In this document: positions 1 through 64,000 of the stretch, one piece after another
Layout of the letters: every line of letters starts with the position of its first letter
How positions within the stretch are numbered: position 1 is the stretch's first letter
Assembly (NCBI GenBank): GCA_024280735.1
Contig: JAJRPO010000025.1
Coordinates: 1 to 64,000 of the forward strand
Direction of reading: 5' to 3'
DNA length: 64,000 nucleotides
Source of the DNA: Alphaproteobacteria bacterium
GTDB lineage: Bacteria > Pseudomonadota > Alphaproteobacteria > Rhodobacterales > Rhodobacteraceae
Made by a program: the position numbers and the translations under genes
The notes under the pieces: model-generated
Database searches by the model: none
What the model was told of the DNA's origin: nothing
The model's input: the letters and a program-made list of their open reading frames with translations, nothing else

Positions 1-145
1 ACGGTATCCCAAAAGCTCAATTCGGGTTATATTTGAAGGAGTGTGAGTGGAGATTTAACAACAGTGACCCTTCAGATCAGTTATTACAGCTAAGACAATG
101 GGTTAGACATCATCTAAGGTAGTTATCTGGGTCAGCCCCCTTTTT
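1..145 (+). mobile_element. 3' remnant of an IS1595-like insertion sequence (transposase C-terminus plus probable terminal inverted repeat)
   Basis: Frame from base 3 reads GIPKAQFGLYLKECEWRFNNSDPSDQLLQLRQWVRHHLR* (stop 120-122), resembling the conserved LKECEWRFN tail of IS1595-family transposases; followed by ctgggtcagccccc, a plausible IR. Truncated by the window edge. Confidence 0.75.
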
Positions 146-266
146 TTATCTTACCACACATATTCGAACCAGCTAACTGTAAAGTCTACGCAAACGGCCA
201 AAGCTGGCCAACCCCAGATTTACAGCCAACGCTGTCTTTGCGGTGAATAGAAATTAGGAGAATACC

Positions 267-1247
267 TTGGGACAGTTGCTAAACGGGGAATGGGTTGATC
301 AATGGTATGATACCAAATCCAACGGCGGGCGTTTCAAACGCAAAGCACCGCAATTTCGCAATTGGGTTACTGCCGATGGCGCCGCGGGGCCAAGTGGCGA
401 GGCTGGTTTCGAGGCAGAGGCCGGACGCTATCACCTTTATATCTCGCTCGCCTGCCCTTGGGCACATCGCACGCTGATTTTTCGGGCCTTAAAAGGGCTG
501 GAAGACATGATTTCAATCTCGGTTGTGCATTGGTATATGGCCGACAAAGGCTGGACCTTTCAATCTGGCGATGGGTCAATGCCGGATACCGTGAACGGGG
601 CGGACTTCATGTATCAGGTTTATACCGCCGCCTTGTCCGATTATACGGGGCGGGTCACGGTTCCGGTACTGTGGGACAAAAAGCTAAAGACCATTGTAAC
701 CAATGAGTCCTCCGAAATTATTCGCATGTTCAACACCGCCTTTGACGGGATCGGGGCCACAGCGGGGGATTATTACCCCGCCGCACTGCGCACTGAAATA
801 GACGGCCTTAATACGCGCATTTATAGCACCGTGAACAACGGCGTTTACAAGGCGGGGTTTGCCACAACGCAAGACGCCTACGCCGAGGCCGTAACGCCAC
901 TGTTCGAGACTTTGGATTGGCTGGAACAGCGCCTGTCAAAACAACGCTATCTTGCGGGCAACACCATCACGGAAGCCGATTGGCGGCTGTTCACCACGCT
1001 GGTACGTTTCGATCCGGTTTATGTCGGCCACTTCAAATGTAACATCAGGCGCATTGTCGATTATCCGCACCTATCCGGCTATGTGCGTGATCTGTATCAA
1101 CAGCCAGGCATTGCCGCGACCGTGAACATGACCCACATTAAAAACCACTATTACGCCAGCCACGAAACCGTAAACCCGTCGCGTGTGATACCGCTGGGGC
1201 CAGAACTGAATTTTTATGCCCCCCATGATCGCGCAGAACTGGGATAA
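267..1247 (+). CDS. Glutathione S-transferase family protein, glutathionyl-hydroquinone reductase (YqjG/ECM4-like)
   Basis: TTG start; CPWAHR motif, C-terminal GST domain with ITEADWRLFTTLVRFDPVYVGHFKCN signature. Confidence 0.88.
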   Translation: MGQLLNGEWVDQWYDTKSNGGRFKRKAPQFRNWVTADGAAGPSGEAGFEAEAGRYHLYISLACPWAHRTLIFRALKGLEDMISISVVHWYMADKGWTFQSGDGSMPDTVNGADFMYQVYTAALSDYTGRVTVPVLWDKKLKTIVTNESSEIIRMFNTAFDGIGATAGDYYPAALRTEIDGLNTRIYSTVNNGVYKAGFATTQDAYAEAVTPLFETLDWLEQRLSKQRYLAGNTITEADWRLFTTLVRFDPVYVGHFKCNIRRIVDYPHLSGYVRDLYQQPGIAATVNMTHIKNHYYASHETVNPSRVIPLGPELNFYAPHDRAELG

Positions 1248-1259
1248 GGAAGCCAAGAA

Positions 1260-2801
1260 ATGACAGATAAATCCGTGCCGATTATTGCCGCAAAATTCCC
1301 CAAAAAGGTCGATCTGGAGGCGGGTAAAAATTACTTTTGGTGCCGTTGTGGAAAATCCGCAAATCAACCGTTTTGTGATGGTGCCCATGCGGGCACTGGC
1401 ATGACGCCGTTGAAATTCACCGCCGAAAAAACCGGCTCTGCGGCCCTGTGCCAATGTAAATCCAGCGCCAATGCACCGTTTTGCGACGGGGCGCACGCGC
1501 GCCTTGGCGATCTTGTCGCGGGTGATCCGGCGCCTGCCCCAACATTCAAAACACCAGCGGCCGTGCCAACACCAGAGGAACCAACCGTTGCCCGCATCCA
1601 TGAATTGGCCCGCGACGGGTTGTCAAAACTTGGCCATCACGGCGAAATGGGCTCGATGGGCGTACCGCGCAAAGACCTGCCCCATTGGGACGATCTGCAA
1701 ATCCTGCCCGCGCAATTGGCCCGCAAACCGCTGCTGGATGATGTGGCCGTTTCCACATCCGTGACCATCGGCCCGCGCGCGGCCAAACCCTTGCAACTCG
1801 ACATCCCGTTGTTTGTGTCCGACATGAGCTATGGCGCTTTGTCAGAGGAAGCCAAGACAGCAATGGCGCGCGGCGCGGAACTGGCGGGCACAGGTATTTG
1901 TTCAGGCGAAGGCGGGATGCTGCCCGAAGAACAAGCCGAGAATTCGCGCTATTTCTATGAACTGGCCTCAGCCCGCTTTGGCTGGCAACCCGACTTGGTT
2001 GCGCGCGTTCAGGCCTTTCATTTCAAGGGCGGCCAAGGGGCCAAAACCGGCACCGGCGGCCATTTACCCGGCGAAAAAGTGCAAGGCAAAATTGCCGAGG
2101 TGCGGGGCTTGGAACCTGGCCAATCAGCAATTTCACCCGCTACTTTCCCAGACCTGCACACCCCCGCCGATTTTCGCAAACTCGCGGATGAGGTCCGCGA
2201 ACGCTCCGGCGGCATCCCCATCGGTTTTAAACTGTCAGCCAACCACATCGAGGACGACATAGATTTCGCCCTAGAGGCCAGCGCCGATTACATCATTCTT
2301 GATGGGCGCGGCGGCGGCACGGGGGCGGCGCCGTTGATATTCCGCGATCACATCTCGGTGCCAACCATTCCCGCGCTTGCACGGGCGCGCAAACATCTGG
2401 ACGCAAAAACGGGCCGCGAGGTGACGCTGATCATCACCGGTGGTTTGCGCGTGGCCGAGGATTTCTCCAAGGCGATGATGCTGGGCGCAGATGCGATTGC
2501 AGTCAGCAATTCTGCCATGCAAGCCGTGGGCTGTATCGCCGCGCGCATGTGCAATTCCAACAACTGCCCCGTGGGCATCGCCACACAGAAACCGGAATTG
2601 CGCAAGCTGTTGGACGTACAGACAGGGGCCGAAAAACTGGCGCGCTATTTCGGGGCGTCGGTTGAATTGATGCAGGTGTTGGCGCGCGCTTGCGGCCACA
2701 ACAACCTGTCAGATTTCCGCCGTGACGACATCACAACATGGAAACGCGAAATGGCCGACCTAAGCGGCGTGCGTTTCGCTGGCATAAACTGGAGAGACTA
2801 A
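1260..2801 (+). CDS. Two N-terminal CDGSH-type Fe-S motifs fused to an FMN-binding glutamate synthase-like domain
   Basis: CRCGKSANQPFCDGAH and CQCKSSANAPFCDGAH motifs followed by GltS-like domain (GGQGAKTGTGGHLPGEKV, CNSNNCPVGIATQ). Confidence 0.9.
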   Translation: MTDKSVPIIAAKFPKKVDLEAGKNYFWCRCGKSANQPFCDGAHAGTGMTPLKFTAEKTGSAALCQCKSSANAPFCDGAHARLGDLVAGDPAPAPTFKTPAAVPTPEEPTVARIHELARDGLSKLGHHGEMGSMGVPRKDLPHWDDLQILPAQLARKPLLDDVAVSTSVTIGPRAAKPLQLDIPLFVSDMSYGALSEEAKTAMARGAELAGTGICSGEGGMLPEEQAENSRYFYELASARFGWQPDLVARVQAFHFKGGQGAKTGTGGHLPGEKVQGKIAEVRGLEPGQSAISPATFPDLHTPADFRKLADEVRERSGGIPIGFKLSANHIEDDIDFALEASADYIILDGRGGGTGAAPLIFRDHISVPTIPALARARKHLDAKTGREVTLIITGGLRVAEDFSKAMMLGADAIAVSNSAMQAVGCIAARMCNSNNCPVGIATQKPELRKLLDVQTGAEKLARYFGASVELMQVLARACGHNNLSDFRRDDITTWKREMADLSGVRFAGINWRD

Positions 2802-2932
2802 CCATGTGGGATATGCGATACAGCAGCGAGGCTTTTGCCTTTGGCACCGACCCCCATGGTTTCGTGCGCAAAGGCCCGTGTCATGACGGCATAGGTGCAA
2901 CTGATCGCCTGCAAAGCAAGAGGCACTTAAAT

Positions 2933-3499
2933 ATGATTTCAGAATTTGAAATGCGCAACACCGGAATGCCCGCCGATATGCAGATCCTGCTGGATACTTA
3001 TCCGCGCGACACATGGCAGGCCCACCCCGGTTTCAAAGAGAACACCGAACACTGGTTGGGGGCGCATAAGATGTTTCGACAGTTGGGTGGCATCATCCGC
3101 GTCGAGACCGAGAAGTTTCTGGATAAGTCGCGCAGCGCGGATGATTTTGCGGCGCGCCTGTCCTATTATGGCGACATGATGGTGCGCAACCTGCATGGCC
3201 ATCACGGCTGGGAAGATCACACCTATTTCCCCGAACTTATGGCCGCTGATCCCCGTTTTACAGCTGGATTGGAAATTCTGGAAAAGGACCATCAGGACTT
3301 AGATGTGGTCCTTGAAAGTTTTTCCAAAACCGCCAACCGTGTTATTCAATTGGCGGCGTTAGACCCCAAGCAAGCGCTGAGTGAGGCGGGCGGCCTGCAC
3401 AGTATCGCCGAGGTCATTGAGGCGTTTCTAAAGCGCCATTTAAGCGACGAAGAAGAATTGGCCGTGCCGATAATTCTGCATCACCGTTTGCGCGGTTAA
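2933..3499 (+). CDS. Hemerythrin/HHE cation-binding domain protein
   Basis: In-frame ATG at 2933 (MISEFEMRNTGMP) preferred over the 2738 ORF start that overlaps the upstream CDS; HHGWEDHTYFPEL, LEKDHQDLD, LKRHLSDEEE. Confidence 0.82.
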   Translation: MISEFEMRNTGMPADMQILLDTYPRDTWQAHPGFKENTEHWLGAHKMFRQLGGIIRVETEKFLDKSRSADDFAARLSYYGDMMVRNLHGHHGWEDHTYFPELMAADPRFTAGLEILEKDHQDLDVVLESFSKTANRVIQLAALDPKQALSEAGGLHSIAEVIEAFLKRHLSDEEELAVPIILHHRLRG

Positions 3500-3509
3500 A
3501 GGGGCCAAA

Positions 3510-4529
3510 ATGACAAAACCAACAGATACTTCGGTAGAAGAAAACCAGTCCGGTGCCGCAAACCGCCGCGCCAAGGGCGAATTTGTGCGCGGTGTCAGCG
3601 GATTTCGAAGCGTTTTAGGCGATACGAGTTTTCCGGCAGAATCCGGGCGTTATCACCTGTTCGTGGCATTCAACTGCCCGTGGTGCCACCGTGTGACGTT
3701 GGCGCGCAATGTGCTGGGTTTGCAGAATAGCATTTCGCTGGACGTGGCCTATCCCGGCCGCACTGGCGATGATGATCCGGTTGGGCCAAGCCTGTGGGAG
3801 TTCAACCCGTCGCGCATTTCCACGCTAACAGGCGCACCCCTGCCGGAATGCACAACGGAAACCGGCACAGGTGAGAATTTTAGGTTGGTTAAGCAGATTT
3901 ATGCGGCCGAAGGGTCGGATGAGGGATCCGTGCCCATTTTGTACGACAAGAAAACCAAGCGGATCGTGAATAATGAGAGCGCGGAGATTATCCGCATGCT
4001 GAACAGTCAAGCCGTGGCTTTGGGGGCCGATAATCCTGTTGATCTATACCCCGATGACACCGCCACACGGTCGCGAATCGATAGCCTCAATGACTTGATA
4101 TACAGGGACATTAACAACGGGGCCTATAAGGCCGGTTTTTCCTCAGACCAGAGGGTGTATGCCAAAGCATTCGAAGCCTATTTCGACACATTATCCATTC
4201 TTGAAGCACGGCTCGCGTCAGACAGTCGCCCGTTTCTGACTGGCGGCACTTTCACCGAGGCTGACCTGCGCCTGTTCCCGACGCTTTACCGCCATGATCC
4301 AGTGTATTACATCCGGATGAAATTGAACGGTGCCAAAATCCTCGACTATCCATATCTCTGGCGCTGGCTCTGTCGGGTTTATGCACTGCCCGGCGTCGCC
4401 CAAAGCAATTCCTTGGATCATTGTAGGCAAGGATATTTCGGACGCTCGTGGAATAATGTTATCCCTTTGGGGCCATTCCGGCCCATGCGCTATCCCGAGG
4501 CCTATGAGCATCCGAGCTTGTCCAAATAG
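3510..4529 (+). CDS. Second glutathionyl-hydroquinone reductase-like GST
   Basis: CPWCHRVTLA motif, FTEADLRLFPTLYRHDPVYYIRMKLN; clear homologue of the 267-1247 product. Confidence 0.87.
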   Translation: MTKPTDTSVEENQSGAANRRAKGEFVRGVSGFRSVLGDTSFPAESGRYHLFVAFNCPWCHRVTLARNVLGLQNSISLDVAYPGRTGDDDPVGPSLWEFNPSRISTLTGAPLPECTTETGTGENFRLVKQIYAAEGSDEGSVPILYDKKTKRIVNNESAEIIRMLNSQAVALGADNPVDLYPDDTATRSRIDSLNDLIYRDINNGAYKAGFSSDQRVYAKAFEAYFDTLSILEARLASDSRPFLTGGTFTEADLRLFPTLYRHDPVYYIRMKLNGAKILDYPYLWRWLCRVYALPGVAQSNSLDHCRQGYFGRSWNNVIPLGPFRPMRYPEAYEHPSLSK

Positions 4530-4684
4530 CATCCCAAGATCGGATGCAATTAGCATTCCCGAAGGCAGATCGCCTGGATCCGAATTCCGATGAACAACAA
4601 TCCAAACGCACTGGGAACCGCGCCTGCGTATGTTGAGCTGAAATCAACTGTCAGCACGAAATCAGTCATATATCGGGAAAAGGT

Positions 4685-4778
4685 GAGAGGCTGGACAGCG
4701 ACCCAAACGGGGCTCGTTGCGGCTGCTTCCTTCCGGATCTGACCGGGTTGGCGAGGCGCTTGCCCGCGCCAACCTCTC
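4685..4778 (-). ncRNA. ffs: Signal recognition particle RNA, small bacterial type (4.5S)
   Basis: Reverse complement contains GGTCAGATCCGGAAGGAAGCAGCC, the conserved SRP domain IV core; GAGAGGTTGG at the 5' end pairs with CCAGCCTCTC at the 3' end. Confidence 0.92.
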
Positions 4779-4877
4779 AGGCTCTATATAGGGGGGATTT
4801 GCGCGGGCGACAAGGTCACGATTGCAACATATCTGCGCCCGTGTCACAACAGCGCGAACGATACAGAAAGCAGCGAC

Positions 4878-5837
4878 ATGCGGCATGCAGAAACAGTTAC
4901 ATTTGGCGGTTCCGGCCTCAACCGTGCAGCAGAATTACGCGAAGATTCTATCGCACTGGCAGCGCTGCAAAAAGCCGGGGAGGCGATTGTTCTTTGGCGT
5001 GGGAAACCACTATTTGATTACGAAAACAAATGCTTAGTCAGAGTCCCCTCCGATCATCCTATTTTGGAAGAGGCCACAAAAGAACCTACATTCCTCGGGC
5101 TAGAGGATGGCATTGCCCTGTTCGCCTATGATATTTCAACATGGCAGGCACCGGACACTGACCCGCAAGCCATGGCACAGTTTTTTGACCTCAGTCAGAA
5201 CCATTTCCCGGGTTTCCCAACGTCGCAGGTATTCACCGAGTTGCGCGCCATAATGGCCCAAATGACCCCGCGCGACGCTGAATTGGCGGCAACGGCGCGT
5301 GGATTATTTGAATGGCACCGAATCCATGGCTTCTGCGCTCGTTGCGGCGCCAAATCCATCCCCAGCCATGCAGGCTGGCAACGCATCTGCCCCGACTGTG
5401 GTGCCTTTCACTTTCCGCGCACTGACCCCGTGGTTATCGTATTGGCAACAAACGGTAATTCCGTATTGATGGGCCGCTCGCACGGCTGGCCCGAAGGCAT
5501 GTATTCCCTGCTCGCAGGCTTTATGGAACCCGGCGAAACCATAGAGGCCGCCGCACGCCGCGAGGTGTTCGAAGAATCGGGAATCAGGCTTGGCGAGGTC
5601 AGCTATCTATCCAGCCAACCCTGGGCCTTCCCTGCTTCCCTCATGATCGGTTGCGCCGCCAATGCCCTGAACACCGACATCACAATTGATCCCAAAGAAA
5701 TCGAAGACGCCCGCTGGTTCACCCGCGAGGAGGTCTTGGCAGCAACAGTTTCAGAAAATCCAGCCCTCAAACCCGCCCGCAAGGGGTCTATTGCACAATT
5801 TTTAATTCACAACTGGTTATCTGACACCCTATCGTAA
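4878..5837 (+). CDS. nudC: NAD(+) diphosphatase (NudC-like Nudix hydrolase)
   Basis: Zinc ribbon CARCGAK...CPDCGAFHFPRTDPVVI and Nudix box GETIEAAARREVFEESG. Confidence 0.92.
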   Translation: MRHAETVTFGGSGLNRAAELREDSIALAALQKAGEAIVLWRGKPLFDYENKCLVRVPSDHPILEEATKEPTFLGLEDGIALFAYDISTWQAPDTDPQAMAQFFDLSQNHFPGFPTSQVFTELRAIMAQMTPRDAELAATARGLFEWHRIHGFCARCGAKSIPSHAGWQRICPDCGAFHFPRTDPVVIVLATNGNSVLMGRSHGWPEGMYSLLAGFMEPGETIEAAARREVFEESGIRLGEVSYLSSQPWAFPASLMIGCAANALNTDITIDPKEIEDARWFTREEVLAATVSENPALKPARKGSIAQFLIHNWLSDTLS

Positions 5838-5874
5838 GAAAAAACGATTCGACCCAACGAGCAGAGGCAGCAAA

Positions 5875-6366
5875 ATGCAATTCACCAGCGTACAAGACAT
5901 CAACGCCCCCCTAGAGCATGTGTTTGCCCAGATCTCTGATTTTGATAGCTATGAGGCCTATGCCATGCGCATTGGTGCCACCGTGGAACGCACAGATCAG
6001 TTAACCCAAAAACAAGCTGGTATGTGTTGGCATTTCTCTGGTGAGCTGCGCGGGAAAAACCGCGAGATTGACATTGAGCTGGAAGAGTATTCCCAACCCA
6101 AAGAAATCAAACTGAACTTTGTCTCTGCTGGAATTGGCGCGGTTGCTGTATTCCACGTCATGGCGCTGACTAAAAACCAGACCCGCATGAAAGTTACGGT
6201 TGATATGAAAGCCCGCAGCATTTCCGCACGGTTGGTTATGCAGTCGGCGAAACTTGCGAAAAACTCGCTCAAACGCAAGTTCAACCACAAGGTATGGACC
6301 TACGCCAATTATATCGAAGGCACCTTTGGCAAGAAAAAACGGCGGCGACAGCAGCAGCAGGGCTAA
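5875..6366 (+). CDS. SRPBCC family protein
   Basis: MQFTSVQDINAPLEHVFAQISDFDSYEAYAMRIG START-like N-terminus. Confidence 0.7.
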   Translation: MQFTSVQDINAPLEHVFAQISDFDSYEAYAMRIGATVERTDQLTQKQAGMCWHFSGELRGKNREIDIELEEYSQPKEIKLNFVSAGIGAVAVFHVMALTKNQTRMKVTVDMKARSISARLVMQSAKLAKNSLKRKFNHKVWTYANYIEGTFGKKKRRRQQQQG

Positions 6367-7205
6367 CCCCGCGAAATATCTGCCTCATAAACGCCCAGAA
6401 TTTCTATTTTAGAAGTGAAGAACTCCAATTCCTCCAACGCGCGGCTGAGGGCTGGATCATCCGGGTGGCCAACGACATCCGCATAAAACTGTGTCGCGGT
6501 GAAAGACCCGTCGACCATATAACTCTCCAGCTTAACCATATTCACGCCATTAGTGGCAAAGCCCCCCATCGCCTTATAAAGCGCGGCAGGAAGGTTCCGC
6601 ACACGGAATACAAAGGTGGTTATCAGTTCTTTGTCCGACTGCGGGGCCAGTGCCTTTTCCGGCGACATGACCAGAAACCGCGTGGTATTATTGTCCAGAT
6701 CCTCAATGTGACGCGCCAGCACATCCAACCCATAAATCTCTGCTGCCAACTCTGATGCCAGTGCGCCTTGCAGCGGGTCGCCGTTGGCCGCGATTATTTC
6801 CGCCGATCCAGCAGTATCCGCCCCCGTGACAGGTCGCAACTTTTGATCCCGCAGGAAACCCCGACATTGCCCCAGCAAAACAGTATGGCTCATCGCGGAG
6901 GTCATATTTTCCAACTTGGCGCCCGGAATCCCCATCAGATTGATATGCACCCGAACAAAATGTTCGCCAATGATATGCAGGCCTGATTCTGGTAACAGAT
7001 GGTGAATATCGGCTACCCGCCCATAAGTCGAGTTTTCGACCGGCAACATGGCCAAATCCGCCGAACCCTCGTTTACCGCCGCAATTGCACCCTCGAATGT
7101 GTTAAACGGCAAAGCTTCGGCATCTGGGTACACTTCTATACAGGCCTGATGCGAATAGGCACCGCGCACACCTTGAAAGGCAATTTTTAGTTTTGACGGG
7201 GCCAT
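6363..7205 (-). CDS. pheA: Prephenate dehydratase
   Basis: KIAFQGVRGAYSHQAC, LPVENSTYGRVADIHHLL, C-terminal ACT domain with KLESYMVDGSFTATQFYADVVGH; start taken at MAPSKLK (7205). Confidence 0.93.
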   Translation of the reverse strand: MAPSKLKIAFQGVRGAYSHQACIEVYPDAEALPFNTFEGAIAAVNEGSADLAMLPVENSTYGRVADIHHLLPESGLHIIGEHFVRVHINLMGIPGAKLENMTSAMSHTVLLGQCRGFLRDQKLRPVTGADTAGSAEIIAANGDPLQGALASELAAEIYGLDVLARHIEDLDNNTTRFLVMSPEKALAPQSDKELITTFVFRVRNLPAALYKAMGGFATNGVNMVKLESYMVDGSFTATQFYADVVGHPDDPALSRALEELEFFTSKIEILGVYEADISRG

Positions 7206-7334
7206 TGCTGAATCCTGATACAAAGGGCATTTCGTCGCGCTTCTATACCTTGCAATCAATAAGGGGAAGGCGCTAGAAGGGGCGGAATACGGAATGTGGG
7301 ACAGCTGTGTCCACGAGCTAAGGTGAGAATAGCC

Positions 7335-7853
7335 ATGGATACTATGGAATTGACGAAAATCGTTGGCGGGTTATGCGCCGCTTTGCTGGTTTTGCTGATG
7401 GTAAAATGGGGCGCTGACACGCTTTATCATGTGGGCGACACAGGTGGCCACGATGGGGCATATGTCTCTGCTTACCCGATTGAAGTTGAAGGCCACGGCG
7501 GCGACGAAGCTGCCGAAGAAGGCCCTTCCTTTGAAGAGTTGCTGGCCTCCGCGGACACTGCAAAAGGCGCGAAAGTATTTTCCAAATGTAAGGCCTGTCA
7601 CAAACTGGAAGACGGCAAAAACGGCGTAGGCCCGTCTTTGTTTGGCGTTGTTGACCGCGCCATCGCCTCTATTGCTGGCTTTGGTTACTCCGACGCTGTT
7701 TCCGGCCTTGGTGGCGACTGGAACGTGAGCGCCCTAAACGAATTCCTGACCAACCCTAAGGCCTATGCCAAAGGCACCAAGATGACGTTCAAGGGCCTGA
7801 AGAAAGACACCGACCGCGCAAACCTAATTTCGTATCTGCAAACAGTTAACTAA
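7335..7853 (+). CDS. cycM: Membrane-anchored class I cytochrome c (CycM/c552-like)
   Basis: N-terminal TM anchor, CKACH heme-binding motif, GPSLFGVVDR, GTKMTFKGLKK; start at MDTMEL (7335). Confidence 0.88.
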   Translation: MDTMELTKIVGGLCAALLVLLMVKWGADTLYHVGDTGGHDGAYVSAYPIEVEGHGGDEAAEEGPSFEELLASADTAKGAKVFSKCKACHKLEDGKNGVGPSLFGVVDRAIASIAGFGYSDAVSGLGGDWNVSALNEFLTNPKAYAKGTKMTFKGLKKDTDRANLISYLQTVN

Positions 7854-7905
7854 AGCGTTTCGATTTTTCGTTAAAACGCTTTAGGCAGAACGACAAGATA
7901 AATTT

Positions 7906-7933
7906 GGGGCTGTCCTGTGGGGCAGCCCTTTTT
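7906..7933 (+). terminator. Rho-independent terminator
   Basis: GGGCTG tcctgtgggg CAGCCC followed by TTTTT, downstream of the cytochrome c gene. Confidence 0.75.
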
Positions 7934-8061
7934 CGTGGGCCAACGTATTTATGACATTTCTTCACACATTCGCGTCTTGCTGTTTACGTTACTGACTTTT
8001 TACCCGAATATTAGTAAAACTGTGCCTATTAACAGGCGACGGGAAAAATGAGGAATATTTC

Positions 8062-9945
8062 ATGGCGCAGGCAAAAACTATGGCGGTGGCTACGCATAAC
8101 GGGCGATTTCAGCTGTGGGCCGGGTTTTCCTTTCTGACACTGATGTTTCTGCTGTCTGCGACAATGGCTTTCGCCCAGCCAAAAATCATCAAATCGCATG
8201 GCATCTCGACCTTTGGTGATTTGAAATACGGTGCTGATTTCAAACATTTTGACTATGTGAACCCCGATGCCCCCAAGGGCGGCGAGATGTCGACATGGGC
8301 CTTTGGCACTTTTAACAGCCTGACGCCCTATATCCTAAAGGGGCAAGCTGGGGCGCTGTCGAGTATTTTCTTTGAAAGTCTGATGTCGGGGAGTGCGGAT
8401 GAACCAGATTCAATGTATGGTCTGCTGGCCGAGAGCATTGAATACCCCGAAGACCGTAGTTGGGCCATTTTCAATATTCGGCCAGAGGCGCGGTTTTCTG
8501 ATGGAACACCGGTCACTGCTGAAGATGTTGCCTTTTCCATGGAAATTCTGCGCGAAAAAGGACGCCTGAGTTACAAAGTATTGCTGCAAGATTTTGAAAA
8601 GGCCGAGGTGCTTGGCCCGCTTAAAGTAAAGTTTACTTTTGTCGATGGCGCAAACACGCGCGAATTGCCAATGACGGCGGCGGGTCTCCCGATTTTTTCC
8701 AAGGCCTATTTCGCCGAACATGATTTCGCCGAGAGCACATTGGAGCCGCCACTAGGGTCGGGCGAGTACGTGCTGCACAATGTGGTTCCTGGAAAAACCA
8801 TATCTTACCGACGGCAGGCAGATTACTGGGGCAAAGAATTGCCGATCAACCAAGGCCGATCCAATTTTGAGTTTTTGACCTTTGAATATTATGCGGATTA
8901 TACGGCGGCATTTGAGGGCTTCAAAGGCGGCACTTATAATTTCCGCGAGGAGTTCCTGTCAAAGCTATGGGCGACATCGTACAATTTTCCGGCGCTCAAC
9001 AAAGGTTGGGCCGTTAAAACCACCTTGCCTGATGGCAACCCTTCTGGCACCCAAGGATTTTGGCTGAATACACGCCGCGACAAATTCAAAGACCCACGCG
9101 TGCGAGAGGCAATGGGTATGGTCTTCAATTTTGAATGGTCGAACAAAGCGCTTTTTTACGATCTTTATGAGCGGACAGACAGTTTTTGGGAAAACTCAAA
9201 CTTGCAAGCTTCGGGAATGCCTTCAGCAGATGAGCTGGAATTGCTGGAACCACTTCGCAAGCATCTGCCTGACAGCGTTTTTACAGAGCCTGCTTTTGTA
9301 CCTAACATTTCAAAAACCCGCCAATTGGACCGCAAAGCGCTCCGCAATGCTGGCAAATTATTGGACGCGGCGGGCTGGCCTGTTGTCAACGGCAAGCGGA
9401 CCAATGCGAACGGCGAGGTTTTGAGTGTCGAATTCCTGAATGACAGCCCCTCCTTTGAGCGGATCGTCAACCCGTTTATCGACAATCTGAAAAGACTGGG
9501 CATTCAGACCGAACTGAAAACTGTCGATCCGGCGCAAGCGACCGAGCGACAAAAGGAATACGACTATGACGTGGTGATCCAGCGGTTTGTCATGTCACTG
9601 ACGCCAGGTATTGAGTTGCGCAATATTTTTAGCAGCGAAGTCGTTGATAATCCCGGTGCCAGTAACCTAAGTGGCCTATCGAACCCCGCAATTGACGCCC
9701 TGCTAGACATCATCGAAAAGGCACAAACCCGCGAGGAGCTGAACACCGCCGTGCGCGCCCTAGACCGCAGCTTGCGCGCCCTGCACATCTGGATACCGCA
9801 GTGGTACAAACCGGTTCACAACATCAGTTATCTGGATGTGTTTGAACATCCTGACAACCTGCCACCCTATGCTATGGGCGAAATGGATTTTTGGTGGTAC
9901 AACGCCGAAAAGGCAGCGAAACTCAAAGCAGCAGGCGCGTTTTAA
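8062..9945 (+). CDS. yejA: Extracellular solute-binding protein of a microcin C/oligopeptide ABC transporter (YejA-like)
   Basis: Signal peptide, HGISTFGDLKYGADFKHFDYVNPDAPKGG; first gene of a four-gene ABC operon. Confidence 0.9.
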   Translation: MAQAKTMAVATHNGRFQLWAGFSFLTLMFLLSATMAFAQPKIIKSHGISTFGDLKYGADFKHFDYVNPDAPKGGEMSTWAFGTFNSLTPYILKGQAGALSSIFFESLMSGSADEPDSMYGLLAESIEYPEDRSWAIFNIRPEARFSDGTPVTAEDVAFSMEILREKGRLSYKVLLQDFEKAEVLGPLKVKFTFVDGANTRELPMTAAGLPIFSKAYFAEHDFAESTLEPPLGSGEYVLHNVVPGKTISYRRQADYWGKELPINQGRSNFEFLTFEYYADYTAAFEGFKGGTYNFREEFLSKLWATSYNFPALNKGWAVKTTLPDGNPSGTQGFWLNTRRDKFKDPRVREAMGMVFNFEWSNKALFYDLYERTDSFWENSNLQASGMPSADELELLEPLRKHLPDSVFTEPAFVPNISKTRQLDRKALRNAGKLLDAAGWPVVNGKRTNANGEVLSVEFLNDSPSFERIVNPFIDNLKRLGIQTELKTVDPAQATERQKEYDYDVVIQRFVMSLTPGIELRNIFSSEVVDNPGASNLSGLSNPAIDALLDIIEKAQTREELNTAVRALDRSLRALHIWIPQWYKPVHNISYLDVFEHPDNLPPYAMGEMDFWWYNAEKAAKLKAAGAF

Positions 9946-9948
9946 TCT

Positions 9949-11034
9949 ATGGGAGCATATATCCTCCGACGGTTGTTATTGATGATTCCGACATTGATCG
10001 GCATCATGATCATCAACTTTACCCTCATCCAATTTGTGCCGGGCGGCCCGATTGAGCAGATCCTTGCGCAGTTGGATGAGGAAAGCAGCGCCACGGATCG
10101 GATCAGCGGTGGCGGCTCCGAGGTCGGCGGCGGCGGGTCGCGTAACGGGGAAACCTATCAGGGTTCCCGTGGGCTGCCAGAGGAGTTCATCAAAGACTTG
10201 GAAAAGCAGTTCGGTTTTGACAAACCGCCGCTGGAACGGTTTTTCCTGATGATGGGGAATTACCTGCGGTTTGATTTCGGCGAGAGTTACTTTCGATCCA
10301 TTTCCGTTATCGATCTTGTGTTGGAGAAAATGCCGGTCTCGATAACGTTGGGCCTGTGGTCCACCCTGCTCGCCTATATCATCTCGATCCCGCTGGGTAT
10401 CCGCAAGGCCGTGCGCGAGGGGTCACGCTTTGACACTTGGACATCCGGCATCATCGTGGCAGCCTATGCCATTCCCAGTTTTCTGGTTGCTATCATGTTG
10501 CTGGTGGTATTCGCAGGTGGTTCCTTCTGGAAGGTATTTCCATTGCGGGGGTTAACCTCGGATGGGTTCGACAATTTTAGCGTCTGGCACCAAATAACTG
10601 ACTACCTGTGGCATATCGTTTTGCCTGTTACCGCCGCAACCATCGGTGCTTTCGCAACCTCGACCTTGCTGACTAAAAACTCGTTTCTGGACGAGATCAA
10701 CAAGCAGTATGTGACCACAGCACGCGCCAAGGGGTTGTCAGAGAGAGGCGTTTTCTACGGCCATGTTTTCCGCAACGCCATGCTGATTATCATTGCCGGA
10801 TTTCCCGGTGCCTTCATTGGTGTCTTCTTTGGTGCCTCGCTGATTATTGAAATCGTTTTCTCGCTCGACGGGCTTGGCCGGCTGGGGTTTGAGGCTGCAG
10901 TTAATCGCGACTATCCTGTATTCTTCGGTACGCTTTACGTTTTTGGCCTGATGGGGCTGATCGTAGGGCTGGTGTCTGACCTGATGTATGTCTGGGTCGA
11001 TCCCCGTATCGATTTTGAGAGCCGCAACACATGA
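9949..11034 (+). CDS. yejB: Microcin C/oligopeptide ABC transporter permease (YejB-like)
   Basis: MGAYILRRLLLMIPTLIGIMIINF, LPEEFIKDLEKQFGFDKP, binding-protein-dependent transport permease. Confidence 0.92.
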   Translation: MGAYILRRLLLMIPTLIGIMIINFTLIQFVPGGPIEQILAQLDEESSATDRISGGGSEVGGGGSRNGETYQGSRGLPEEFIKDLEKQFGFDKPPLERFFLMMGNYLRFDFGESYFRSISVIDLVLEKMPVSITLGLWSTLLAYIISIPLGIRKAVREGSRFDTWTSGIIVAAYAIPSFLVAIMLLVVFAGGSFWKVFPLRGLTSDGFDNFSVWHQITDYLWHIVLPVTAATIGAFATSTLLTKNSFLDEINKQYVTTARAKGLSERGVFYGHVFRNAMLIIIAGFPGAFIGVFFGASLIIEIVFSLDGLGRLGFEAAVNRDYPVFFGTLYVFGLMGLIVGLVSDLMYVWVDPRIDFESRNT

Positions 11035-12143
11035 AGCTGTTCAAATCCTCCATCGCACAGCGCCGCCTTGAGAATTTCCGCGCCAACCGCCGTGCCGTGT
11101 GGTCCCTGTGGATATTCGGCATTCTGTTCTTTGTCTGCCTGTTTGCCGAATTGGTCGCCAATGACAAACCCTTGCTGGCCTCTTATCGCGGCGACATTTA
11201 CGCCCCCGCTTTCCGTTTTTACACCGAGGTCGACTTTGGCGGCGAGTTTGAGACCGAGGCGTCTTACCGCGATCCTGAAGTCGAATGCCTTATTGTGACT
11301 GGTGGATTAGACAGTTGCTTTGATGCGCCATTTGAACTGATTGCGCAGGCAAAGGCGAATACCATTGGGGATCCCGATTTTTATCAAGGTTGGGTCCTCA
11401 AAGCTCCCGTCCCCTACTCCTTCAATCATCCCAACGATATTGACGCGGCGGCGCCCTCTGCCCCTGACAGCGACCACTGGCTCGGCACTGACGATCAAAC
11501 CCGCGACGTGCTGGCGCGGATCATCTATGGCTTTCGGATTTCCACCGTATTCGCGATTATTGTTGTGGGCGTTTCATCTGTCATCGGTATCGTTGCCGGG
11601 GCCACAATGGGTTACTTCGGTGGTTGGGTGGATTTGATATTTCAACGTATTTTGGAAATCTGGTCCAGCACACCGATGCTCTATGTCATCATCATTCTAT
11701 CCGCGATTTTTACGATGAATTTTGTGATTCTAACCAGCCTGATAATCCTGTTCAGTTGGATGGGGTTGGTGGGGTTGGTGCGCGCGGAATTCTTGCGGGC
11801 ACGGAACTTTGAATACGTGCGGGCGGCGCGCGCCATGGGCGTCACCGACTGGAAAATCATGTTCCGCCACCTGCTGCCCAACGCGATGGTTGCGACCCTT
11901 ACCTTCATCCCCTTTGCCGTGACTGGTGCCATCAGCGCCTTAACCGGCCTCGATTTTTTGGGCTTCGGACTGCCGCCCTCCTACCCTTCACTGGGGGAGT
12001 TGGCATTGCAGGCCAAGAATAATCTACAAGCTCCATGGCTTGCATTCTCGGCGTTTTTATCGATCTCGATCATGCTCTCGTTGCTGGTGTTCGTCTTTGA
12101 AGGCGTCCGCGATGCCTTTGATCCAAGGAAGACTTTCAAATGA
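11031..12143 (+). CDS. yejE: ABC transporter permease (YejE-like)
   Basis: 4-bp overlap with upstream permease; HWLGTDDQTRDVLARIIYGFRIS, EYVRAARAMGVTDWKIMFRHLLPNA. Confidence 0.92.
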   Translation: MKLFKSSIAQRRLENFRANRRAVWSLWIFGILFFVCLFAELVANDKPLLASYRGDIYAPAFRFYTEVDFGGEFETEASYRDPEVECLIVTGGLDSCFDAPFELIAQAKANTIGDPDFYQGWVLKAPVPYSFNHPNDIDAAAPSAPDSDHWLGTDDQTRDVLARIIYGFRISTVFAIIVVGVSSVIGIVAGATMGYFGGWVDLIFQRILEIWSSTPMLYVIIILSAIFTMNFVILTSLIILFSWMGLVGLVRAEFLRARNFEYVRAARAMGVTDWKIMFRHLLPNAMVATLTFIPFAVTGAISALTGLDFLGFGLPPSYPSLGELALQAKNNLQAPWLAFSAFLSISIMLSLLVFVFEGVRDAFDPRKTFK

Positions 12144-13747
12144 GTAAGACGGTTCTGACTATTGAAAATCTGTCCGTTGCTTTCGGGGATAACCCGCCCG
12201 CCGTGGATACTGTCAGCTTTGAAGTGAAAGCCGGCAAAACAATCGCTTTGGTTGGGGAAAGCGGGTCGGGTAAATCTGTGACAGCCTTGTCGACCGTTAG
12301 CCTGTTGCCTGAATCCGCACAAGTAACCGGATCAGTGAAATATCTGGGCCGCGAGATGGTCGGCGCTGACGACAAAACCCTGCGCGAAGTGCGTGGCAAC
12401 GACATCAGCTTTATTTTCCAAGAACCGATGACCTCGCTGAATCCTTTGCACACAATCTCTAAACAACTGGGCGAGAGCCTCGCCCTGCATCAGGGATTAA
12501 GCGGAGATAAGGCCAAAGCACGCATTCTGGACCTCATGAACAAAGTTGGCATTCGCGATCCCGAAAAGCGCTTGGATAACTATCCGCATCAATTGTCAGG
12601 TGGCCAACGCCAGCGCGTGATGATCGCGATGGCGCTGGCAAATGGGCCAGAATTGCTGATCGCGGATGAGCCGACCACGGCACTGGACGTAACCATTCAA
12701 GCGCAGATTCTGGACTTGTTGGCAGATATTCAACGGGCCGAGGGCATGGCGATGTTGTTCATCACCCACGACCTGAAAATCGTTCGGCGGATCGCAGACG
12801 AGGTTTGTGTCATGCAGCACGGCAAAATCGTAGAGGCCGGACCCACCGCAGAGATTTTCGCTAATCCGCAACATGAATATACCCGCACACTGCTGGCGGC
12901 AGAACCCACGGGGGAGCCTGATCCGGTGCCAAAGGACGCTGTGGAAATCGCCTCGACCAAGAATTTGCGGGTGTGGTTCCCGATCAAAAAGGGCTTTCTG
13001 CGTAAAACTGTTGATCATATCAAGGCAGTGAACGCCGCGACGTTTTCCGTTCGCGAGGGTGAGACCTTGGGTATTGTGGGCGAAAGTGGTTCAGGCAAGA
13101 CAACAGTGGCGCTGGCCATGATGCGACTTATTTCGTCTGAGGGGCCAGTGGTGTTTTTAGGTCAAGATATTCAAGGCCTCAAGAACAAGGCACTGCAACC
13201 GCTGCGCCGCGACATTCAGATGGTGTTTCAAGACCCCTATGGCTCGCTCAGCCCACGCATGACAGTGGAGCAGATCATCGCCGAGGGGTTGGGAGTTCAC
13301 GGGTTGGAACCGGGGCAGAACCAGCGCACATTGGTGCATGATATGATGACCGAGGTTGGGTTGGATCCTGCCACTGCGGAACGTTATCCGCATGAGTTTT
13401 CCGGCGGGCAGCGCCAACGTATCGCAATCGCGCGCGCAATGATCCTCAAGCCGCGACTGGTGGTGTTGGATGAACCTACATCGGCGCTGGATATGACAGT
13501 CCAAGTTCAGATCGTGAACCTGCTACGTGACCTGCAAAAGAAATATTCACTGGCCTATATCTTCATCAGCCACGACTTGGCCGTTGTGCGCGCCGTCAGC
13601 CACAAAGTTTTGGTGATGCAGCAAGGTGACGTGGTAGAATCAGGCGATTGCGCGCAGGTGTTTGACGCACCGCAAACCGAATATACCCGCACGTTGATGG
13701 CGGCGGCATTCGGGATGGCCTCGGGCGGGAAAACCGCCCAAAGCTGA
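12140..13747 (+). CDS. yejF: ABC transporter ATP-binding protein with two nucleotide-binding domains (YejF-like)
   Basis: Two Walker A ([16 protein letters not shown]) and two signature motifs ([16 protein letters not shown]); 4-bp overlap with yejE. Confidence 0.93.
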
Positions 13748-13752
13748 TATCT

Positions 13753-14340
13753 CTAAAAGTCGCCTTCAGCGGCGCGGGTCAGAATATCTTGCATAATGTC
13801 TTTGACCTCAAGGGCCTCTTTCAACAACGCGTCTGGCAAAGTTTTGCCGCCGTAAATCATCATGTCCATATCAAGCGTGTAAATCCACAACTGGCCCTCG
13901 GCGTCTTCAACCAACGAAATCCGGCACGGCAGATAGGCCGCATAAGCCGGGTCATGTTCGATCATTTTGGCGGCGGTCAGCGGATTACAATACAGATAGA
14001 TTTGCAGTTTGCGCCAAGGCTCGCCGGTCATTGCAGCGACCTGATCACCAAGTGGCAACTCACCCACGCCTCTGATGTTGCGTTCAATTGCGATATTTTT
14101 TATCGACTCGTCAACCTCCTCGAAGGTCAGCCCCTCAGCCACTTTGGCCTTCCACACGGTGGCCGCAGCTGCGTTACCAGTCTCCACCAACTGGTCCGCC
14201 ATTTTCTTGTAAGTCGCAAACGCTTGCGGATCGAAGCCGTCAAATGCGGTCTTATATTTCATAAGCGACGGCCCAACCCAAATGGCCAGGCCAATCGCGA
14301 CAACGCCCAATAGGGCCAAAATGTTGCGGATAAATCCCAT
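13753..14340 (-). CDS. DUF302 domain-containing membrane-anchored protein
   Basis: N-terminal TM; IYLYCNPLTAAKMIEHDPAYAAYLPCRISLVED typical of DUF302. Confidence 0.8.
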   Translation of the reverse strand: MGFIRNILALLGVVAIGLAIWVGPSLMKYKTAFDGFDPQAFATYKKMADQLVETGNAAAATVWKAKVAEGLTFEEVDESIKNIAIERNIRGVGELPLGDQVAAMTGEPWRKLQIYLYCNPLTAAKMIEHDPAYAAYLPCRISLVEDAEGQLWIYTLDMDMMIYGGKTLPDALLKEALEVKDIMQDILTRAAEGDF

Positions 14341-14402
14341 AGAAACCTCCCCAGGTTTGGGCGCTGCCCGCAGGTTACGGACAAATCACCCGATAGTTTT
14401 AC

Positions 14403-14621
14403 TTACTTGGCACCGAACGCCTTGAGTATTTTGGTCAGCGGGCAAAATCCAGTAATACCAGATTGGAACAGGTTCACGCCAACGAAAATGATGAACCACA
14501 ACCAGCTCATTGTTCCAAGGTTAAATTGGCCGGAAAAATGGCCAAGGCCAAGAGCGACGAGGATGAACAAACCGGCGAAGGTCATTGTAAGACGTTGAGC
14601 ATTCATTTTAGCACCTGACAT
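14403..14621 (-). CDS. DUF2892 (YgaP-like) inner-membrane protein
   Basis: Two hydrophobic segments and the GITGFCPLTKILKAFG motif; start at MSGAKMNAQ or MNAQ. Confidence 0.8.
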   Translation of the reverse strand: MSGAKMNAQRLTMTFAGLFILVALGLGHFSGQFNLGTMSWLWFIIFVGVNLFQSGITGFCPLTKILKAFGAK

Positions 14622-14707
14622 TGTTAAGTTAAATTTGTGTGGCACACATATCAAATTTTGAATGTATTTGCAAGCCTTCTGTGTAGCAAACAAAACTCAT
14701 GTAACGA

Positions 14708-15274
14708 TTAGCCCCGCCCAAAGGAAAAAACGCGGTCCATCCAGTTTTTCTTCGGTGCAAATGGCACGTATTTGTCCAGCTCAAATTCAACCGCCTCGCC
14801 ATCAACAATTTCTTCACCATCCAAAACCCGTTGATACAAAAACTCAGCCAGAGGGATCACCGCATCCTGGTTTTTCTGTTCAGCAAAAATCTTTTGGGCA
14901 ACATCTTCCAGGTTGTCCCAAACAACTTCGTGGTCCTTTTCGTCACCTAAACCAGCGACCAACCGCGTCAGCTCGTCAATTCTAGCCACGTCACCGCTGC
15001 AGCATGTCGCCGAAGAGCAGGCCAGTTCCTCGGCTATCTGGCCGCCAAATAATTCGATTATCCGAATTTCCAACGTTTCGATAAACGAGGCCCAATCCCC
15101 TCCGAATGCCTTGTCACTCACTAAAACCGGCGGGCGGGGCAGCATTCTTACGGATACAATACGAAGGCCAAGCGCGCGCGCGGTCAGTGCGTGGCCCGCT
15201 TCATAAACGGCCAAACGAAAGGCCTGCTCGGCACATCTTCCTTCGGGTACTGGGCAAACTGGTTCTGTGTACAT
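14708..15274 (-). CDS. Peptidase M41 (FtsH protease)-like protein with degenerate zinc site
   Basis: FRLAVYEAGHALTARALGLRIVSVRM resembles HEAGHA of M41 but with Tyr for the first His; later FGGQIAEEL resembles the M41 GGRxAEEL segment; no AAA domain. Confidence 0.6.
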   Translation of the reverse strand: MYTEPVCPVPEGRCAEQAFRLAVYEAGHALTARALGLRIVSVRMLPRPPVLVSDKAFGGDWASFIETLEIRIIELFGGQIAEELACSSATCCSGDVARIDELTRLVAGLGDEKDHEVVWDNLEDVAQKIFAEQKNQDAVIPLAEFLYQRVLDGEEIVDGEAVEFELDKYVPFAPKKNWMDRVFSFGRG

Positions 15275-15306
15275 TCACTGCCCTTTCAGAGCGGGTCTGC
15301 TATAAA

Positions 15307-16794
15307 TTACACTGATGTGGATTCTTCTGATTGAGCCGTGGCCTCAATCACTTCACCTTGCCCATCACCAGAGCGGCCCGATGGATCAGCGTATCGGTCA
15401 TTCAAACTTTGAATATGGGTGGCAACGGTTTCCCGCACCATCCGCAATTTCTTGGCTGCCCGGTTACCCCAACCTGCTGGTTCCAACCCGAATATTGAAT
15501 GGAAAGAACCCGTGCCTTTTTCAAACGCTTTGCGCAAGTTTAGCTCTACTTGACCATATGATTCCGGCAAGGAAGCGGCGATCTTTTTGGCCACGGCTCC
15601 GCGCACCCAAAAATGGAAACTGCTGAGCAGGACAATCGCAGCGAGGATGGTGGCACCCACATCAATTTTGTGGCTAACGATCCACTCCAGAGAGAATACC
15701 CCCATCGGTGGCGTCCATTTAAAATAGAACATCAGGCCAGCAATTGCCGCAACCAGAACGCACAACGCAATGCCATCGCCAATCAGAACACGGCGCCGCC
15801 AGCTTGCTTTGGCTTGGCGCAGCTTGGGCAGAATGTCATTTTCCAGCTCATTGGCAACGGTTTCAAGAACGCTGACAATGCGATAGTTCCGCTGCAACTC
15901 GACCTCATCCATCCGGTTAATGATCTTGGCCAAATCCGCATCGCGTTTTGCTTGAAAGCGCGCACGCAAAGCATCGTCTTCGATCGGAACAGCCGCTTCT
16001 TCGTTGTAGATTGTATAGAATTGACCCGCCGCCAAACCTGCCTGCGCGACAGCCCTTTGCCATGCGCCAACGATTTCCTCGGAGTTGTCATCCCGTGCAG
16101 CCGTGTCGATCTGATTGAGAACATATAGGAATTTTGAGGCGTCTGTACGGGTAACAGTCTGTGCCACCAAATGCTCCAAGGTATCTTGCATCGCACCGGG
16201 TTCCGGGTGCCGCGCGTCAAAGAACACCAACACCAGGTCAGACAAATCGATGATGTGATTGGTAATCCGAAGGGTGGAACGCCGTTGATCATCCGCATCA
16301 AAACCCGGCGAATCGATGATGATCTTACTTTTGATCCGGATATTACTGGTCGTACGCAGCTGCAAATAGCTCTCGATGTGTTTGCCTTCGCCCTTGGCAA
16401 CCTTCTCGATCTCATGGGAAATCCGGTAGAACGGGAAACGCGGATCGGCATCAAGAGCCGTGCCTGGCAAAGTCTGGCTGCCTGCCGTCGTCGCGGTGCG
16501 GTGACATATCACTGTGAACTTGTCGTCAACCGCTTGGTTGCCAGTGCTTTGCAAAGTTTCGCCTACATAGGCATTGATGAAGGTCGATTTACCTGACGAA
16601 AACGTGCCGAGAACTGAAATCAAAGGCCACCATGAGATACGCGACGCCAAGGAGGATTCTTTGTCCAGCAAACCAGTGCCGTAGAGCAATTTATCAAATT
16701 TGTAGTAGGTCGGCAAAACTTCCAGCAAAGCTGGGTTCTCTGCCTTCAAGTGCTTTTCCAGACGGGCGAGGCGATTGTTCAGAAAGTTGCTCAT
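15307..16794 (-). CDS. Membrane-anchored dynamin-like GTPase
   Basis: G1 GTFSSGKSTFINA, G3 DSPGFD, G4 NQID; two predicted TM helices in the middle (VLIGDGIALCVLVAAIAGLMFYF; VGATILAAIVLLSSFHFWV). Confidence 0.85.
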   Translation of the reverse strand: MSNFLNNRLARLEKHLKAENPALLEVLPTYYKFDKLLYGTGLLDKESSLASRISWWPLISVLGTFSSGKSTFINAYVGETLQSTGNQAVDDKFTVICHRTATTAGSQTLPGTALDADPRFPFYRISHEIEKVAKGEGKHIESYLQLRTTSNIRIKSKIIIDSPGFDADDQRRSTLRITNHIIDLSDLVLVFFDARHPEPGAMQDTLEHLVAQTVTRTDASKFLYVLNQIDTAARDDNSEEIVGAWQRAVAQAGLAAGQFYTIYNEEAAVPIEDDALRARFQAKRDADLAKIINRMDEVELQRNYRIVSVLETVANELENDILPKLRQAKASWRRRVLIGDGIALCVLVAAIAGLMFYFKWTPPMGVFSLEWIVSHKIDVGATILAAIVLLSSFHFWVRGAVAKKIAASLPESYGQVELNLRKAFEKGTGSFHSIFGLEPAGWGNRAAKKLRMVRETVATHIQSLNDRYADPSGRSGDGQGEVIEATAQSEESTSV

Positions 16795-16823
16795 ATTGGT
16801 ATCCTGTATTTATCCGATTTCGG

Positions 16824-17381
16824 CTATTTGGCGGCGCGCGCCCGAAGGTCGGCGGCTTTTTCGGGGGAAATACCTTGCAACGCATTGATGATCGACATCA
16901 CCTGCTGCTTGTTACCCGATTTAAGCAGTAGAAGCCCCGCGTTGTGGAAGTATTTAGCTGCTTCTTCAAAGCGGCGTTGCGAATAAAAGAAATTCCCCGT
17001 TTCGCCCTGAATATTTGCATCCATATCGAATTCGTCCGCCATTGCCACATAGAGGGTTTCGGCCTTTTTGACGTCACCCTTCCAGTAAACATTGCGTACT
17101 TCGTCAAGTCGCGTAGTTAGATTTGCGACTGCGGTTGCCCGTTTGGCCACGGGCTGCTCTTTGGCCACGTCTTCGACTATTGGCGTTTCTGAAACGGTTT
17201 CACTCACTTCAGCTGGTTCTTCATCCACCTCCTGCTCTTCAGCCACCGCTTCTTGTATTTCTTCTTGCGCGGATTCTTCCATAGAATAGCCAGCTAGTTG
17301 CATGACTTTTTCACGGTTAAAGATTGCAAACGCTATGGCGAAAACGATGATGTAGATGATGATGAGTCTGAGAAATGGCAT
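16824..17381 (-). CDS. Single-TM protein with acidic linker and TPR-like C-terminus
   Basis: N-terminal TM, E-rich linker (EESAQEEIQEAVAEEQEVDEEPAEVSE), C-terminal GNFFYSQRRFEEAAKYFHNAGLLLLKSG. Confidence 0.6.
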   Translation of the reverse strand: MPFLRLIIIYIIVFAIAFAIFNREKVMQLAGYSMEESAQEEIQEAVAEEQEVDEEPAEVSETVSETPIVEDVAKEQPVAKRATAVANLTTRLDEVRNVYWKGDVKKAETLYVAMADEFDMDANIQGETGNFFYSQRRFEEAAKYFHNAGLLLLKSGNKQQVMSIINALQGISPEKAADLRARAAK

Positions 17382-17425
17382 GTTCAGTCGCCCCGTTCCA
17401 AGTGTTAGTGTTGTTTCAGCGTTGG

Positions 17426-18046
17426 TTATTTTGATCCGTAGATCGCCCGTGCCAACTCGTCGAGTTCTTGTGCCGCTTTGCCGGATGGCTCTTGTTCAAA
17501 CACAGCCAACCCCTCCGAGAAGGAACGCCGGAAAGCCAAGCGCTGTACCATTTTTTGCGGCAATGCTTTGATCATTTTAAGTGTTTCAAGGGCCTCTAAA
17601 GACTCGGCGTTTTCACGCGAGCGCGGGTGTGGGTCCGCCCGGTTCACGAAGGCCACGATCGGCGGGAGTTTACCGCCTTTGCGTTCCTCTGTTACAATGT
17701 CGAGAAAATGTTGCGTCGCCCAAATGTCGGCTTGTGATGGCGTCACTGGAATAACAATCTTGCTGCACATGCGAATCGCTGCACGCAGGGCCTTCATATC
17801 AGACGTGCCGACATCAATCAGCCAATCACCCTTGGCTTTACCCTCGGCAGGCAATTTGTGTACAACTTTCAGCGCGGGTTCCACGCCGTCCTCGTCGCGA
17901 ATTTCGGCCACATCGCTCACGGTACGCTGAGGGTCCAGATCGCAAACGGTGACCGTTTTACCCTGAGCAATGCGCCACATCGCCATGTTGAAAACCAGCG
18001 TGCTCTTGCCAGTGCCGCCTTTGAAGTTTGCATAAAGTGTTAGCAT
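17426..18046 (-). CDS. ParA/MinD-family ATPase
   Basis: Deviant Walker A KGGTGKST, CDLDPQRT. Confidence 0.9.
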   Translation of the reverse strand: MLTLYANFKGGTGKSTLVFNMAMWRIAQGKTVTVCDLDPQRTVSDVAEIRDEDGVEPALKVVHKLPAEGKAKGDWLIDVGTSDMKALRAAIRMCSKIVIPVTPSQADIWATQHFLDIVTEERKGGKLPPIVAFVNRADPHPRSRENAESLEALETLKMIKALPQKMVQRLAFRRSFSEGLAVFEQEPSGKAAQELDELARAIYGSK

Positions 18047-18047
18047 C

Positions 18048-18827
18048 TCATTCGCCTCTTGGTCTTTGCGGAGCCGCCGCTTGCGGTTCGGTTTTACGCC
18101 AGCCTTGCGGAACTTGAAACAGTGCCGGATCTACGGGACCAAGGGTGATATTATCCAAACGGCGCAGCTCACCGCTTGGCAGGTTTTCGCGGACAACGAC
18201 ACGCAATTGAGGATCGTACCACCAATCGCCATTTTGTACTTCCTGGTTAGGCAGGGACAGTCTGATTGTCCAATGTTCTGTCGGACGCCCACCGTGATCT
18301 TCCATGGCAACAAAGGCCATAATCATATTGCCGCCATTCGGGAAATCTTGCCGCAAAGCTTTGCGCCGCTCGGAGTTCCATAGAATGACCAAGGGTTTAC
18401 CTTCTTGATCGGAAGACAAAGCCCAGCGCTCAACCGTAAGCCCGTTCAACACTTCTTTGCCAACGTTTTGACAGGCGGAACTGGGTTTTTGGTTGGGGCA
18501 AGGCGAAACATATCCTTCGACATTTGTGGCAGGCACTGCTGGCCCTAAAACCTCGACAAATGTACGGGCGGTGGGATCGAGGATATACATGGCGCCAACT
18601 GAGGGGAGCAGAATTTGAATGACGTGACGGCCATTCTCCTCAAACTCCAGCCGGAGGTTTTGACCGGATTTGACAATGGTGCCAAATGTTTCCGGTTGAC
18701 CCGGGAGCTGGTGAACAGCAATTGCCGAATAGGGTGTCGATGATGTGGGGGCCTGTGCGGAAACTAATCCGGCGGCCGCAATACTCAGAATTGCAACTAA
18801 GGGAGCAAATATTTTCTTGGCCAGCAT
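18048..18827 (-). CDS. Secreted protein of unknown function
   Basis: Signal peptide MLAKKIFAPLVAILSIAAAGLVSAQA; start moved to 18827. Confidence 0.65.
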   Translation of the reverse strand: MLAKKIFAPLVAILSIAAAGLVSAQAPTSSTPYSAIAVHQLPGQPETFGTIVKSGQNLRLEFEENGRHVIQILLPSVGAMYILDPTARTFVEVLGPAVPATNVEGYVSPCPNQKPSSACQNVGKEVLNGLTVERWALSSDQEGKPLVILWNSERRKALRQDFPNGGNMIMAFVAMEDHGGRPTEHWTIRLSLPNQEVQNGDWWYDPQLRVVVRENLPSGELRRLDNITLGPVDPALFQVPQGWRKTEPQAAAPQRPRGE

Positions 18828-18914
18828 GGGAACCTCTTCATCATGAATCAGTATCGAATGGTCCAACCGCCCCTGAAACAACAGGGGCGGAGGAAGTGTT
18901 ATGCGGTAAGCGAA

Positions 18915-19469
18915 TTATTCGCTTGCAGCAGGTGCTTCGGCAGTAGGTGCTTCAGCTGGTTTGTTGGCGTATGGGCCTTGTGGACCAGGATATGGACCCC
19001 AAGCTGGGTTCCACATTTGACCTTGGGCTTGGCCTGAACCGGAACCTTCGCCACGACCTTGGCCTTGACCTTCGCTTTGGCCTGAACCTTTGCCGTCTGC
19101 GGAACCGGAGAAACCAAAGTTAAAGGAACCAGTACCGTTGCCGTTACCATTGTTGGCGTTAGAGCCGTTGAAAGGGCCCCAGTTGTTGTTCCAACCGTTG
19201 TTGTAGCCGTTATTGCCACCCCAAGGTGTCCAGTTGTTGTTGCCGCCGTTGTTGCCGCCCCAAGGTGTCCAGTTGCTGTTGCCGCCGTTGTTGCCGCCCC
19301 AAGGTGTCCAGTTGTTGTTGCCGCCATTGTTGCCGCCCCAAGGTGTCCAGTTGTTGCCACCCCAGTTGTTGCCGCCATTGTTTGGGCCCCAGTTTTGGGC
19401 AGATGCTTCAGTTACAGCAACAGTAGTCAGTGCGGCTGCAATTACGGCAGTCAAGATAGATTTACGCAT
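18915..19469 (-). CDS. Secreted Asn/Gly/Trp-rich repeat protein
   Basis: Signal peptide then 13-residue repeats NNGGNNNWTPWGG and a GQGQGRGEGSGSGQAQGQ segment. Confidence 0.8.
   Translation of the reverse strand: MRKSILTAVIAAALTTVAVTEASAQNWGPNNGGNNWGGNNWTPWGGNNGGNNNWTPWGGNNGGNSNWTPWGGNNGGNNNWTPWGGNNGYNNGWNNNWGPFNGSNANNGNGNGTGSFNFGFSGSADGKGSGQSEGQGQGRGEGSGSGQAQGQMWNPAWGPYPGPQGPYANKPAEAPTAEAPAASE
19215..19360 (-). repeat. 39-bp in-frame coding tandem repeat (about 4 units)
   Basis: ccgccccaaggtgtccagttgttgttgccgccgttgttg-type units, 39 bp = 13 codons, with minor substitutions. Confidence 0.85.
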
Positions 19470-19572
19470 TTTAGTCTCCTAGTTTCGTCCCTACAAATGA
19501 TGGGGAGAGTGGCAGTGGGACAATTGCCAGGCTCCGTCTCGTTGCACCGGTATGGTGCGAACCTCTTGCCTT

Positions 19573-20157
19573 CTAGGATCCGAAGAACCCAAAAGGACTT
19601 ATATTAAACGGCGATGCGCCAACGCCGGGGAAGCCCCCGGTTGAAGGCATAAAGCCGCCGAATCCGCCGGGGTTTCCCCCGGAACCAAATGGCATACCTG
19701 CGCCATAGTTGTTGTAGCCACCCTGACCGTAATTTGGCGGGTAACCATTATACCCCTGTTGCGGTGCGCCGTAACCATAGGCTGGCGGATACCCGTTGCC
19801 CTGATAGTTATTCGCTTGTGGGGCGTTATATTGCTGGCCCGCCGCATATGGGTTTTGCTGCATTGGTGTCGATTGCGGTGCAACACTCTGGGGAACAGGT
19901 GGGCGCGCGATTGGCATCGCAGGTTTGACCGCTGAGAGGCGCTGCTCTAGATCAGCGGGCGCATAACGGCTCGTCGTGGCTTGCGCTGTCAGAATTTGCA
20001 GCACAGGCGCGGGATAATACGTTGCCGAATTTGCCTCCGCCTCTGTATTCCACGGGTTGCCAATTTGTGCCAAACTGATTGTCGGCGTCAGGCAGATCAC
20101 TGCTGCAATTGTTGCTGCTAGATTTGTCATGCTGATGTTCATTTCAAACTTTTTCAT
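19573..20157 (-). CDS. Secreted Gly/Pro/Asn/Tyr-rich protein
   Basis: Signal peptide; low-complexity NNYQGNGYPPAYGYGAPQQGYNGYPPNYGQGGYNNYGAGMPFGSGGNPGGFGGFM. Confidence 0.75.
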   Translation of the reverse strand: MKKFEMNISMTNLAATIAAVICLTPTISLAQIGNPWNTEAEANSATYYPAPVLQILTAQATTSRYAPADLEQRLSAVKPAMPIARPPVPQSVAPQSTPMQQNPYAAGQQYNAPQANNYQGNGYPPAYGYGAPQQGYNGYPPNYGQGGYNNYGAGMPFGSGGNPGGFGGFMPSTGGFPGVGASPFNISPFGFFGS

Positions 20158-20173
20158 TTCTCATCCCTCCCCT

Positions 20174-20683
20174 TCACCGACGCGGTGCAGCGGGCGCAGG
20201 GTACGCGGGCTGATAGCCATAGATTGGGTTTGATTGGCCAAAAAATCCGTTCCATGGACCGTTCGGCACAAAGGATGGCATTTGCCCATAGTATTGACCC
20301 GGCCCACCAAAATTCTGGTTGCCGCCTTGTGGGTATTGATAGCCACTCCATCGCTGGCCCTGATTGAAGGGCGTCCACCCCCAACCTCGACGAAACTGTG
20401 GTTGTCGCTGCAAATTAACCTGCGGCGGCTGCGGATAAACAGGGGCCTGCACGGTATTGGTATCTGAATTGCCCACACGCGGCGCGCCAACTTGAGGCCT
20501 TTTTTGCATCCAATAAGGCATTGGCATTACGTTATTCCAACGCGGTTGCATTTGCGGGGTCTGTGGGGCCATTTGAAACGGGCCTGGGGGGGAGGATTGT
20601 CCACCCGATGTTTGACCCATGGCAACAGACGCACTCAGCGCGACCAAAGCAGCAGTCAGATAAGTTTTGAAATTGATGTTCAT
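20174..20683 (-). CDS. Secreted Pro/Gln/Trp/Asn-rich protein
   Basis: Start at MNINFKTYLTAALVALSASVAMGQ (20683); MQPRWNNVMPMPYWMQKRP, MPSFVPNGPWNGFFGQSNPIYGYQPAYP. Confidence 0.75.
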   Translation of the reverse strand: MNINFKTYLTAALVALSASVAMGQTSGGQSSPPGPFQMAPQTPQMQPRWNNVMPMPYWMQKRPQVGAPRVGNSDTNTVQAPVYPQPPQVNLQRQPQFRRGWGWTPFNQGQRWSGYQYPQGGNQNFGGPGQYYGQMPSFVPNGPWNGFFGQSNPIYGYQPAYPAPAAPRR

Positions 20684-20687
20684 TGTC

Positions 20688-23600
20688 CTATTCCTCCTTG
20701 CTGTCGTTGGTTTTCTTGAGGCGAATACCGCGACGTGCAGTGCTTTTGGCTTTGCCACGCGCCGCAGGTTTTTTGGCGGTTTTAGTTGCCGGCTTGTTGG
20801 CCTTTGGCTTGGAAGCTGCGGGCTTCTTCGCGACAGGTTTCTTTGCAGCCGGTTTTTTCGCCGGAGCTTTCTTAGTTTTAGCCGCCGCTTTTACTGGTGC
20901 CGACTTAGTCTTTTTTGGTTCCGTAGCGGCCTTAGGCGGTGTTGGTTTTACTTCAGTCTTAGCCGTTACTACTGGTTCCGCAGGCTTGATTGCTTCGGCC
21001 TTTGGTGTTGCAACTTTTGCTCTCGGTATTTCCACCGGTGCCGGGGCCACAGGCACGGGCGTTGACACAGCAACCGCCGCAGAAGCCTCAGTTTTGTGGC
21101 CGCCAAACAAACCCAGTATGCCTTTGATCAACGTTGTTACGAGGAAGACAGATGCTTCAACAGTCATCAACAGGATGTCGCCAACGGCTACCAAGAATGA
21201 ACGCGATTGTTTCATGCGGTCACGGTTTGGCAAGGTAGCGGTTTCTTTGACTTCGGTATGCAGTCCAGCCGTCGGTTGATCCGCTTCATCATCTTCTTCG
21301 TTGGTCAAAGCCCGGCGAAAGCTGACACAGCCCAGCGGGATAACGATCAAGGTTAGGATTGTTGAAACCAGACCACCCATCATTAACGACACAGCCATGC
21401 CCTCAAAAATAGGGTCGGACAGGATTACCGAGGAACCAACCATCAGCGCCAATGCGGTGATAATAATTGGACGCGTGCGGGTGGCACAAGCGTGGATCAC
21501 GGCCTCCTGTACTTCCATACCGCCTTCAACCGCCTGGCGTGAGAAGTCGACAAGCAGGATCGAGTTTCGCACAATAATCCCCGCAAGCGCGATGAAACCG
21601 ATCATCGAGGTGGCGCTGAAAGAGGCACCAAACAACCAGTGGCCAGGCACGATGCCAATCAAGGTCAACGGGATAGGGAACATCACAATGGCGGGCATTG
21701 TGAAGTTGCCAAATTCCCAAACCACGAGGATGTAGATCAAGATCAGAGCAACACCGAACGCGATGCCCATGTCGCGGAATGTCACGTAGGTAACAGTCCA
21801 TTCGCCAGTCCATTCCAACGCAGATTGCAGGTTGGTTTCTGGCGGCGCAATATAGTTGGTGTCTACACGGCCACCATCTGGCGCGACATAGTCGTCCAAC
21901 AGACCTTCGAGTTCAAGAATGCCATAGATTGGCGCGCCGAGGCGGCCCGTTACTTCGCCGGTTACAAATTCCACTGCACGCAGGTCTTTGTGATAAACAG
22001 GCAGATCGACGGTGAATGGCTCAAAATACCCTAGTTCGGTAAGCGGGATCATTGTGCCGCCGGCAGTCGGTACGGGCAACTGGCCCAGACGCCCAAACTC
22101 TCCACGTAATGCCAGCGGCATTTGCAGATAGATAAACTTTGGCTCCAGCGCGCGCTCAACCTTTACATCGCCCAGCTTGTAGCCACCCATTGCCATTTCC
22201 AATTGGCGATTGATGTCATCCACTGACACACCGCGACGGGATGCTTTTTCGCGGTTCACCACAAAACGCCAGCTCTCATAGGGGGCCTGCATGAATGTGT
22301 CGACGTCTACAATGGTGTCAGCTTTGCGGAACAGTTCGGCCACATCAGCTGCGACCTGACGGCGGGTCTCGTTATCGGGGCCATAGATTTCAGCAACCAT
22401 GGTTTGCAACACAGGTGGACCGGGCGGCATTTCAATTATTTCGATATTTGCGCCCATTGCATCAGCGATAGGCGTCAACGCCGCGCGGGTAAGGATTGCC
22501 AAATCTTCGGAAGACCGATCACGGTCGCCTTTGCCAACGATCTGAACCTGAATATCGCCTTGCCAGCTGCGATCACGCATATAAGTGTGGCGCACCAATC
22601 CATTAAAGTTGAACGGCGAGGCGGTGCCCACATAGGATTGCAGCGCGACTACTTCGGGCAATTTACGGATTTCGGCAGCCAGTTGTGCAACCACATTAGC
22701 TGTGATCGGCAAGGCCGTGCCTTCTGGCATATTGATGGTGACGTTATATTCAGGCTTATTGTCTTTGGGCAGCATTTTGACGGTGACGTCAGTTGTCTTG
22801 AACAATAACAGGCTCAGACCAAAGGTGATCAGCAGGCCAGCGGCGAACAACCAGCCGAACAGGGGTTTGTTGATCAGTGGTGACAGGATGTTGCCAAAAA
22901 GATTGTGCAGCCATTCCGCCTGACGGTGCTCACTGGCTTGCATCTTGTCCAGTTTTTCCATCGACGGGCGGATACGACGTGCCAGCCAAGGTGTGAAGAT
23001 GAAGGCGGCGAACAGGGACAGCAGCATCGCAACAGACCCCAGTGCCGGGATTGGCTGCATGTAAGGACCCATCATGCCGGTCACAAAACCCATCGGCAAC
23101 AGCGCCGCAATCACTGTGAAAGTCGCTAGAATGGTTGGGTTGCCAACCTCGCGTACCGCGTCAATGCTGGTTTCGTCGCGCATCGCGCCCTCTTCGAGCC
23201 AACGGCGATAGATGTTTTCGACAACCACAATCGCGTCATCCACCAGAATACCGATCGAAAAAATCAAGGCGAACAGGGACACCCTGTCGATGGTGTACCC
23301 AAGCAACCAAGCCGAGAATACAGTGAGCAAGATCACAACAGGGATCACAATCAGAACTACAACCGCCGCCCGCAGGCCCAATGCAAACCAGATCAACAAG
23401 GTCACCGCACCAGTCACCACGAACAACTTAAAAATCAGTTCGTTAACTTTTTCATTGGCAGTTTCACCATAGTTTCTGGTGATTTCGACGTGGACGTTTT
23501 CCGGGATCAGAGTGCCCTGCAAACGATCCATATAGGCTAGGACATTGCTGGCAACCGCAACACCGTTGGAACCGCTCTTTTTGGCCACTGCAATTGTTAC

Positions 23601-24569
23601 AGCCGATGCACCGATTGGGGCGCGTTCGCCTGTGTCACTGTGAAAGGTTTCACCGCCAATTTCAGAACCATAAGCGGGGCCAGTGTAATAGGATACAAGG
23701 TTGTTTGCGTCGTCTGTCGACTCTGTCACCAAGGCAACATCGCGGATATAAATGGGTTCACCTTGGCCTGTGCCAATCATCAGGTTTTCGATGTCCCGCG
23801 CAGAGCGTAGGAAAGAGCCCGTCATAAGCGAGAATGAAGTATCGCCCATTTCGACATTGCCCACCCCACGTTCGGCGTTGGCCGTGCGAATTGTCTGTGC
23901 AATCTGGTCAAGCCCGATGCCAAAGCCAGCCAGGCGTTCCGGGAATACTTCTACACGGATGGCATCAGAACGACCACCTACGATGAAGCTTTGTGAGGTG
24001 TCATCTACCTCTTTCAAACGCTGTAAAACATCAAGTCCAAGTGCGCGCAACGAACTGTCGTCTACTTCGTGAGACCAAAGTGTCATGGTCACAACAGGCA
24101 CATCATCAACGCCTTTGGGGCGGATCAATGGCAGGGAAACACCGGGGGGGATCCTGTCCAGGTTGGACTGAATTTTGTCGTTCAATTTAACCAGCGACGG
24201 GCCGAGTTCCTCGCCCACATCAAACTGAACGGTAACAATAGCCCCATTGCGTTGGGAAACCGAATAAACGTGATCAACGCCCTGAATTTCCGACATCATC
24301 CGCTCTAGCGGATCGGTTGCGAGCGATGCCACCTGATCAGAAGAAGCGCCTTGATAAGAAAAGAAAATATCGACCATTGGCACAGAAATCTGTGGGTCTT
24401 CCTGACGTGGTGTCAGGATCAGCCCCATAATACCGAGTCCAAGACAGGCAACCAGCAGTAATGGCGACAATGGTGAGTTGATAAAGGCTTTTGCCAGCGC
24501 GCCAGCTAAACCTAGCTTAGTGGTATAGTCCGCTTTTCCGGCATCATTTTTTGTATCATTATTAGACAT
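20688..24569 (-). CDS. RND-superfamily efflux permease with Lys/Ala/Pro-rich C-terminal extension
   Basis: 1293 aa; RND topology and motifs (LIFSIGILVDDAIVVVENIYRRW, FIALAGIIVRNSILLVDF); last ~170 aa low complexity, terminal ~90 aa KKAPAKKPAAKKPVAKKPAA-type. Confidence 0.92.
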   Translation of the reverse strand: MSNNDTKNDAGKADYTTKLGLAGALAKAFINSPLSPLLLVACLGLGIMGLILTPRQEDPQISVPMVDIFFSYQGASSDQVASLATDPLERMMSEIQGVDHVYSVSQRNGAIVTVQFDVGEELGPSLVKLNDKIQSNLDRIPPGVSLPLIRPKGVDDVPVVTMTLWSHEVDDSSLRALGLDVLQRLKEVDDTSQSFIVGGRSDAIRVEVFPERLAGFGIGLDQIAQTIRTANAERGVGNVEMGDTSFSLMTGSFLRSARDIENLMIGTGQGEPIYIRDVALVTESTDDANNLVSYYTGPAYGSEIGGETFHSDTGERAPIGASAVTIAVAKKSGSNGVAVASNVLAYMDRLQGTLIPENVHVEITRNYGETANEKVNELIFKLFVVTGAVTLLIWFALGLRAAVVVLIVIPVVILLTVFSAWLLGYTIDRVSLFALIFSIGILVDDAIVVVENIYRRWLEEGAMRDETSIDAVREVGNPTILATFTVIAALLPMGFVTGMMGPYMQPIPALGSVAMLLSLFAAFIFTPWLARRIRPSMEKLDKMQASEHRQAEWLHNLFGNILSPLINKPLFGWLFAAGLLITFGLSLLLFKTTDVTVKMLPKDNKPEYNVTINMPEGTALPITANVVAQLAAEIRKLPEVVALQSYVGTASPFNFNGLVRHTYMRDRSWQGDIQVQIVGKGDRDRSSEDLAILTRAALTPIADAMGANIEIIEMPPGPPVLQTMVAEIYGPDNETRRQVAADVAELFRKADTIVDVDTFMQAPYESWRFVVNREKASRRGVSVDDINRQLEMAMGGYKLGDVKVERALEPKFIYLQMPLALRGEFGRLGQLPVPTAGGTMIPLTELGYFEPFTVDLPVYHKDLRAVEFVTGEVTGRLGAPIYGILELEGLLDDYVAPDGGRVDTNYIAPPETNLQSALEWTGEWTVTYVTFRDMGIAFGVALILIYILVVWEFGNFTMPAIVMFPIPLTLIGIVPGHWLFGASFSATSMIGFIALAGIIVRNSILLVDFSRQAVEGGMEVQEAVIHACATRTRPIIITALALMVGSSVILSDPIFEGMAVSLMMGGLVSTILTLIVIPLGCVSFRRALTNEEDDEADQPTAGLHTEVKETATLPNRDRMKQSRSFLVAVGDILLMTVEASVFLVTTLIKGILGLFGGHKTEASAAVAVSTPVPVAPAPVEIPRAKVATPKAEAIKPAEPVVTAKTEVKPTPPKAATEPKKTKSAPVKAAAKTKKAPAKKPAAKKPVAKKPAASKPKANKPATKTAKKPAARGKAKSTARRGIRLKKTNDSKEE

Positions 24570-24603
24570 AGTCTCTCCTCCCCGCTTTCCTATTCAGTTT
24601 CCG

Positions 24604-25761
24604 TTATTCACCAGAAACCAGATTTGCAGGGGGGTTGAGGATGACTTGCTCGCCACCACTCAGACCAGACATGACGGCGATACGCCCGTCAGGCAAAGGA
24701 TAGCCAACACGCACCAACCTCAGAGAGGGTACGTCATTTTCCAGAACAAAAACCGATGGCAGGCTGCCGCGCCAAACCAGTGCTTCTGGCGGCACCGCCG
24801 CTTGTGAGCGTGTCGGCACAGAATTATCGGGAATTGTCACCTCGACATACATACCCGGGCCACCAACAGAGTCATTTGGCAGGTCGAATTTCACTTTAAC
24901 AGTGTGACGCACAGGGTCGGCCACAGGAAAAACCTGTGCTACGCGGGCCTCTACTTGCCCCCCTGCCGCATCAATACGGGCGGGAACAATCATGCCAACT
25001 GTCAAACCGGAGGCCAAACGTACAGGAACATCCGCAACGATGCGCAGGTAATCCGTAAACGCATATTTAACGAGCGGCATGCCGGGTTGAACTGTGTCGC
25101 CAACCTCCACCATCTTTTGAACCACTATGCCATCAAATGGCGCGATTGCATTTGCATCCCGCAGACGTGCATCCAATGCGTCAAGATTGGCTTGCGCCTG
25201 CATTAACGCGCTTTGCGCCTGACTGATGCCAGCGCCCTGCGCATAAAGATCCGCCTGACGTTCAAAACCAGAATCCGATTGCCCCATAGCATTAGAAAAA
25301 CCACGGGTGAAAAACTGGTCAAACGTTGACGGGATACCCATGCCCGGAATGCCGGTAATAGAGTTGGTCCGAGGCGAATACAGCTCACGAGAATATTGCA
25401 TCTGAGAATTACGCAATGCGGATTCCGCTTGGTAAATTTGTGCAGCAGCAGCGCGACGGCGTGCTTGGATTTCATCGTCTCCGATTTTAATCAACACTTC
25501 GCCGTCTTTGGCGCGATGCCCCTCTGCACCAGCCATAAACGTAATGCGGCCCGGAATTTGCGCTGTAAGCGTGACCTCTTTAAAGGGAATTACGGTTCCA
25601 CCAACTGTTGCATCACCGCCGATTTCGGAAGTAGACACTGAAGCAGTTTGAAACTGACGCGCCCCCTCTTGAGCAGAAGCTTCTTGCGCCAAAGCAAACA
25701 TCAATGCTGCGACGGTCAGAGACTTACAAGTCGTAAGTGCAATACAATTCAGTGGCTTCAT
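24604..25761 (-). CDS. RND periplasmic adaptor (HlyD/MFP family)
   Basis: Signal peptide, GRITFMAGAEGHRAKDGEVLIKIGDDE lipoyl-like motif, IAPFDGIVVQKMVEVGDTVQPG. Confidence 0.9.
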   Translation of the reverse strand: MKPLNCIALTTCKSLTVAALMFALAQEASAQEGARQFQTASVSTSEIGGDATVGGTVIPFKEVTLTAQIPGRITFMAGAEGHRAKDGEVLIKIGDDEIQARRRAAAAQIYQAESALRNSQMQYSRELYSPRTNSITGIPGMGIPSTFDQFFTRGFSNAMGQSDSGFERQADLYAQGAGISQAQSALMQAQANLDALDARLRDANAIAPFDGIVVQKMVEVGDTVQPGMPLVKYAFTDYLRIVADVPVRLASGLTVGMIVPARIDAAGGQVEARVAQVFPVADPVRHTVKVKFDLPNDSVGGPGMYVEVTIPDNSVPTRSQAAVPPEALVWRGSLPSVFVLENDVPSLRLVRVGYPLPDGRIAVMSGLSGGEQVILNPPANLVSGE

Positions 25762-26139
25762 AACGCTCCCCATTATTCCAGTTTTTTGTCGGTCTCTATT
25801 AACTTATTCACGGTTCTTATTTTTAGTCACAACAGCGTTTTCGTAAATTGCGTTTACCATATCCTCCTCGCCATTTAAAGTATTTTTATATCTCAATATT
25901 TGAATATGTAACAATAATTGGCAAAAAAATGGGCGGTTTTTCCGCTGAATGGGCTAAACTGCGATGGAATTGGTTTAAATTGCAAGTTGCCTAAACTTTT
26001 TGGTAGTGATTCGTCAGCCGCTCTACATCTAAAGGAGAAATGGTTTTTGACATCAAACCGGCCTTCATTCGCCAAACCTCGGGTGAACATTAGAAACGTA
26101 AATCAATCGGCCACTGAACTGACTATTTTCCGGGTGCCA

Positions 26140-26544
26140 TTAAAAGGGCAGCATCCCGCCCCACATATAAGACATCGGCTGGGAAAATGCATAAGAAGCT
26201 TGCCCAATATCATGAGTCATACGGTTCACATTCATCGTCATCGATTTAACAGACTTCGTCATATCAACCATGTTAGCAGACAGCGCGGCCACATTCGAAT
26301 TCATTTCTGAAAAGTTACCGTTCATGTCTTTAATATTCAGCGCCATGGTGTGCATGTCATCTGCCATACTAATTTGCGTTCCAACCATGGCCTTCATGCT
26401 TTGGTTCATTTCAATGATAACCTCGGTCATCAAAAAGACACGCTGCGCCATCCCGTACATAACCCAAGTGAACACTGCCATGACAATAACGATACCAACT
26501 GTCGCGAAGGCGATAAAGCGGCCGCTGTTTACACGTCTGTACAT
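26140..26544 (-). CDS. Met-rich single-TM coiled-coil protein of unknown function
   Basis: N-terminal TM then MADDMHTMALNIKDMNGNFSEMNSNVAALSANMVDMTKSVKSMTMNVNRM. Confidence 0.65.
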   Translation of the reverse strand: MYRRVNSGRFIAFATVGIVIVMAVFTWVMYGMAQRVFLMTEVIIEMNQSMKAMVGTQISMADDMHTMALNIKDMNGNFSEMNSNVAALSANMVDMTKSVKSMTMNVNRMTHDIGQASYAFSQPMSYMWGGMLPF

Positions 26545-26679
26545 GGTGAACTCCTAGAAAGCGGTCGGCGTTTTTGCGCCAGTCGGGGGCCTTTAATAGT
26601 GCCGACGATTTACATCTCCAGAACACATTCCAATTGTCATATACAATATTGAAGGAATTGTTAAGTCTTTTGTCTGTTT

Positions 26680-27672
26680 TCAATCAAACAACCGGCTCAA
26701 GGCGGTTACCAACGGCTCAGGATCATCCAGAACCAATCGAACTGGGAGGGTAAGGACCTTTTGCTGGTACGATGCAGGCAACCGAACCGCGTCTTTTTCC
26801 GTCGTCACCAACTGCGCGCCCAGTGCAACTGCTTCCTTCTCCATACGGTGCAATGCCGCAAGCGGCAGTTTCTGGTGATCGCTAAAGGCGTGGCACGCAA
26901 CGATGTCGGCACCTGCCGCATTCAATGTGTCAAAAAACTTCTGCGGACGGCCAATCCCCGCAAATGCAAGCGCACGCATGCCTTGCCAATCCATTCCGGT
27001 CTGCAAAGGAACCAGCTCGCCAATCGTCTGGGGTTTGTTGATTGCAGAACCCCATTGAGTATCGAAATATTTCTGTGCTTTGCGGCTTCCGATCGAAAGG
27101 ATCAAGTCCGCCTGCAAAACTCCCTGCGCAACGTTTTGGCGCAGCGGGCCTGAAGGGAAAACATAGCCGTTACCGAATCCGGTTTGTGCATCGACAACCA
27201 AAACCGTCAGATCTTTGAATAATGCAGGGTTTTGCATGCCGTCATCCAAAACGATCACATCGGCCCCCGCCTCAACGGCCCTCTGCGCCCCGATCGCACG
27301 GTCCTTAGAAACCCAGCAAGGTGCAAAAGCGGCCAGCAGCAGCGGTTCGTCGCCGACTTGATCCGCTTTATGATTGTGCAAATCCACTTGCACCGGTCCA
27401 CTAAGCGATCCGCCATAACCTCGGCTGACAATATGAACTGACTTTCCCAGATCAATTAATCGAGTGACAACTTCAATGACTGTTGGTGTTTTGCCTGTCC
27501 CCCCAAGGTTGATATTGCCAATACAAACCACAGGAACCGGCAGTCGCAGGTGGGCACCCTTTGACCAGCGCCTTGCGGCAACGCCACGCCAAACAGCAGA
27601 CAACGGGGCCAATATCCGAGGCCAGGGTCCCACAGAATCGGGTGAAAAGCTCCAAAACAAAGGCGGTTTCAT
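26680..27672 (-). CDS. lpxK: Tetraacyldisaccharide 4'-kinase
   Basis: CIGNINLGGTGKTPTVIEV, VLDDGMQN. Confidence 0.93.
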   Translation of the reverse strand: MKPPLFWSFSPDSVGPWPRILAPLSAVWRGVAARRWSKGAHLRLPVPVVCIGNINLGGTGKTPTVIEVVTRLIDLGKSVHIVSRGYGGSLSGPVQVDLHNHKADQVGDEPLLLAAFAPCWVSKDRAIGAQRAVEAGADVIVLDDGMQNPALFKDLTVLVVDAQTGFGNGYVFPSGPLRQNVAQGVLQADLILSIGSRKAQKYFDTQWGSAINKPQTIGELVPLQTGMDWQGMRALAFAGIGRPQKFFDTLNAAGADIVACHAFSDHQKLPLAALHRMEKEAVALGAQLVTTEKDAVRLPASYQQKVLTLPVRLVLDDPEPLVTALSRLFD

Positions 27673-29054
27673 TCAACATCTCCGGCAACACCCAAGTGTT
27701 CTGCCACCAATTCCAACACAAGGTCAGTGACTTCTGCGCCTTCTGAATTTGCAATCCAGGCGGCATGGGCCATTTCAGCGGCCTTGTCTGGCGACATCAA
27801 TTCGCTAACGGCTTCGGCCAATGATTCAACCGACAACACTTCCACCGCGGCACCTACTTGTGCCAGCCGAAAAAACCGATCGGCAAAATTTTCGACAAAT
27901 GGGCCGTGAATAATTGCGGAACCAAGCGCTGCCGGGCCTCCCGGGTTCATGCCACCGCCACTCTCTGTCATTGAATTCCCAACCAGTGAAACCGAGGCTA
28001 TCCGATACCACAAACCGAGTTCACCGGGCACGTCCGCCAGTAGAATATCCGTTAACGGCGTAAAGCTGTCAGGGTCAGATCGGCGCGCAACATTAAGCCC
28101 GGTTTTTGACAGGTTTTCACTCAGAGGACCGATTTGATTACAGGACAACGGTGACAGAATGGTCAGCAGCCTATGAGTGGACCGTTGCGCTATCTTATGC
28201 GCCTCTATAACCATGCTCTCTTCACTCGCACTGACAAATGAGGCGAGCCAAACAGGACGCCCGCGCACTTGTTTTGCTATTTGCAGTCTGGCGCTCTCAT
28301 TTACAGAAAGCGGGCTTGAACCTTCTTTTAGAACGCCCGTTACAAAAACCCTCTCCGGCTTCACCCCCAATTTTATTATACTGCTGGATGCAACATCATC
28401 GATCACCAAAATCGACGCAAATCTGCTCAACACAGAGCGGGCGACACCGGGCACCCAACGTATAGGTGCAAACGATCGGCCCGGCTGCGCAGCATTTAGG
28501 TAGAGCATCGGAATAGCCCTTTCGGCAGTTGCCTCCAGCAACACAGGCATAAGTTTATTTTCGGACCACAAACATAAATCTGGCTGCCAATGGTCCAGAA
28601 ATGTTTTGCAGGCTTGGGGGGTATCGTAGGGAGTATATTGGTGGAGCGTATTTTTCGGCAGACGTACCGACAATACCTGTTCAGAAATCCGCTCTGTGGT
28701 CGTGAGCAGGAAATGTGCTTTAGGGTAATTCCGTTGCAACCGGTCAATCAAACCCATCAACACAAATGACTGGCCCAAATTTGCAGAATGAAGCCAAATC
28801 AATTTGCCATCATTGCGCAGCTTATCTGTGTGGCCCTGCCGTTCCTGAATACGCGTGGAATCTTCTTCGCCCAATGACACTGCACGTTGCCCTTGGTGTT
28901 CTTTCAGTGGCGAAGCGAATTTCGCAACACCTTTGTAAACCGAAAGACCCAAAGTGTTTGAATCCGTCATTTTTCCCGGCATGCCCCTGCCCCATGTAAG
29001 TTTCGCCCCTGTTAGCTGCGCATAAACCTTCGCACAGGCACTAGGCAACGCCAA
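27669..29054 (-). CDS. 3-deoxy-D-manno-octulosonic acid transferase homologue (WaaA/KdtA family, motif-divergent)
   Basis: GELGLWYRIASVSLVGNS, YLNAAQPGRSFAPIRW, GEEDSTRIQERQG; adjacent to lpxK (4-bp overlap). Confidence 0.78.
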   Translation of the reverse strand: MALPSACAKVYAQLTGAKLTWGRGMPGKMTDSNTLGLSVYKGVAKFASPLKEHQGQRAVSLGEEDSTRIQERQGHTDKLRNDGKLIWLHSANLGQSFVLMGLIDRLQRNYPKAHFLLTTTERISEQVLSVRLPKNTLHQYTPYDTPQACKTFLDHWQPDLCLWSENKLMPVLLEATAERAIPMLYLNAAQPGRSFAPIRWVPGVARSVLSRFASILVIDDVASSSIIKLGVKPERVFVTGVLKEGSSPLSVNESARLQIAKQVRGRPVWLASFVSASEESMVIEAHKIAQRSTHRLLTILSPLSCNQIGPLSENLSKTGLNVARRSDPDSFTPLTDILLADVPGELGLWYRIASVSLVGNSMTESGGGMNPGGPAALGSAIIHGPFVENFADRFFRLAQVGAAVEVLSVESLAEAVSELMSPDKAAEMAHAAWIANSEGAEVTDLVLELVAEHLGVAGDVE

Positions 29055-30033
29055 GCTGCAAAAGTTGCATCAACGCGACCAGTCCAACAGGCTTGCCATT
29101 AGCAACAACAAATGCCGCCGAAATCTTATTTTGCTGGAGAATGTTGAGCGCCCTGGCGCAGAGCCGTTCCGGCTCCAGGCTGATCGAACCTGCCGTCATT
29201 ATTTCCTGCGCAGTTGTCTCCAACATAGCTTGCTGCATAGAGCCGGTTGAATTTGCCTCCAAATATCGGCGAATATCCCCGTCGGTGATCACACCAGTCA
29301 ATTGGCCAGAATCCGACTGAACGCCAACAATACCATGCATCTTGCGGGAAATTTCACCGACAACATCCATTACAGTGGCCTGCGCTAAAACAATCGGCAA
29401 AGCATCTGCCTTGACCATAATATCGCTGATTGGCGTTAAGGCTGCCCCCAGTTTTCCACCGGGATGAAAATCGCGAAAACTTGCCTCGGTAAATCCGCGC
29501 ATTTTAAGTAGTGTGATTGCCAGCGCATCCCCTAACGCCAGTTGCAACAGGGTTGATGTCGTCGGCGCAAGGTTGTGGGGGCAAGCTTCCGGCACCATCG
29601 GCAGAATTAGCGGGACATCAGCCTTTTGGCCCAAAGTGCTGTTCGCGCGGCCCGTCAGCGCAATGGTGGGAACGTCAAAGCGGCGAGTATAAGTGAGAAT
29701 GTCATAGAGCTCCTTGGTTTCACCGGACCACGACAACAGCAGAACCACGTCATCCGTTTGGATCATCCCAAGGTCACCATGACTGGCCTCTGCCGGATGG
29801 ACAAAATAGGCGGGCGTACCCGTGGACGCAAAAGTTGCGGCCAGCTTGCGGCCGATAAGCCCGCTTTTGCCAACGCCAGCAACGATCAACCGGCCCTTCA
29901 TTTGATCAATCAATCCAAGCGCGCGCTCCAGTGCTGCAATTAACTGATCATCCTTCAACGCCTGCTGGAGGGCCAGCAAGCCCTGCGTATTAGTCTCGAT
30001 GACTTCTCTTACTGAGCCCGCACGATCTACCAT
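29041..30033 (-). CDS. kdsD: Arabinose-5-phosphate isomerase (KpsF/GutQ family, SIS + CBS)
   Basis: GVGKSGLIGRKLAATFASTGTPAYFVHPAEASHGDLGMI and CBS repeats (GVITDGDIRRYLE). Confidence 0.92.
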   Translation of the reverse strand: MVDRAGSVREVIETNTQGLLALQQALKDDQLIAALERALGLIDQMKGRLIVAGVGKSGLIGRKLAATFASTGTPAYFVHPAEASHGDLGMIQTDDVVLLLSWSGETKELYDILTYTRRFDVPTIALTGRANSTLGQKADVPLILPMVPEACPHNLAPTTSTLLQLALGDALAITLLKMRGFTEASFRDFHPGGKLGAALTPISDIMVKADALPIVLAQATVMDVVGEISRKMHGIVGVQSDSGQLTGVITDGDIRRYLEANSTGSMQQAMLETTAQEIMTAGSISLEPERLCARALNILQQNKISAAFVVANGKPVGLVALMQLLQLGVA

Positions 30034-30151
30034 AGTAACGCCGCCATTTTTTAGGGTGGAACATTGTTCCCGTTAAGCATTTACCTATTGGAATAAGAAG
30101 CGGACCTCAATGGCTTGAAATAATGCAAATTACCGCAGTGAATTGCCGCTG

Positions 30152-30499
30152 TCAGCCCGGCTCAAAACTACAATGGTTAGATGCTTGGGAGAAAAATGCG
30201 GTTTTAGATTCTGCATATAAGGAAATAACTTTATCCAAATCCACATCACCCACCTGCCCGTTTTGAGCGAGGATTTCACCCTCGGAGCAATAATCGCCAA
30301 AGGTTTTAAAGCCCAGATTATAAGCACTCCCTTTTAGGAAATGCAAAGCAGAGGCCACATCCTCCGGCGATTTTGGCCGGTTATTGGACAAAACGGAGAC
30401 AGCTTCGTCAACTTCTGCCATAAACAAAGTAACCACCTCGCCAAAATCCTCGACCCCTATGTCTTCTTCCAACTGCCGGATCTGAACCCAATCTATCAT
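30152..30499 (-). CDS. Histidine phosphotransfer (Hpt) domain protein
   Basis: ALHFLKGSAYNLGFKTFGDYCSEGE matches the Hpt phosphoacceptor motif HxLKGSxxxLG. Confidence 0.82.
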   Translation of the reverse strand: MIDWVQIRQLEEDIGVEDFGEVVTLFMAEVDEAVSVLSNNRPKSPEDVASALHFLKGSAYNLGFKTFGDYCSEGEILAQNGQVGDVDLDKVISLYAESKTAFFSQASNHCSFEPG

Positions 30500-30513
30500 C
30501 GCGCTATTCCTTA

Positions 30514-31848
30514 CTATTGGCGGAAACGGGCCGTTAACAACGGGCCATTTAACCGATACTGGATAGTTTCTAGAATAATGCCGTTGGTATTTGCCGTCGC
30601 CACCGCATTAATCCGGCTGTCCGATTCATAAACCCCAGAATTAAACCCGTCTTTTGGCGTTGCGGTAACAGCCACATGGCGCATCAAACGGCTGGTATAA
30701 TCGGTAGCATAAAGAGCATCCCAGCCAAAAGCAGCCTTGGTAGAGACCGTTCGTTTATCGTCATGTTCAGTACCATCTTCAGACAATGCATTCCAGGCGA
30801 CGCCATCTGCAAAAACTGAATTGTAAATAAAATACGGTTCTTGGTCGATATTATCCTCACTGACCGCAGTGAGCTGCCCCGTGTCATTATAACGATTCAA
30901 CTGCGCCAAGAATACGCGTTGTGCCAATTCGGCGGCCTCTGTGTCTAGGCCAAATTCTATCGCTGTCAGGATATATGGTTCGCTAACAACATAATTATGG
31001 GCATCAAAATCCTTGAAGGACCGGCTGTCAATCGCAATGGACTGACCGCCTATCGACTCAAAACGCAGGAAATCATCGTATTTGGCGGCAACCATTGCAT
31101 CCAAACCCAGTAACCCAATCGCGCGGGCCGCATATTCTTCATAACCCAGACGCCCTTCTTGGATCTGTTCGACAGCCCCTGAACCTTCTGCCAAGCGCGC
31201 CCCGTGCAGAACCCCGCCAATCAGCAAACCCGAAAAATCCCACTTTGTTAGAATAGCAGTGGCTTTACCAGAGTGTGCGGGATAATCGTAAAGCAGGATA
31301 TTTAGGGGCACTGTCATGCGCGCAACATCCAAAGCTGACCAACCAATTCCGGCCGCTACAGGCGAATTTGCATAATCCGTCATTGCCAGTGTTCTGGTGT
31401 CATAAACCTTATTTGGCAATCTGCCATCGAACAAGGCCAGCCCAGCCAAAGTATCCAGCACCCGCGCCATGCGGAAGTCAAAGACTTCGCGATCTATGAT
31501 ACCAATACGTTCAGCAGAAATCAGTGCCAACAAATAGGATGCCTGATCCCAAATGGTCGTTGAAGGAAATCCTCCAGCCGAATTTACCAATCCAGTTGCA
31601 GGTTGGAAATTTTTTTCAAAATATCCCCACGCTATTCTGGCGTTTTGCAGATCATCACTTCGCAACCCACGAGGCGGGGCAAGCGGTAACGGATTATCGG
31701 AGGGCTGAATGGCCACATAGCCCTTACTCCGATAGCTGCCCAAATCCACGTGTGTTTCTAACGACAGCGCAAAAGTTGCCGCGAGGGATAGCCCCAGGAC
31801 AAATGCAATATGACTGCGAGCTTTGACAAGATTGGCGCGAAAACTCAT
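30514..31848 (-). CDS. DUF3131 domain-containing exported protein
   Basis: NARIAWGYFEKNFQPATGLVNSAGGFPSTTIWDQASYLLAL; paralogue of 59350-61209. Confidence 0.82.
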   Translation of the reverse strand: MSFRANLVKARSHIAFVLGLSLAATFALSLETHVDLGSYRSKGYVAIQPSDNPLPLAPPRGLRSDDLQNARIAWGYFEKNFQPATGLVNSAGGFPSTTIWDQASYLLALISAERIGIIDREVFDFRMARVLDTLAGLALFDGRLPNKVYDTRTLAMTDYANSPVAAGIGWSALDVARMTVPLNILLYDYPAHSGKATAILTKWDFSGLLIGGVLHGARLAEGSGAVEQIQEGRLGYEEYAARAIGLLGLDAMVAAKYDDFLRFESIGGQSIAIDSRSFKDFDAHNYVVSEPYILTAIEFGLDTEAAELAQRVFLAQLNRYNDTGQLTAVSEDNIDQEPYFIYNSVFADGVAWNALSEDGTEHDDKRTVSTKAAFGWDALYATDYTSRLMRHVAVTATPKDGFNSGVYESDSRINAVATANTNGIILETIQYRLNGPLLTARFRQ

Positions 31849-33698
31849 GCGGCCTCCTTAACGATAAGACGGTTTTTAACATCAATTTCCGAATTTTCTT
31901 CGACGGGTGGCTTCCACAATGCCGCGAAAATCAGAACTGACATTGCCCAAGTATTTGTCAGCCCCCAAAAACTGTTCACGACAAATGACCCCAATGCCTT
32001 TTGATCAGGGGTAATCAAAAGGCTAACGCCCGCAAATGTTATTGCCGATAGCGTAAGGATCACAACAGCAATCTGTGGGTAGACCAAGCGCAAGAACAGG
32101 TCTTCTTTGCGCGTCTTTGGCGTTACTTTGAACTTAATCTCTTGTCGGGTCGCCACAGCCCAAATCGCCTGTAGGTTAAAAGAAAAGAATGCGAGGTTGA
32201 GCATTTTTCCTTTGCGGTTATCAACGCCCCAGGTGCCCGCAGCCGAGGCCAATTCATGAATTATCAGAAAGGGTAGAAGATGGGCGAAAAACTCCGAAGA
32301 ATAGGCCGCAATCGGGGTTACGCCGGTGAATAATGCAATAATAGGCGCGGAGATGAATATTACATTCCAAAGCGGTGCCAAATAGGACCAAAAGGTCATC
32401 GCGAACATCAGTTTTTGACTTAAATTCAAGCCCTTGCGAAACAAGGGGTTGTCATTTGCCATAATATCAAGCGTACCACCTGCATATTTGAAACGCTGCA
32501 TTGCCCAGCTTTGCATATCAAGCGGCGATAACATTTTGATTTCCACACCGGGATGGAGGACAGACTTCCAATTACGATCACTGTCAGACAGCAAAACAAG
32601 GGAAGTATAGATATCCTCTGACACATGATATTTATAGGGCGTCACTTCTGTCGCGTGAAGCATTTCTATATTTAGCGCGGCCTCAATCGACCGGCGTTGT
32701 TCGGCGTCCTTAATGTGACTGCTGAAATCCGACACTTTCGCAGTAACATTGTCAGAAAACGCTTTGAGCGCTGCTTCCATCACTGCGTCGCGCCGGTGGA
32801 CCGAACCTGCCCCACAGCAGAACGAGGCATTCGCCCCGTTACGCCGCCTTTGAATGATGTCGTAAAATAGCTTGGGGTCACTCACAAATGGGTCAGCGCC
32901 AATGCGAACAGGGCCAATACACCGTTGAATTCCTTTCCCGACTAGATCACCAATCCGCCCAGTACGCGCTGCGAGATAGTTTTCAAGACGCTGCCCTTCG
33001 GGCATATCGTAGAACCACTGCGGTGTCTGAACCCAGGCAACATCTGGATCACGAAAATATCCAAGTGTGTTTTGTAATAATGTAGGAAATGGCCGTGTAT
33101 CGCTGTCCAGTATCACGAGAAAATCACCACAGGTCTGCTCCATCCCGTTGCGCAGGTTACCGGCTTTATAGCCAATATTACTGTTCCGAGTAATGTAATT
33201 CACATCTTCTTGGCGAGCAACATCCTGCATTTCTTGCCGATTTCCATCGTCGAGAACATGTATTCGAATATCGATTGGAAATGAATAGTTAACTGCTTTT
33301 GCATCGCGAATAGAGTAACGCGTTAATTCAGGATCTTCGTTGAATGTTGGAAGGAAAACATCAACGCTGATCAACTTATTGCCACCATTCTCGATGATAT
33401 CAGACCGCAATTCCGGCGCAATTTGTGGTTTTGTATCAGCGATGGACCACAGGTTGTGAAAGAACAATAACAACCCGATATAGGCGCAAGATTCGGCCAC
33501 AACAACCGGTATCGAGAACCACAAAGCATCTGTATTTAGGGAAAATGACCACCGCCACCAAAGATACCAGGCCCCCAAAAGAATAGTAGCAGACGCAAGT
33601 GTCTGCCAAATAAATTCGGTATTCATGCAATGGGGAATAGGCGGGTCGGGTTGCCTTGTTTCATACTGCGAGAAATAAAATTCCTTAAGCTTCGTCAT
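31845..33698 (-). CDS. Cellulose-synthase-like family 2 glycosyltransferase
   Basis: VFLPTFNEDPELTRYSIRDAKAV, HVLDDGNRQ, LDSDTRPFP, SEDIYTS; multiple TM helices; start at MTKLKEF or 33713. Confidence 0.88.
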   Translation of the reverse strand: MTKLKEFYFSQYETRQPDPPIPHCMNTEFIWQTLASATILLGAWYLWWRWSFSLNTDALWFSIPVVVAESCAYIGLLLFFHNLWSIADTKPQIAPELRSDIIENGGNKLISVDVFLPTFNEDPELTRYSIRDAKAVNYSFPIDIRIHVLDDGNRQEMQDVARQEDVNYITRNSNIGYKAGNLRNGMEQTCGDFLVILDSDTRPFPTLLQNTLGYFRDPDVAWVQTPQWFYDMPEGQRLENYLAARTGRIGDLVGKGIQRCIGPVRIGADPFVSDPKLFYDIIQRRRNGANASFCCGAGSVHRRDAVMEAALKAFSDNVTAKVSDFSSHIKDAEQRRSIEAALNIEMLHATEVTPYKYHVSEDIYTSLVLLSDSDRNWKSVLHPGVEIKMLSPLDMQSWAMQRFKYAGGTLDIMANDNPLFRKGLNLSQKLMFAMTFWSYLAPLWNVIFISAPIIALFTGVTPIAAYSSEFFAHLLPFLIIHELASAAGTWGVDNRKGKMLNLAFFSFNLQAIWAVATRQEIKFKVTPKTRKEDLFLRLVYPQIAVVILTLSAITFAGVSLLITPDQKALGSFVVNSFWGLTNTWAMSVLIFAALWKPPVEENSEIDVKNRLIVKEAA

Positions 33699-33855
33699 AT
33701 GATCCTCTTGCAAAATCGAATAATCTAAGGTTTCGCAGACAGGTACCTAATTTTTAGTTAGCAAATGAATATATTATTTTTTATTTGCTTCATCAAAATT
33801 TAAACTGTCGCTGCAATTGTCACGCTAATCTTGTAGGTAAGTGGATGGGTAATTC

Positions 33856-35142
33856 GTGAAACAGTCGCAAACAGCTGAAGACAAGTATCAAGCCGCTACC
33901 GATACAGAAAGCCCAATTCCACTACGGGTTTTGGTTGTCGATGACAGCGCATTGCAGCGACGCATCGTAGCTCTTAGCCTTAAAAGATGGGGGTTTAGCA
34001 TTCAAGAGGCCACATCTGGCCTGGAAGCGCTTGAAATATGTAAATCAGACCAGATAGACCTTGTGATAAGCGATTGGGTGATGCCCGAAATGGACGGGTT
34101 GGAATTCTGCAAAGAGTTTAGAAAACTCAAGCGGGAGCGCTATGGTTATTTTATTCTAGTCACGTCCAAAAATGACAAGAATGACGTTGCACAAGGCCTA
34201 GATGCAGGTGCCGATGATTTTTTGTCCAAACCCGTGAACAAAGAAGAGTTGAAGGCACGGATCCGGGCGGGCACTCGGGTTCTAGAGATGGAACAGGAAC
34301 TCCATTCTCAGAACGGCGTTGTGAAGAATGCCTTGAAGGAATTGCAGGGGTTATATGATGAAATCAACCGGGATTTAGTTGAAGCTGAAAAACTGCAACA
34401 TTCCCTTATTCCCGTACGCCACGAAAAACTGGAAAACGCCGAAATCTCTCTATTATTTCAGTCCAGCGGGCACGTAGGCGGTGATTTAGTTGGTTTCTTC
34501 AGGTTCTCAAGAAATCGAATAGGGATATTTTCTTTAGACGTTTCTGGCCATGGCATTTCATCTGCCCTTCTCACGGTGCGGTTGGCCGGGTATTTAAGCC
34601 CCCACAATAAAACACAAAACATCGCCTTTGAACCTATGCCGGAAGGCGGGTACTCACATCGATCACCAAAAGATATCGCAAAGCTACTGAATGAGCGGAT
34701 GATGGACGAAATGGATACCGAACATTACTTTACTCTGGCCTTTGCCGACGTCGATCTAGAAACTGGCCACGTCATAATGGTTCAGGCTGGGCATCCACAT
34801 CCGGTCATTTTCAATCCCGAAACCGGGGTCCGTTTCATGGGGGAAGGTGGCGTGCCAATCGGCCTGTTACCAGAAGTAGAATATGACAATTTCGAGTTTG
34901 ACCTAAAGGCCGGTGACAGATTGTTGCTGCATTCAGATGGCGTTACTGAATGCCAGAATATTAAGGGTGATCTGTTTGATGAGGACGGTTTGGAAAGCAT
35001 GTTGGTGAAAAAACTGGACGGCAGCGGCCCGGAATTCATGGACGATTTGATGTGGCAATTAACAGAATTCAGTGAAGGCGAGCCATTCGGTGACGATGTA
35101 TCGGCAATTCTATTAGAATTTGATGGAAAAACTGAAGGCTAA
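33856..35142 (+). CDS. Response regulator: receiver domain fused to SpoIIE/PP2C-type phosphatase (RsbU/HsbR-like)
   Basis: VLVVDDSALQRRIVALSL, DLVISDWVMPEMDGLEF; PP2C motifs SLDVSGHGISSALLT, LLHSDGVTE, FGDDVSAILLEF. Confidence 0.9.
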   Translation: MKQSQTAEDKYQAATDTESPIPLRVLVVDDSALQRRIVALSLKRWGFSIQEATSGLEALEICKSDQIDLVISDWVMPEMDGLEFCKEFRKLKRERYGYFILVTSKNDKNDVAQGLDAGADDFLSKPVNKEELKARIRAGTRVLEMEQELHSQNGVVKNALKELQGLYDEINRDLVEAEKLQHSLIPVRHEKLENAEISLLFQSSGHVGGDLVGFFRFSRNRIGIFSLDVSGHGISSALLTVRLAGYLSPHNKTQNIAFEPMPEGGYSHRSPKDIAKLLNERMMDEMDTEHYFTLAFADVDLETGHVIMVQAGHPHPVIFNPETGVRFMGEGGVPIGLLPEVEYDNFEFDLKAGDRLLLHSDGVTECQNIKGDLFDEDGLESMLVKKLDGSGPEFMDDLMWQLTEFSEGEPFGDDVSAILLEFDGKTEG

Positions 35143-35219
35143 TTGCCTTCCTTCACCAGACATCAATAATTTCCCCGTTAGATCGGTGATAAATTCATGA
35201 ACACCAAGAGGGTGCCGCA

Positions 35220-36743
35220 TTGTCGAAGATTTTCAAACTTGTGCCAATTAGGGGTTTCATTCCGGCATTTTGCTTGTTGATTCTGGGTGCTTGCGCTGCA
35301 GTCATACCAAAACAAGCCATTCGAGTTGCGCAACCTGACAATTCGCCGGTTCGTAATTTCACCTCTTTCAGCCCATCATTGCGGTGTATGGATAACATGC
35401 TTGCAACTGCAAAACGCCCACGGGTTCTAATTTCCTCCACTGGGTTTCCGGATCTCTCCAAAAAGGTGACGGTCGGCGCAGATGAGATGTTGGTGAACGC
35501 GATAAATCAAATGAATCGCCAAAGTGGAACCTACGTTTTCATTGATCAGTCCTTGGAAAAGGACTGGGGTCAAATTGACCTTCTCACACCGCAAGAAGAA
35601 AACTTGCGTCCCCGCTACTACATTCGAGCAGCAGTCACGCAGGTGGATAAAGGCGTGGTTTCAGATAACGGCGCGCTGGATCTGAATCTTACAAATACGC
35701 CGAACCCATGGAATCCATTTAAAATTTCCCCCCAAAATGCAGAACTCAGCGCCGGGCGCGAGGTCGCGGTAATTACTGTCGACATGCATTTAGTTTCTTT
35801 TCCAGACAAGATTATTGTGCCTGGCTCTTCAGTCGCCAACTCCATGGTTGTTGTCACGAACAGTCGGGGCGCAGGTGTGGGGGGCCTTATCCGGCTGACA
35901 GGGTTCGATTTTTCTATTAAAATCAGCCGTGTGGAAAGCCTTGGGCAAGCGGTCCGTAATTTGGCGGAACTCGGTGTGATCGAGTTGCTAGGGCGCCACG
36001 CGCGGGTTCCCTATTGGAATTGCCTCAACATTCGCCCTAGCAATCAAAAACTCGACAATCTCGACGAAGTTCGTTTCAATGCTATGTCGCGCCCGTCCAA
36101 AATCTCCGAGGCGCAAAAATTGTTGGCATTCCTTGGCTATTGGAGTGGCGAACCCTCTGGAAGGCTTGGGCAAACAACCCGAAAAGCAATCAGTCATTTT
36201 CAAGCAGACAATAAGCTGATCGCAACGGGGGAACTGAATTACCAACTCTTTATTCTGTTGAAAGAAAGGGCGCGCGGATTTAGCAAAAATAGAAACCCGT
36301 TCCCAAGCAAGCCGAAACCTCTGTTACCTCCAGCTATTTCCCTTACATCGGATCGAGCAACCTATCGCAAAGGGGATGTTTTGCAATTACAGCTTTCCGT
36401 TCAAAAAGACGGGTTTGTTACTTGTTTCCATCAAACCGGTCGTGGAGGAATCGTTCAGATTTTGCCGGCAATACCAGGGCAAAGGATACAGGCACGTGGC
36501 GGAACTGTGCTAAATATTCCGGATCGAAATGCCAAATTCGATATCAAGTTTGAGGCTAAGGGTACCGAAGAAGGCGTGCTTTGCATTCTCGACAGCGTTT
36601 CAAAAGAAAAAGCCAATCCAATCGCTTTAGCAAGAGGTGCATTGAAACCTGAGAATGCCCGATCCTTTCAGGAAATCGCCGAAATCTATCACCGCAACAG
36701 GAAAGAAATATCGACCACTGAGTTTCGGACCCGGTCTCGCTAG
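35220..36743 (+). CDS. Lipoprotein with CsgG/HfaB-like region, peptidoglycan-binding-like domain and DUF4384
   Basis: Lipobox LLILGAC; CsgG-like central region; AQKLLAFLGYWSGEPSGRLGQTTRKAISHFQ; ISLTSDRATYRKGDVLQLQLSVQKDGFVTCFHQ. Confidence 0.72.
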   Translation: MSKIFKLVPIRGFIPAFCLLILGACAAVIPKQAIRVAQPDNSPVRNFTSFSPSLRCMDNMLATAKRPRVLISSTGFPDLSKKVTVGADEMLVNAINQMNRQSGTYVFIDQSLEKDWGQIDLLTPQEENLRPRYYIRAAVTQVDKGVVSDNGALDLNLTNTPNPWNPFKISPQNAELSAGREVAVITVDMHLVSFPDKIIVPGSSVANSMVVVTNSRGAGVGGLIRLTGFDFSIKISRVESLGQAVRNLAELGVIELLGRHARVPYWNCLNIRPSNQKLDNLDEVRFNAMSRPSKISEAQKLLAFLGYWSGEPSGRLGQTTRKAISHFQADNKLIATGELNYQLFILLKERARGFSKNRNPFPSKPKPLLPPAISLTSDRATYRKGDVLQLQLSVQKDGFVTCFHQTGRGGIVQILPAIPGQRIQARGGTVLNIPDRNAKFDIKFEAKGTEEGVLCILDSVSKEKANPIALARGALKPENARSFQEIAEIYHRNRKEISTTEFRTRSR

Positions 36744-37189
36744 GGCATCCTCGTTTTCCCAAAAACTTGCGCGACGAAGGCCGCATCTCCGGCGTTTTCC
36801 AAAACAGACTGCGCTTCGATCACATCCATCCAAAGCGCGGTATGGTTCTTTTCTGGCGGCTCAGAAATTTTTCGAGCAGGTATGCACAGAAAAATATGGC
36901 ATATTTTATGGGCCCATAGATCGTATTCCGGCATATAAGAGTATCGCTGATATGCGCCAAGCCGCCTTTGAACTGCAATTCGGTGGCCGGTTTCCTCAAA
37001 GACCTCTCGATGCAACGCGCGGATCGGTGTTTCCCCGGGGTCAATTCCACCGCCTGGCAGCTGAATTTCCGAGGTTTCCAGAAACTGATGCGTAAGCAAC
37101 AAATCCCTTCCCAAAGCAATTATGCCGTATGCACCGGGGCGATCAATGTATTTGACGTTTGCACGCCGTGGGCTACCATATCTTTTCAT
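36740..37189 (-). CDS. Nudix hydrolase
   Basis: GGIDPGETPIRALHREVFEETG. Confidence 0.88.
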   Translation of the reverse strand: MKRYGSPRRANVKYIDRPGAYGIIALGRDLLLTHQFLETSEIQLPGGGIDPGETPIRALHREVFEETGHRIAVQRRLGAYQRYSYMPEYDLWAHKICHIFLCIPARKISEPPEKNHTALWMDVIEAQSVLENAGDAAFVAQVFGKTRMP

Positions 37190-37273
37190 GCCCTTGGCTT
37201 ATCAACAATAATGTGCAAATGGCAGCAGGGAATTGAGTATTTTCTGATACCACCGTTCAAAAGGACACTCGTC

Positions 37274-38260
37274 ATGACCGAATCCACTAATACCACCAAA
37301 TGGGATGACCTGATTTTGCCATTCCAGCTGGACCGCGCCGACATTCGCGGGCGGGTTGCACGGCTTGACGGGGTTCTTGATCAAATATTGGCGCAGCACA
37401 ATTACCCTTTAGAAGTTTCGGCGCAAGTTGCGGAGGCCGCGATCCTGACGGCAATGATTGGCCAAACCATCGATTTGCGCTGGAAACTGTCGCTTCAAAT
37501 TCGCGGGGATGGGCCTTTGCGGATCGTCGCTACCGATTTTTACGCGCCAACCGAGACAGGCGCGCCTGCAAAAATACGCGCTTGGGCCAGCTTTGACCCT
37601 GCCCGCCTGCAAGAGACCTCCGGCACCGGTTTTGAAAAAATTGGCAAGGGCATGTTTGCGGTCCTGATTGATCACGGCGACGGCAGTAAACCTTATCAAG
37701 GGTTAACGGCGCTAACAGGGGATTCTCTTTCCGCCTGTGCGGAGAACTATTTTGCCCAGTCAGAACAGTTGCCAACACGGTTTCACACGGTTGCCGCACA
37801 ATCGAGCACACCGGATTCAAAAGAGAACTGGCGCGCGGGTGGATTGATGATTCAACACATGCCAAAAGCATCCCCTTTTGCAAAAGACGCGGATCCTGCG
37901 ACTATGCCGATGCTGGTGGAAACACTTTCGGATGAAGACGCCGAAAACTGGAATCGCACCGCGATCCTGATGGATACGGTGGAAGAAACAGAGCTGATTG
38001 GCCCATATGTATCACAGACCCAACTGCTGACGCGACTATTTCATGAGGATGATCCCCGCGTTTTTGACCCTCAAAAAATTGAATTCGGATGTACGTGCAG
38101 TGCCGATAAAGTGCGGCAAACCATGTCGATTTATTCCGCCAAAGACATTCAAAAGATGACAACGCCTGAGGGCACTGTAACGGCGGATTGTCAGTTTTGC
38201 GCCGCCCATTATGTTCTCGACCCCAAAGAATTGGGATTTGAGGCGCAAAAGAAAGTATAG
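37274..38260 (+). CDS. hslO: Hsp33 redox-regulated chaperone
   Basis: C-terminal CTCSADKV...CQFCAAHY Cys cluster; start at MTESTNTT (37274), not the 36968 ORF start. Confidence 0.9.
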   Translation: MTESTNTTKWDDLILPFQLDRADIRGRVARLDGVLDQILAQHNYPLEVSAQVAEAAILTAMIGQTIDLRWKLSLQIRGDGPLRIVATDFYAPTETGAPAKIRAWASFDPARLQETSGTGFEKIGKGMFAVLIDHGDGSKPYQGLTALTGDSLSACAENYFAQSEQLPTRFHTVAAQSSTPDSKENWRAGGLMIQHMPKASPFAKDADPATMPMLVETLSDEDAENWNRTAILMDTVEETELIGPYVSQTQLLTRLFHEDDPRVFDPQKIEFGCTCSADKVRQTMSIYSAKDIQKMTTPEGTVTADCQFCAAHYVLDPKELGFEAQKKV

Positions 38261-38299
38261 CACGGTTGCCCTTTGCCATCGTCTACGTCACAAGTTTTC

Positions 38300-38920
38300 A
38301 TGCCCCAATTACCTGTCAGTTATGAAACACTCCGTGCCGCCCTAAAGGGCACGCAGCAACTTTCTCATACTTCGGATTTCGACCTGAATTCGGACATGTG
38401 GCCTAAAGATGTAAATTTGCGGGCAGCCGCGGTGTTACTCCCGTTGATCGAACGCGCCACCGGGCTTCATGTAGTGCTGACAAAACGCGCTGCCAATTTG
38501 CGAAACCACCCGGGGCAAATTGCATTTCCGGGCGGCAAGGTAGATGCCATGGATGAAAACCCGCAAGCCGCGGCGCTGCGAGAGGCGCAGGAGGAAATCG
38601 GGTTAAAACATCTGGATGCTGAAATCCTGGGCGGTTTGCCAAATCACGAAACCGTAACCGGTTTTGATGTTCATTTATTTGTCGCAAAGGTTAACCCGCG
38701 CTTTATTTCGTTTGCCGATGCCGGAGAAGTGGAAGAAGTTTTTGAAGTCCCCTTGGCACATGTATTGTCGCCTGAGAATTATCTGATTGAGGGTCGCGTC
38801 TGGCAGGGAAAAATGCGGCACTATTATGTTGTGCCCTATGGCCCGTATTACATCTGGGGGGCGACCGCACGAATGTTGCGCATGTTCGCCGATCGAGTGG
38901 AGAAGTTCCATGAAAATTGA
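38300..38920 (+). CDS. Nudix hydrolase (CoA pyrophosphatase-like)
   Basis: LRNHPGQIAFPGGKVDAMDENPQAAALREAQEEIGL; start MPQLPVSY at about 38300. Confidence 0.88.
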   Translation: MPQLPVSYETLRAALKGTQQLSHTSDFDLNSDMWPKDVNLRAAAVLLPLIERATGLHVVLTKRAANLRNHPGQIAFPGGKVDAMDENPQAAALREAQEEIGLKHLDAEILGGLPNHETVTGFDVHLFVAKVNPRFISFADAGEVEEVFEVPLAHVLSPENYLIEGRVWQGKMRHYYVVPYGPYYIWGATARMLRMFADRVEKFHEN

Positions 38921-40058
38921 TGCGAAGTGGATGCATTTACCAGCCTCTATCGTTATCATGCAAGCGTTGGCAAAGGCCGGAAAACAGGCGTTTTTTGTCG
39001 GCGGTTGCGTGCGAAATCATCTTTTGGGCGCTGCTATTTCAGACCTTGATATTGCGACCGATGCACGGCCAGAACAGACCCTGAAAATCATGGAGAAGGC
39101 AGGTTTGCGAACCATCCCCACCGGCATTGAACACGGTACGGTAACCGCCCTTTCAGGTGGCGCAGCTTACGAAATCACGACGTTTCGTAGAGACGTAGAA
39201 ACAGATGGCAGGCGGGCCGTGGTGGCCTTTTCCACCGATATTCTGGATGATGCGCGGCGCCGAGATTTCACTATGAACGCTTTGTATGCAGGGATAAACG
39301 GTGAAGTTCTTGACCCCTTGAACGGCCTGCCAGACCTGCGCGCGCGCCGTGTTCGGTTCATCGAAAATGCCGGTGATCGCATTGCCGAGGATTATTTGCG
39401 GATTTTGCGGTTTTTCCGATTTCATGCTTGGTACGGGGACCCAACCGGCGGTCTGGATGTCGAAGGTTTGGCCGCTTGTGCAGCTGGCGTAGAGGGCATC
39501 AATACCCTTTCTAAAGAGCGCATCGGTTCAGAAATGCGGAAACTTCTGGGCGCAACTGATCCAGCGCCTTCCCTCGCCTCGATGAGCCATTGCGGTGCTT
39601 TGATGCGGATTCTTCCAGGGGCCAACCCGTCTGCAATTGCGCCTCTGGTGCATTTTGAATGTCAGGCAGGTATCGCGCCGAGTTGGCAACGCAGATTGGC
39701 GGCGTTGGGTGGGGAGCGCCCGATGGAAAACTTGCGTCTTAGCAAAGCTGAAGCGCGGAGGTTGGCTGCTGTTCTTAAGTTGGTTTCGGCCGGTAGTACA
39801 CCAGCAGAAGCTGGCTACCGTCACGGTGAAGACATTGCCAAAGACAGCGTTTTGGTCACAGCAGCCAGTTTATCGATGCCAGTTCCATCAAACAGTTTTG
39901 CCGAGATTGAGCGCGGGGCGACGGCAAGGTTTCCCGTTCAAGCCAAAGATTTTCAAGGCAAGCTTGAAGGGAAAGAACTCGGCGACAAGTTGAAAGCTTT
40001 GGAGAAACGCTGGGTCAATTCTGGCCTGCATGCAAGCCAAGCTGAACTTTTAGATTGA
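38910..40058 (+). CDS. CCA tRNA nucleotidyltransferase / poly(A) polymerase family
   Basis: AFFVGGCVRNHLLGAAISDLDIATDARPEQ, RRDFTMNALY; start 38910 overlapping the upstream stop. Confidence 0.92.
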   Translation: MKIDAKWMHLPASIVIMQALAKAGKQAFFVGGCVRNHLLGAAISDLDIATDARPEQTLKIMEKAGLRTIPTGIEHGTVTALSGGAAYEITTFRRDVETDGRRAVVAFSTDILDDARRRDFTMNALYAGINGEVLDPLNGLPDLRARRVRFIENAGDRIAEDYLRILRFFRFHAWYGDPTGGLDVEGLAACAAGVEGINTLSKERIGSEMRKLLGATDPAPSLASMSHCGALMRILPGANPSAIAPLVHFECQAGIAPSWQRRLAALGGERPMENLRLSKAEARRLAAVLKLVSAGSTPAEAGYRHGEDIAKDSVLVTAASLSMPVPSNSFAEIERGATARFPVQAKDFQGKLEGKELGDKLKALEKRWVNSGLHASQAELLD

Positions 40059-40117
40059 CCTGTACGGGTAGCTTTGTCAAACTAGGTCAATATTACATAC
40101 CCAAATAGGCCTCCCCA

Positions 40118-40723
40118 ATGCCCCTAGACGTCTTGCTCTCTCTTATCGGTATCGCTGTGGCTGCGGCATGGACCCCCGGCCCAAATAATGCGCTGGTCGC
40201 CAGTTCCGGCGCACGTTTCGGTATTCGCCGCACAATCCCTCACATCATAGGTATTGGGGTCGGCTTCCCGATTATGATCTTTTGTGTTGCAATCGGTTTG
40301 GGTCAGATTTTTCAGCAAAGCGCCGTACTCCGCGAAATCATCCGATACGGCGGCATTGTATTACTGCTGTTTGTGGCATGGAATATTGCAAGGGCTGGCG
40401 ATCCCACCAAAAACGGGAAAAACACCCGTCCTTTTAGCTTTGTTCAGGCCGCAGCCTTCCAATGGGTTAACCCCAAAGCTTGGGTCATGGCCATCGGGAT
40501 TTCGGCCCAATACGTTAGCTCGGACGCACCTGTTTTCACGGCCCTGATAGTATCGACGGTTTTCTTGGTTGTCGGTTTTGGTTCTGCCAGCAGTTGGGCG
40601 ATGTTTGGGGCCGTCATGCAACACTGGCTCGGGTCAAACAACAGACTGCGTATTTTCAACTTCACCATGGCAGCCCTGATCGTCCTGAGTGTCTTCATCA
40701 TCTTCTTTGCAGAACTTGCTTGA
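40118..40723 (+). CDS. LysE family translocator
   Basis: AAAWTPGPNNALVASSGARFGIRRTIPH. Confidence 0.87.
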   Translation: MPLDVLLSLIGIAVAAAWTPGPNNALVASSGARFGIRRTIPHIIGIGVGFPIMIFCVAIGLGQIFQQSAVLREIIRYGGIVLLLFVAWNIARAGDPTKNGKNTRPFSFVQAAAFQWVNPKAWVMAIGISAQYVSSDAPVFTALIVSTVFLVVGFGSASSWAMFGAVMQHWLGSNNRLRIFNFTMAALIVLSVFIIFFAELA

Positions 40724-41304
40724 TGTTTGATCCGCTTATCACTTTTTTGATTGCCGGAATGGCAAGCCCCGGGCCGAATGTCATCATGTTGACCACATCG
40801 GGTGCCCGTTTTGGTGCCCGCGCGACATGGCACCATCTCATCGGCGTCGTGCTGGGGGTCGGCGTAATTGGCGCGGTCTCTGGCTTGGGTATTGGCGCAA
40901 TATTGTTGGCCAGGCCAGAACTGGCCCTCGTTTTGCAAATCATCTCGGCGGTTTGGATACTTTGGATGGCCTATGCCTTGTTGCGACAAGATAAAACCGG
41001 AAGTTCAGACACGCCGGACCGGCCAATGCGGTTTCTTGAGGCTGTCTTGTTTCAGTGGGTAAACCCCAAAGTTTGGGCAATCGCGCTGGCCGCATCTAGT
41101 GGCTATTCCACGGACCTGCCGCCTATTGATGACGCCATTCGCCTTGGCCTGTCTTTTTCCGGGGTCAATTTTTTCGTGTGCATTTTCTGGACGTATTCCG
41201 GTCAACTTTTGGCACGTTTACTCAACAGTGAACGCGCTTGGTGGATATTTCGCATTGTTATGGCCATCTTCTTGGCCCTATCTGCCTTGCTTGTTTTTGC
41301 CTAG
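40723..41304 (+). CDS. LysE family translocator (tandem paralogue)
   Basis: GMASPGPNVIMLTTSGARFGARATWHHLIGV; start 40723. Confidence 0.87.
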   Translation: MFDPLITFLIAGMASPGPNVIMLTTSGARFGARATWHHLIGVVLGVGVIGAVSGLGIGAILLARPELALVLQIISAVWILWMAYALLRQDKTGSSDTPDRPMRFLEAVLFQWVNPKVWAIALAASSGYSTDLPPIDDAIRLGLSFSGVNFFVCIFWTYSGQLLARLLNSERAWWIFRIVMAIFLALSALLVFA

Positions 41305-41343
41305 GCGGGTTAAGACCTGCTGAGTAGAACCATAGGTGATAAA

Positions 41344-42573
41344 ATGACCACGCGCGTAAAAATAGACCGACTCGGCCATCAAGGCGACGGGATCGCTGTT
41401 GTCGACGGGAATGATGTGTTTATTCCGTTTGTTATACCGAATGAGGTCGTCGAGGGCGAAATCACCAACGGGCGCATGTCATCCCCGCGCATTGTTGAAC
41501 CCGTATCAGAGCGCATAAAAGCCCCTTGCCGGCACTTTAAAACCTGTGGCGGCTGCCTGACACAGCATATCAACGACGACATGCTGGCCGAATGGAAACA
41601 AAATAGTGTGCGGGAAACACTGGCGCGGAATGGGTTAACGCCTGAATTCCGGGACATTCAAACCTCCCCTCCCCATTCGCGCCGTCGTGCGGTTTTTACG
41701 GCGCGTCGCACCAAAAAGGGTGCAATGATCGGGTTTCATGGCCGTGCTTCGGATACGTTGATTGATCTTCTCGACTGCACATTGATACGGCCCGAAATTC
41801 TGGCAGCTTTAGACGGGTTGAAAGATTTGACGCGCATTGGAGCATCCCGCAAAGGTGAAATCCGAATTTCGGTGACGCATAGTATCGGTGGTCTTGATAT
41901 TGAGCTACGGGATGCCAAGGAGTTGGAACCCGCCCAGTTGGTCGAAGTTTCGGCCATTGCCCAGCGCGAAAAATATGCGCGGGTTGTTTGGAACGATGAA
42001 GTCGTTTTACAAATTCAACCGCCCGTGCAGCAATTTGGCAAGGCCCGTGTATTACCGCCGCCAAGTGCGTTTTTACAGGCAACCCGCGAGGGCGAGACCA
42101 CGCTGATCGCAGCCGTTCGCGAGATTTGTCAGGACAGTAAAAGAGTGTTGGACCTGTTCGCCGGTTGTGGCACGTTTAGCCTGCCAATTGCAGAAACCGC
42201 CGAGGTTCACGCAGTGGAAGGCGAGGGGGATATGTTGACAGCCCTCGATACAGCTTGGCGTCAGACAACAGGCCTAAAAACCGTTACGACCGAGACCAGA
42301 GACCTGTTTCGCCGTCCGCTCTTGCTTGACGATTTCAAAGGGTTTGATGCGGCAATCATCGATCCGCCGCGAACCGGGGCCAAGGCACAGGTAGAGATGC
42401 TGGCACCGTCAGGCATTCGCAAAATTGCTTTTGTCAGCTGTAACCCTGCAACATTTGCGAGGGACGCGCAGGTTCTAATAACAGCAGGCTATGCCCTTGA
42501 TTGGGTTCAAGTGATTGATCAATTCCGGTGGTCGGCTCACTCCGAGCTAGTCGCCCAATTTACCTTGGGCTGA
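41344..42573 (+). CDS. TrmA/RumA-family RNA m5U methyltransferase
   Basis: TRAM-like N-terminus, CRHFKTCGGC Fe-S-type cysteines, VLDLFAGCGTFSLPIA, IDPPRTGA, FVSCNPATFARD. Confidence 0.9.
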   Translation: MTTRVKIDRLGHQGDGIAVVDGNDVFIPFVIPNEVVEGEITNGRMSSPRIVEPVSERIKAPCRHFKTCGGCLTQHINDDMLAEWKQNSVRETLARNGLTPEFRDIQTSPPHSRRRAVFTARRTKKGAMIGFHGRASDTLIDLLDCTLIRPEILAALDGLKDLTRIGASRKGEIRISVTHSIGGLDIELRDAKELEPAQLVEVSAIAQREKYARVVWNDEVVLQIQPPVQQFGKARVLPPPSAFLQATREGETTLIAAVREICQDSKRVLDLFAGCGTFSLPIAETAEVHAVEGEGDMLTALDTAWRQTTGLKTVTTETRDLFRRPLLLDDFKGFDAAIIDPPRTGAKAQVEMLAPSGIRKIAFVSCNPATFARDAQVLITAGYALDWVQVIDQFRWSAHSELVAQFTLG

Positions 42574-42587
42574 CTAGCAATCAAAGC

Positions 42588-44519
42588 TTAGGCGCGCGCG
42601 GCCCCAATCTGGCTAACGCCTAAAACATCCAGAACTTTCGCCTCAATTTGGGGCGCATTCATTCCCGCAACTTCATACATTTTGGCAGGAGAGTTTTGGT
42701 CGATAAAGGTGTCGGGAAAAACCATTGCGCGGATTTTCAGGCCTTTGTCAAACGCGCCATCATCCGCTAGGAATTGCATCACATGGCTGGAAAACCCGCC
42801 GATGCTGCCCTCCTCAACCGTGATCAACGCCTCGTGGTTGGCGGCAAGCTGGCGAATTAGGTCCTGATCCAGCGGCTTGGCAAACCGTGCATCTGCGATA
42901 GTTGGCTTTATGCCTAGACGGGCGAGCGATTCCGAGGCTTTCAAACATTCCTGCAACCGGGTGCCAAAGGATAGAATGGCAACACGGCTACCCTCTTGGA
43001 TAATCCGGCCTTTGCCAATTTCAAGTGGCACACCCAGTTCTGGCAAATTCACGCCAACACCCTCGCCGCGCGGAAAGCGGAATGCCGATGGGCGATCGTC
43101 TATTGCGGCAGCGGTGGCAACCATGTGAACCAGCTCCGCCTCATCTGCAGCGGCCATCACCACAAAATCCGGCAGGTTCGCCAAGAATCCAATGTCAAAA
43201 CTGCCCGCATGGGTGGCCCCATCCGCCCCGACCAAACCCGCACGATCAATTGCGAACCGAACTGGCAGGCGTTGCACCGCAACATCGTGAACCACTTGGT
43301 CATAGCCCCGTTGCAGAAATGTAGAATACATCGTGCAAAACGGTTTCATTCCACCGGCTGCAAGAGCCGCGCAAAAAGTGACGCCATGTTGTTCCGCAAT
43401 ACCCACATCAAAACAGCGATTCGGAAACCGTTCCGCAAATAGGTTCAGCCCGGTTCCATCCGGCATAGCCGCCGTGACCGCTACTATCTTGTCGTCTTTC
43501 TCCGCCTGCTTAATCAGACTATCGGCAAAAACTTTGGTATAGCTTGGCGCATTCGATACCGCCTTGTGTTGCTTGCCACTGACAACATCAAATCTGGCAA
43601 CCCCATGGTAACGGTCACTTGATGCCTCGGCTGGCGCATAGCCTTTGCCCTTTTTCGTCAGCACATGTATCAACATCGGCCCAGTGGCGCGTTGTTTTAC
43701 CGTGCGCAGCACATTTAACAATTGTTCCATATCGTGACCATCAATCGGCCCAACATAGGAAAACCCAAGCTGCTCAAACAAGGTGCCGCCCACGGTCATG
43801 TGTTTGACCATATCCTTGGCCCGTTTTGCCCCGTCGCGAAACGGCGGCGGCAACAGGGAAATCGCGCTTTTGGCGGCGGATTTCAGATCTTGAAAGGGTT
43901 CTTCCGCATAAAGGCGCGACAGGTAGGAAGACATCGCCCCAACGGGTGGGGCTATCGACATCTCATTATCATTCAGAATAACATACAGCCGTTTTTTCAA
44001 ATGACCGGCGTTGTTCATCGCCTCATAGGCCATGCCTGCCGACATGGCCCCATCGCCAATCACCGCAATGGAATCGCCCAAGCCGTGTTCCGGCGCGCCG
44101 CCCAAATCACGGGCCACAGCAAAGCCGAGTGCTGCGGAAATCGAGGTGGAACTGTGGCCCGCGCCAAACGGATCAAAGCCGCTCTCGGTACGTTTGGTAA
44201 AGCCCGACAACCCCTTGGGCTGGCGTAAGGTGCGGATACGGTCGCGCCGGCCAGTCAGGATTTTATGGGGGTAGCATTGGTGGCCAACATCCCAGATCAG
44301 GCGGTCCTTTGGCGTGTCAAACACCGCATGAATGGCCGTGGTCAATTCCACCACCCCCAACCCGGCACCCAGATGCCCGCCGGTTTCCGATACCGCAGAA
44401 ATGGTTTCCGCGCGCAACTCATCCGCCAATTGGCGCAGTTGTGCATCGGAAAACCGTTTCAGGTCTTCCGGCATATTCACCTGATCCAGCAGGGGCGTAT
44501 GGGGGCGATTGTCTGTCAT
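42588..44519 (-). CDS. dxs: 1-deoxy-D-xylulose-5-phosphate synthase
   Basis: [55 protein letters not shown]. Confidence 0.96.
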
Positions 44520-44531
44520 TATCTCAGCCTA

Positions 44532-45413
44532 TCACATTTTCCGCGCGACAATAAAGCGAGCAACTTGGCGCAGCGCATCGCCGCGCGAACCATAAGGAGA
44601 GAGGATTTCGCAAGCCTCCTCAACCAGTATATTGGCACGCATCTTGGCCGCGTCCAGACCCAACAAAGAAACAAATGTCGCTTTACCTGCCTCGGCGTCC
44701 TTTTGCAGACGTTTGCCAGCGGCGGCCGGGTCGCCCTCCACGTCCAAAACATCATCCTGTATCTGAAACGCCAGCCCGATGGCATTGGCATAACGCCCCA
44801 AAACGCCGGTATCCTGCCCCGCCAGAATCGCACCGGCCTCAGCGGACCAACGGATCAACGCGCCTGTTTTATTGGCCTGCAACTCGGTAATTTCTGCGAG
44901 CGTCAGACCACGCGCAGAAGTTTCCGCTGCGATGTCTTGCGCTTGGCCCAGAACCATTCCTTGCCCCCCGGCAGCAGCAGCAAGAGTCGCAACTAGTTTG
45001 CACCGTATCGCCGCATTATCCGAGGTCGCCGGATCAGCCAACACTTCAAAGGCAAAAGCTTGCAACGCATCGCCAACCAGAACCCCCGCAGCTTCGTCCC
45101 ATTTCACATGCACAGTGGGTTTGCCCCGGCGCAGTTCGTCATCGTCCATACAGGGTAAATCATCATGTACCAGCGAGTAGGCATGTACCGCCTCGATCGC
45201 CGCGGCCGCCCGCAAGGCTTGTGCTGGATTAACATCGAACAACGTCGCTGATTCCAAAACTAAAAACGCCCGCAACCGTTTGCCGCCATTCATCGCGGCG
45301 TAACGCATCGGTTCTGCAACCAAACTGTCAGCGAGCTTTGGCAATAACGCATCAAGCGTCCTCTCCACGCGGGCAACGCAGTCAGCCAGTTGTTCTGGGA
45401 AAGGGCGGTTCAT
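44532..45413 (-). CDS. ispA: Polyprenyl (farnesyl/geranyl) diphosphate synthase
   Basis: SLVHDDLPCMDDDELRRGKPT and FQIQDDVLDVEGD. Confidence 0.93.
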   Translation of the reverse strand: MNRPFPEQLADCVARVERTLDALLPKLADSLVAEPMRYAAMNGGKRLRAFLVLESATLFDVNPAQALRAAAAIEAVHAYSLVHDDLPCMDDDELRRGKPTVHVKWDEAAGVLVGDALQAFAFEVLADPATSDNAAIRCKLVATLAAAAGGQGMVLGQAQDIAAETSARGLTLAEITELQANKTGALIRWSAEAGAILAGQDTGVLGRYANAIGLAFQIQDDVLDVEGDPAAAGKRLQKDAEAGKATFVSLLGLDAAKMRANILVEEACEILSPYGSRGDALRQVARFIVARKM

Positions 45414-45416
45414 TTG

Positions 45417-45662
45417 CTAGCCCTCGACGGGTTTCAGCCCATCCGGCGCACCATCACCGCCCAGCGTTATCAGCGCGACCTTTTCCTCGGCCTGCTTCAG
45501 TTTTTCCTCGCAATGCTTTTTCAATGCGGCACCGCGCTCATACAGCTTGATACTGTCATCCAGCGCTACTTGCGAGCTTTCCAATTTGCCCACAACCTGT
45601 TCCAGCTCGGCCATTGCCTGCTCATAGGTCATCTTGTTAACGGGGGTGTTGCTCATTGTCAT
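45417..45662 (-). CDS. xseB: Exodeoxyribonuclease VII small subunit
   Basis: MTYEQAMAELEQVVGKLESSQVALDDSIKLYERGAAL. Confidence 0.93.
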   Translation of the reverse strand: MTMSNTPVNKMTYEQAMAELEQVVGKLESSQVALDDSIKLYERGAALKKHCEEKLKQAEEKVALITLGGDGAPDGLKPVEG

Positions 45663-46588
45663 TGCTCCATCAAAACTGTGACGTGGGCGGCGGTTGAGGC
45701 CGCCAAGGCCTGCAGATCATATCCGCCCTCTAAAGTCGAGACCACACGGCCCCCGCAGTGCAAATTGGCGAATTCACACAGGGCGCGGGTGGCCCAGGCG
45801 AAATCTGCCTCGGTGAAATCCAGATTGGCCAACGGGTCGGCCGTATGGGCGTCAAAACCCGCCGAAATCAGGATAAGTTCCGGCGCATGGCGTTCCAGTG
45901 CGGGCAGGATTTCATCCTCAAATGCGGCGCGCAGGTCACTGCCATCGGCATAAGGTTTCAACGGCACATTCAAAATGTTATTGTGGGCACCCGTTTCATG
46001 GGCGGCACCGGACCCCGGGTACAGCGGCATTTGGTGGGTAGAGCAGAACAGAATGCGTTCATCCTGCCAAACGAGGTCTTGAGTGCCATTGCCGTGATGC
46101 ACATCAAAATCCACAATCGCCACCCGCGACAACCCGTGGTTTTCCAGCGCATGTTTGGCGGCGATCACCACATTGCCAAACAGGCAAAACCCCATCGGCG
46201 TGGCCTTTTCTGCGTGATGGCCGGGGGGGCGCATGGCGCAAAAAGCGTTTGTGGCCGCGCCGGATATAACCATATCCACCGCTTTGATATTACCGCCAAC
46301 CCCGCGATAGGCCGCGCGCAGGGAACCCGTAGACATATGTGTATCCGCATCGAGCGCGCATGTACCATGGCGCGGCGCGGCAGCTTTGATCGCCGAAAGA
46401 TGCTCGGACGGGTGGGCCAACAGGATGTGGTCCTCCTCAGCCATTGGCGCATCGACACGCAGCAAGGCATCGTATTGCGGTGCAGACAGGGTGTGCAAAA
46501 TGCTCTCCAACCGTGCGACCTGCTCAGGATGCCCCGCTGGATTGATGTGATTGAGGCAATCGGGGTGGGTGATGAATGCTGTTGTCAT
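45659..46588 (-). CDS. Histone deacetylase/acetoin-utilisation family protein
   Basis: RPPGHHAEKATPMGFCLFGNVVIAA, VDFDVHHGNGTQDL; start MTTAFITHP (46588). Confidence 0.92.
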   Translation of the reverse strand: MTTAFITHPDCLNHINPAGHPEQVARLESILHTLSAPQYDALLRVDAPMAEEDHILLAHPSEHLSAIKAAAPRHGTCALDADTHMSTGSLRAAYRGVGGNIKAVDMVISGAATNAFCAMRPPGHHAEKATPMGFCLFGNVVIAAKHALENHGLSRVAIVDFDVHHGNGTQDLVWQDERILFCSTHQMPLYPGSGAAHETGAHNNILNVPLKPYADGSDLRAAFEDEILPALERHAPELILISAGFDAHTADPLANLDFTEADFAWATRALCEFANLHCGGRVVSTLEGGYDLQALAASTAAHVTVLMEQ

Positions 46589-46709
46589 GGGGGTAAAATA
46601 TGGCAGCTTGGTACAAACAACAAGTCGCCAGCTGTGCATTCTTTCAGTATTTTTTCAGCAGATAGGGAAGTCGCAGGCCACTTTTCATCAAATTTTATGG
46701 GTATGCTAC

Positions 46710-47423
46710 CTATGGCTTGTTAGGCGTTTCTATAACCGCCCGCATTGGCAAATGGTCGCTGCGCCGATCTGTGAACCATGGGAGTTCTGGAAATACGTCG
46801 CAGGTCCGGGTTTTAATCGCGTCTGACGTGAAAATATAATCAAGGTGGTAAGGCCTTACACTGGAGTATGTGAGAAAGTGCGTGGGGCGGGTTTCCTCGC
46901 CGAATCCCTCCATCATCATTTGATGATACGCACTCACCATCTTATGTTTGCGCATAATCTTGAGAGTGTCGGAAAACAGGCCTAGCCGTCGCTTTTTGTC
47001 AAAAATCTTATTCTGGTTCAAATCCCCCAGCACAATTTTATACGGTGCCTTTGAAGCCCGAAAAAATGCCCGAAACGCTCGGTGGCTGGGACGCACATAA
47101 TCTTCGACCGGCTTCACCCATGCGCTGAGAATATCCACATCACCAAAGGGCAAACGGGCGGTCACCGCCAGATAGCACTGATCCGATTTGCGCAGGCGCA
47201 TCGGCAGAATGTCGATCGGCGCTGCCAGATTGCTGAAAACTGCCAGCCCACGCGCGGTATTTGACGGTTGAAAAAAAGCGTGCCGATAGAATGGCACGGC
47301 CTTCTCAAATGCCTTTTGCCGCACTTCCTGAACCGTTATGAAATCGGCCTTCAAATCACCCAGCCAAGGGATTTTATGGGCAAACCCGTCGGCGCAATTC
47401 CATGTGGCGACCGAGAACGTCAA
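46710..47423 (-). CDS. Endonuclease/exonuclease/phosphatase family protein
   Basis: TWNCADGF, VQEVRQ, ILGDLNQNKIFD-type, LDYIFTSD, RRSDHLPMRA; TTG start overlapping petR stop. Confidence 0.8.
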   Translation of the reverse strand: MTFSVATWNCADGFAHKIPWLGDLKADFITVQEVRQKAFEKAVPFYRHAFFQPSNTARGLAVFSNLAAPIDILPMRLRKSDQCYLAVTARLPFGDVDILSAWVKPVEDYVRPSHRAFRAFFRASKAPYKIVLGDLNQNKIFDKKRRLGLFSDTLKIMRKHKMVSAYHQMMMEGFGEETRPTHFLTYSSVRPYHLDYIFTSDAIKTRTCDVFPELPWFTDRRSDHLPMRAVIETPNKP

Positions 47424-48127
47424 TCCGGTGCCAGCATATACCCCGCGCCGCGCACAGTTTGCAGATAGCGCGGTGATTTCGGATCGGCCTCTAGCTTACG
47501 GCGCAGTCGGGTGATCTGCACATCAACCGCGCGTTCCTGTGCCTTGCCATCATCGCGCCCCAAATCGGCCACCAGCTTGGCACGGCTAACAGGTTCATGT
47601 GGTTGGCTTGAAAATATCCGCATCAAGGCGCTCTCGGTTGCGGTCAGGCGCACAATGTCGGCGCCGTTCCACAATTCGCCCCGCGTCACATCATAACGCA
47701 CCTCGCCCATAAGCATCGTCTTGGGTGGTTCTTCTTTGGGGGTTTCTTTTGGCACACGGCGTAGGATCGCGTTAATTCTCAGCAGCAGTTCCTTAGGCTC
47801 AAAAGGCTTGGACAGGTAATCATCGGCGCCGGCCTCCAACCCCATTATCCGTTCCGATGCCTCGCCCTTAGCTGTTAACAACAGAATTGGTGTGTTCAAA
47901 ACCTCGCGCAGACTGCGGGTCAGCGTCAAGCCATCCTCGCCGGGCATCATCACGTCCAGCACAATCAGATCAAATTCCAAACCCTCCAACAAACGCCGCG
48001 CATGGGCCGCATCGCGGGCCGCCGTTACCCAATATCCGTTTCGGCTGAGAAATTTTTGCAATAAGACGCGGATGCGTTCATCGTCATCGACGATCATGAT
48101 ATGGGCGTCTAAAACCTCGCTCGACAT
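47420..48127 (-). CDS. petR: OmpR-family response regulator (PetR-like)
   Basis: MIVDDDERIRVLLQKFL, DLIVLDVMMPGEDGL, C-terminal winged helix; adjacent to MarR gene as in petPR. Confidence 0.85.
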   Translation of the reverse strand: MSSEVLDAHIMIVDDDERIRVLLQKFLSRNGYWVTAARDAAHARRLLEGLEFDLIVLDVMMPGEDGLTLTRSLREVLNTPILLLTAKGEASERIMGLEAGADDYLSKPFEPKELLLRINAILRRVPKETPKEEPPKTMLMGEVRYDVTRGELWNGADIVRLTATESALMRIFSSQPHEPVSRAKLVADLGRDDGKAQERAVDVQITRLRRKLEADPKSPRYLQTVRGAGYMLAPD

Positions 48128-48132
48128 GGCTG

Positions 48133-48630
48133 CTAATCCCTCTTTGGCGTATTTACGTGGCGGCGCATATTCGGGTCCATGATATTCTCCATCACGGTAC
48201 GAAAGCCCTGAACTGCGTCCGGCCCCGCTGCTTTATACGCTTTGCGCATGCGTTTACGTTGTGTTTCCGACAACTCAGATTCTAGCGCTATGCCTTCCTC
48301 TGTCAAATACAGATGCCTCTCGCGCCGGTCGCGCTCCCCTACGCGGCTCTCAACCAATCCATCGTCAATCAATTGCCGCAAAACGCGGTTCAACGACTGT
48401 TTAGTCACGCCAAGTATATCCAACAGGTTGTTCACCGTTGTCCCTTGCTGACGATGCACAAAGTGGATGGCACGGTGATGCGCCCGCCCGTAAGTGTGAT
48501 TATCGAGGATTTTGTCCGGGTCCGAGGTAAAGCCGCGATAGGCAAAGAACATCAGTTCAATTCCTTGCAACAACTGGTCATCAGTCAAGAAAAGCAGGCT
48601 CTCGCCCATTGGGGGTCTACGGTCTTGCAT
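48133..48630 (-). CDS. petP: MarR-family regulator (PetP-like)
   Basis: LLDILGVTKQSLNRVLRQLIDDGLVESRVGERDRRERHLYLTEEG. Confidence 0.83.
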   Translation of the reverse strand: MQDRRPPMGESLLFLTDDQLLQGIELMFFAYRGFTSDPDKILDNHTYGRAHHRAIHFVHRQQGTTVNNLLDILGVTKQSLNRVLRQLIDDGLVESRVGERDRRERHLYLTEEGIALESELSETQRKRMRKAYKAAGPDAVQGFRTVMENIMDPNMRRHVNTPKRD

Positions 48631-48812
48631 TGAATTATTTCATCCCATCACGATTTTACGGCCCTAAAAGTAATTTACGTCAGTCTTGTTGACTTTCCAA
48701 GAATCAAATGCTAGCAAAATTCAGGTTTGGCGTAATATCGTTTCTTTTTTGCGGCGATTTGCGCAACTTTGTTAAATATTGCCATTTATGGCGCTTAAAA
48801 GGATGAAAGAAA

Positions 48813-49682
48813 ATGAGCGGCGGATATGATGATCGTGACGGCAAAATCTGGATGGACGGCCAGTTGGTCGATTGGCGCGCGGCCAATGTGCACATCCTGT
48901 CCCATGCCATGCATTATGCCTCGGCGGTGTTTGAAGGCGAGCGCTGTTACAATGGCAAAATCTTCAAAAGCCGTCAACATTCAGAGCGGCTGTTGAATTC
49001 CGGCAATCTGATCGACATGCCGATTCCCTACACCGTAGACGAAATCGAAGCCGCCAAGATTGCTGTTTTACAAGCTAACAATTTAACCGACGCCTATGTA
49101 CGCGTTGTTGCTTGGCGTGGAGCCGGCGAAGATATGGGCGTAGCATCTGAACGCAATCCCGTGCGTATGGCAGTGGCGGCTTGGGAATGGGGTGCCTACT
49201 ATGGTGACGCGAAATTCAAAGGTGCCAAGCTGGACATTTCCAAATGGAAGCGCCCGTCGCCGGAAACCATCCCGTGCGAGGCAAAGGCGGCCGGCCTGTA
49301 TATGATCTGTACCATGTCCAAACACGCGGCCGAGGCCAAAGGCTGTTCTGACGCCATGATGTTCGATTACCGCGGCTACGTGGCCGAGGCGACGGGTGCG
49401 AATATGTTCTTCGTCAAGGACGGCACCGTGCACACCCCCAAGCCGGATTGTTTTCTCAACGGGCTGACTCGCCAAACAGTCATCAGCCATTTGCGCGACT
49501 TGCAGATCGAAGTTGTTGAACGTCACATCATGCCGGAAGAGCTGGAAGGCTTTGAACAATGCTGGCTGACAGGCACTGCCGCAGAAGTGACCCCTGTGGG
49601 CCAAATCGGCGACTATAACTTTGAGGTTGGTGCGTTGGCACGTAAGGTTTCTGAAGATTATGAGAAGTTGGTGAGGGTTTAA
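48813..49682 (+). CDS. ilvE: Branched-chain amino acid aminotransferase
   Basis: MHYASAVFEGERCYNGKIFKSRQH, YVAEATGANMFFVKDG, TGTAAEVTPV. Confidence 0.92.
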   Translation: MSGGYDDRDGKIWMDGQLVDWRAANVHILSHAMHYASAVFEGERCYNGKIFKSRQHSERLLNSGNLIDMPIPYTVDEIEAAKIAVLQANNLTDAYVRVVAWRGAGEDMGVASERNPVRMAVAAWEWGAYYGDAKFKGAKLDISKWKRPSPETIPCEAKAAGLYMICTMSKHAAEAKGCSDAMMFDYRGYVAEATGANMFFVKDGTVHTPKPDCFLNGLTRQTVISHLRDLQIEVVERHIMPEELEGFEQCWLTGTAAEVTPVGQIGDYNFEVGALARKVSEDYEKLVRV

Positions 49683-49684
49683 TC

Positions 49685-49738
49685 GTAGGGTGGGTGCCAA
49701 CCCACCACTCACAGGCGGTGGGTTGGCACCCACCCTAC
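49685..49738. repeat. Perfect 22-bp inverted repeat (10-nt loop), REP-like element or strong terminator hairpin
   Basis: GTAGGGTGGGTGCCAACCCACC actcacaggc GGTGGGTTGGCACCCACCCTAC immediately after ilvE. Confidence 0.9.
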
Positions 49739-49885
49739 CTTTAATCCTCTTGAGAGCGCCGTTTTGTAATGGTATGTTAGCGAATCTCAGCGCCCGAGAT
49801 TGTGCGGCGCGTTTATTAGGAGGACACGGTTCTGACCGAACGTGTTGAGGCCGATAAGGCCGCGCCAGACAGTAATATTCCGAGC

Positions 49886-50221
49886 ATGTCTTTGCTCGAT
49901 CTGGTGTTGAATTCACTTGAAACTAACAAAGCCGAAGACATCGTGACCCTTGACCTCAAGGGCCGGTCCTCTGTGGCCGATCACATGGTTGTGGCATCCG
50001 GGCGCTCTTCGCGGCAGGTGGTTTCATTAGCAGAAAAAATTGCTGAACAGGTGCGCGAAGCAACTGGCGAGCTGAGCAAAATCGAAGGTAAAGCCAACGG
50101 TGACTGGGTATTGGTCGATTGTGGCCATGTGATTGTTCATCTGTTTCGTCCCGAAGTGCGCGAATTTTATCAGCTTGAAAAACTGTGGCAACCAGTAGCC
50201 GAGGGCGAGGAAGAAGCCTAA
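49886..50221 (+). CDS. rsfS: Ribosome silencing factor
   Basis: NKAEDIVTLDLKGRSSVADHMVVASGRSSRQV, GDWVLVDCGHVIVHLFRPEVREFYQLEKLW; true start may be slightly upstream. Confidence 0.9.
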   Translation: MSLLDLVLNSLETNKAEDIVTLDLKGRSSVADHMVVASGRSSRQVVSLAEKIAEQVREATGELSKIEGKANGDWVLVDCGHVIVHLFRPEVREFYQLEKLWQPVAEGEEEA

Positions 50222-50692
50222 GTGCGCATTCACCTCTGTGTTGTTGGCCGCCTGCGCCGCGGGCCAGAGCTGTCGTTGATCGACGACTATCTGGGCCGTT
50301 TTGACAAGACTGGCCGCAACATGGGGCTTGGCCCTGCCAATATCATCGAGGTTGAGGATAAAAAGGGCGGTGGCATGGCGGCGGAGGCTGAACTGCTGCG
50401 CCGTGTGATTCCCAAAAATGCGCTGACCATGGTGATGGATGAACGCGGCAAGCTGATCAAATCTCCCGAGTTCGCCCAAAAACTGGGTGGCTGGCGCGAT
50501 GCTGGCCAACGTGATCTGGCAATTCTGATTGGTGGGGCAGACGGTTTGTCGCCGGAGTTGCGCGCGGGGGCCGATTTCGCCTTATCCTTTGGTAAAATGG
50601 TATGGCCTCACATGCTGGCTCGCGTCATGTTGTGCGAGCAGCTGTACCGCGCTGCGTCAATTCTTGCCGGAAGCCCCTATCATCGGGCATAA
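50222..50692 (+). CDS. rlmH: 23S rRNA (pseudouridine1915-N3)-methyltransferase
   Basis: GTG start; ILIGGADGLSPELR, LSFGKMVWPHMLARVMLCEQLYRAASILAGSPYHR. Confidence 0.93.
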   Translation: MRIHLCVVGRLRRGPELSLIDDYLGRFDKTGRNMGLGPANIIEVEDKKGGGMAAEAELLRRVIPKNALTMVMDERGKLIKSPEFAQKLGGWRDAGQRDLAILIGGADGLSPELRAGADFALSFGKMVWPHMLARVMLCEQLYRAASILAGSPYHRA

Positions 50693-50760
50693 TTCTTGCC
50701 CTCGGGCTGCGAAATGACTATGTGCCTAACCAACACTCCTATTTGCAAAGTGAGCCGAGC

Positions 50761-52287
50761 ATGACCCCGCTAAAACCCGTCGTTCTGTGCATTCTGGATG
50801 GTTGGGGGCAAAGCCCGACGGTTAAAGGTAACGCGGTAGTGCAGGCACATACGCCAAATTTTGATCACATCATGGCCGAATACCCCAGTGCAACTCTTGT
50901 CACTTATGGCCCAGATGTGGGTCTGCCGGTTGGGCAGATGGGCAACTCTGAAGTCGGGCACATGAACATTGGCGCGGGCCGTGTCGTCGAGATGGACTTA
51001 CGTCGCATCGACAACGCGATCGAACAAGATGAGTTTGCCAGCCAGCCCGGCATTCAGCGCTTCATTGGCAAGATGCAGGCCTCCGGCGGCACGGCTCATT
51101 TGCTGGGGGTTCTGTCTGACGGCGGCGTTCATTCGCATGTGGCGCATATGATTGCCACCGCTGTTACCCTGACAGATCAAGGTATTCCGGTCACAATCCA
51201 CGCCTTTACCGACGGGCGCGATGTGGCCCCGAAATCGGCGCAAACCTATCTGACACAATTACAAAAGGCGCTGCCAAAAGGCGCAACAATTGCAACCGTA
51301 TCCGGGCGCTATTACACCATGGATCGCGACAACCGCTGGGAGCGCGTGGAACTGGGGTATCAAGCCTTGGTTAACGCCATGGGCGTTCAGGCAATCGCCC
51401 CCGCACTGGCCATCGATTCCTCCTATGTAAACGGCCTGACAGATGAGTTCATCCTGCCGAGCGTGATTGCAGGATATCAAGGTATGATAGACGGCGACGG
51501 CATCTTGTGCCTGCATTTTCGCGCTGATCGGGCGCGTGAAATCCTTGCCGCTCTTGCTGATCCTGATTTCGACAGTTTCACCACGGGCAAACGCCCCGAG
51601 TTTGCAATTGTCAGCGGATTTGCCGAATATTCCACCCGCCATAACACCTATATGGACGCCATTTTTCCGGATCAAGAAATCGTCAATCCGCTGGGTGAAT
51701 GGGTTGCCAAGCAAGGGCGAACACAGTTCCGCATTGCAGAGACCGAAAAATACCCGCATGTCACTTTCTTTTTTAACGGCGGGATAGAGGAGCCGAGCAT
51801 TGGCGAAGACCGCTATTTGGCGGCCAGCCCCAAGGTTGCCACCTATGATATGCAACCAGAAATGTCGGCCCCCGAGGTTACCGAACACCTGCTACAAGCG
51901 ATTGCGAGTGGCGACTACGACCTGATTATCGTCAACTTTGCCAATCCCGATATGGTCGGACACACAGGCGATCTGGCGGCTGCCAAAATTGCCTGCGAGA
52001 CAGTTGACCAAGGGCTGGGAAAAGTCATTGATGCGCTCAATTCCGTTGGCGGCGCGATGATTGTCACCGCAGACCACGGCAATTGCGAAACCATGATCGA
52101 TCCCGTCACTGGCGGGCCACATACTGCCCATACTACCAACCCCGTGCCTGTGGCCTTGATTAACGGACCAAAAGACGCGAAACTACGCACTAATGGGCGG
52201 TTGGCTGATTTGGCTCCTACATTGTTGGGGCTGATGGGGTTGGATCTGCCGCCCGAAATGTCTGGCAAAAGTCTGATTGAGGCATGA
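50761..52287 (+). CDS. gpmI: 2,3-bisphosphoglycerate-independent phosphoglycerate mutase
   Basis: VLCILDGWGQSPTVKGNAV, GNSEVGHMNIGAGRVV, TADHGNCETM; start 50761. Confidence 0.94.
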   Translation: MTPLKPVVLCILDGWGQSPTVKGNAVVQAHTPNFDHIMAEYPSATLVTYGPDVGLPVGQMGNSEVGHMNIGAGRVVEMDLRRIDNAIEQDEFASQPGIQRFIGKMQASGGTAHLLGVLSDGGVHSHVAHMIATAVTLTDQGIPVTIHAFTDGRDVAPKSAQTYLTQLQKALPKGATIATVSGRYYTMDRDNRWERVELGYQALVNAMGVQAIAPALAIDSSYVNGLTDEFILPSVIAGYQGMIDGDGILCLHFRADRAREILAALADPDFDSFTTGKRPEFAIVSGFAEYSTRHNTYMDAIFPDQEIVNPLGEWVAKQGRTQFRIAETEKYPHVTFFFNGGIEEPSIGEDRYLAASPKVATYDMQPEMSAPEVTEHLLQAIASGDYDLIIVNFANPDMVGHTGDLAAAKIACETVDQGLGKVIDALNSVGGAMIVTADHGNCETMIDPVTGGPHTAHTTNPVPVALINGPKDAKLRTNGRLADLAPTLLGLMGLDLPPEMSGKSLIEA

Positions 52288-53426
52288 GAGCAAGAAATTC
52301 GCCAATAAGTTGGATCGCAGCAGCGGTTCTGTTTCCTGTGCTGGCATCGGCGCAAGTCAGCCCAGTGTTTGAGGCACAGATGGCCTCGGCTGCGCTCGAA
52401 GATGCGGCCAAAACACTGCGAGATGCAGAATCTAAAAAAGATCGTGTTGCCGCGCTTTCGCAAACCATACGCGCCTATGAATCTGGCTTGGCGGCCATGC
52501 GCGACGGCATTCGATCCGCCACATTGCGTGAACGGGTGCTGCACTTGGAGTTTGAACAACGACGCGACCAACTCAGCCGCCTATTGGGAATTTTGCAAAC
52601 ACTAGAACGCGCCTCCACGCCGATGCTTTTGATCCATCCGACGGGGCCGGTTGGCACCGCCCGTTCCGGTATGATTATGTCAGAAGTGACGCCCTCTCTG
52701 CAACGTCAGGCCGAAGAATTACGCAACCAACTAGAAGAGCTTGACGCCCTGAAGGAATTGCAAACCAAGGCGGAAACCGACCTGCGTCTTGGTCTGGCTG
52801 GCGTACAAGAATCCCGCGTCGCACTGGCGCAAGCAGTTAGTGATCGTACCGACCTGCCCCGCCGCTTTGCCGATGATCCGGTGCGCACGCAAATCCTTGC
52901 TGACAGCGCCACATCGTTGACCGTTTTCGCCAGCTCGATTAAAGCCTTACCCGCCGAAACCAAAGGCGCGGATCAGAAACCATTTAAAGAGCTGAAGGGT
53001 GTGTTACCCCTGCCGGTTTCTGGTGCAGTGCTACGCCACTTTATGGAAACTGACGCAGCGGGCCTCGAGCGGCCCGGCATGTTGATTTCGGCCCGTCCAC
53101 TATCCTTGGTGTCCGCCCCATCCGATGCGACAGTGCGTTACTCTGGGCCATTTCTAGATTACGGAAACGTGATCATTCTAGAGCCGGATACGGGTTATCT
53201 GTTGATATTCGCGGGGCTAGATCAGGTCTATGTTGAACTGGGCCAGATTGTTAACAGCGGCGAGGCGGTTGGCCTTTTGGGTGGAAAACAACAGGGAACA
53301 CAAGAATTTTTGATCGAAAGCTCAGAAGGTGGTGGCGCAATTGCGCAAGAAACGCTCTATATAGAGTTCAGGGAGAAGGGTGAGCCAATAGACCCAGAGG
53401 CTTGGTTCGCCCTTAGCGACAGTTAG
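52284..53426 (+). CDS. Murein hydrolase activator EnvC-like protein (M23-type fold)
   Basis: Signal peptide, coiled-coil, C-terminal LytM-like region; 4-bp overlap with gpmI and immediately upstream of an S41 protease. Confidence 0.8.
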   Translation: MRARNSPISWIAAAVLFPVLASAQVSPVFEAQMASAALEDAAKTLRDAESKKDRVAALSQTIRAYESGLAAMRDGIRSATLRERVLHLEFEQRRDQLSRLLGILQTLERASTPMLLIHPTGPVGTARSGMIMSEVTPSLQRQAEELRNQLEELDALKELQTKAETDLRLGLAGVQESRVALAQAVSDRTDLPRRFADDPVRTQILADSATSLTVFASSIKALPAETKGADQKPFKELKGVLPLPVSGAVLRHFMETDAAGLERPGMLISARPLSLVSAPSDATVRYSGPFLDYGNVIILEPDTGYLLIFAGLDQVYVELGQIVNSGEAVGLLGGKQQGTQEFLIESSEGGGAIAQETLYIEFREKGEPIDPEAWFALSDS

Positions 53427-53436
53427 GATTAAAGGC

Positions 53437-54768
53437 ATGAAAAAACTCGTAGCGGCTGCAATTGGCGGCACAATGGTTGGGCTGGTGATGACAGCACAAC
53501 TGACCGGACCGTTGATCGCCCAAGAGGCGGAGCGGACCAAATCAACCTACGAACAGCTTGATCTGTTTGGCGATATTTTTGAACGCATCCGCGCCACTTA
53601 TGTCGAAGACGTGGATGAACAAAAGCTGATCCGCGCGGCGATCAAAGGCATGCTAACCTCGCTTGACCCCCATTCCAGTTATTTGCCCCCCGAAGATTTT
53701 GATGCGATGCAGGTACAAACCCGCGGCCAATTTGGCGGCCTTGGGATCGAAGTAACCCAAGAAAACGGCTTTGTAAAAGTTGTGTCCCCGATTGATGATA
53801 CACCTGCTGATTTGGCGGGTGTCGAGGCTGGGGATTTTATAACCAAAGTGGATGGCGAATCTACTTTGGGCATGAGCCTGGATGATGCCGTTGTTTTGAT
53901 GCGCGGCCCTATCGGTTCTGAAATTGTCATTACAATTGTACGCGAAGGCAGTGAAGAGCCGTTCGATGTGACAATCGTTCGTGACACCATCAAAGTCAAA
54001 GCAACCCGCGCGCGCCTTGAAGGCGAAACAGTGGTTCTGCGGATCACCTCTTTCTCTGACCAGACCTATGTAAACCTCGAAACCGAGTTGAACAAAAAGG
54101 TCGAAGAGGCGGGAGGTATGGACAAGGTGAATGGTTTTGTCATCGACTTGCGGAACAATCCGGGTGGTCTGCTTAATCAGGCAATATTGGTGTCTGATGC
54201 GTTTTTGGAAAAAGGCGAGATCGTTTCGACCCGAGGCAGAAACAGCCGTGACAGCGACCGGATCAACGCCACCCCAGGCGATTTGGCAAAAGGTAAGCCC
54301 GTAATTGTGTTGATCAACGGTGGTTCAGCGTCAGCATCAGAGATTGTGGCCGGAGCATTGCAGGATCATCATCGCGCCGTTGTGGTTGGCACCCGCAGCT
54401 TTGGCAAAGGTTCCGTACAAACGATTATGCCACTGCAAGGGGATGGTGCAATGCGCCTGACAACCGCGCGCTATTACACGCCCTCGGGACGTTCGATTCA
54501 AAAATTAGGCGTTGCACCGGATATTATTGTTGAATTTCGCCGACCAAAAGGAGACGGCGAGGAAGAAGATATCGTCAAGAATCAGCGATTTGAAGCGGAT
54601 TTGAGGGGATCTATCAGCAATGATAGCCTGACAGAGGATGAGAAAAAACAGCTGGAAGATGAGCGCAAGACTCAGGAAGAAGCAGCTAAACTGCGGAATC
54701 GCGATTCCCAACTCGCTTATGCCCTTGATATGTTGACCGGCCTTGCGGTTTTAAACGGTAATAACTGA
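53437..54768 (+). CDS. ctpA: S41 family C-terminal processing protease
   Basis: PDZ domain; GFVIDLRNNPGGLLNQA, LINGGSASASEIVAGALQDHHRAVVVGTRSFGKGSVQ. Confidence 0.93.
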   Translation: MKKLVAAAIGGTMVGLVMTAQLTGPLIAQEAERTKSTYEQLDLFGDIFERIRATYVEDVDEQKLIRAAIKGMLTSLDPHSSYLPPEDFDAMQVQTRGQFGGLGIEVTQENGFVKVVSPIDDTPADLAGVEAGDFITKVDGESTLGMSLDDAVVLMRGPIGSEIVITIVREGSEEPFDVTIVRDTIKVKATRARLEGETVVLRITSFSDQTYVNLETELNKKVEEAGGMDKVNGFVIDLRNNPGGLLNQAILVSDAFLEKGEIVSTRGRNSRDSDRINATPGDLAKGKPVIVLINGGSASASEIVAGALQDHHRAVVVGTRSFGKGSVQTIMPLQGDGAMRLTTARYYTPSGRSIQKLGVAPDIIVEFRRPKGDGEEEDIVKNQRFEADLRGSISNDSLTEDEKKQLEDERKTQEEAAKLRNRDSQLAYALDMLTGLAVLNGNN

Positions 54769-54823
54769 TCCCTCCCAAAAGGGCTGTCTTTGTAATTGAG
54801 GGCAGCCCAAGACAGGCAAACCA

Positions 54824-55309
54824 ATGACACCAGAAGAAATTCACGCGCTACCGTATCGCCCCTGTGTAGGGCTAATGGTATGTAATCCATCAGGTGGCAT
54901 TTTTGCCGGCCAACGCATCGACAGCACTTATGATGCTTGGCAAATGCCACAGGGTGGTGTTGAAAAGGGCGAAGACCCACGGGGCGCGGCACTGCGTGAG
55001 TTGGAGGAAGAGACTGGAATTCCACCAACAGCCGTGGATATTATGGCCGAAACAGCGGACTGGTTTCCCTATGACCTACCACACCACTTGGTACCCAAAT
55101 TGTGGAAAGGGCGCTATCGCGGACAAAAACAACGGTGGTTCCTGCTTCGGTTTACTGGCGATGACGGTTTGATAAATATTGCAACCAAACACCCTGAATT
55201 TAGTCGTTGGCGCTGGCTGCAGCCAGATGAATTATTGGCCAAAATAGTACCTTTCAAAAGGGATACTTACAGGCAGGTAATTCAAGAATTTCAATCCAAA
55301 GTGGGTTGA
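54824..55309 (+). CDS. rppH: RNA pyrophosphohydrolase
   Basis: [49 protein letters not shown]. Confidence 0.92.
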
Positions 55310-55342
55310 AAATTGGCAGCGACTACTTAACCTGTTCAGGTG

Positions 55343-56392
55343 TTATTGCGTAAACCCACTACAACTCGGCGGCAGCGGCGGCTCTAAAACAGTGCAGAGT
55401 AGGGATTTTATCCGTTCCGACCTTTGGCTATTTGCAATTCTGTCAGGCGGAGTTCCCTGTAGAAAAGTGGAATCACCAGAGGAAAATCCAGTAGAAAACC
55501 GCTGCAAGACTGGTTTTTGACTGAAGCCAGTCGTGGACAGAACAGACAATAGCGAGGGATTGATATTTGCTGGCTCATCCGGCTGTCGCCGCTTTGCTAC
55601 AAAACCAACAGAACGCGGAGCCAACTGAAAAGTCGAAAGCAGCGATGATTCTGTCCAAGGAACTTGTTGCCCTTGTGTGTTCACGACAACATCTCGCCTA
55701 ACACGTTTGAGCATTAACTCTACATCAATGCCCGGGGTCTCAAGATGATCCAACAAAGCGCCCGTGAAAGGGCTGTGTGCGCCCCCCCCATCATAGGCGA
55801 TATGACCCGGGGTGGTAGCGAAACTGATCAGGGTTCCTATCCTCGCCTTAGCACGGAGATCTTGCCCGCTATCAAACAGGCGATCTATACCAATGCCCCC
55901 TGATTGTAAGGGGTTGTCACGGCAAGCATCGATGAATACCAGGCTGCTGCGCAGGTTAGAACCAAGGCCGTCCAAAACCTGTTCCAGATCAATGGCTTCG
56001 TTCAAGTTATAAATATCTGACTTGCCAAAATCTGTAGGGAACAAGTAGCTACGCCCTCCCAATGTCGCCCCGTGACCAGCGAAATAAAGGAGTGTAGTGT
56101 CTGCGTCCGCGGCTCTAGATTTGAAAAACCGGATGGCTTTACGGAATTTTTCCTGATCCAGCTCTGTGGTTAAAAACACGGTATAACCCAAGGCTGAAAG
56201 GCTTTGGCTGATTGCCTCGGCATCGCGCACGGGATTGTTAAGTACGGGCAACGAGTCATATCCCCCGTTCCCAATAACCAGTGCAATCCGTTTTTCTTGG
56301 GCAACAACACCCGATGCCAAAAAGAAACCGCAGGCAATTGCCACGCAGACTACCCGTGCTGTTTTGAAATACATATCCATTGCGCTCAACAC
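55343..56392 (-). CDS. Exported caspase-like (C14) protease
   Basis: Signal peptide; RIALVIGNGGYDSLPVLNNPVRDAEAI, YFAGHGA (His) and FIDACRDNPL (Cys). Confidence 0.88.
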   Translation of the reverse strand: MLSAMDMYFKTARVVCVAIACGFFLASGVVAQEKRIALVIGNGGYDSLPVLNNPVRDAEAISQSLSALGYTVFLTTELDQEKFRKAIRFFKSRAADADTTLLYFAGHGATLGGRSYLFPTDFGKSDIYNLNEAIDLEQVLDGLGSNLRSSLVFIDACRDNPLQSGGIGIDRLFDSGQDLRAKARIGTLISFATTPGHIAYDGGGAHSPFTGALLDHLETPGIDVELMLKRVRRDVVVNTQGQQVPWTESSLLSTFQLAPRSVGFVAKRRQPDEPANINPSLLSVLSTTGFSQKPVLQRFSTGFSSGDSTFLQGTPPDRIANSQRSERIKSLLCTVLEPPLPPSCSGFTQ

Positions 56393-57096
56393 CCGTCAAC
56401 AGCCTCTTTTGTGGCAAACTCAACGCGCCGATTGAGGGAATCATCTCCCTTAACATCGGAGAGAGGCCGCGTTTCCCCCGCAGCCTCTGTTTCAATTCGG
56501 CTGGATGGGATGCCGCGCTTTTGTTTGAGATAACGAGCAACAGAATTGGCGCGGCTGTCGGACAGTTTCAAATTGTAATTCGCATCCCCAACCGTATCTG
56601 TGTGGCCAATTATCTTGATACACGATGTTGCCATCGCCTGAACCTTCAAGACATCCGACAACCGATTTAAATGCGCCTGAAACTGCGGTTCCAACGATGC
56701 AGAATCAAAGGCGAATTGCACGAAATATCCGTCTTTGGATTCAGCCGCCGCGCGCGAACCTTTGCTTGGCGATACATCATTTCTGACAGCGGTATTCGGC
56801 GGTGCAGCTGCAATCCTGACGGTGGGGGCAATCGGGCGTTGCAATATAGACTGAACCGAACCAGCCAAGGGCAGCGTGGTTGTGTCCTCAAGGGCATCAT
56901 TAAGCTTGAGCACAATACCGCGCCCGACCCCATTGGCGATCACCAAACAATTACCACTTGTCTCCGGCGAGAGCGCCAAATGGATAGCGCAATTGTCAGC
57001 GTTCAAGGGTAGCTCGATACTCGACTGACCAAATGCAGGCATCGCCACCATACCCGCAAGCACCGCGCAAAGGGTCCATTTACTCGTTAACTGCAT
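56386..57096 (-). CDS. OmpA-family C-terminal domain exported protein
   Basis: Signal peptide from 57096; IKIIGHTDTVGDANYNLKLSDSRANSVARYL. Confidence 0.88.
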   Translation of the reverse strand: MQLTSKWTLCAVLAGMVAMPAFGQSSIELPLNADNCAIHLALSPETSGNCLVIANGVGRGIVLKLNDALEDTTTLPLAGSVQSILQRPIAPTVRIAAAPPNTAVRNDVSPSKGSRAAAESKDGYFVQFAFDSASLEPQFQAHLNRLSDVLKVQAMATSCIKIIGHTDTVGDANYNLKLSDSRANSVARYLKQKRGIPSSRIETEAAGETRPLSDVKGDDSLNRRVEFATKEAVDGC

Positions 57097-57235
57097 GTTC
57101 AATACCTCCATTTCCGACAGGTTAGACCCAGAACCTGAACATATCGTTATCCCCGTCTGCAAATTTATTTTTGCTGGCAACTGTTTGGTAGGGAAATTGT
57201 GAAATGACGGGGGGACATAACGAAAAAGGCACCAA

Positions 57236-58396
57236 ATGAGCAGTAATCCTTCAAGTGGAAACACATCCGGGCGTATGATTTGGCTCGACAGCTTACGTCT
57301 TATAGCGGGCCTATCTATCGTGGGCTTACATGCTTCCTCTGACGTAAACGGGCAGCCATTTCCAGATTTTGAAACGACACAGCGTATTTTTCCTGTTTTA
57401 TTCCGCGCAGTTATCTATATCGCACGGACAGAGCTATTCCTGTTGATCTCGCTGTTCCTGCTTTGCTTGTCTCTGGATCGGCGTCCTCGCAGCTATGCCG
57501 AAACGATTCGGGAACAGGCGCGGCGGCTGTTGATCCCATTTCTATTTTGGACAGTATTTTATGCATTTTTTCGATTAATCAAGGCTAAGACATTTGGTTA
57601 TGATGCAGCAATTTGGGCTGAATTGGCGACTTTGTGGCACTGGGGGCGTTATCTCCTGCTCGGCAGTGTCCAATATCACATGCATTTCCTCCCAACGCTT
57701 TTCGGGCTGATTCTCATCTATCCACTGTACCAATTTGCAACGCGTAATCCATGGCTCGGGCTAATTGTATTCCTCTGCCTGTTTGTAAAACGAGAGGCCG
57801 ATGTCTGGATGTGGGCGAACCTGCAGTCTATGGACGGATTCCCTTATCTGGTGCGTGGCATTAAGATTCTGACTTACGCAGGCTATGGTATGGTTGCCGG
57901 CAGTTTTGTCGGTCTGGCCAAGCAGGGAATGGACAGCAAGCGGTTGAATGATTGGCTTTTCTTCGCGCTCACCACCGGCGTTCTACTGTTTGGAATAAAG
58001 TTGATTTATTCCTATAAAGTTATCTACAGCGGCAATTGGCAATATAATTACACGCCCGCTTTTTGGGCAGATTTTCTGATGCCCGTTGTTCTATTTTTGG
58101 CCTGTATGGCAGCAGCACTTCGTCGCTGGCCACAAGTAATTTCTCGGCTGGCACCCTACAGTTTCGGCATTTATCTGGTTCATCCAGTATTCCTTGACGC
58201 CCTAGAAATTTGGCTATGGCAAGGGGATACAAATCCAACTGTTTATGTTTTGACCAAATTCGGGTGCGCCGTACTTGCAACGGGTTTGGCCGTTTGGACT
58301 CTGTCGAAGGTCCCGTTTCTTGGCTGGACAGTTGGCCTTGGCCCACTACCAATTCCCAAATTCATCAAACGTCAATCAGTTGATGTTCAAAGTTGA
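57236..58396 (+). CDS. Acyltransferase 3 family membrane protein
   Basis: IWLDSLRLIAGLSIVGLHASSD; ~10 hydrophobic segments; YSFGIYLVHPVFLD. Confidence 0.85.
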   Translation: MSSNPSSGNTSGRMIWLDSLRLIAGLSIVGLHASSDVNGQPFPDFETTQRIFPVLFRAVIYIARTELFLLISLFLLCLSLDRRPRSYAETIREQARRLLIPFLFWTVFYAFFRLIKAKTFGYDAAIWAELATLWHWGRYLLLGSVQYHMHFLPTLFGLILIYPLYQFATRNPWLGLIVFLCLFVKREADVWMWANLQSMDGFPYLVRGIKILTYAGYGMVAGSFVGLAKQGMDSKRLNDWLFFALTTGVLLFGIKLIYSYKVIYSGNWQYNYTPAFWADFLMPVVLFLACMAAALRRWPQVISRLAPYSFGIYLVHPVFLDALEIWLWQGDTNPTVYVLTKFGCAVLATGLAVWTLSKVPFLGWTVGLGPLPIPKFIKRQSVDVQS

Positions 58397-58429
58397 ATCT
58401 GACGACACACAAACAAATTGGAGAATTCG

Positions 58430-58777
58430 ATGAACCTCGAGACACAGAAATACGGCGATGTCATTATAGTGCGGCTTTGCGAAGGGCGTTTGGATGCCGC
58501 ACTTTCCGTTCGCTTCAAAGAAGGAATGCGTGAAATTGTGGATGCTGGTGCTACCGATATCGTACTCGACTTAGGCGAAGTGGCTTTTATGGACAGCTCC
58601 GGCCTTGGCGCTGTTGTTTCTGTCATGAAACACATCGGACGTGAAAAAACCTTCCGTATTGCCGCATTAACCCCAGCCGTGGACAAGGTTTTTAAACTGA
58701 CCCGTATGGACAGTGTCTTTAAAATCCTTTCTTCGCCGAACGACGCAATTGACCAGGCTTTGAAAGCAACCGGTTAA
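58430..58777 (+). CDS. STAS-domain anti-sigma factor antagonist
   Basis: VVLDLGEVAFMDSSGLGAVVSVMKHIG-type motif with conserved Ser. Confidence 0.9.
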   Translation: MNLETQKYGDVIIVRLCEGRLDAALSVRFKEGMREIVDAGATDIVLDLGEVAFMDSSGLGAVVSVMKHIGREKTFRIAALTPAVDKVFKLTRMDSVFKILSSPNDAIDQALKATG

Positions 58778-58822
58778 TGTATCAAGCTGACGCCAGAGCC
58801 TTGCCTGCAAAGGAGTGAAAAA

Positions 58823-59251
58823 TTGCAATACTCAACGCAAATAAAGAGTCGGCAGCCCGCAGTCACAAGTGTGGTTGCCGACGTTGAGGGTCAACTCTGC
58901 GCTAGTGGCGTCAATCCTGAGCAAACGGGCGAAGTGTGCCTCGTATTGGCGGAAGCATTAAATAACGTTGTTGAACACGCCTATCGATACTCAGAAGACG
59001 GGGATATCGAAGTAGATTTGTCATTAATCAATCAAAACCTAACAATTAATATTAGCGACTTTGGGCCGGAGTTTTCAGTGCCAGAACCGCGGCCCGTGTC
59101 AGACCCATCAACAAAGGCATTTGAAGATCTGCCAGAAGGGGGGTTTGGCTGGCGCCTGATTCAGATGTTGACTGATGAAGTAAGCGTAAGGCGCGAAAAT
59201 AACAGAAATCACTTGCAACTAAAAAAACACTTGCATGGCAATACTCCCTAG
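58823..59251 (+). CDS. RsbW-like GHKL ATP-binding protein (serine kinase/anti-sigma factor)
   Basis: TTG start; EALNNVVEHAYRYSEDGDIEV, ISDFGPEF, PEGGFGWRLIQMLTDEVSV. Confidence 0.85.
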   Translation: MQYSTQIKSRQPAVTSVVADVEGQLCASGVNPEQTGEVCLVLAEALNNVVEHAYRYSEDGDIEVDLSLINQNLTINISDFGPEFSVPEPRPVSDPSTKAFEDLPEGGFGWRLIQMLTDEVSVRRENNRNHLQLKKHLHGNTP

Positions 59252-59349
59252 AAACGATTCAATTTTATGCATGCCGTTCGATGAAGGTCTGCGCAATTAT
59301 CCAAAAATTCACATTGTACAGATAGCCTTCACAATGATGCTGGCGGTGC

Positions 59350-61209
59350 TTGCTGCTCAATGGAACAAATGAAGGAATAACAATGCGCAGTGCTGTCAGT
59401 AAAACAGGTTTCTATGTGACGGTTGCATTTGTTACTGTTTCCTCCCTTACCGCTGTTGTTTTACTAGGGGGAGCAGTTGGGGAAACAATCCAGGCAAATC
59501 AAAAAGTTGCAGCAGAGAAGCTGGCCACAGCGCGTAAAGAAATACAAAATGACAACTTGTCCTTTAAGAAAACTGATTCAGGCGCAAATTCGCCACCAGC
59601 CGCCCCATTCCCTGTGACCACTGGTCTGTCCCCTTCAGAGGGTTTCGGAGACAACTTTCAATATGTCAATCTAACCGTGCAAAATGAAGGGATATTACCA
59701 AACCTACTTCGCGGAAAATTACCTGTTCAAACCACTTCTACAGAGTTTGGCGAGCAGCAAATAAAACGCCCGCCGCGCTTGTGTGACATGCCTGAAGACT
59801 ACTTTGAAAAGCTGGCGGAGGCACAAGAAGATCTCTCCCCCGGTTACACCGATAGAAACGGTTATGTACGCCGTTACAAGGCCCGCCGTGGTTTTTTAAA
59901 TGATCGGGAAATGAAGGCCGCCAACATTGCTTGGGGATACTTTGAAAAATTTACTCAAGAAACTACTGGCCTTGCCAATTCAGTTGGGGCCTACCCTTCC
60001 ACAACACTTTGGGATACGGCCTCCTACATCAGCGGACTTGTCGCAGCGTATGAATTATGCTTGATCGAGAAACCAGTTTTCGACAAACGGATTCTGCAAC
60101 TGCTGACAACTTTTCGCACACTCAAGCTTTTCCGTCGCGAACTGCCCAACAAGGTTTATCACACCAAAACCGGAGAACAGGTAGACTACTCCAACAAGCC
60201 AGGCGAAATTGGGTATTCCGCCTTGGATATTGGTCGCTTTCTGGTTTGGATGCGCATTTGTCGGAACCGTTATCCCTACCTCGCAAATACAATTGATAAT
60301 CTATTGTTAAAATGGGATTTTTCGCGTGTTCTGGACAAGGAAGGCATTTTGTACGGTGCCTCTGTAGACAAGAAAACAAAAGAAACCAAATATGTCCAAG
60401 AAGGTCGTTTGGGTTATGAAGAATACGCCGCGAAAGGGTTTGCCCTTTGGGGATTCAAAACCGCCTTCGCCCATCGCGCAGAACCCTATCTTACCACAAA
60501 TATTTTTGGTGTTCGTGTTCCTTATGACGGCCGCGATCCGCGTGTTTTTCATTCGCAGAACTATGTTGTTACAGAAAGCTACCTTTTGGATGGATTGGAG
60601 CTGAACTGGGACTTGCCGCATGACGACAGCTCTAGTGACCTCGTACACACAGATGGCTGGCGCGCGGAATTTGCCGATCGTATTTATCAGGTGCAACACA
60701 ATCGGTTTGAACGAGAAGGTTACATGACGGCCCGTTCAGAACACAACGTAAAAGGCCCTCCTTATTTCACGTACGATACAATCTTTTCCGATGGCTACCC
60801 ATGGAACACCGTGACCCCGCGCGGCGATTACTCGCCGGACCATGCCGCAGTCGCCACTAAGGCCGCCTTTGGCCTGTGGGCGCTATGGGACAGCTATTAC
60901 ACTGATATTCTTTACGACGCCGTAATCGAACTATTCGATCCGGAGCGTGGTTTCTTTGAGGGGCTGTATGAAACCGGTGGTGGCCACATTAAAATTCAAA
61001 CAGCCAATAACAATGGTATTCTCTTAGCCTCCCTGCTGCATAAAGTTCAGGGCCGTATTCTGACCCCTGGCCGGGGCGGCTCGGAGGTTTGGTACACCCG
61101 TTTTCGAGATCGAGATATTCGCATCAAAAGGCAGCTTCCTGATCCACCTCAAAGGGCAGACTGGTTGCCTGCCTATCGACATCCCGCACAATTGGAGGAA
61201 ACTCAATGA
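59350..61209 (+). CDS. DUF3131 domain-containing membrane/exported protein
   Basis: NIAWGYFEKFTQETTGLANSVGAYPSTTLWDTASYISGL; N-terminal TM; start may be 59383 (MRSAVSKTG). Confidence 0.82.
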   Translation: MLLNGTNEGITMRSAVSKTGFYVTVAFVTVSSLTAVVLLGGAVGETIQANQKVAAEKLATARKEIQNDNLSFKKTDSGANSPPAAPFPVTTGLSPSEGFGDNFQYVNLTVQNEGILPNLLRGKLPVQTTSTEFGEQQIKRPPRLCDMPEDYFEKLAEAQEDLSPGYTDRNGYVRRYKARRGFLNDREMKAANIAWGYFEKFTQETTGLANSVGAYPSTTLWDTASYISGLVAAYELCLIEKPVFDKRILQLLTTFRTLKLFRRELPNKVYHTKTGEQVDYSNKPGEIGYSALDIGRFLVWMRICRNRYPYLANTIDNLLLKWDFSRVLDKEGILYGASVDKKTKETKYVQEGRLGYEEYAAKGFALWGFKTAFAHRAEPYLTTNIFGVRVPYDGRDPRVFHSQNYVVTESYLLDGLELNWDLPHDDSSSDLVHTDGWRAEFADRIYQVQHNRFEREGYMTARSEHNVKGPPYFTYDTIFSDGYPWNTVTPRGDYSPDHAAVATKAAFGLWALWDSYYTDILYDAVIELFDPERGFFEGLYETGGGHIKIQTANNNGILLASLLHKVQGRILTPGRGGSEVWYTRFRDRDIRIKRQLPDPPQRADWLPAYRHPAQLEETQ

Positions 61210-62891
61210 CCCTTACTAGATGTAAAATCGCGGGTGTTCTTACAGCCCTTTTGTTACCAATGACGCAGCCAGTAAAGGCTCAAACCAGCGGCCAGACTGG
61301 GTTTGAGCAATCCACAGCCATTTTGGATACTGCGGTTCTCTTTGCGATCGGCGCACAAGAGGCAGATCAAGCATTACGCGGATCATTTGGTTGGCCTACC
61401 TTTCAGGAAGGTTTTGTTGAAGGCGTGTATTTTCGATTTGATCCTGATGGTTATGCAAGGTTCAGCCCTAGCCCAAGGTTGGATGAAGACGTGTTTGAGG
61501 TGATTTGCGCCCAGGCCAGCACTGCTTGTATAGCTAAAAAAGGCATTCTGGAGATTGGACTAACACCCGCTGGACAGACCCAAATCAGACTAAACGGCAT
61601 CACTCCTGACGACAGTTTCTACGTGTCCGATCGAAAATCAGAACTTCCCTTACCCCCCAGCGTTCTTGAGCCACTGGCCCCCCGTCTGGAAGCGCTACTT
61701 TCCGGCGGTGGAGAATTGATTATCAAACGAGAAGTGGAAGTGGTGCAATCTGTCTCCTTGGCCGGGTTTTCCGCAGTTGCAACCTATCTACGATGGGTCG
61801 CGCAACGCCAATCGCCACGGGTTTTCCCCAGAGGGTGGCCTGTTCCTGCACAGTCCCAAAATCAAACATTCTCCGGTTTGACACAGCCTAATCAATGGGA
61901 ATCACCGAGCGCGGGACCGCAAACCGTAGAGACAACCTGGCATATCCAACAAAAACTTCGAAAGAATGGAAATTTGGCTCTAGATGCACGCGCAAGAGAG
62001 CAGAGCCCATCAAATCAACAGCTTGGCACAGCAAACAATCAAGTTGGGGAGTTACAGCAGCAGATATTTCAACTGCAAAACAACTTACTGCAAATGCAGC
62101 AAGGCGCTGGAAACAACCGGTTTACAAACACCTCATCGTCAGGTCTCTCCACATCCAGGTATCAGGCTGAGGATTTGCAAGAATATGGCCAGGCTTTTGC
62201 TCAACAGGCCCAGGGGCGGAGTTTGCCGGCCTCCCCTGGCGGTTTAGGTGTAGGAGGGGATTCGTTATCCGCGGAACGCCCTAATACTCGGGCAGCTTCC
62301 GCCATAAATCAGTTTACTTTCCCACAAGCTCAGCAACCACGGAAAGAATGGTCCGCCTCGCCGCAAGCGGATCAAACGCACCTGGTCCGGCGCATTGAAT
62401 CACTTGAAACGTCTCTACTGGAACTCCGTCGCGACCTATCGTTACAAGTTTTCGAGTTACGTGAAGAACTTTTCACGCGCACCAGAACTCAAGCTCAAGC
62501 AGTTTTCCCCGCGATAGAACGACCAAAAACCCCCATAGGCCCCATACCTTTAAGAACGACCCAAAGTCGGCAACAACAAACGTCGGCAACAGTTCTTGAG
62601 GAACTAGAAAAAACGTTAATGGCGAGGTTAAACGCCCAGAACCAACTTCCGGAACTCCAGCAACCCGCCGCAACACTTCCAATTGATAATGCGGCGGTGA
62701 ACCGCCAGCTGATCGAAGAGATCATCAACGAGCTTGGGGGCGAAACAGGTTTACGGGGACCAACTACTTCAAGCATCGAGTCAATTCCGGCGGAGCCAGC
62801 GGAAACTTCTAGCGATTTTGTGACCTTGAACGATTATATCAACCAGGTCTTGCGGACAGAAGGGCAGCAGACACCTGCACCTGGCCGATAA
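61206..62891 (+). CDS. Exported Gln-rich protein of unknown function
   Basis: 4-bp overlap with DUF3131 gene; signal peptide MTLTRCKIAGVLTALLLPMTQPVKAQ; Q-rich coiled-coil QLGTANNQVGELQQQIFQLQNNLLQMQQG. Confidence 0.7.
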   Translation: MTLTRCKIAGVLTALLLPMTQPVKAQTSGQTGFEQSTAILDTAVLFAIGAQEADQALRGSFGWPTFQEGFVEGVYFRFDPDGYARFSPSPRLDEDVFEVICAQASTACIAKKGILEIGLTPAGQTQIRLNGITPDDSFYVSDRKSELPLPPSVLEPLAPRLEALLSGGGELIIKREVEVVQSVSLAGFSAVATYLRWVAQRQSPRVFPRGWPVPAQSQNQTFSGLTQPNQWESPSAGPQTVETTWHIQQKLRKNGNLALDARAREQSPSNQQLGTANNQVGELQQQIFQLQNNLLQMQQGAGNNRFTNTSSSGLSTSRYQAEDLQEYGQAFAQQAQGRSLPASPGGLGVGGDSLSAERPNTRAASAINQFTFPQAQQPRKEWSASPQADQTHLVRRIESLETSLLELRRDLSLQVFELREELFTRTRTQAQAVFPAIERPKTPIGPIPLRTTQSRQQQTSATVLEELEKTLMARLNAQNQLPELQQPAATLPIDNAAVNRQLIEEIINELGGETGLRGPTTSSIESIPAEPAETSSDFVTLNDYINQVLRTEGQQTPAPGR

Positions 62892-62975
62892 ACAGCACAA
62901 TTGGGTAAAACGGCGGCTACGCCAATCAGATGTCGAAATGTCGGCAACCGGTTTGAACGAACAGGACGCAGTAAG

Positions 62976-64000
62976 ATGAAAAACACGCAAAACGCGCCGG
63001 CGACCCACCACAGCGCCGCAAACTCTGCAACATTGCAAACATCCGTGGCTGAACGTTATGCTGATGCCCCCCCCTATTGGGTTCGTGTCGTGTCAGGTTT
63101 TTTGGGTTTCTTTTCCAGCCTGTTAGCACTTGGGATTCCCGCAATTGTCCTACTATTGGTAGATCGCTCTATTAGCGCGGGCAATACGGCATCACTTCCC
63201 GCCCTATTGGCGCTTGGATTTGGAACTGTACTTTCCGTGTGTCTGATCGACCTCATGCGGATGAAAGCGCTTGAAAACTACTTCTCAAATGTACGCGGAT
63301 TGGTCTTGGGTCAAGATGCAGTCTTTGCGTCGTTTTGGGCCTTTGCCATCTTGTTCATTCATCCCTTACTTGGCTTGGCAGCAAGCACAAGCGGCCTTGC
63401 CCTTTATTTGCTTTGGCGGTTTCGTGGCGACAAAAAGAAAATGTCAAACGCCGCACGAAACCAGGACATTAATCCCGTAATTATTGAGGTGGTGGGTCTT
63501 GGAGCGGCCTTTCTCCAGAAAGCTGCCACGGGGGAAATTGCGTCGGAAGACCAACCAGATTTCCAGACTGTTGGACAAGCCACACTATTGAATTTCGTGC
63601 AGATGACAGCAGGCTTGATCATGTTATTCGCCGCTATTTGGTTGCATATGGCAGGTAAAATATCACTAGGAACCGGTATAGCAGCCATATTCCTAAATCA
63701 ATACATTGTGTCCGTATTCGTGCGCTGCTTTCAGGTTCAATCTCTCAGGCCACCAGCGCCAGATTTGACATTTTTTTCAATAGTTGAAAATCAGGATAAC
63801 TCCCGCCTAGACTCCCCGTCTCCCGACAATATCGGGCCTGTCATGTTGTCAATTGAAAGCCTTGAGAGCAGGGGTTTTGAGCCGCTTTCAGTGGACATAT
63901 TTCAGGGGCTTTGCCTCGCTCTCATTGGTCCGTCCGGCTCTGGTAAATCAGACGTTTTGCGGGCCATTGCTACGGGTGTGTTTGATGAAGGTAAAATCAC
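62976..64000 (+). CDS. ABC transporter with N-terminal TM domain and C-terminal ATPase (exporter-like), truncated by window end
   Basis: Open frame from ATG 62976 to the edge: MKNTQNAPATHHSAANSATLQTSVAERYADAPPYWVRVVSGFLGFFSSLLALG... ending ...LCLALIGPSGSGKSDVLRAIATGVFDEGKI (Walker A). Not listed in the ORF track because it lacks a stop in the window. Confidence 0.8.
   Translation, partial: MKNTQNAPATHHSAANSATLQTSVAERYADAPPYWVRVVSGFLGFFSSLLALGIPAIVLLLVDRSISAGNTASLPALLALGFGTVLSVCLIDLMRMKALENYFSNVRGLVLGQDAVFASFWAFAILFIHPLLGLAASTSGLALYLLWRFRGDKKKMSNAARNQDINPVIIEVVGLGAAFLQKAATGEIASEDQPDFQTVGQATLLNFVQMTAGLIMLFAAIWLHMAGKISLGTGIAAIFLNQYIVSVFVRCFQVQSLRPPAPDLTFFSIVENQDNSRLDSPSPDNIGPVMLSIESLESRGFEPLSVDIFQGLCLALIGPSGSGKSDVLRAIATGVFDEGKI

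Follow-up and report, generated by a model that had tools for sequence, protein, structure and literature searches.

In Rhodobacter capsulatus, the Rba partner switch is made up of RbaV, RbaW and RbaY, with rbaV-rbaW and rbaY located at separate loci (PMC3999984). RbaV acts as positive output, the switch is known to govern survival in stationary phase and the production of gene transfer agents, rbaV and rbaY mutants show an altered colony shape, and the Rba genes are CtrA-dependent in this organism (PMC3999984). A similar logic, from Hpt over a receiver-PP2C to a STAS protein, is realized in the HptB-HsbR-HsbA system of Pseudomonas aeruginosa, which controls biofilm and motility; HsbR itself contains a kinase/anti-sigma domain (PMC6482189). 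Partner switching is tied to polysaccharide genes, as in the DNA studied here, in SypE-SypA of Vibrio fischeri and HmpUVW of Nostoc; these differ in their protein architectures, and the consulted parts of the source report no dedicated Hpt (PMC8256260). Adjoining Hpt and receiver-SpoIIE genes were noted earlier in Dinoroseobacter shibae (Dshi_3484/Dshi_3485, rcc_00180/1 in R. capsulatus) and an interaction was suggested (PMC6473078). That study gave the Hpt no regulatory context and reported no glycan genes there, whereas our locus has them. In the literature searched, no paper took the Hpt of this pair beyond the suggested interaction.

The window, a stretch of 64,000 nucleotides, originates from a genome that belongs to the Amylibacter group of the Rhodobacteraceae; its named relatives are Amylibacter and other Rhodobacteraceae. 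On the reverse strand, a three-gene operon encodes a predicted processive, BcsA-like polysaccharide synthase (GT2, 31845..33713, Pfam matches to GT2 families only), a DUF3131 protein with an N-terminal hydrophobic helix (DUF3131-1, 30514..31848, PF11329, E 1e-134) and, as third and last gene, a stand-alone Hpt protein of 115 aa (30152..30499, PF01627 above cut-off). The start codon of GT2 is a TTG, with an in-frame ATG at 33698. Divergently oriented on the forward strand lies the gene for an RbaY-family response regulator of 428 aa with receiver and SpoIIE-type PP2C domains (33856..35142, PF00072 and PF07228). By coordinates and synteny, the 142 bases of the divergent intergenic region (33714..33855) are equivalent to the region that separates Hpt and RbaY in genomes without the insertion. 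The initial annotation had described a 4-bp overlap of GT2 and DUF3131-1 (31845-31848), a short gap to Hpt (14 bases) and the divergent receiver-SpoIIE PP2C, all of which open reading frames and Pfam confirmed. The phospho-acceptor His53 of the Hpt is intact and invariant in 21 relatives. Equally intact and conserved are the RbaY receiver residues Asp29/30, Asp73, Thr103 and Lys125 and the PP2C residues Asp210, Asp228, Asp361 and Asp413/414. Downstream of rbaY, a CsgG-like lipoprotein with PG_binding and DUF4384 domains is encoded on the forward strand (35220..36743, PF01471 and PF14326); the CsgG fold match comes from a model of moderate confidence. This lipoprotein was found only in genomes with glycan genes and is missing beside RbaY where GT2 is absent.

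The second site follows about 23 kb downstream of the Hpt/RbaY locus. The STAS protein that had been noted at 58430 is indeed present (RbaV, 58430..58777, forward strand, PF01740, alignment and tree), a stand-alone protein with the conserved and intact serines Ser56/Ser57. The RsbW-like gene and the second DUF3131 gene that stand right after it had been missed. The former encodes RbaW, a serine kinase/anti-sigma-type ATPase (HATPase_c_2, 58823..59251, forward strand, PF13581, alignment and tree) in which Glu44, Asn47/48 and Asp79 are likewise intact and conserved; the latter encodes DUF3131-2 (59350..61209, forward strand, PF11329, E 7e-115). In the window 45 bases separate rbaV from rbaW; the overlap of the rbaW start with rbaV, a minor trait of the Rba system, is missing here but was seen in relatives, L185 and L186 among them. 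Directly upstream of rbaV is a gene for a membrane acyltransferase (Acyl_transf_3, 57236..58396, forward strand, PF01757). Beyond DUF3131-2, the forward strand encodes a predicted secreted protein without Pfam match that is assigned to the polysaccharide set by its conserved position (61206..62891; 14 family members across the loci read) and an ABC-transporter-like protein of 666 aa, which runs past the window end (62901..64000, PF00005 in relative L185). In relatives a HlyD-type protein comes after the ABC-transporter-like gene (L208 reads 10 kb past the window). Two further members of the polysaccharide gene set, a caspase-like (C14) protein (55343..56392, PF00656) and an OmpA-family protein (56386..57264, PF00691), are encoded on the reverse strand; these two genes (55343-57264) are divergent from the acyltransferase-RbaV-RbaW operon.

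Judged by sequence, the receiver-PP2C is a member of the RbaY family, and the STAS protein at 58430 and the kinase at 58823 are RbaV and RbaW; this assignment rests on the architecture, the order-wide family and the published descriptions (PMC3999984, PMC6473078). In a PP2C tree the window protein fell inside the order-wide RbaY clade (support 100/99), apart from operon-borne PP2Cs. STAS and kinase trees clustered the window proteins with RbaV and RbaW of relatives that have no polysaccharide genes. Membership of RbaV and RbaW in the operon-borne switch type is rejected, since both fall with the core Rba proteins of glycan-less relatives in these trees. The window shares with the Rba switch of R. 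capsulatus a receiver-PP2C without kinase domain, a two-serine stand-alone STAS protein, a separate RsbW-like kinase, a location of rbaVW apart from rbaY and the absence of a sigma-factor gene among the annotated neighbours; a Pfam scan of 53.4-62.9 kb revealed no sigma-factor gene near rbaVW. In contrast to R. capsulatus, both loci of the window contain polysaccharide genes, and the synthase operon ends with hpt. The parallel to HptB-HsbR drawn by the initial annotation did not hold in detail: a fused kinase domain is missing and the kinase is encoded separately beside the STAS gene, as in Rba. A HsbR-type fusion is ruled out, since the 428-aa protein has only receiver and SpoIIE domains and no HATPase domain. 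A receiver-PP2C that itself phosphorylates the STAS protein, as the Pseudomonas model taken literally would have it, would agree with the combination of stand-alone Hpt and receiver-PP2C (PMC6482189). It is highly improbable, however, with 428 aa holding receiver and SpoIIE only and a separate kinase gene after the STAS gene; unlike HsbR, the window system has its kinase in a protein of its own.

An order-wide sample of 140 evenly drawn genomes contained 103 with both an RbaY-like match and this Hpt, and in 100 of these the two genes were adjacent and divergent with 124-333 bases between the matched segments. The three exceptions were two Amylibacter genomes with the insertion and one genome with the genes on different contigs. 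Hpt was located upstream and divergent at all 80 named RbaY loci, five of which had about 3.3 kb between Hpt and RbaY; all five are Amylibacter or close MAGs. This arrangement is far beyond chance. In six near-complete relatives (G014, G017, G020, G022, G027, G032) the Hpt was the sole PF01627 match, and together with the adjacency counts this supports Hpt and the receiver-PP2C as a dedicated pair. Within the genus, RbaY co-occurred with Hpt (p 1e-6) and with RbaV (p 1e-4), p-values that overstate independence because the genomes are related. Eight genomes had an RbaY-like match and no Hpt match: three carry the operon type instead (G144, G153, G185), in two a diverged Hpt adjoins RbaY (G119, G168), and in three the receiver is lost or altered in the acidic pocket (G081, G171, G184). 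RbaY homologues with a missing or changed receiver were read at L366, L367 and L370, in three Hpt-less genomes. Mutual information over 102 Hpt-RbaY pairs (Neff 69) showed no enrichment of column pairs that join Hpt and receiver, with 8 among the top 50 against 12 expected. TTAAC half-sites, possibly CtrA-related, occurred between hpt and rbaY in 59/70 cases (L210-L289) vs. 18 in mononucleotide shuffles; a full TTAA-N7-TTAA CtrA site was present between hpt and rbaY of the relatives in 1/70. The pairing as such was already known, new is its constancy throughout the order. The Hpt very likely feeds the divergent receiver-PP2C, as the initial annotation inferred.

We consider it likely that this locus forms the input side of the Rba switch, with a polysaccharide synthase captured inside it, and that the switch controls the making or export of a glycan. 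A hybrid histidine kinase would phosphorylate the Hpt, which would hand the phosphate to the RbaY receiver. Phosphorylated RbaY would then dephosphorylate RbaV (58430), opposed by RbaW (58823), and RbaV or the freed RbaW would act on gene expression or on the synthesis machinery. RbaV may directly target either a sigma factor or the machinery of synthesis. In this model, the transfer of phosphate, whether the control is positive or negative, and what RbaV acts on directly are inferences.

The distribution of the glycan genes relates them to both Rba sites. In Amylibacter the GT2/DUF3131 pair sits between Hpt and RbaY. Amylibacter relatives that lack GT2 have Hpt directly beside RbaY, within the same flanking genes, so the GT2-DUF3131 pair fills the space that separates the two. 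Genome G010 has a broken GT2 remnant between Hpt and RbaY and kept the Rba switch, indicating that the glycan genes were lost there. At the other site, glycan-positive members of the genus have RbaV-RbaW between the acyltransferase and DUF3131-2, enclosed by secretion genes, while most glycan-less members have RbaV-RbaW before an alpha-2-macroglobulin/PBP1C pair. This pair follows RbaV-RbaW directly in the glycan-less L181, L183, L188, L194 and L196, and is a possible alternative target. Both sites were readable in 23 genomes, 21 of the genus and two from other genera. Thirteen had glycan genes at both sites, eight at neither and two were partial (G029, G010), hence the two halves were jointly present or jointly absent in 21/23 genomes, among which kinship leaves a few independent events. 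The 99%-complete genome G009 no longer has RbaV or RbaW, and its Hpt, its GT2, the receiver of its RbaY and one further DUF3131 gene are broken (L171, L209), a joint decay that fits the expectation for one pathway. A further DUF3131 locus, seemingly unrelated, occurs widely across the genus (L202-L206, L209); immediately upstream of it lies a small ArsR-like regulator. Most (marine) Rhodobacteraceae have Hpt-RbaY without an adjoining GT2, therefore a polysaccharide cannot be the ancestral output of the switch. The same observation, together with the retention of the switch where glycan genes were lost, as in G010, would agree with a reading in which the ancient Hpt-RbaY-RbaV-RbaW system keeps its general role in stationary phase and gene transfer agents, and GT2/DUF3131 merely inserted and borrow local promoters without being controlled by the switch. 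Against this reading, which we regard as unlikely, stands the use of two chromosomal sites of one circuit that are filled or empty together. The gene context instead gives good support to control of glycan synthesis by the Rba switch, as an output particular to this lineage.

Outside Amylibacter, GT2 relatives were found in 26 of about 395 genomes searched. In the lineage closest to the GT2 of Amylibacter, here called sister lineage (lineage A), genes for PP2C, STAS and RsbW-like proteins were beside GT2 in 18/18 genomes, usually in the order PP2C-STAS-kinase-DUF3131-acyltransferase-GT2-DUF3131. The PP2Cs of these operons form a clade separate from RbaY, thus the GT2 association there is with a non-orthologous switch, and at least 3 of the 18 genomes use a PP2C without receiver. 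The different PP2C-STAS-kinase set at the sister GT2 loci of all 18 genomes likewise speaks against a mere insertion of the synthase without control by the switch. The linkage at both Rba sites and the separate PP2C-STAS-kinase sets of the sister lineage support control by partner switching. The initial proposal that partner switching controls polysaccharide synthesis thus gained support from the double linkage in Amylibacter and from the sister operons elsewhere; taking the polysaccharide as the output of the Hpt-RbaY pair went too far, since most Rhodobacteraceae have no GT2 beside that pair.

Several sister-lineage operons have hybrid kinases as neighbours, in some cases with an H-NOX gene in between. 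Where the kinase was complete it terminated in an Hpt domain, which scored above the Pfam cut-off in three and below it in one; others were truncated by the fetched region. An H-NOX (haem-NO-binding) gene and a hybrid kinase adjoin the PP2C-STAS-kinase-DUF3131-GT2 operon at L342:1486-3796, and also at L340 and L351. In L342 this hybrid kinase ends in an Hpt domain; in L340 and L351 the fetched region stops within it. A nitric-oxide-controlled polysaccharide switch is possible for this H-NOX-linked operon. The search for a sensor kinase linked to the Hpt of the Rba locus found none; the relatives have several hybrid kinases, none of them assignable. Phosphotransfer by Hpt proteins is generally reversible. 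The Hpt could therefore drain phosphate from RbaY or link it to another phosphorelay, e.g., that of CckA, so that Hpt loss would raise RbaY activity. Such a reverse flow would be in line with reversible transfer, the lack of a dedicated linked sensor kinase and the CtrA dependence of the Rba genes in R. capsulatus (PMC3999984), but the complete hybrid kinases beside operon-type PP2Cs end in Hpt, which fits a forward flow, and we hold the reverse direction to be quite improbable. The forward relay from Hpt to RbaY is retained as the preferred reading.

The second GT2 lineage (lineage B) comprises the remaining eight genomes, e.g., G061 and G033, and has neither PP2C nor kinase. Most of its genomes encode a fusion of STAS domain and nucleotidyltransferase; such proteins, which join STAS to an NDP-sugar nucleotidyltransferase with hexapeptide repeats, were read at L358:6983-8476, L359 and L361-L364, with a degenerate serine motif. 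Owing to this degenerate motif, the fusion counts only as a lead to the RbaV target. The caspase-like C14 protein is also present in the stand-alone clusters L358 and L359. A mosaic origin of the Amylibacter glycan set from these two lineages is possible: its GT2 is nearer to lineage A than to lineage B (53 vs. 41% identity); DUF3131-2 is nearer to B than to A (70 vs. 58), as is the acyltransferase (49 vs. 37).

Cellulose synthases are the nearest PDB relatives of the GT2. Pfam revealed no PilZ domain in GT2, and the match to the CelA model remained with 205 bits under the cut-off of 699. The structure model of DUF3131-1 (pLDDT 88) is an (alpha/alpha)6-barrel. It matches the folds of GH144 beta-1,2-glucanases and of the domain that performs cyclisation in cyclic glucan synthase, and more weakly that of BcsZ. 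The match to the GH144-like fold had a Foldseek E of 4e-11 and a TM of about 0.63 at an identity of only 14-16%. On the basis of this model, DUF3131-1 is a predicted glycan-processing protein. The locus resembles BcsA-BcsZ in combining a BcsA-like GT2 with a barrel-fold glycan enzyme, BcsZ being a distant fold match; in contrast to BcsA-BcsZ, the window GT2 has no PilZ domain and DUF3131 is nearer to beta-1,2-glucanase folds. Our guess for the product is a surface polymer of the beta-glucan type.

The new part is the glycan output linked to the Rba switch in Amylibacter. Tentatively, at somewhat less than an even chance, we read the wider picture as a glycan gene set that was split into both sites of a pre-existing partner-switch circuit, with a sister synthase lineage that has a non-orthologous PP2C-STAS-kinase set. 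If this is true, partner switching and not PilZ/c-di-GMP would be the standing control of the GT2/DUF3131 polysaccharide family, and the STAS protein would possibly contact the synthesis machinery directly. The input signal of RbaY and the target of RbaV have been standing questions since the description of Rba in 2014. With Hpt and RbaY paired throughout the order, the Hpt (rcc00180 in R. capsulatus) is the natural candidate for the donor to RbaY, and the fusion in Amylibacter offers a concrete candidate for a Rba output, a surface polysaccharide. The DUF3131/GT2 family would gain a regulator and a likely biochemical role.
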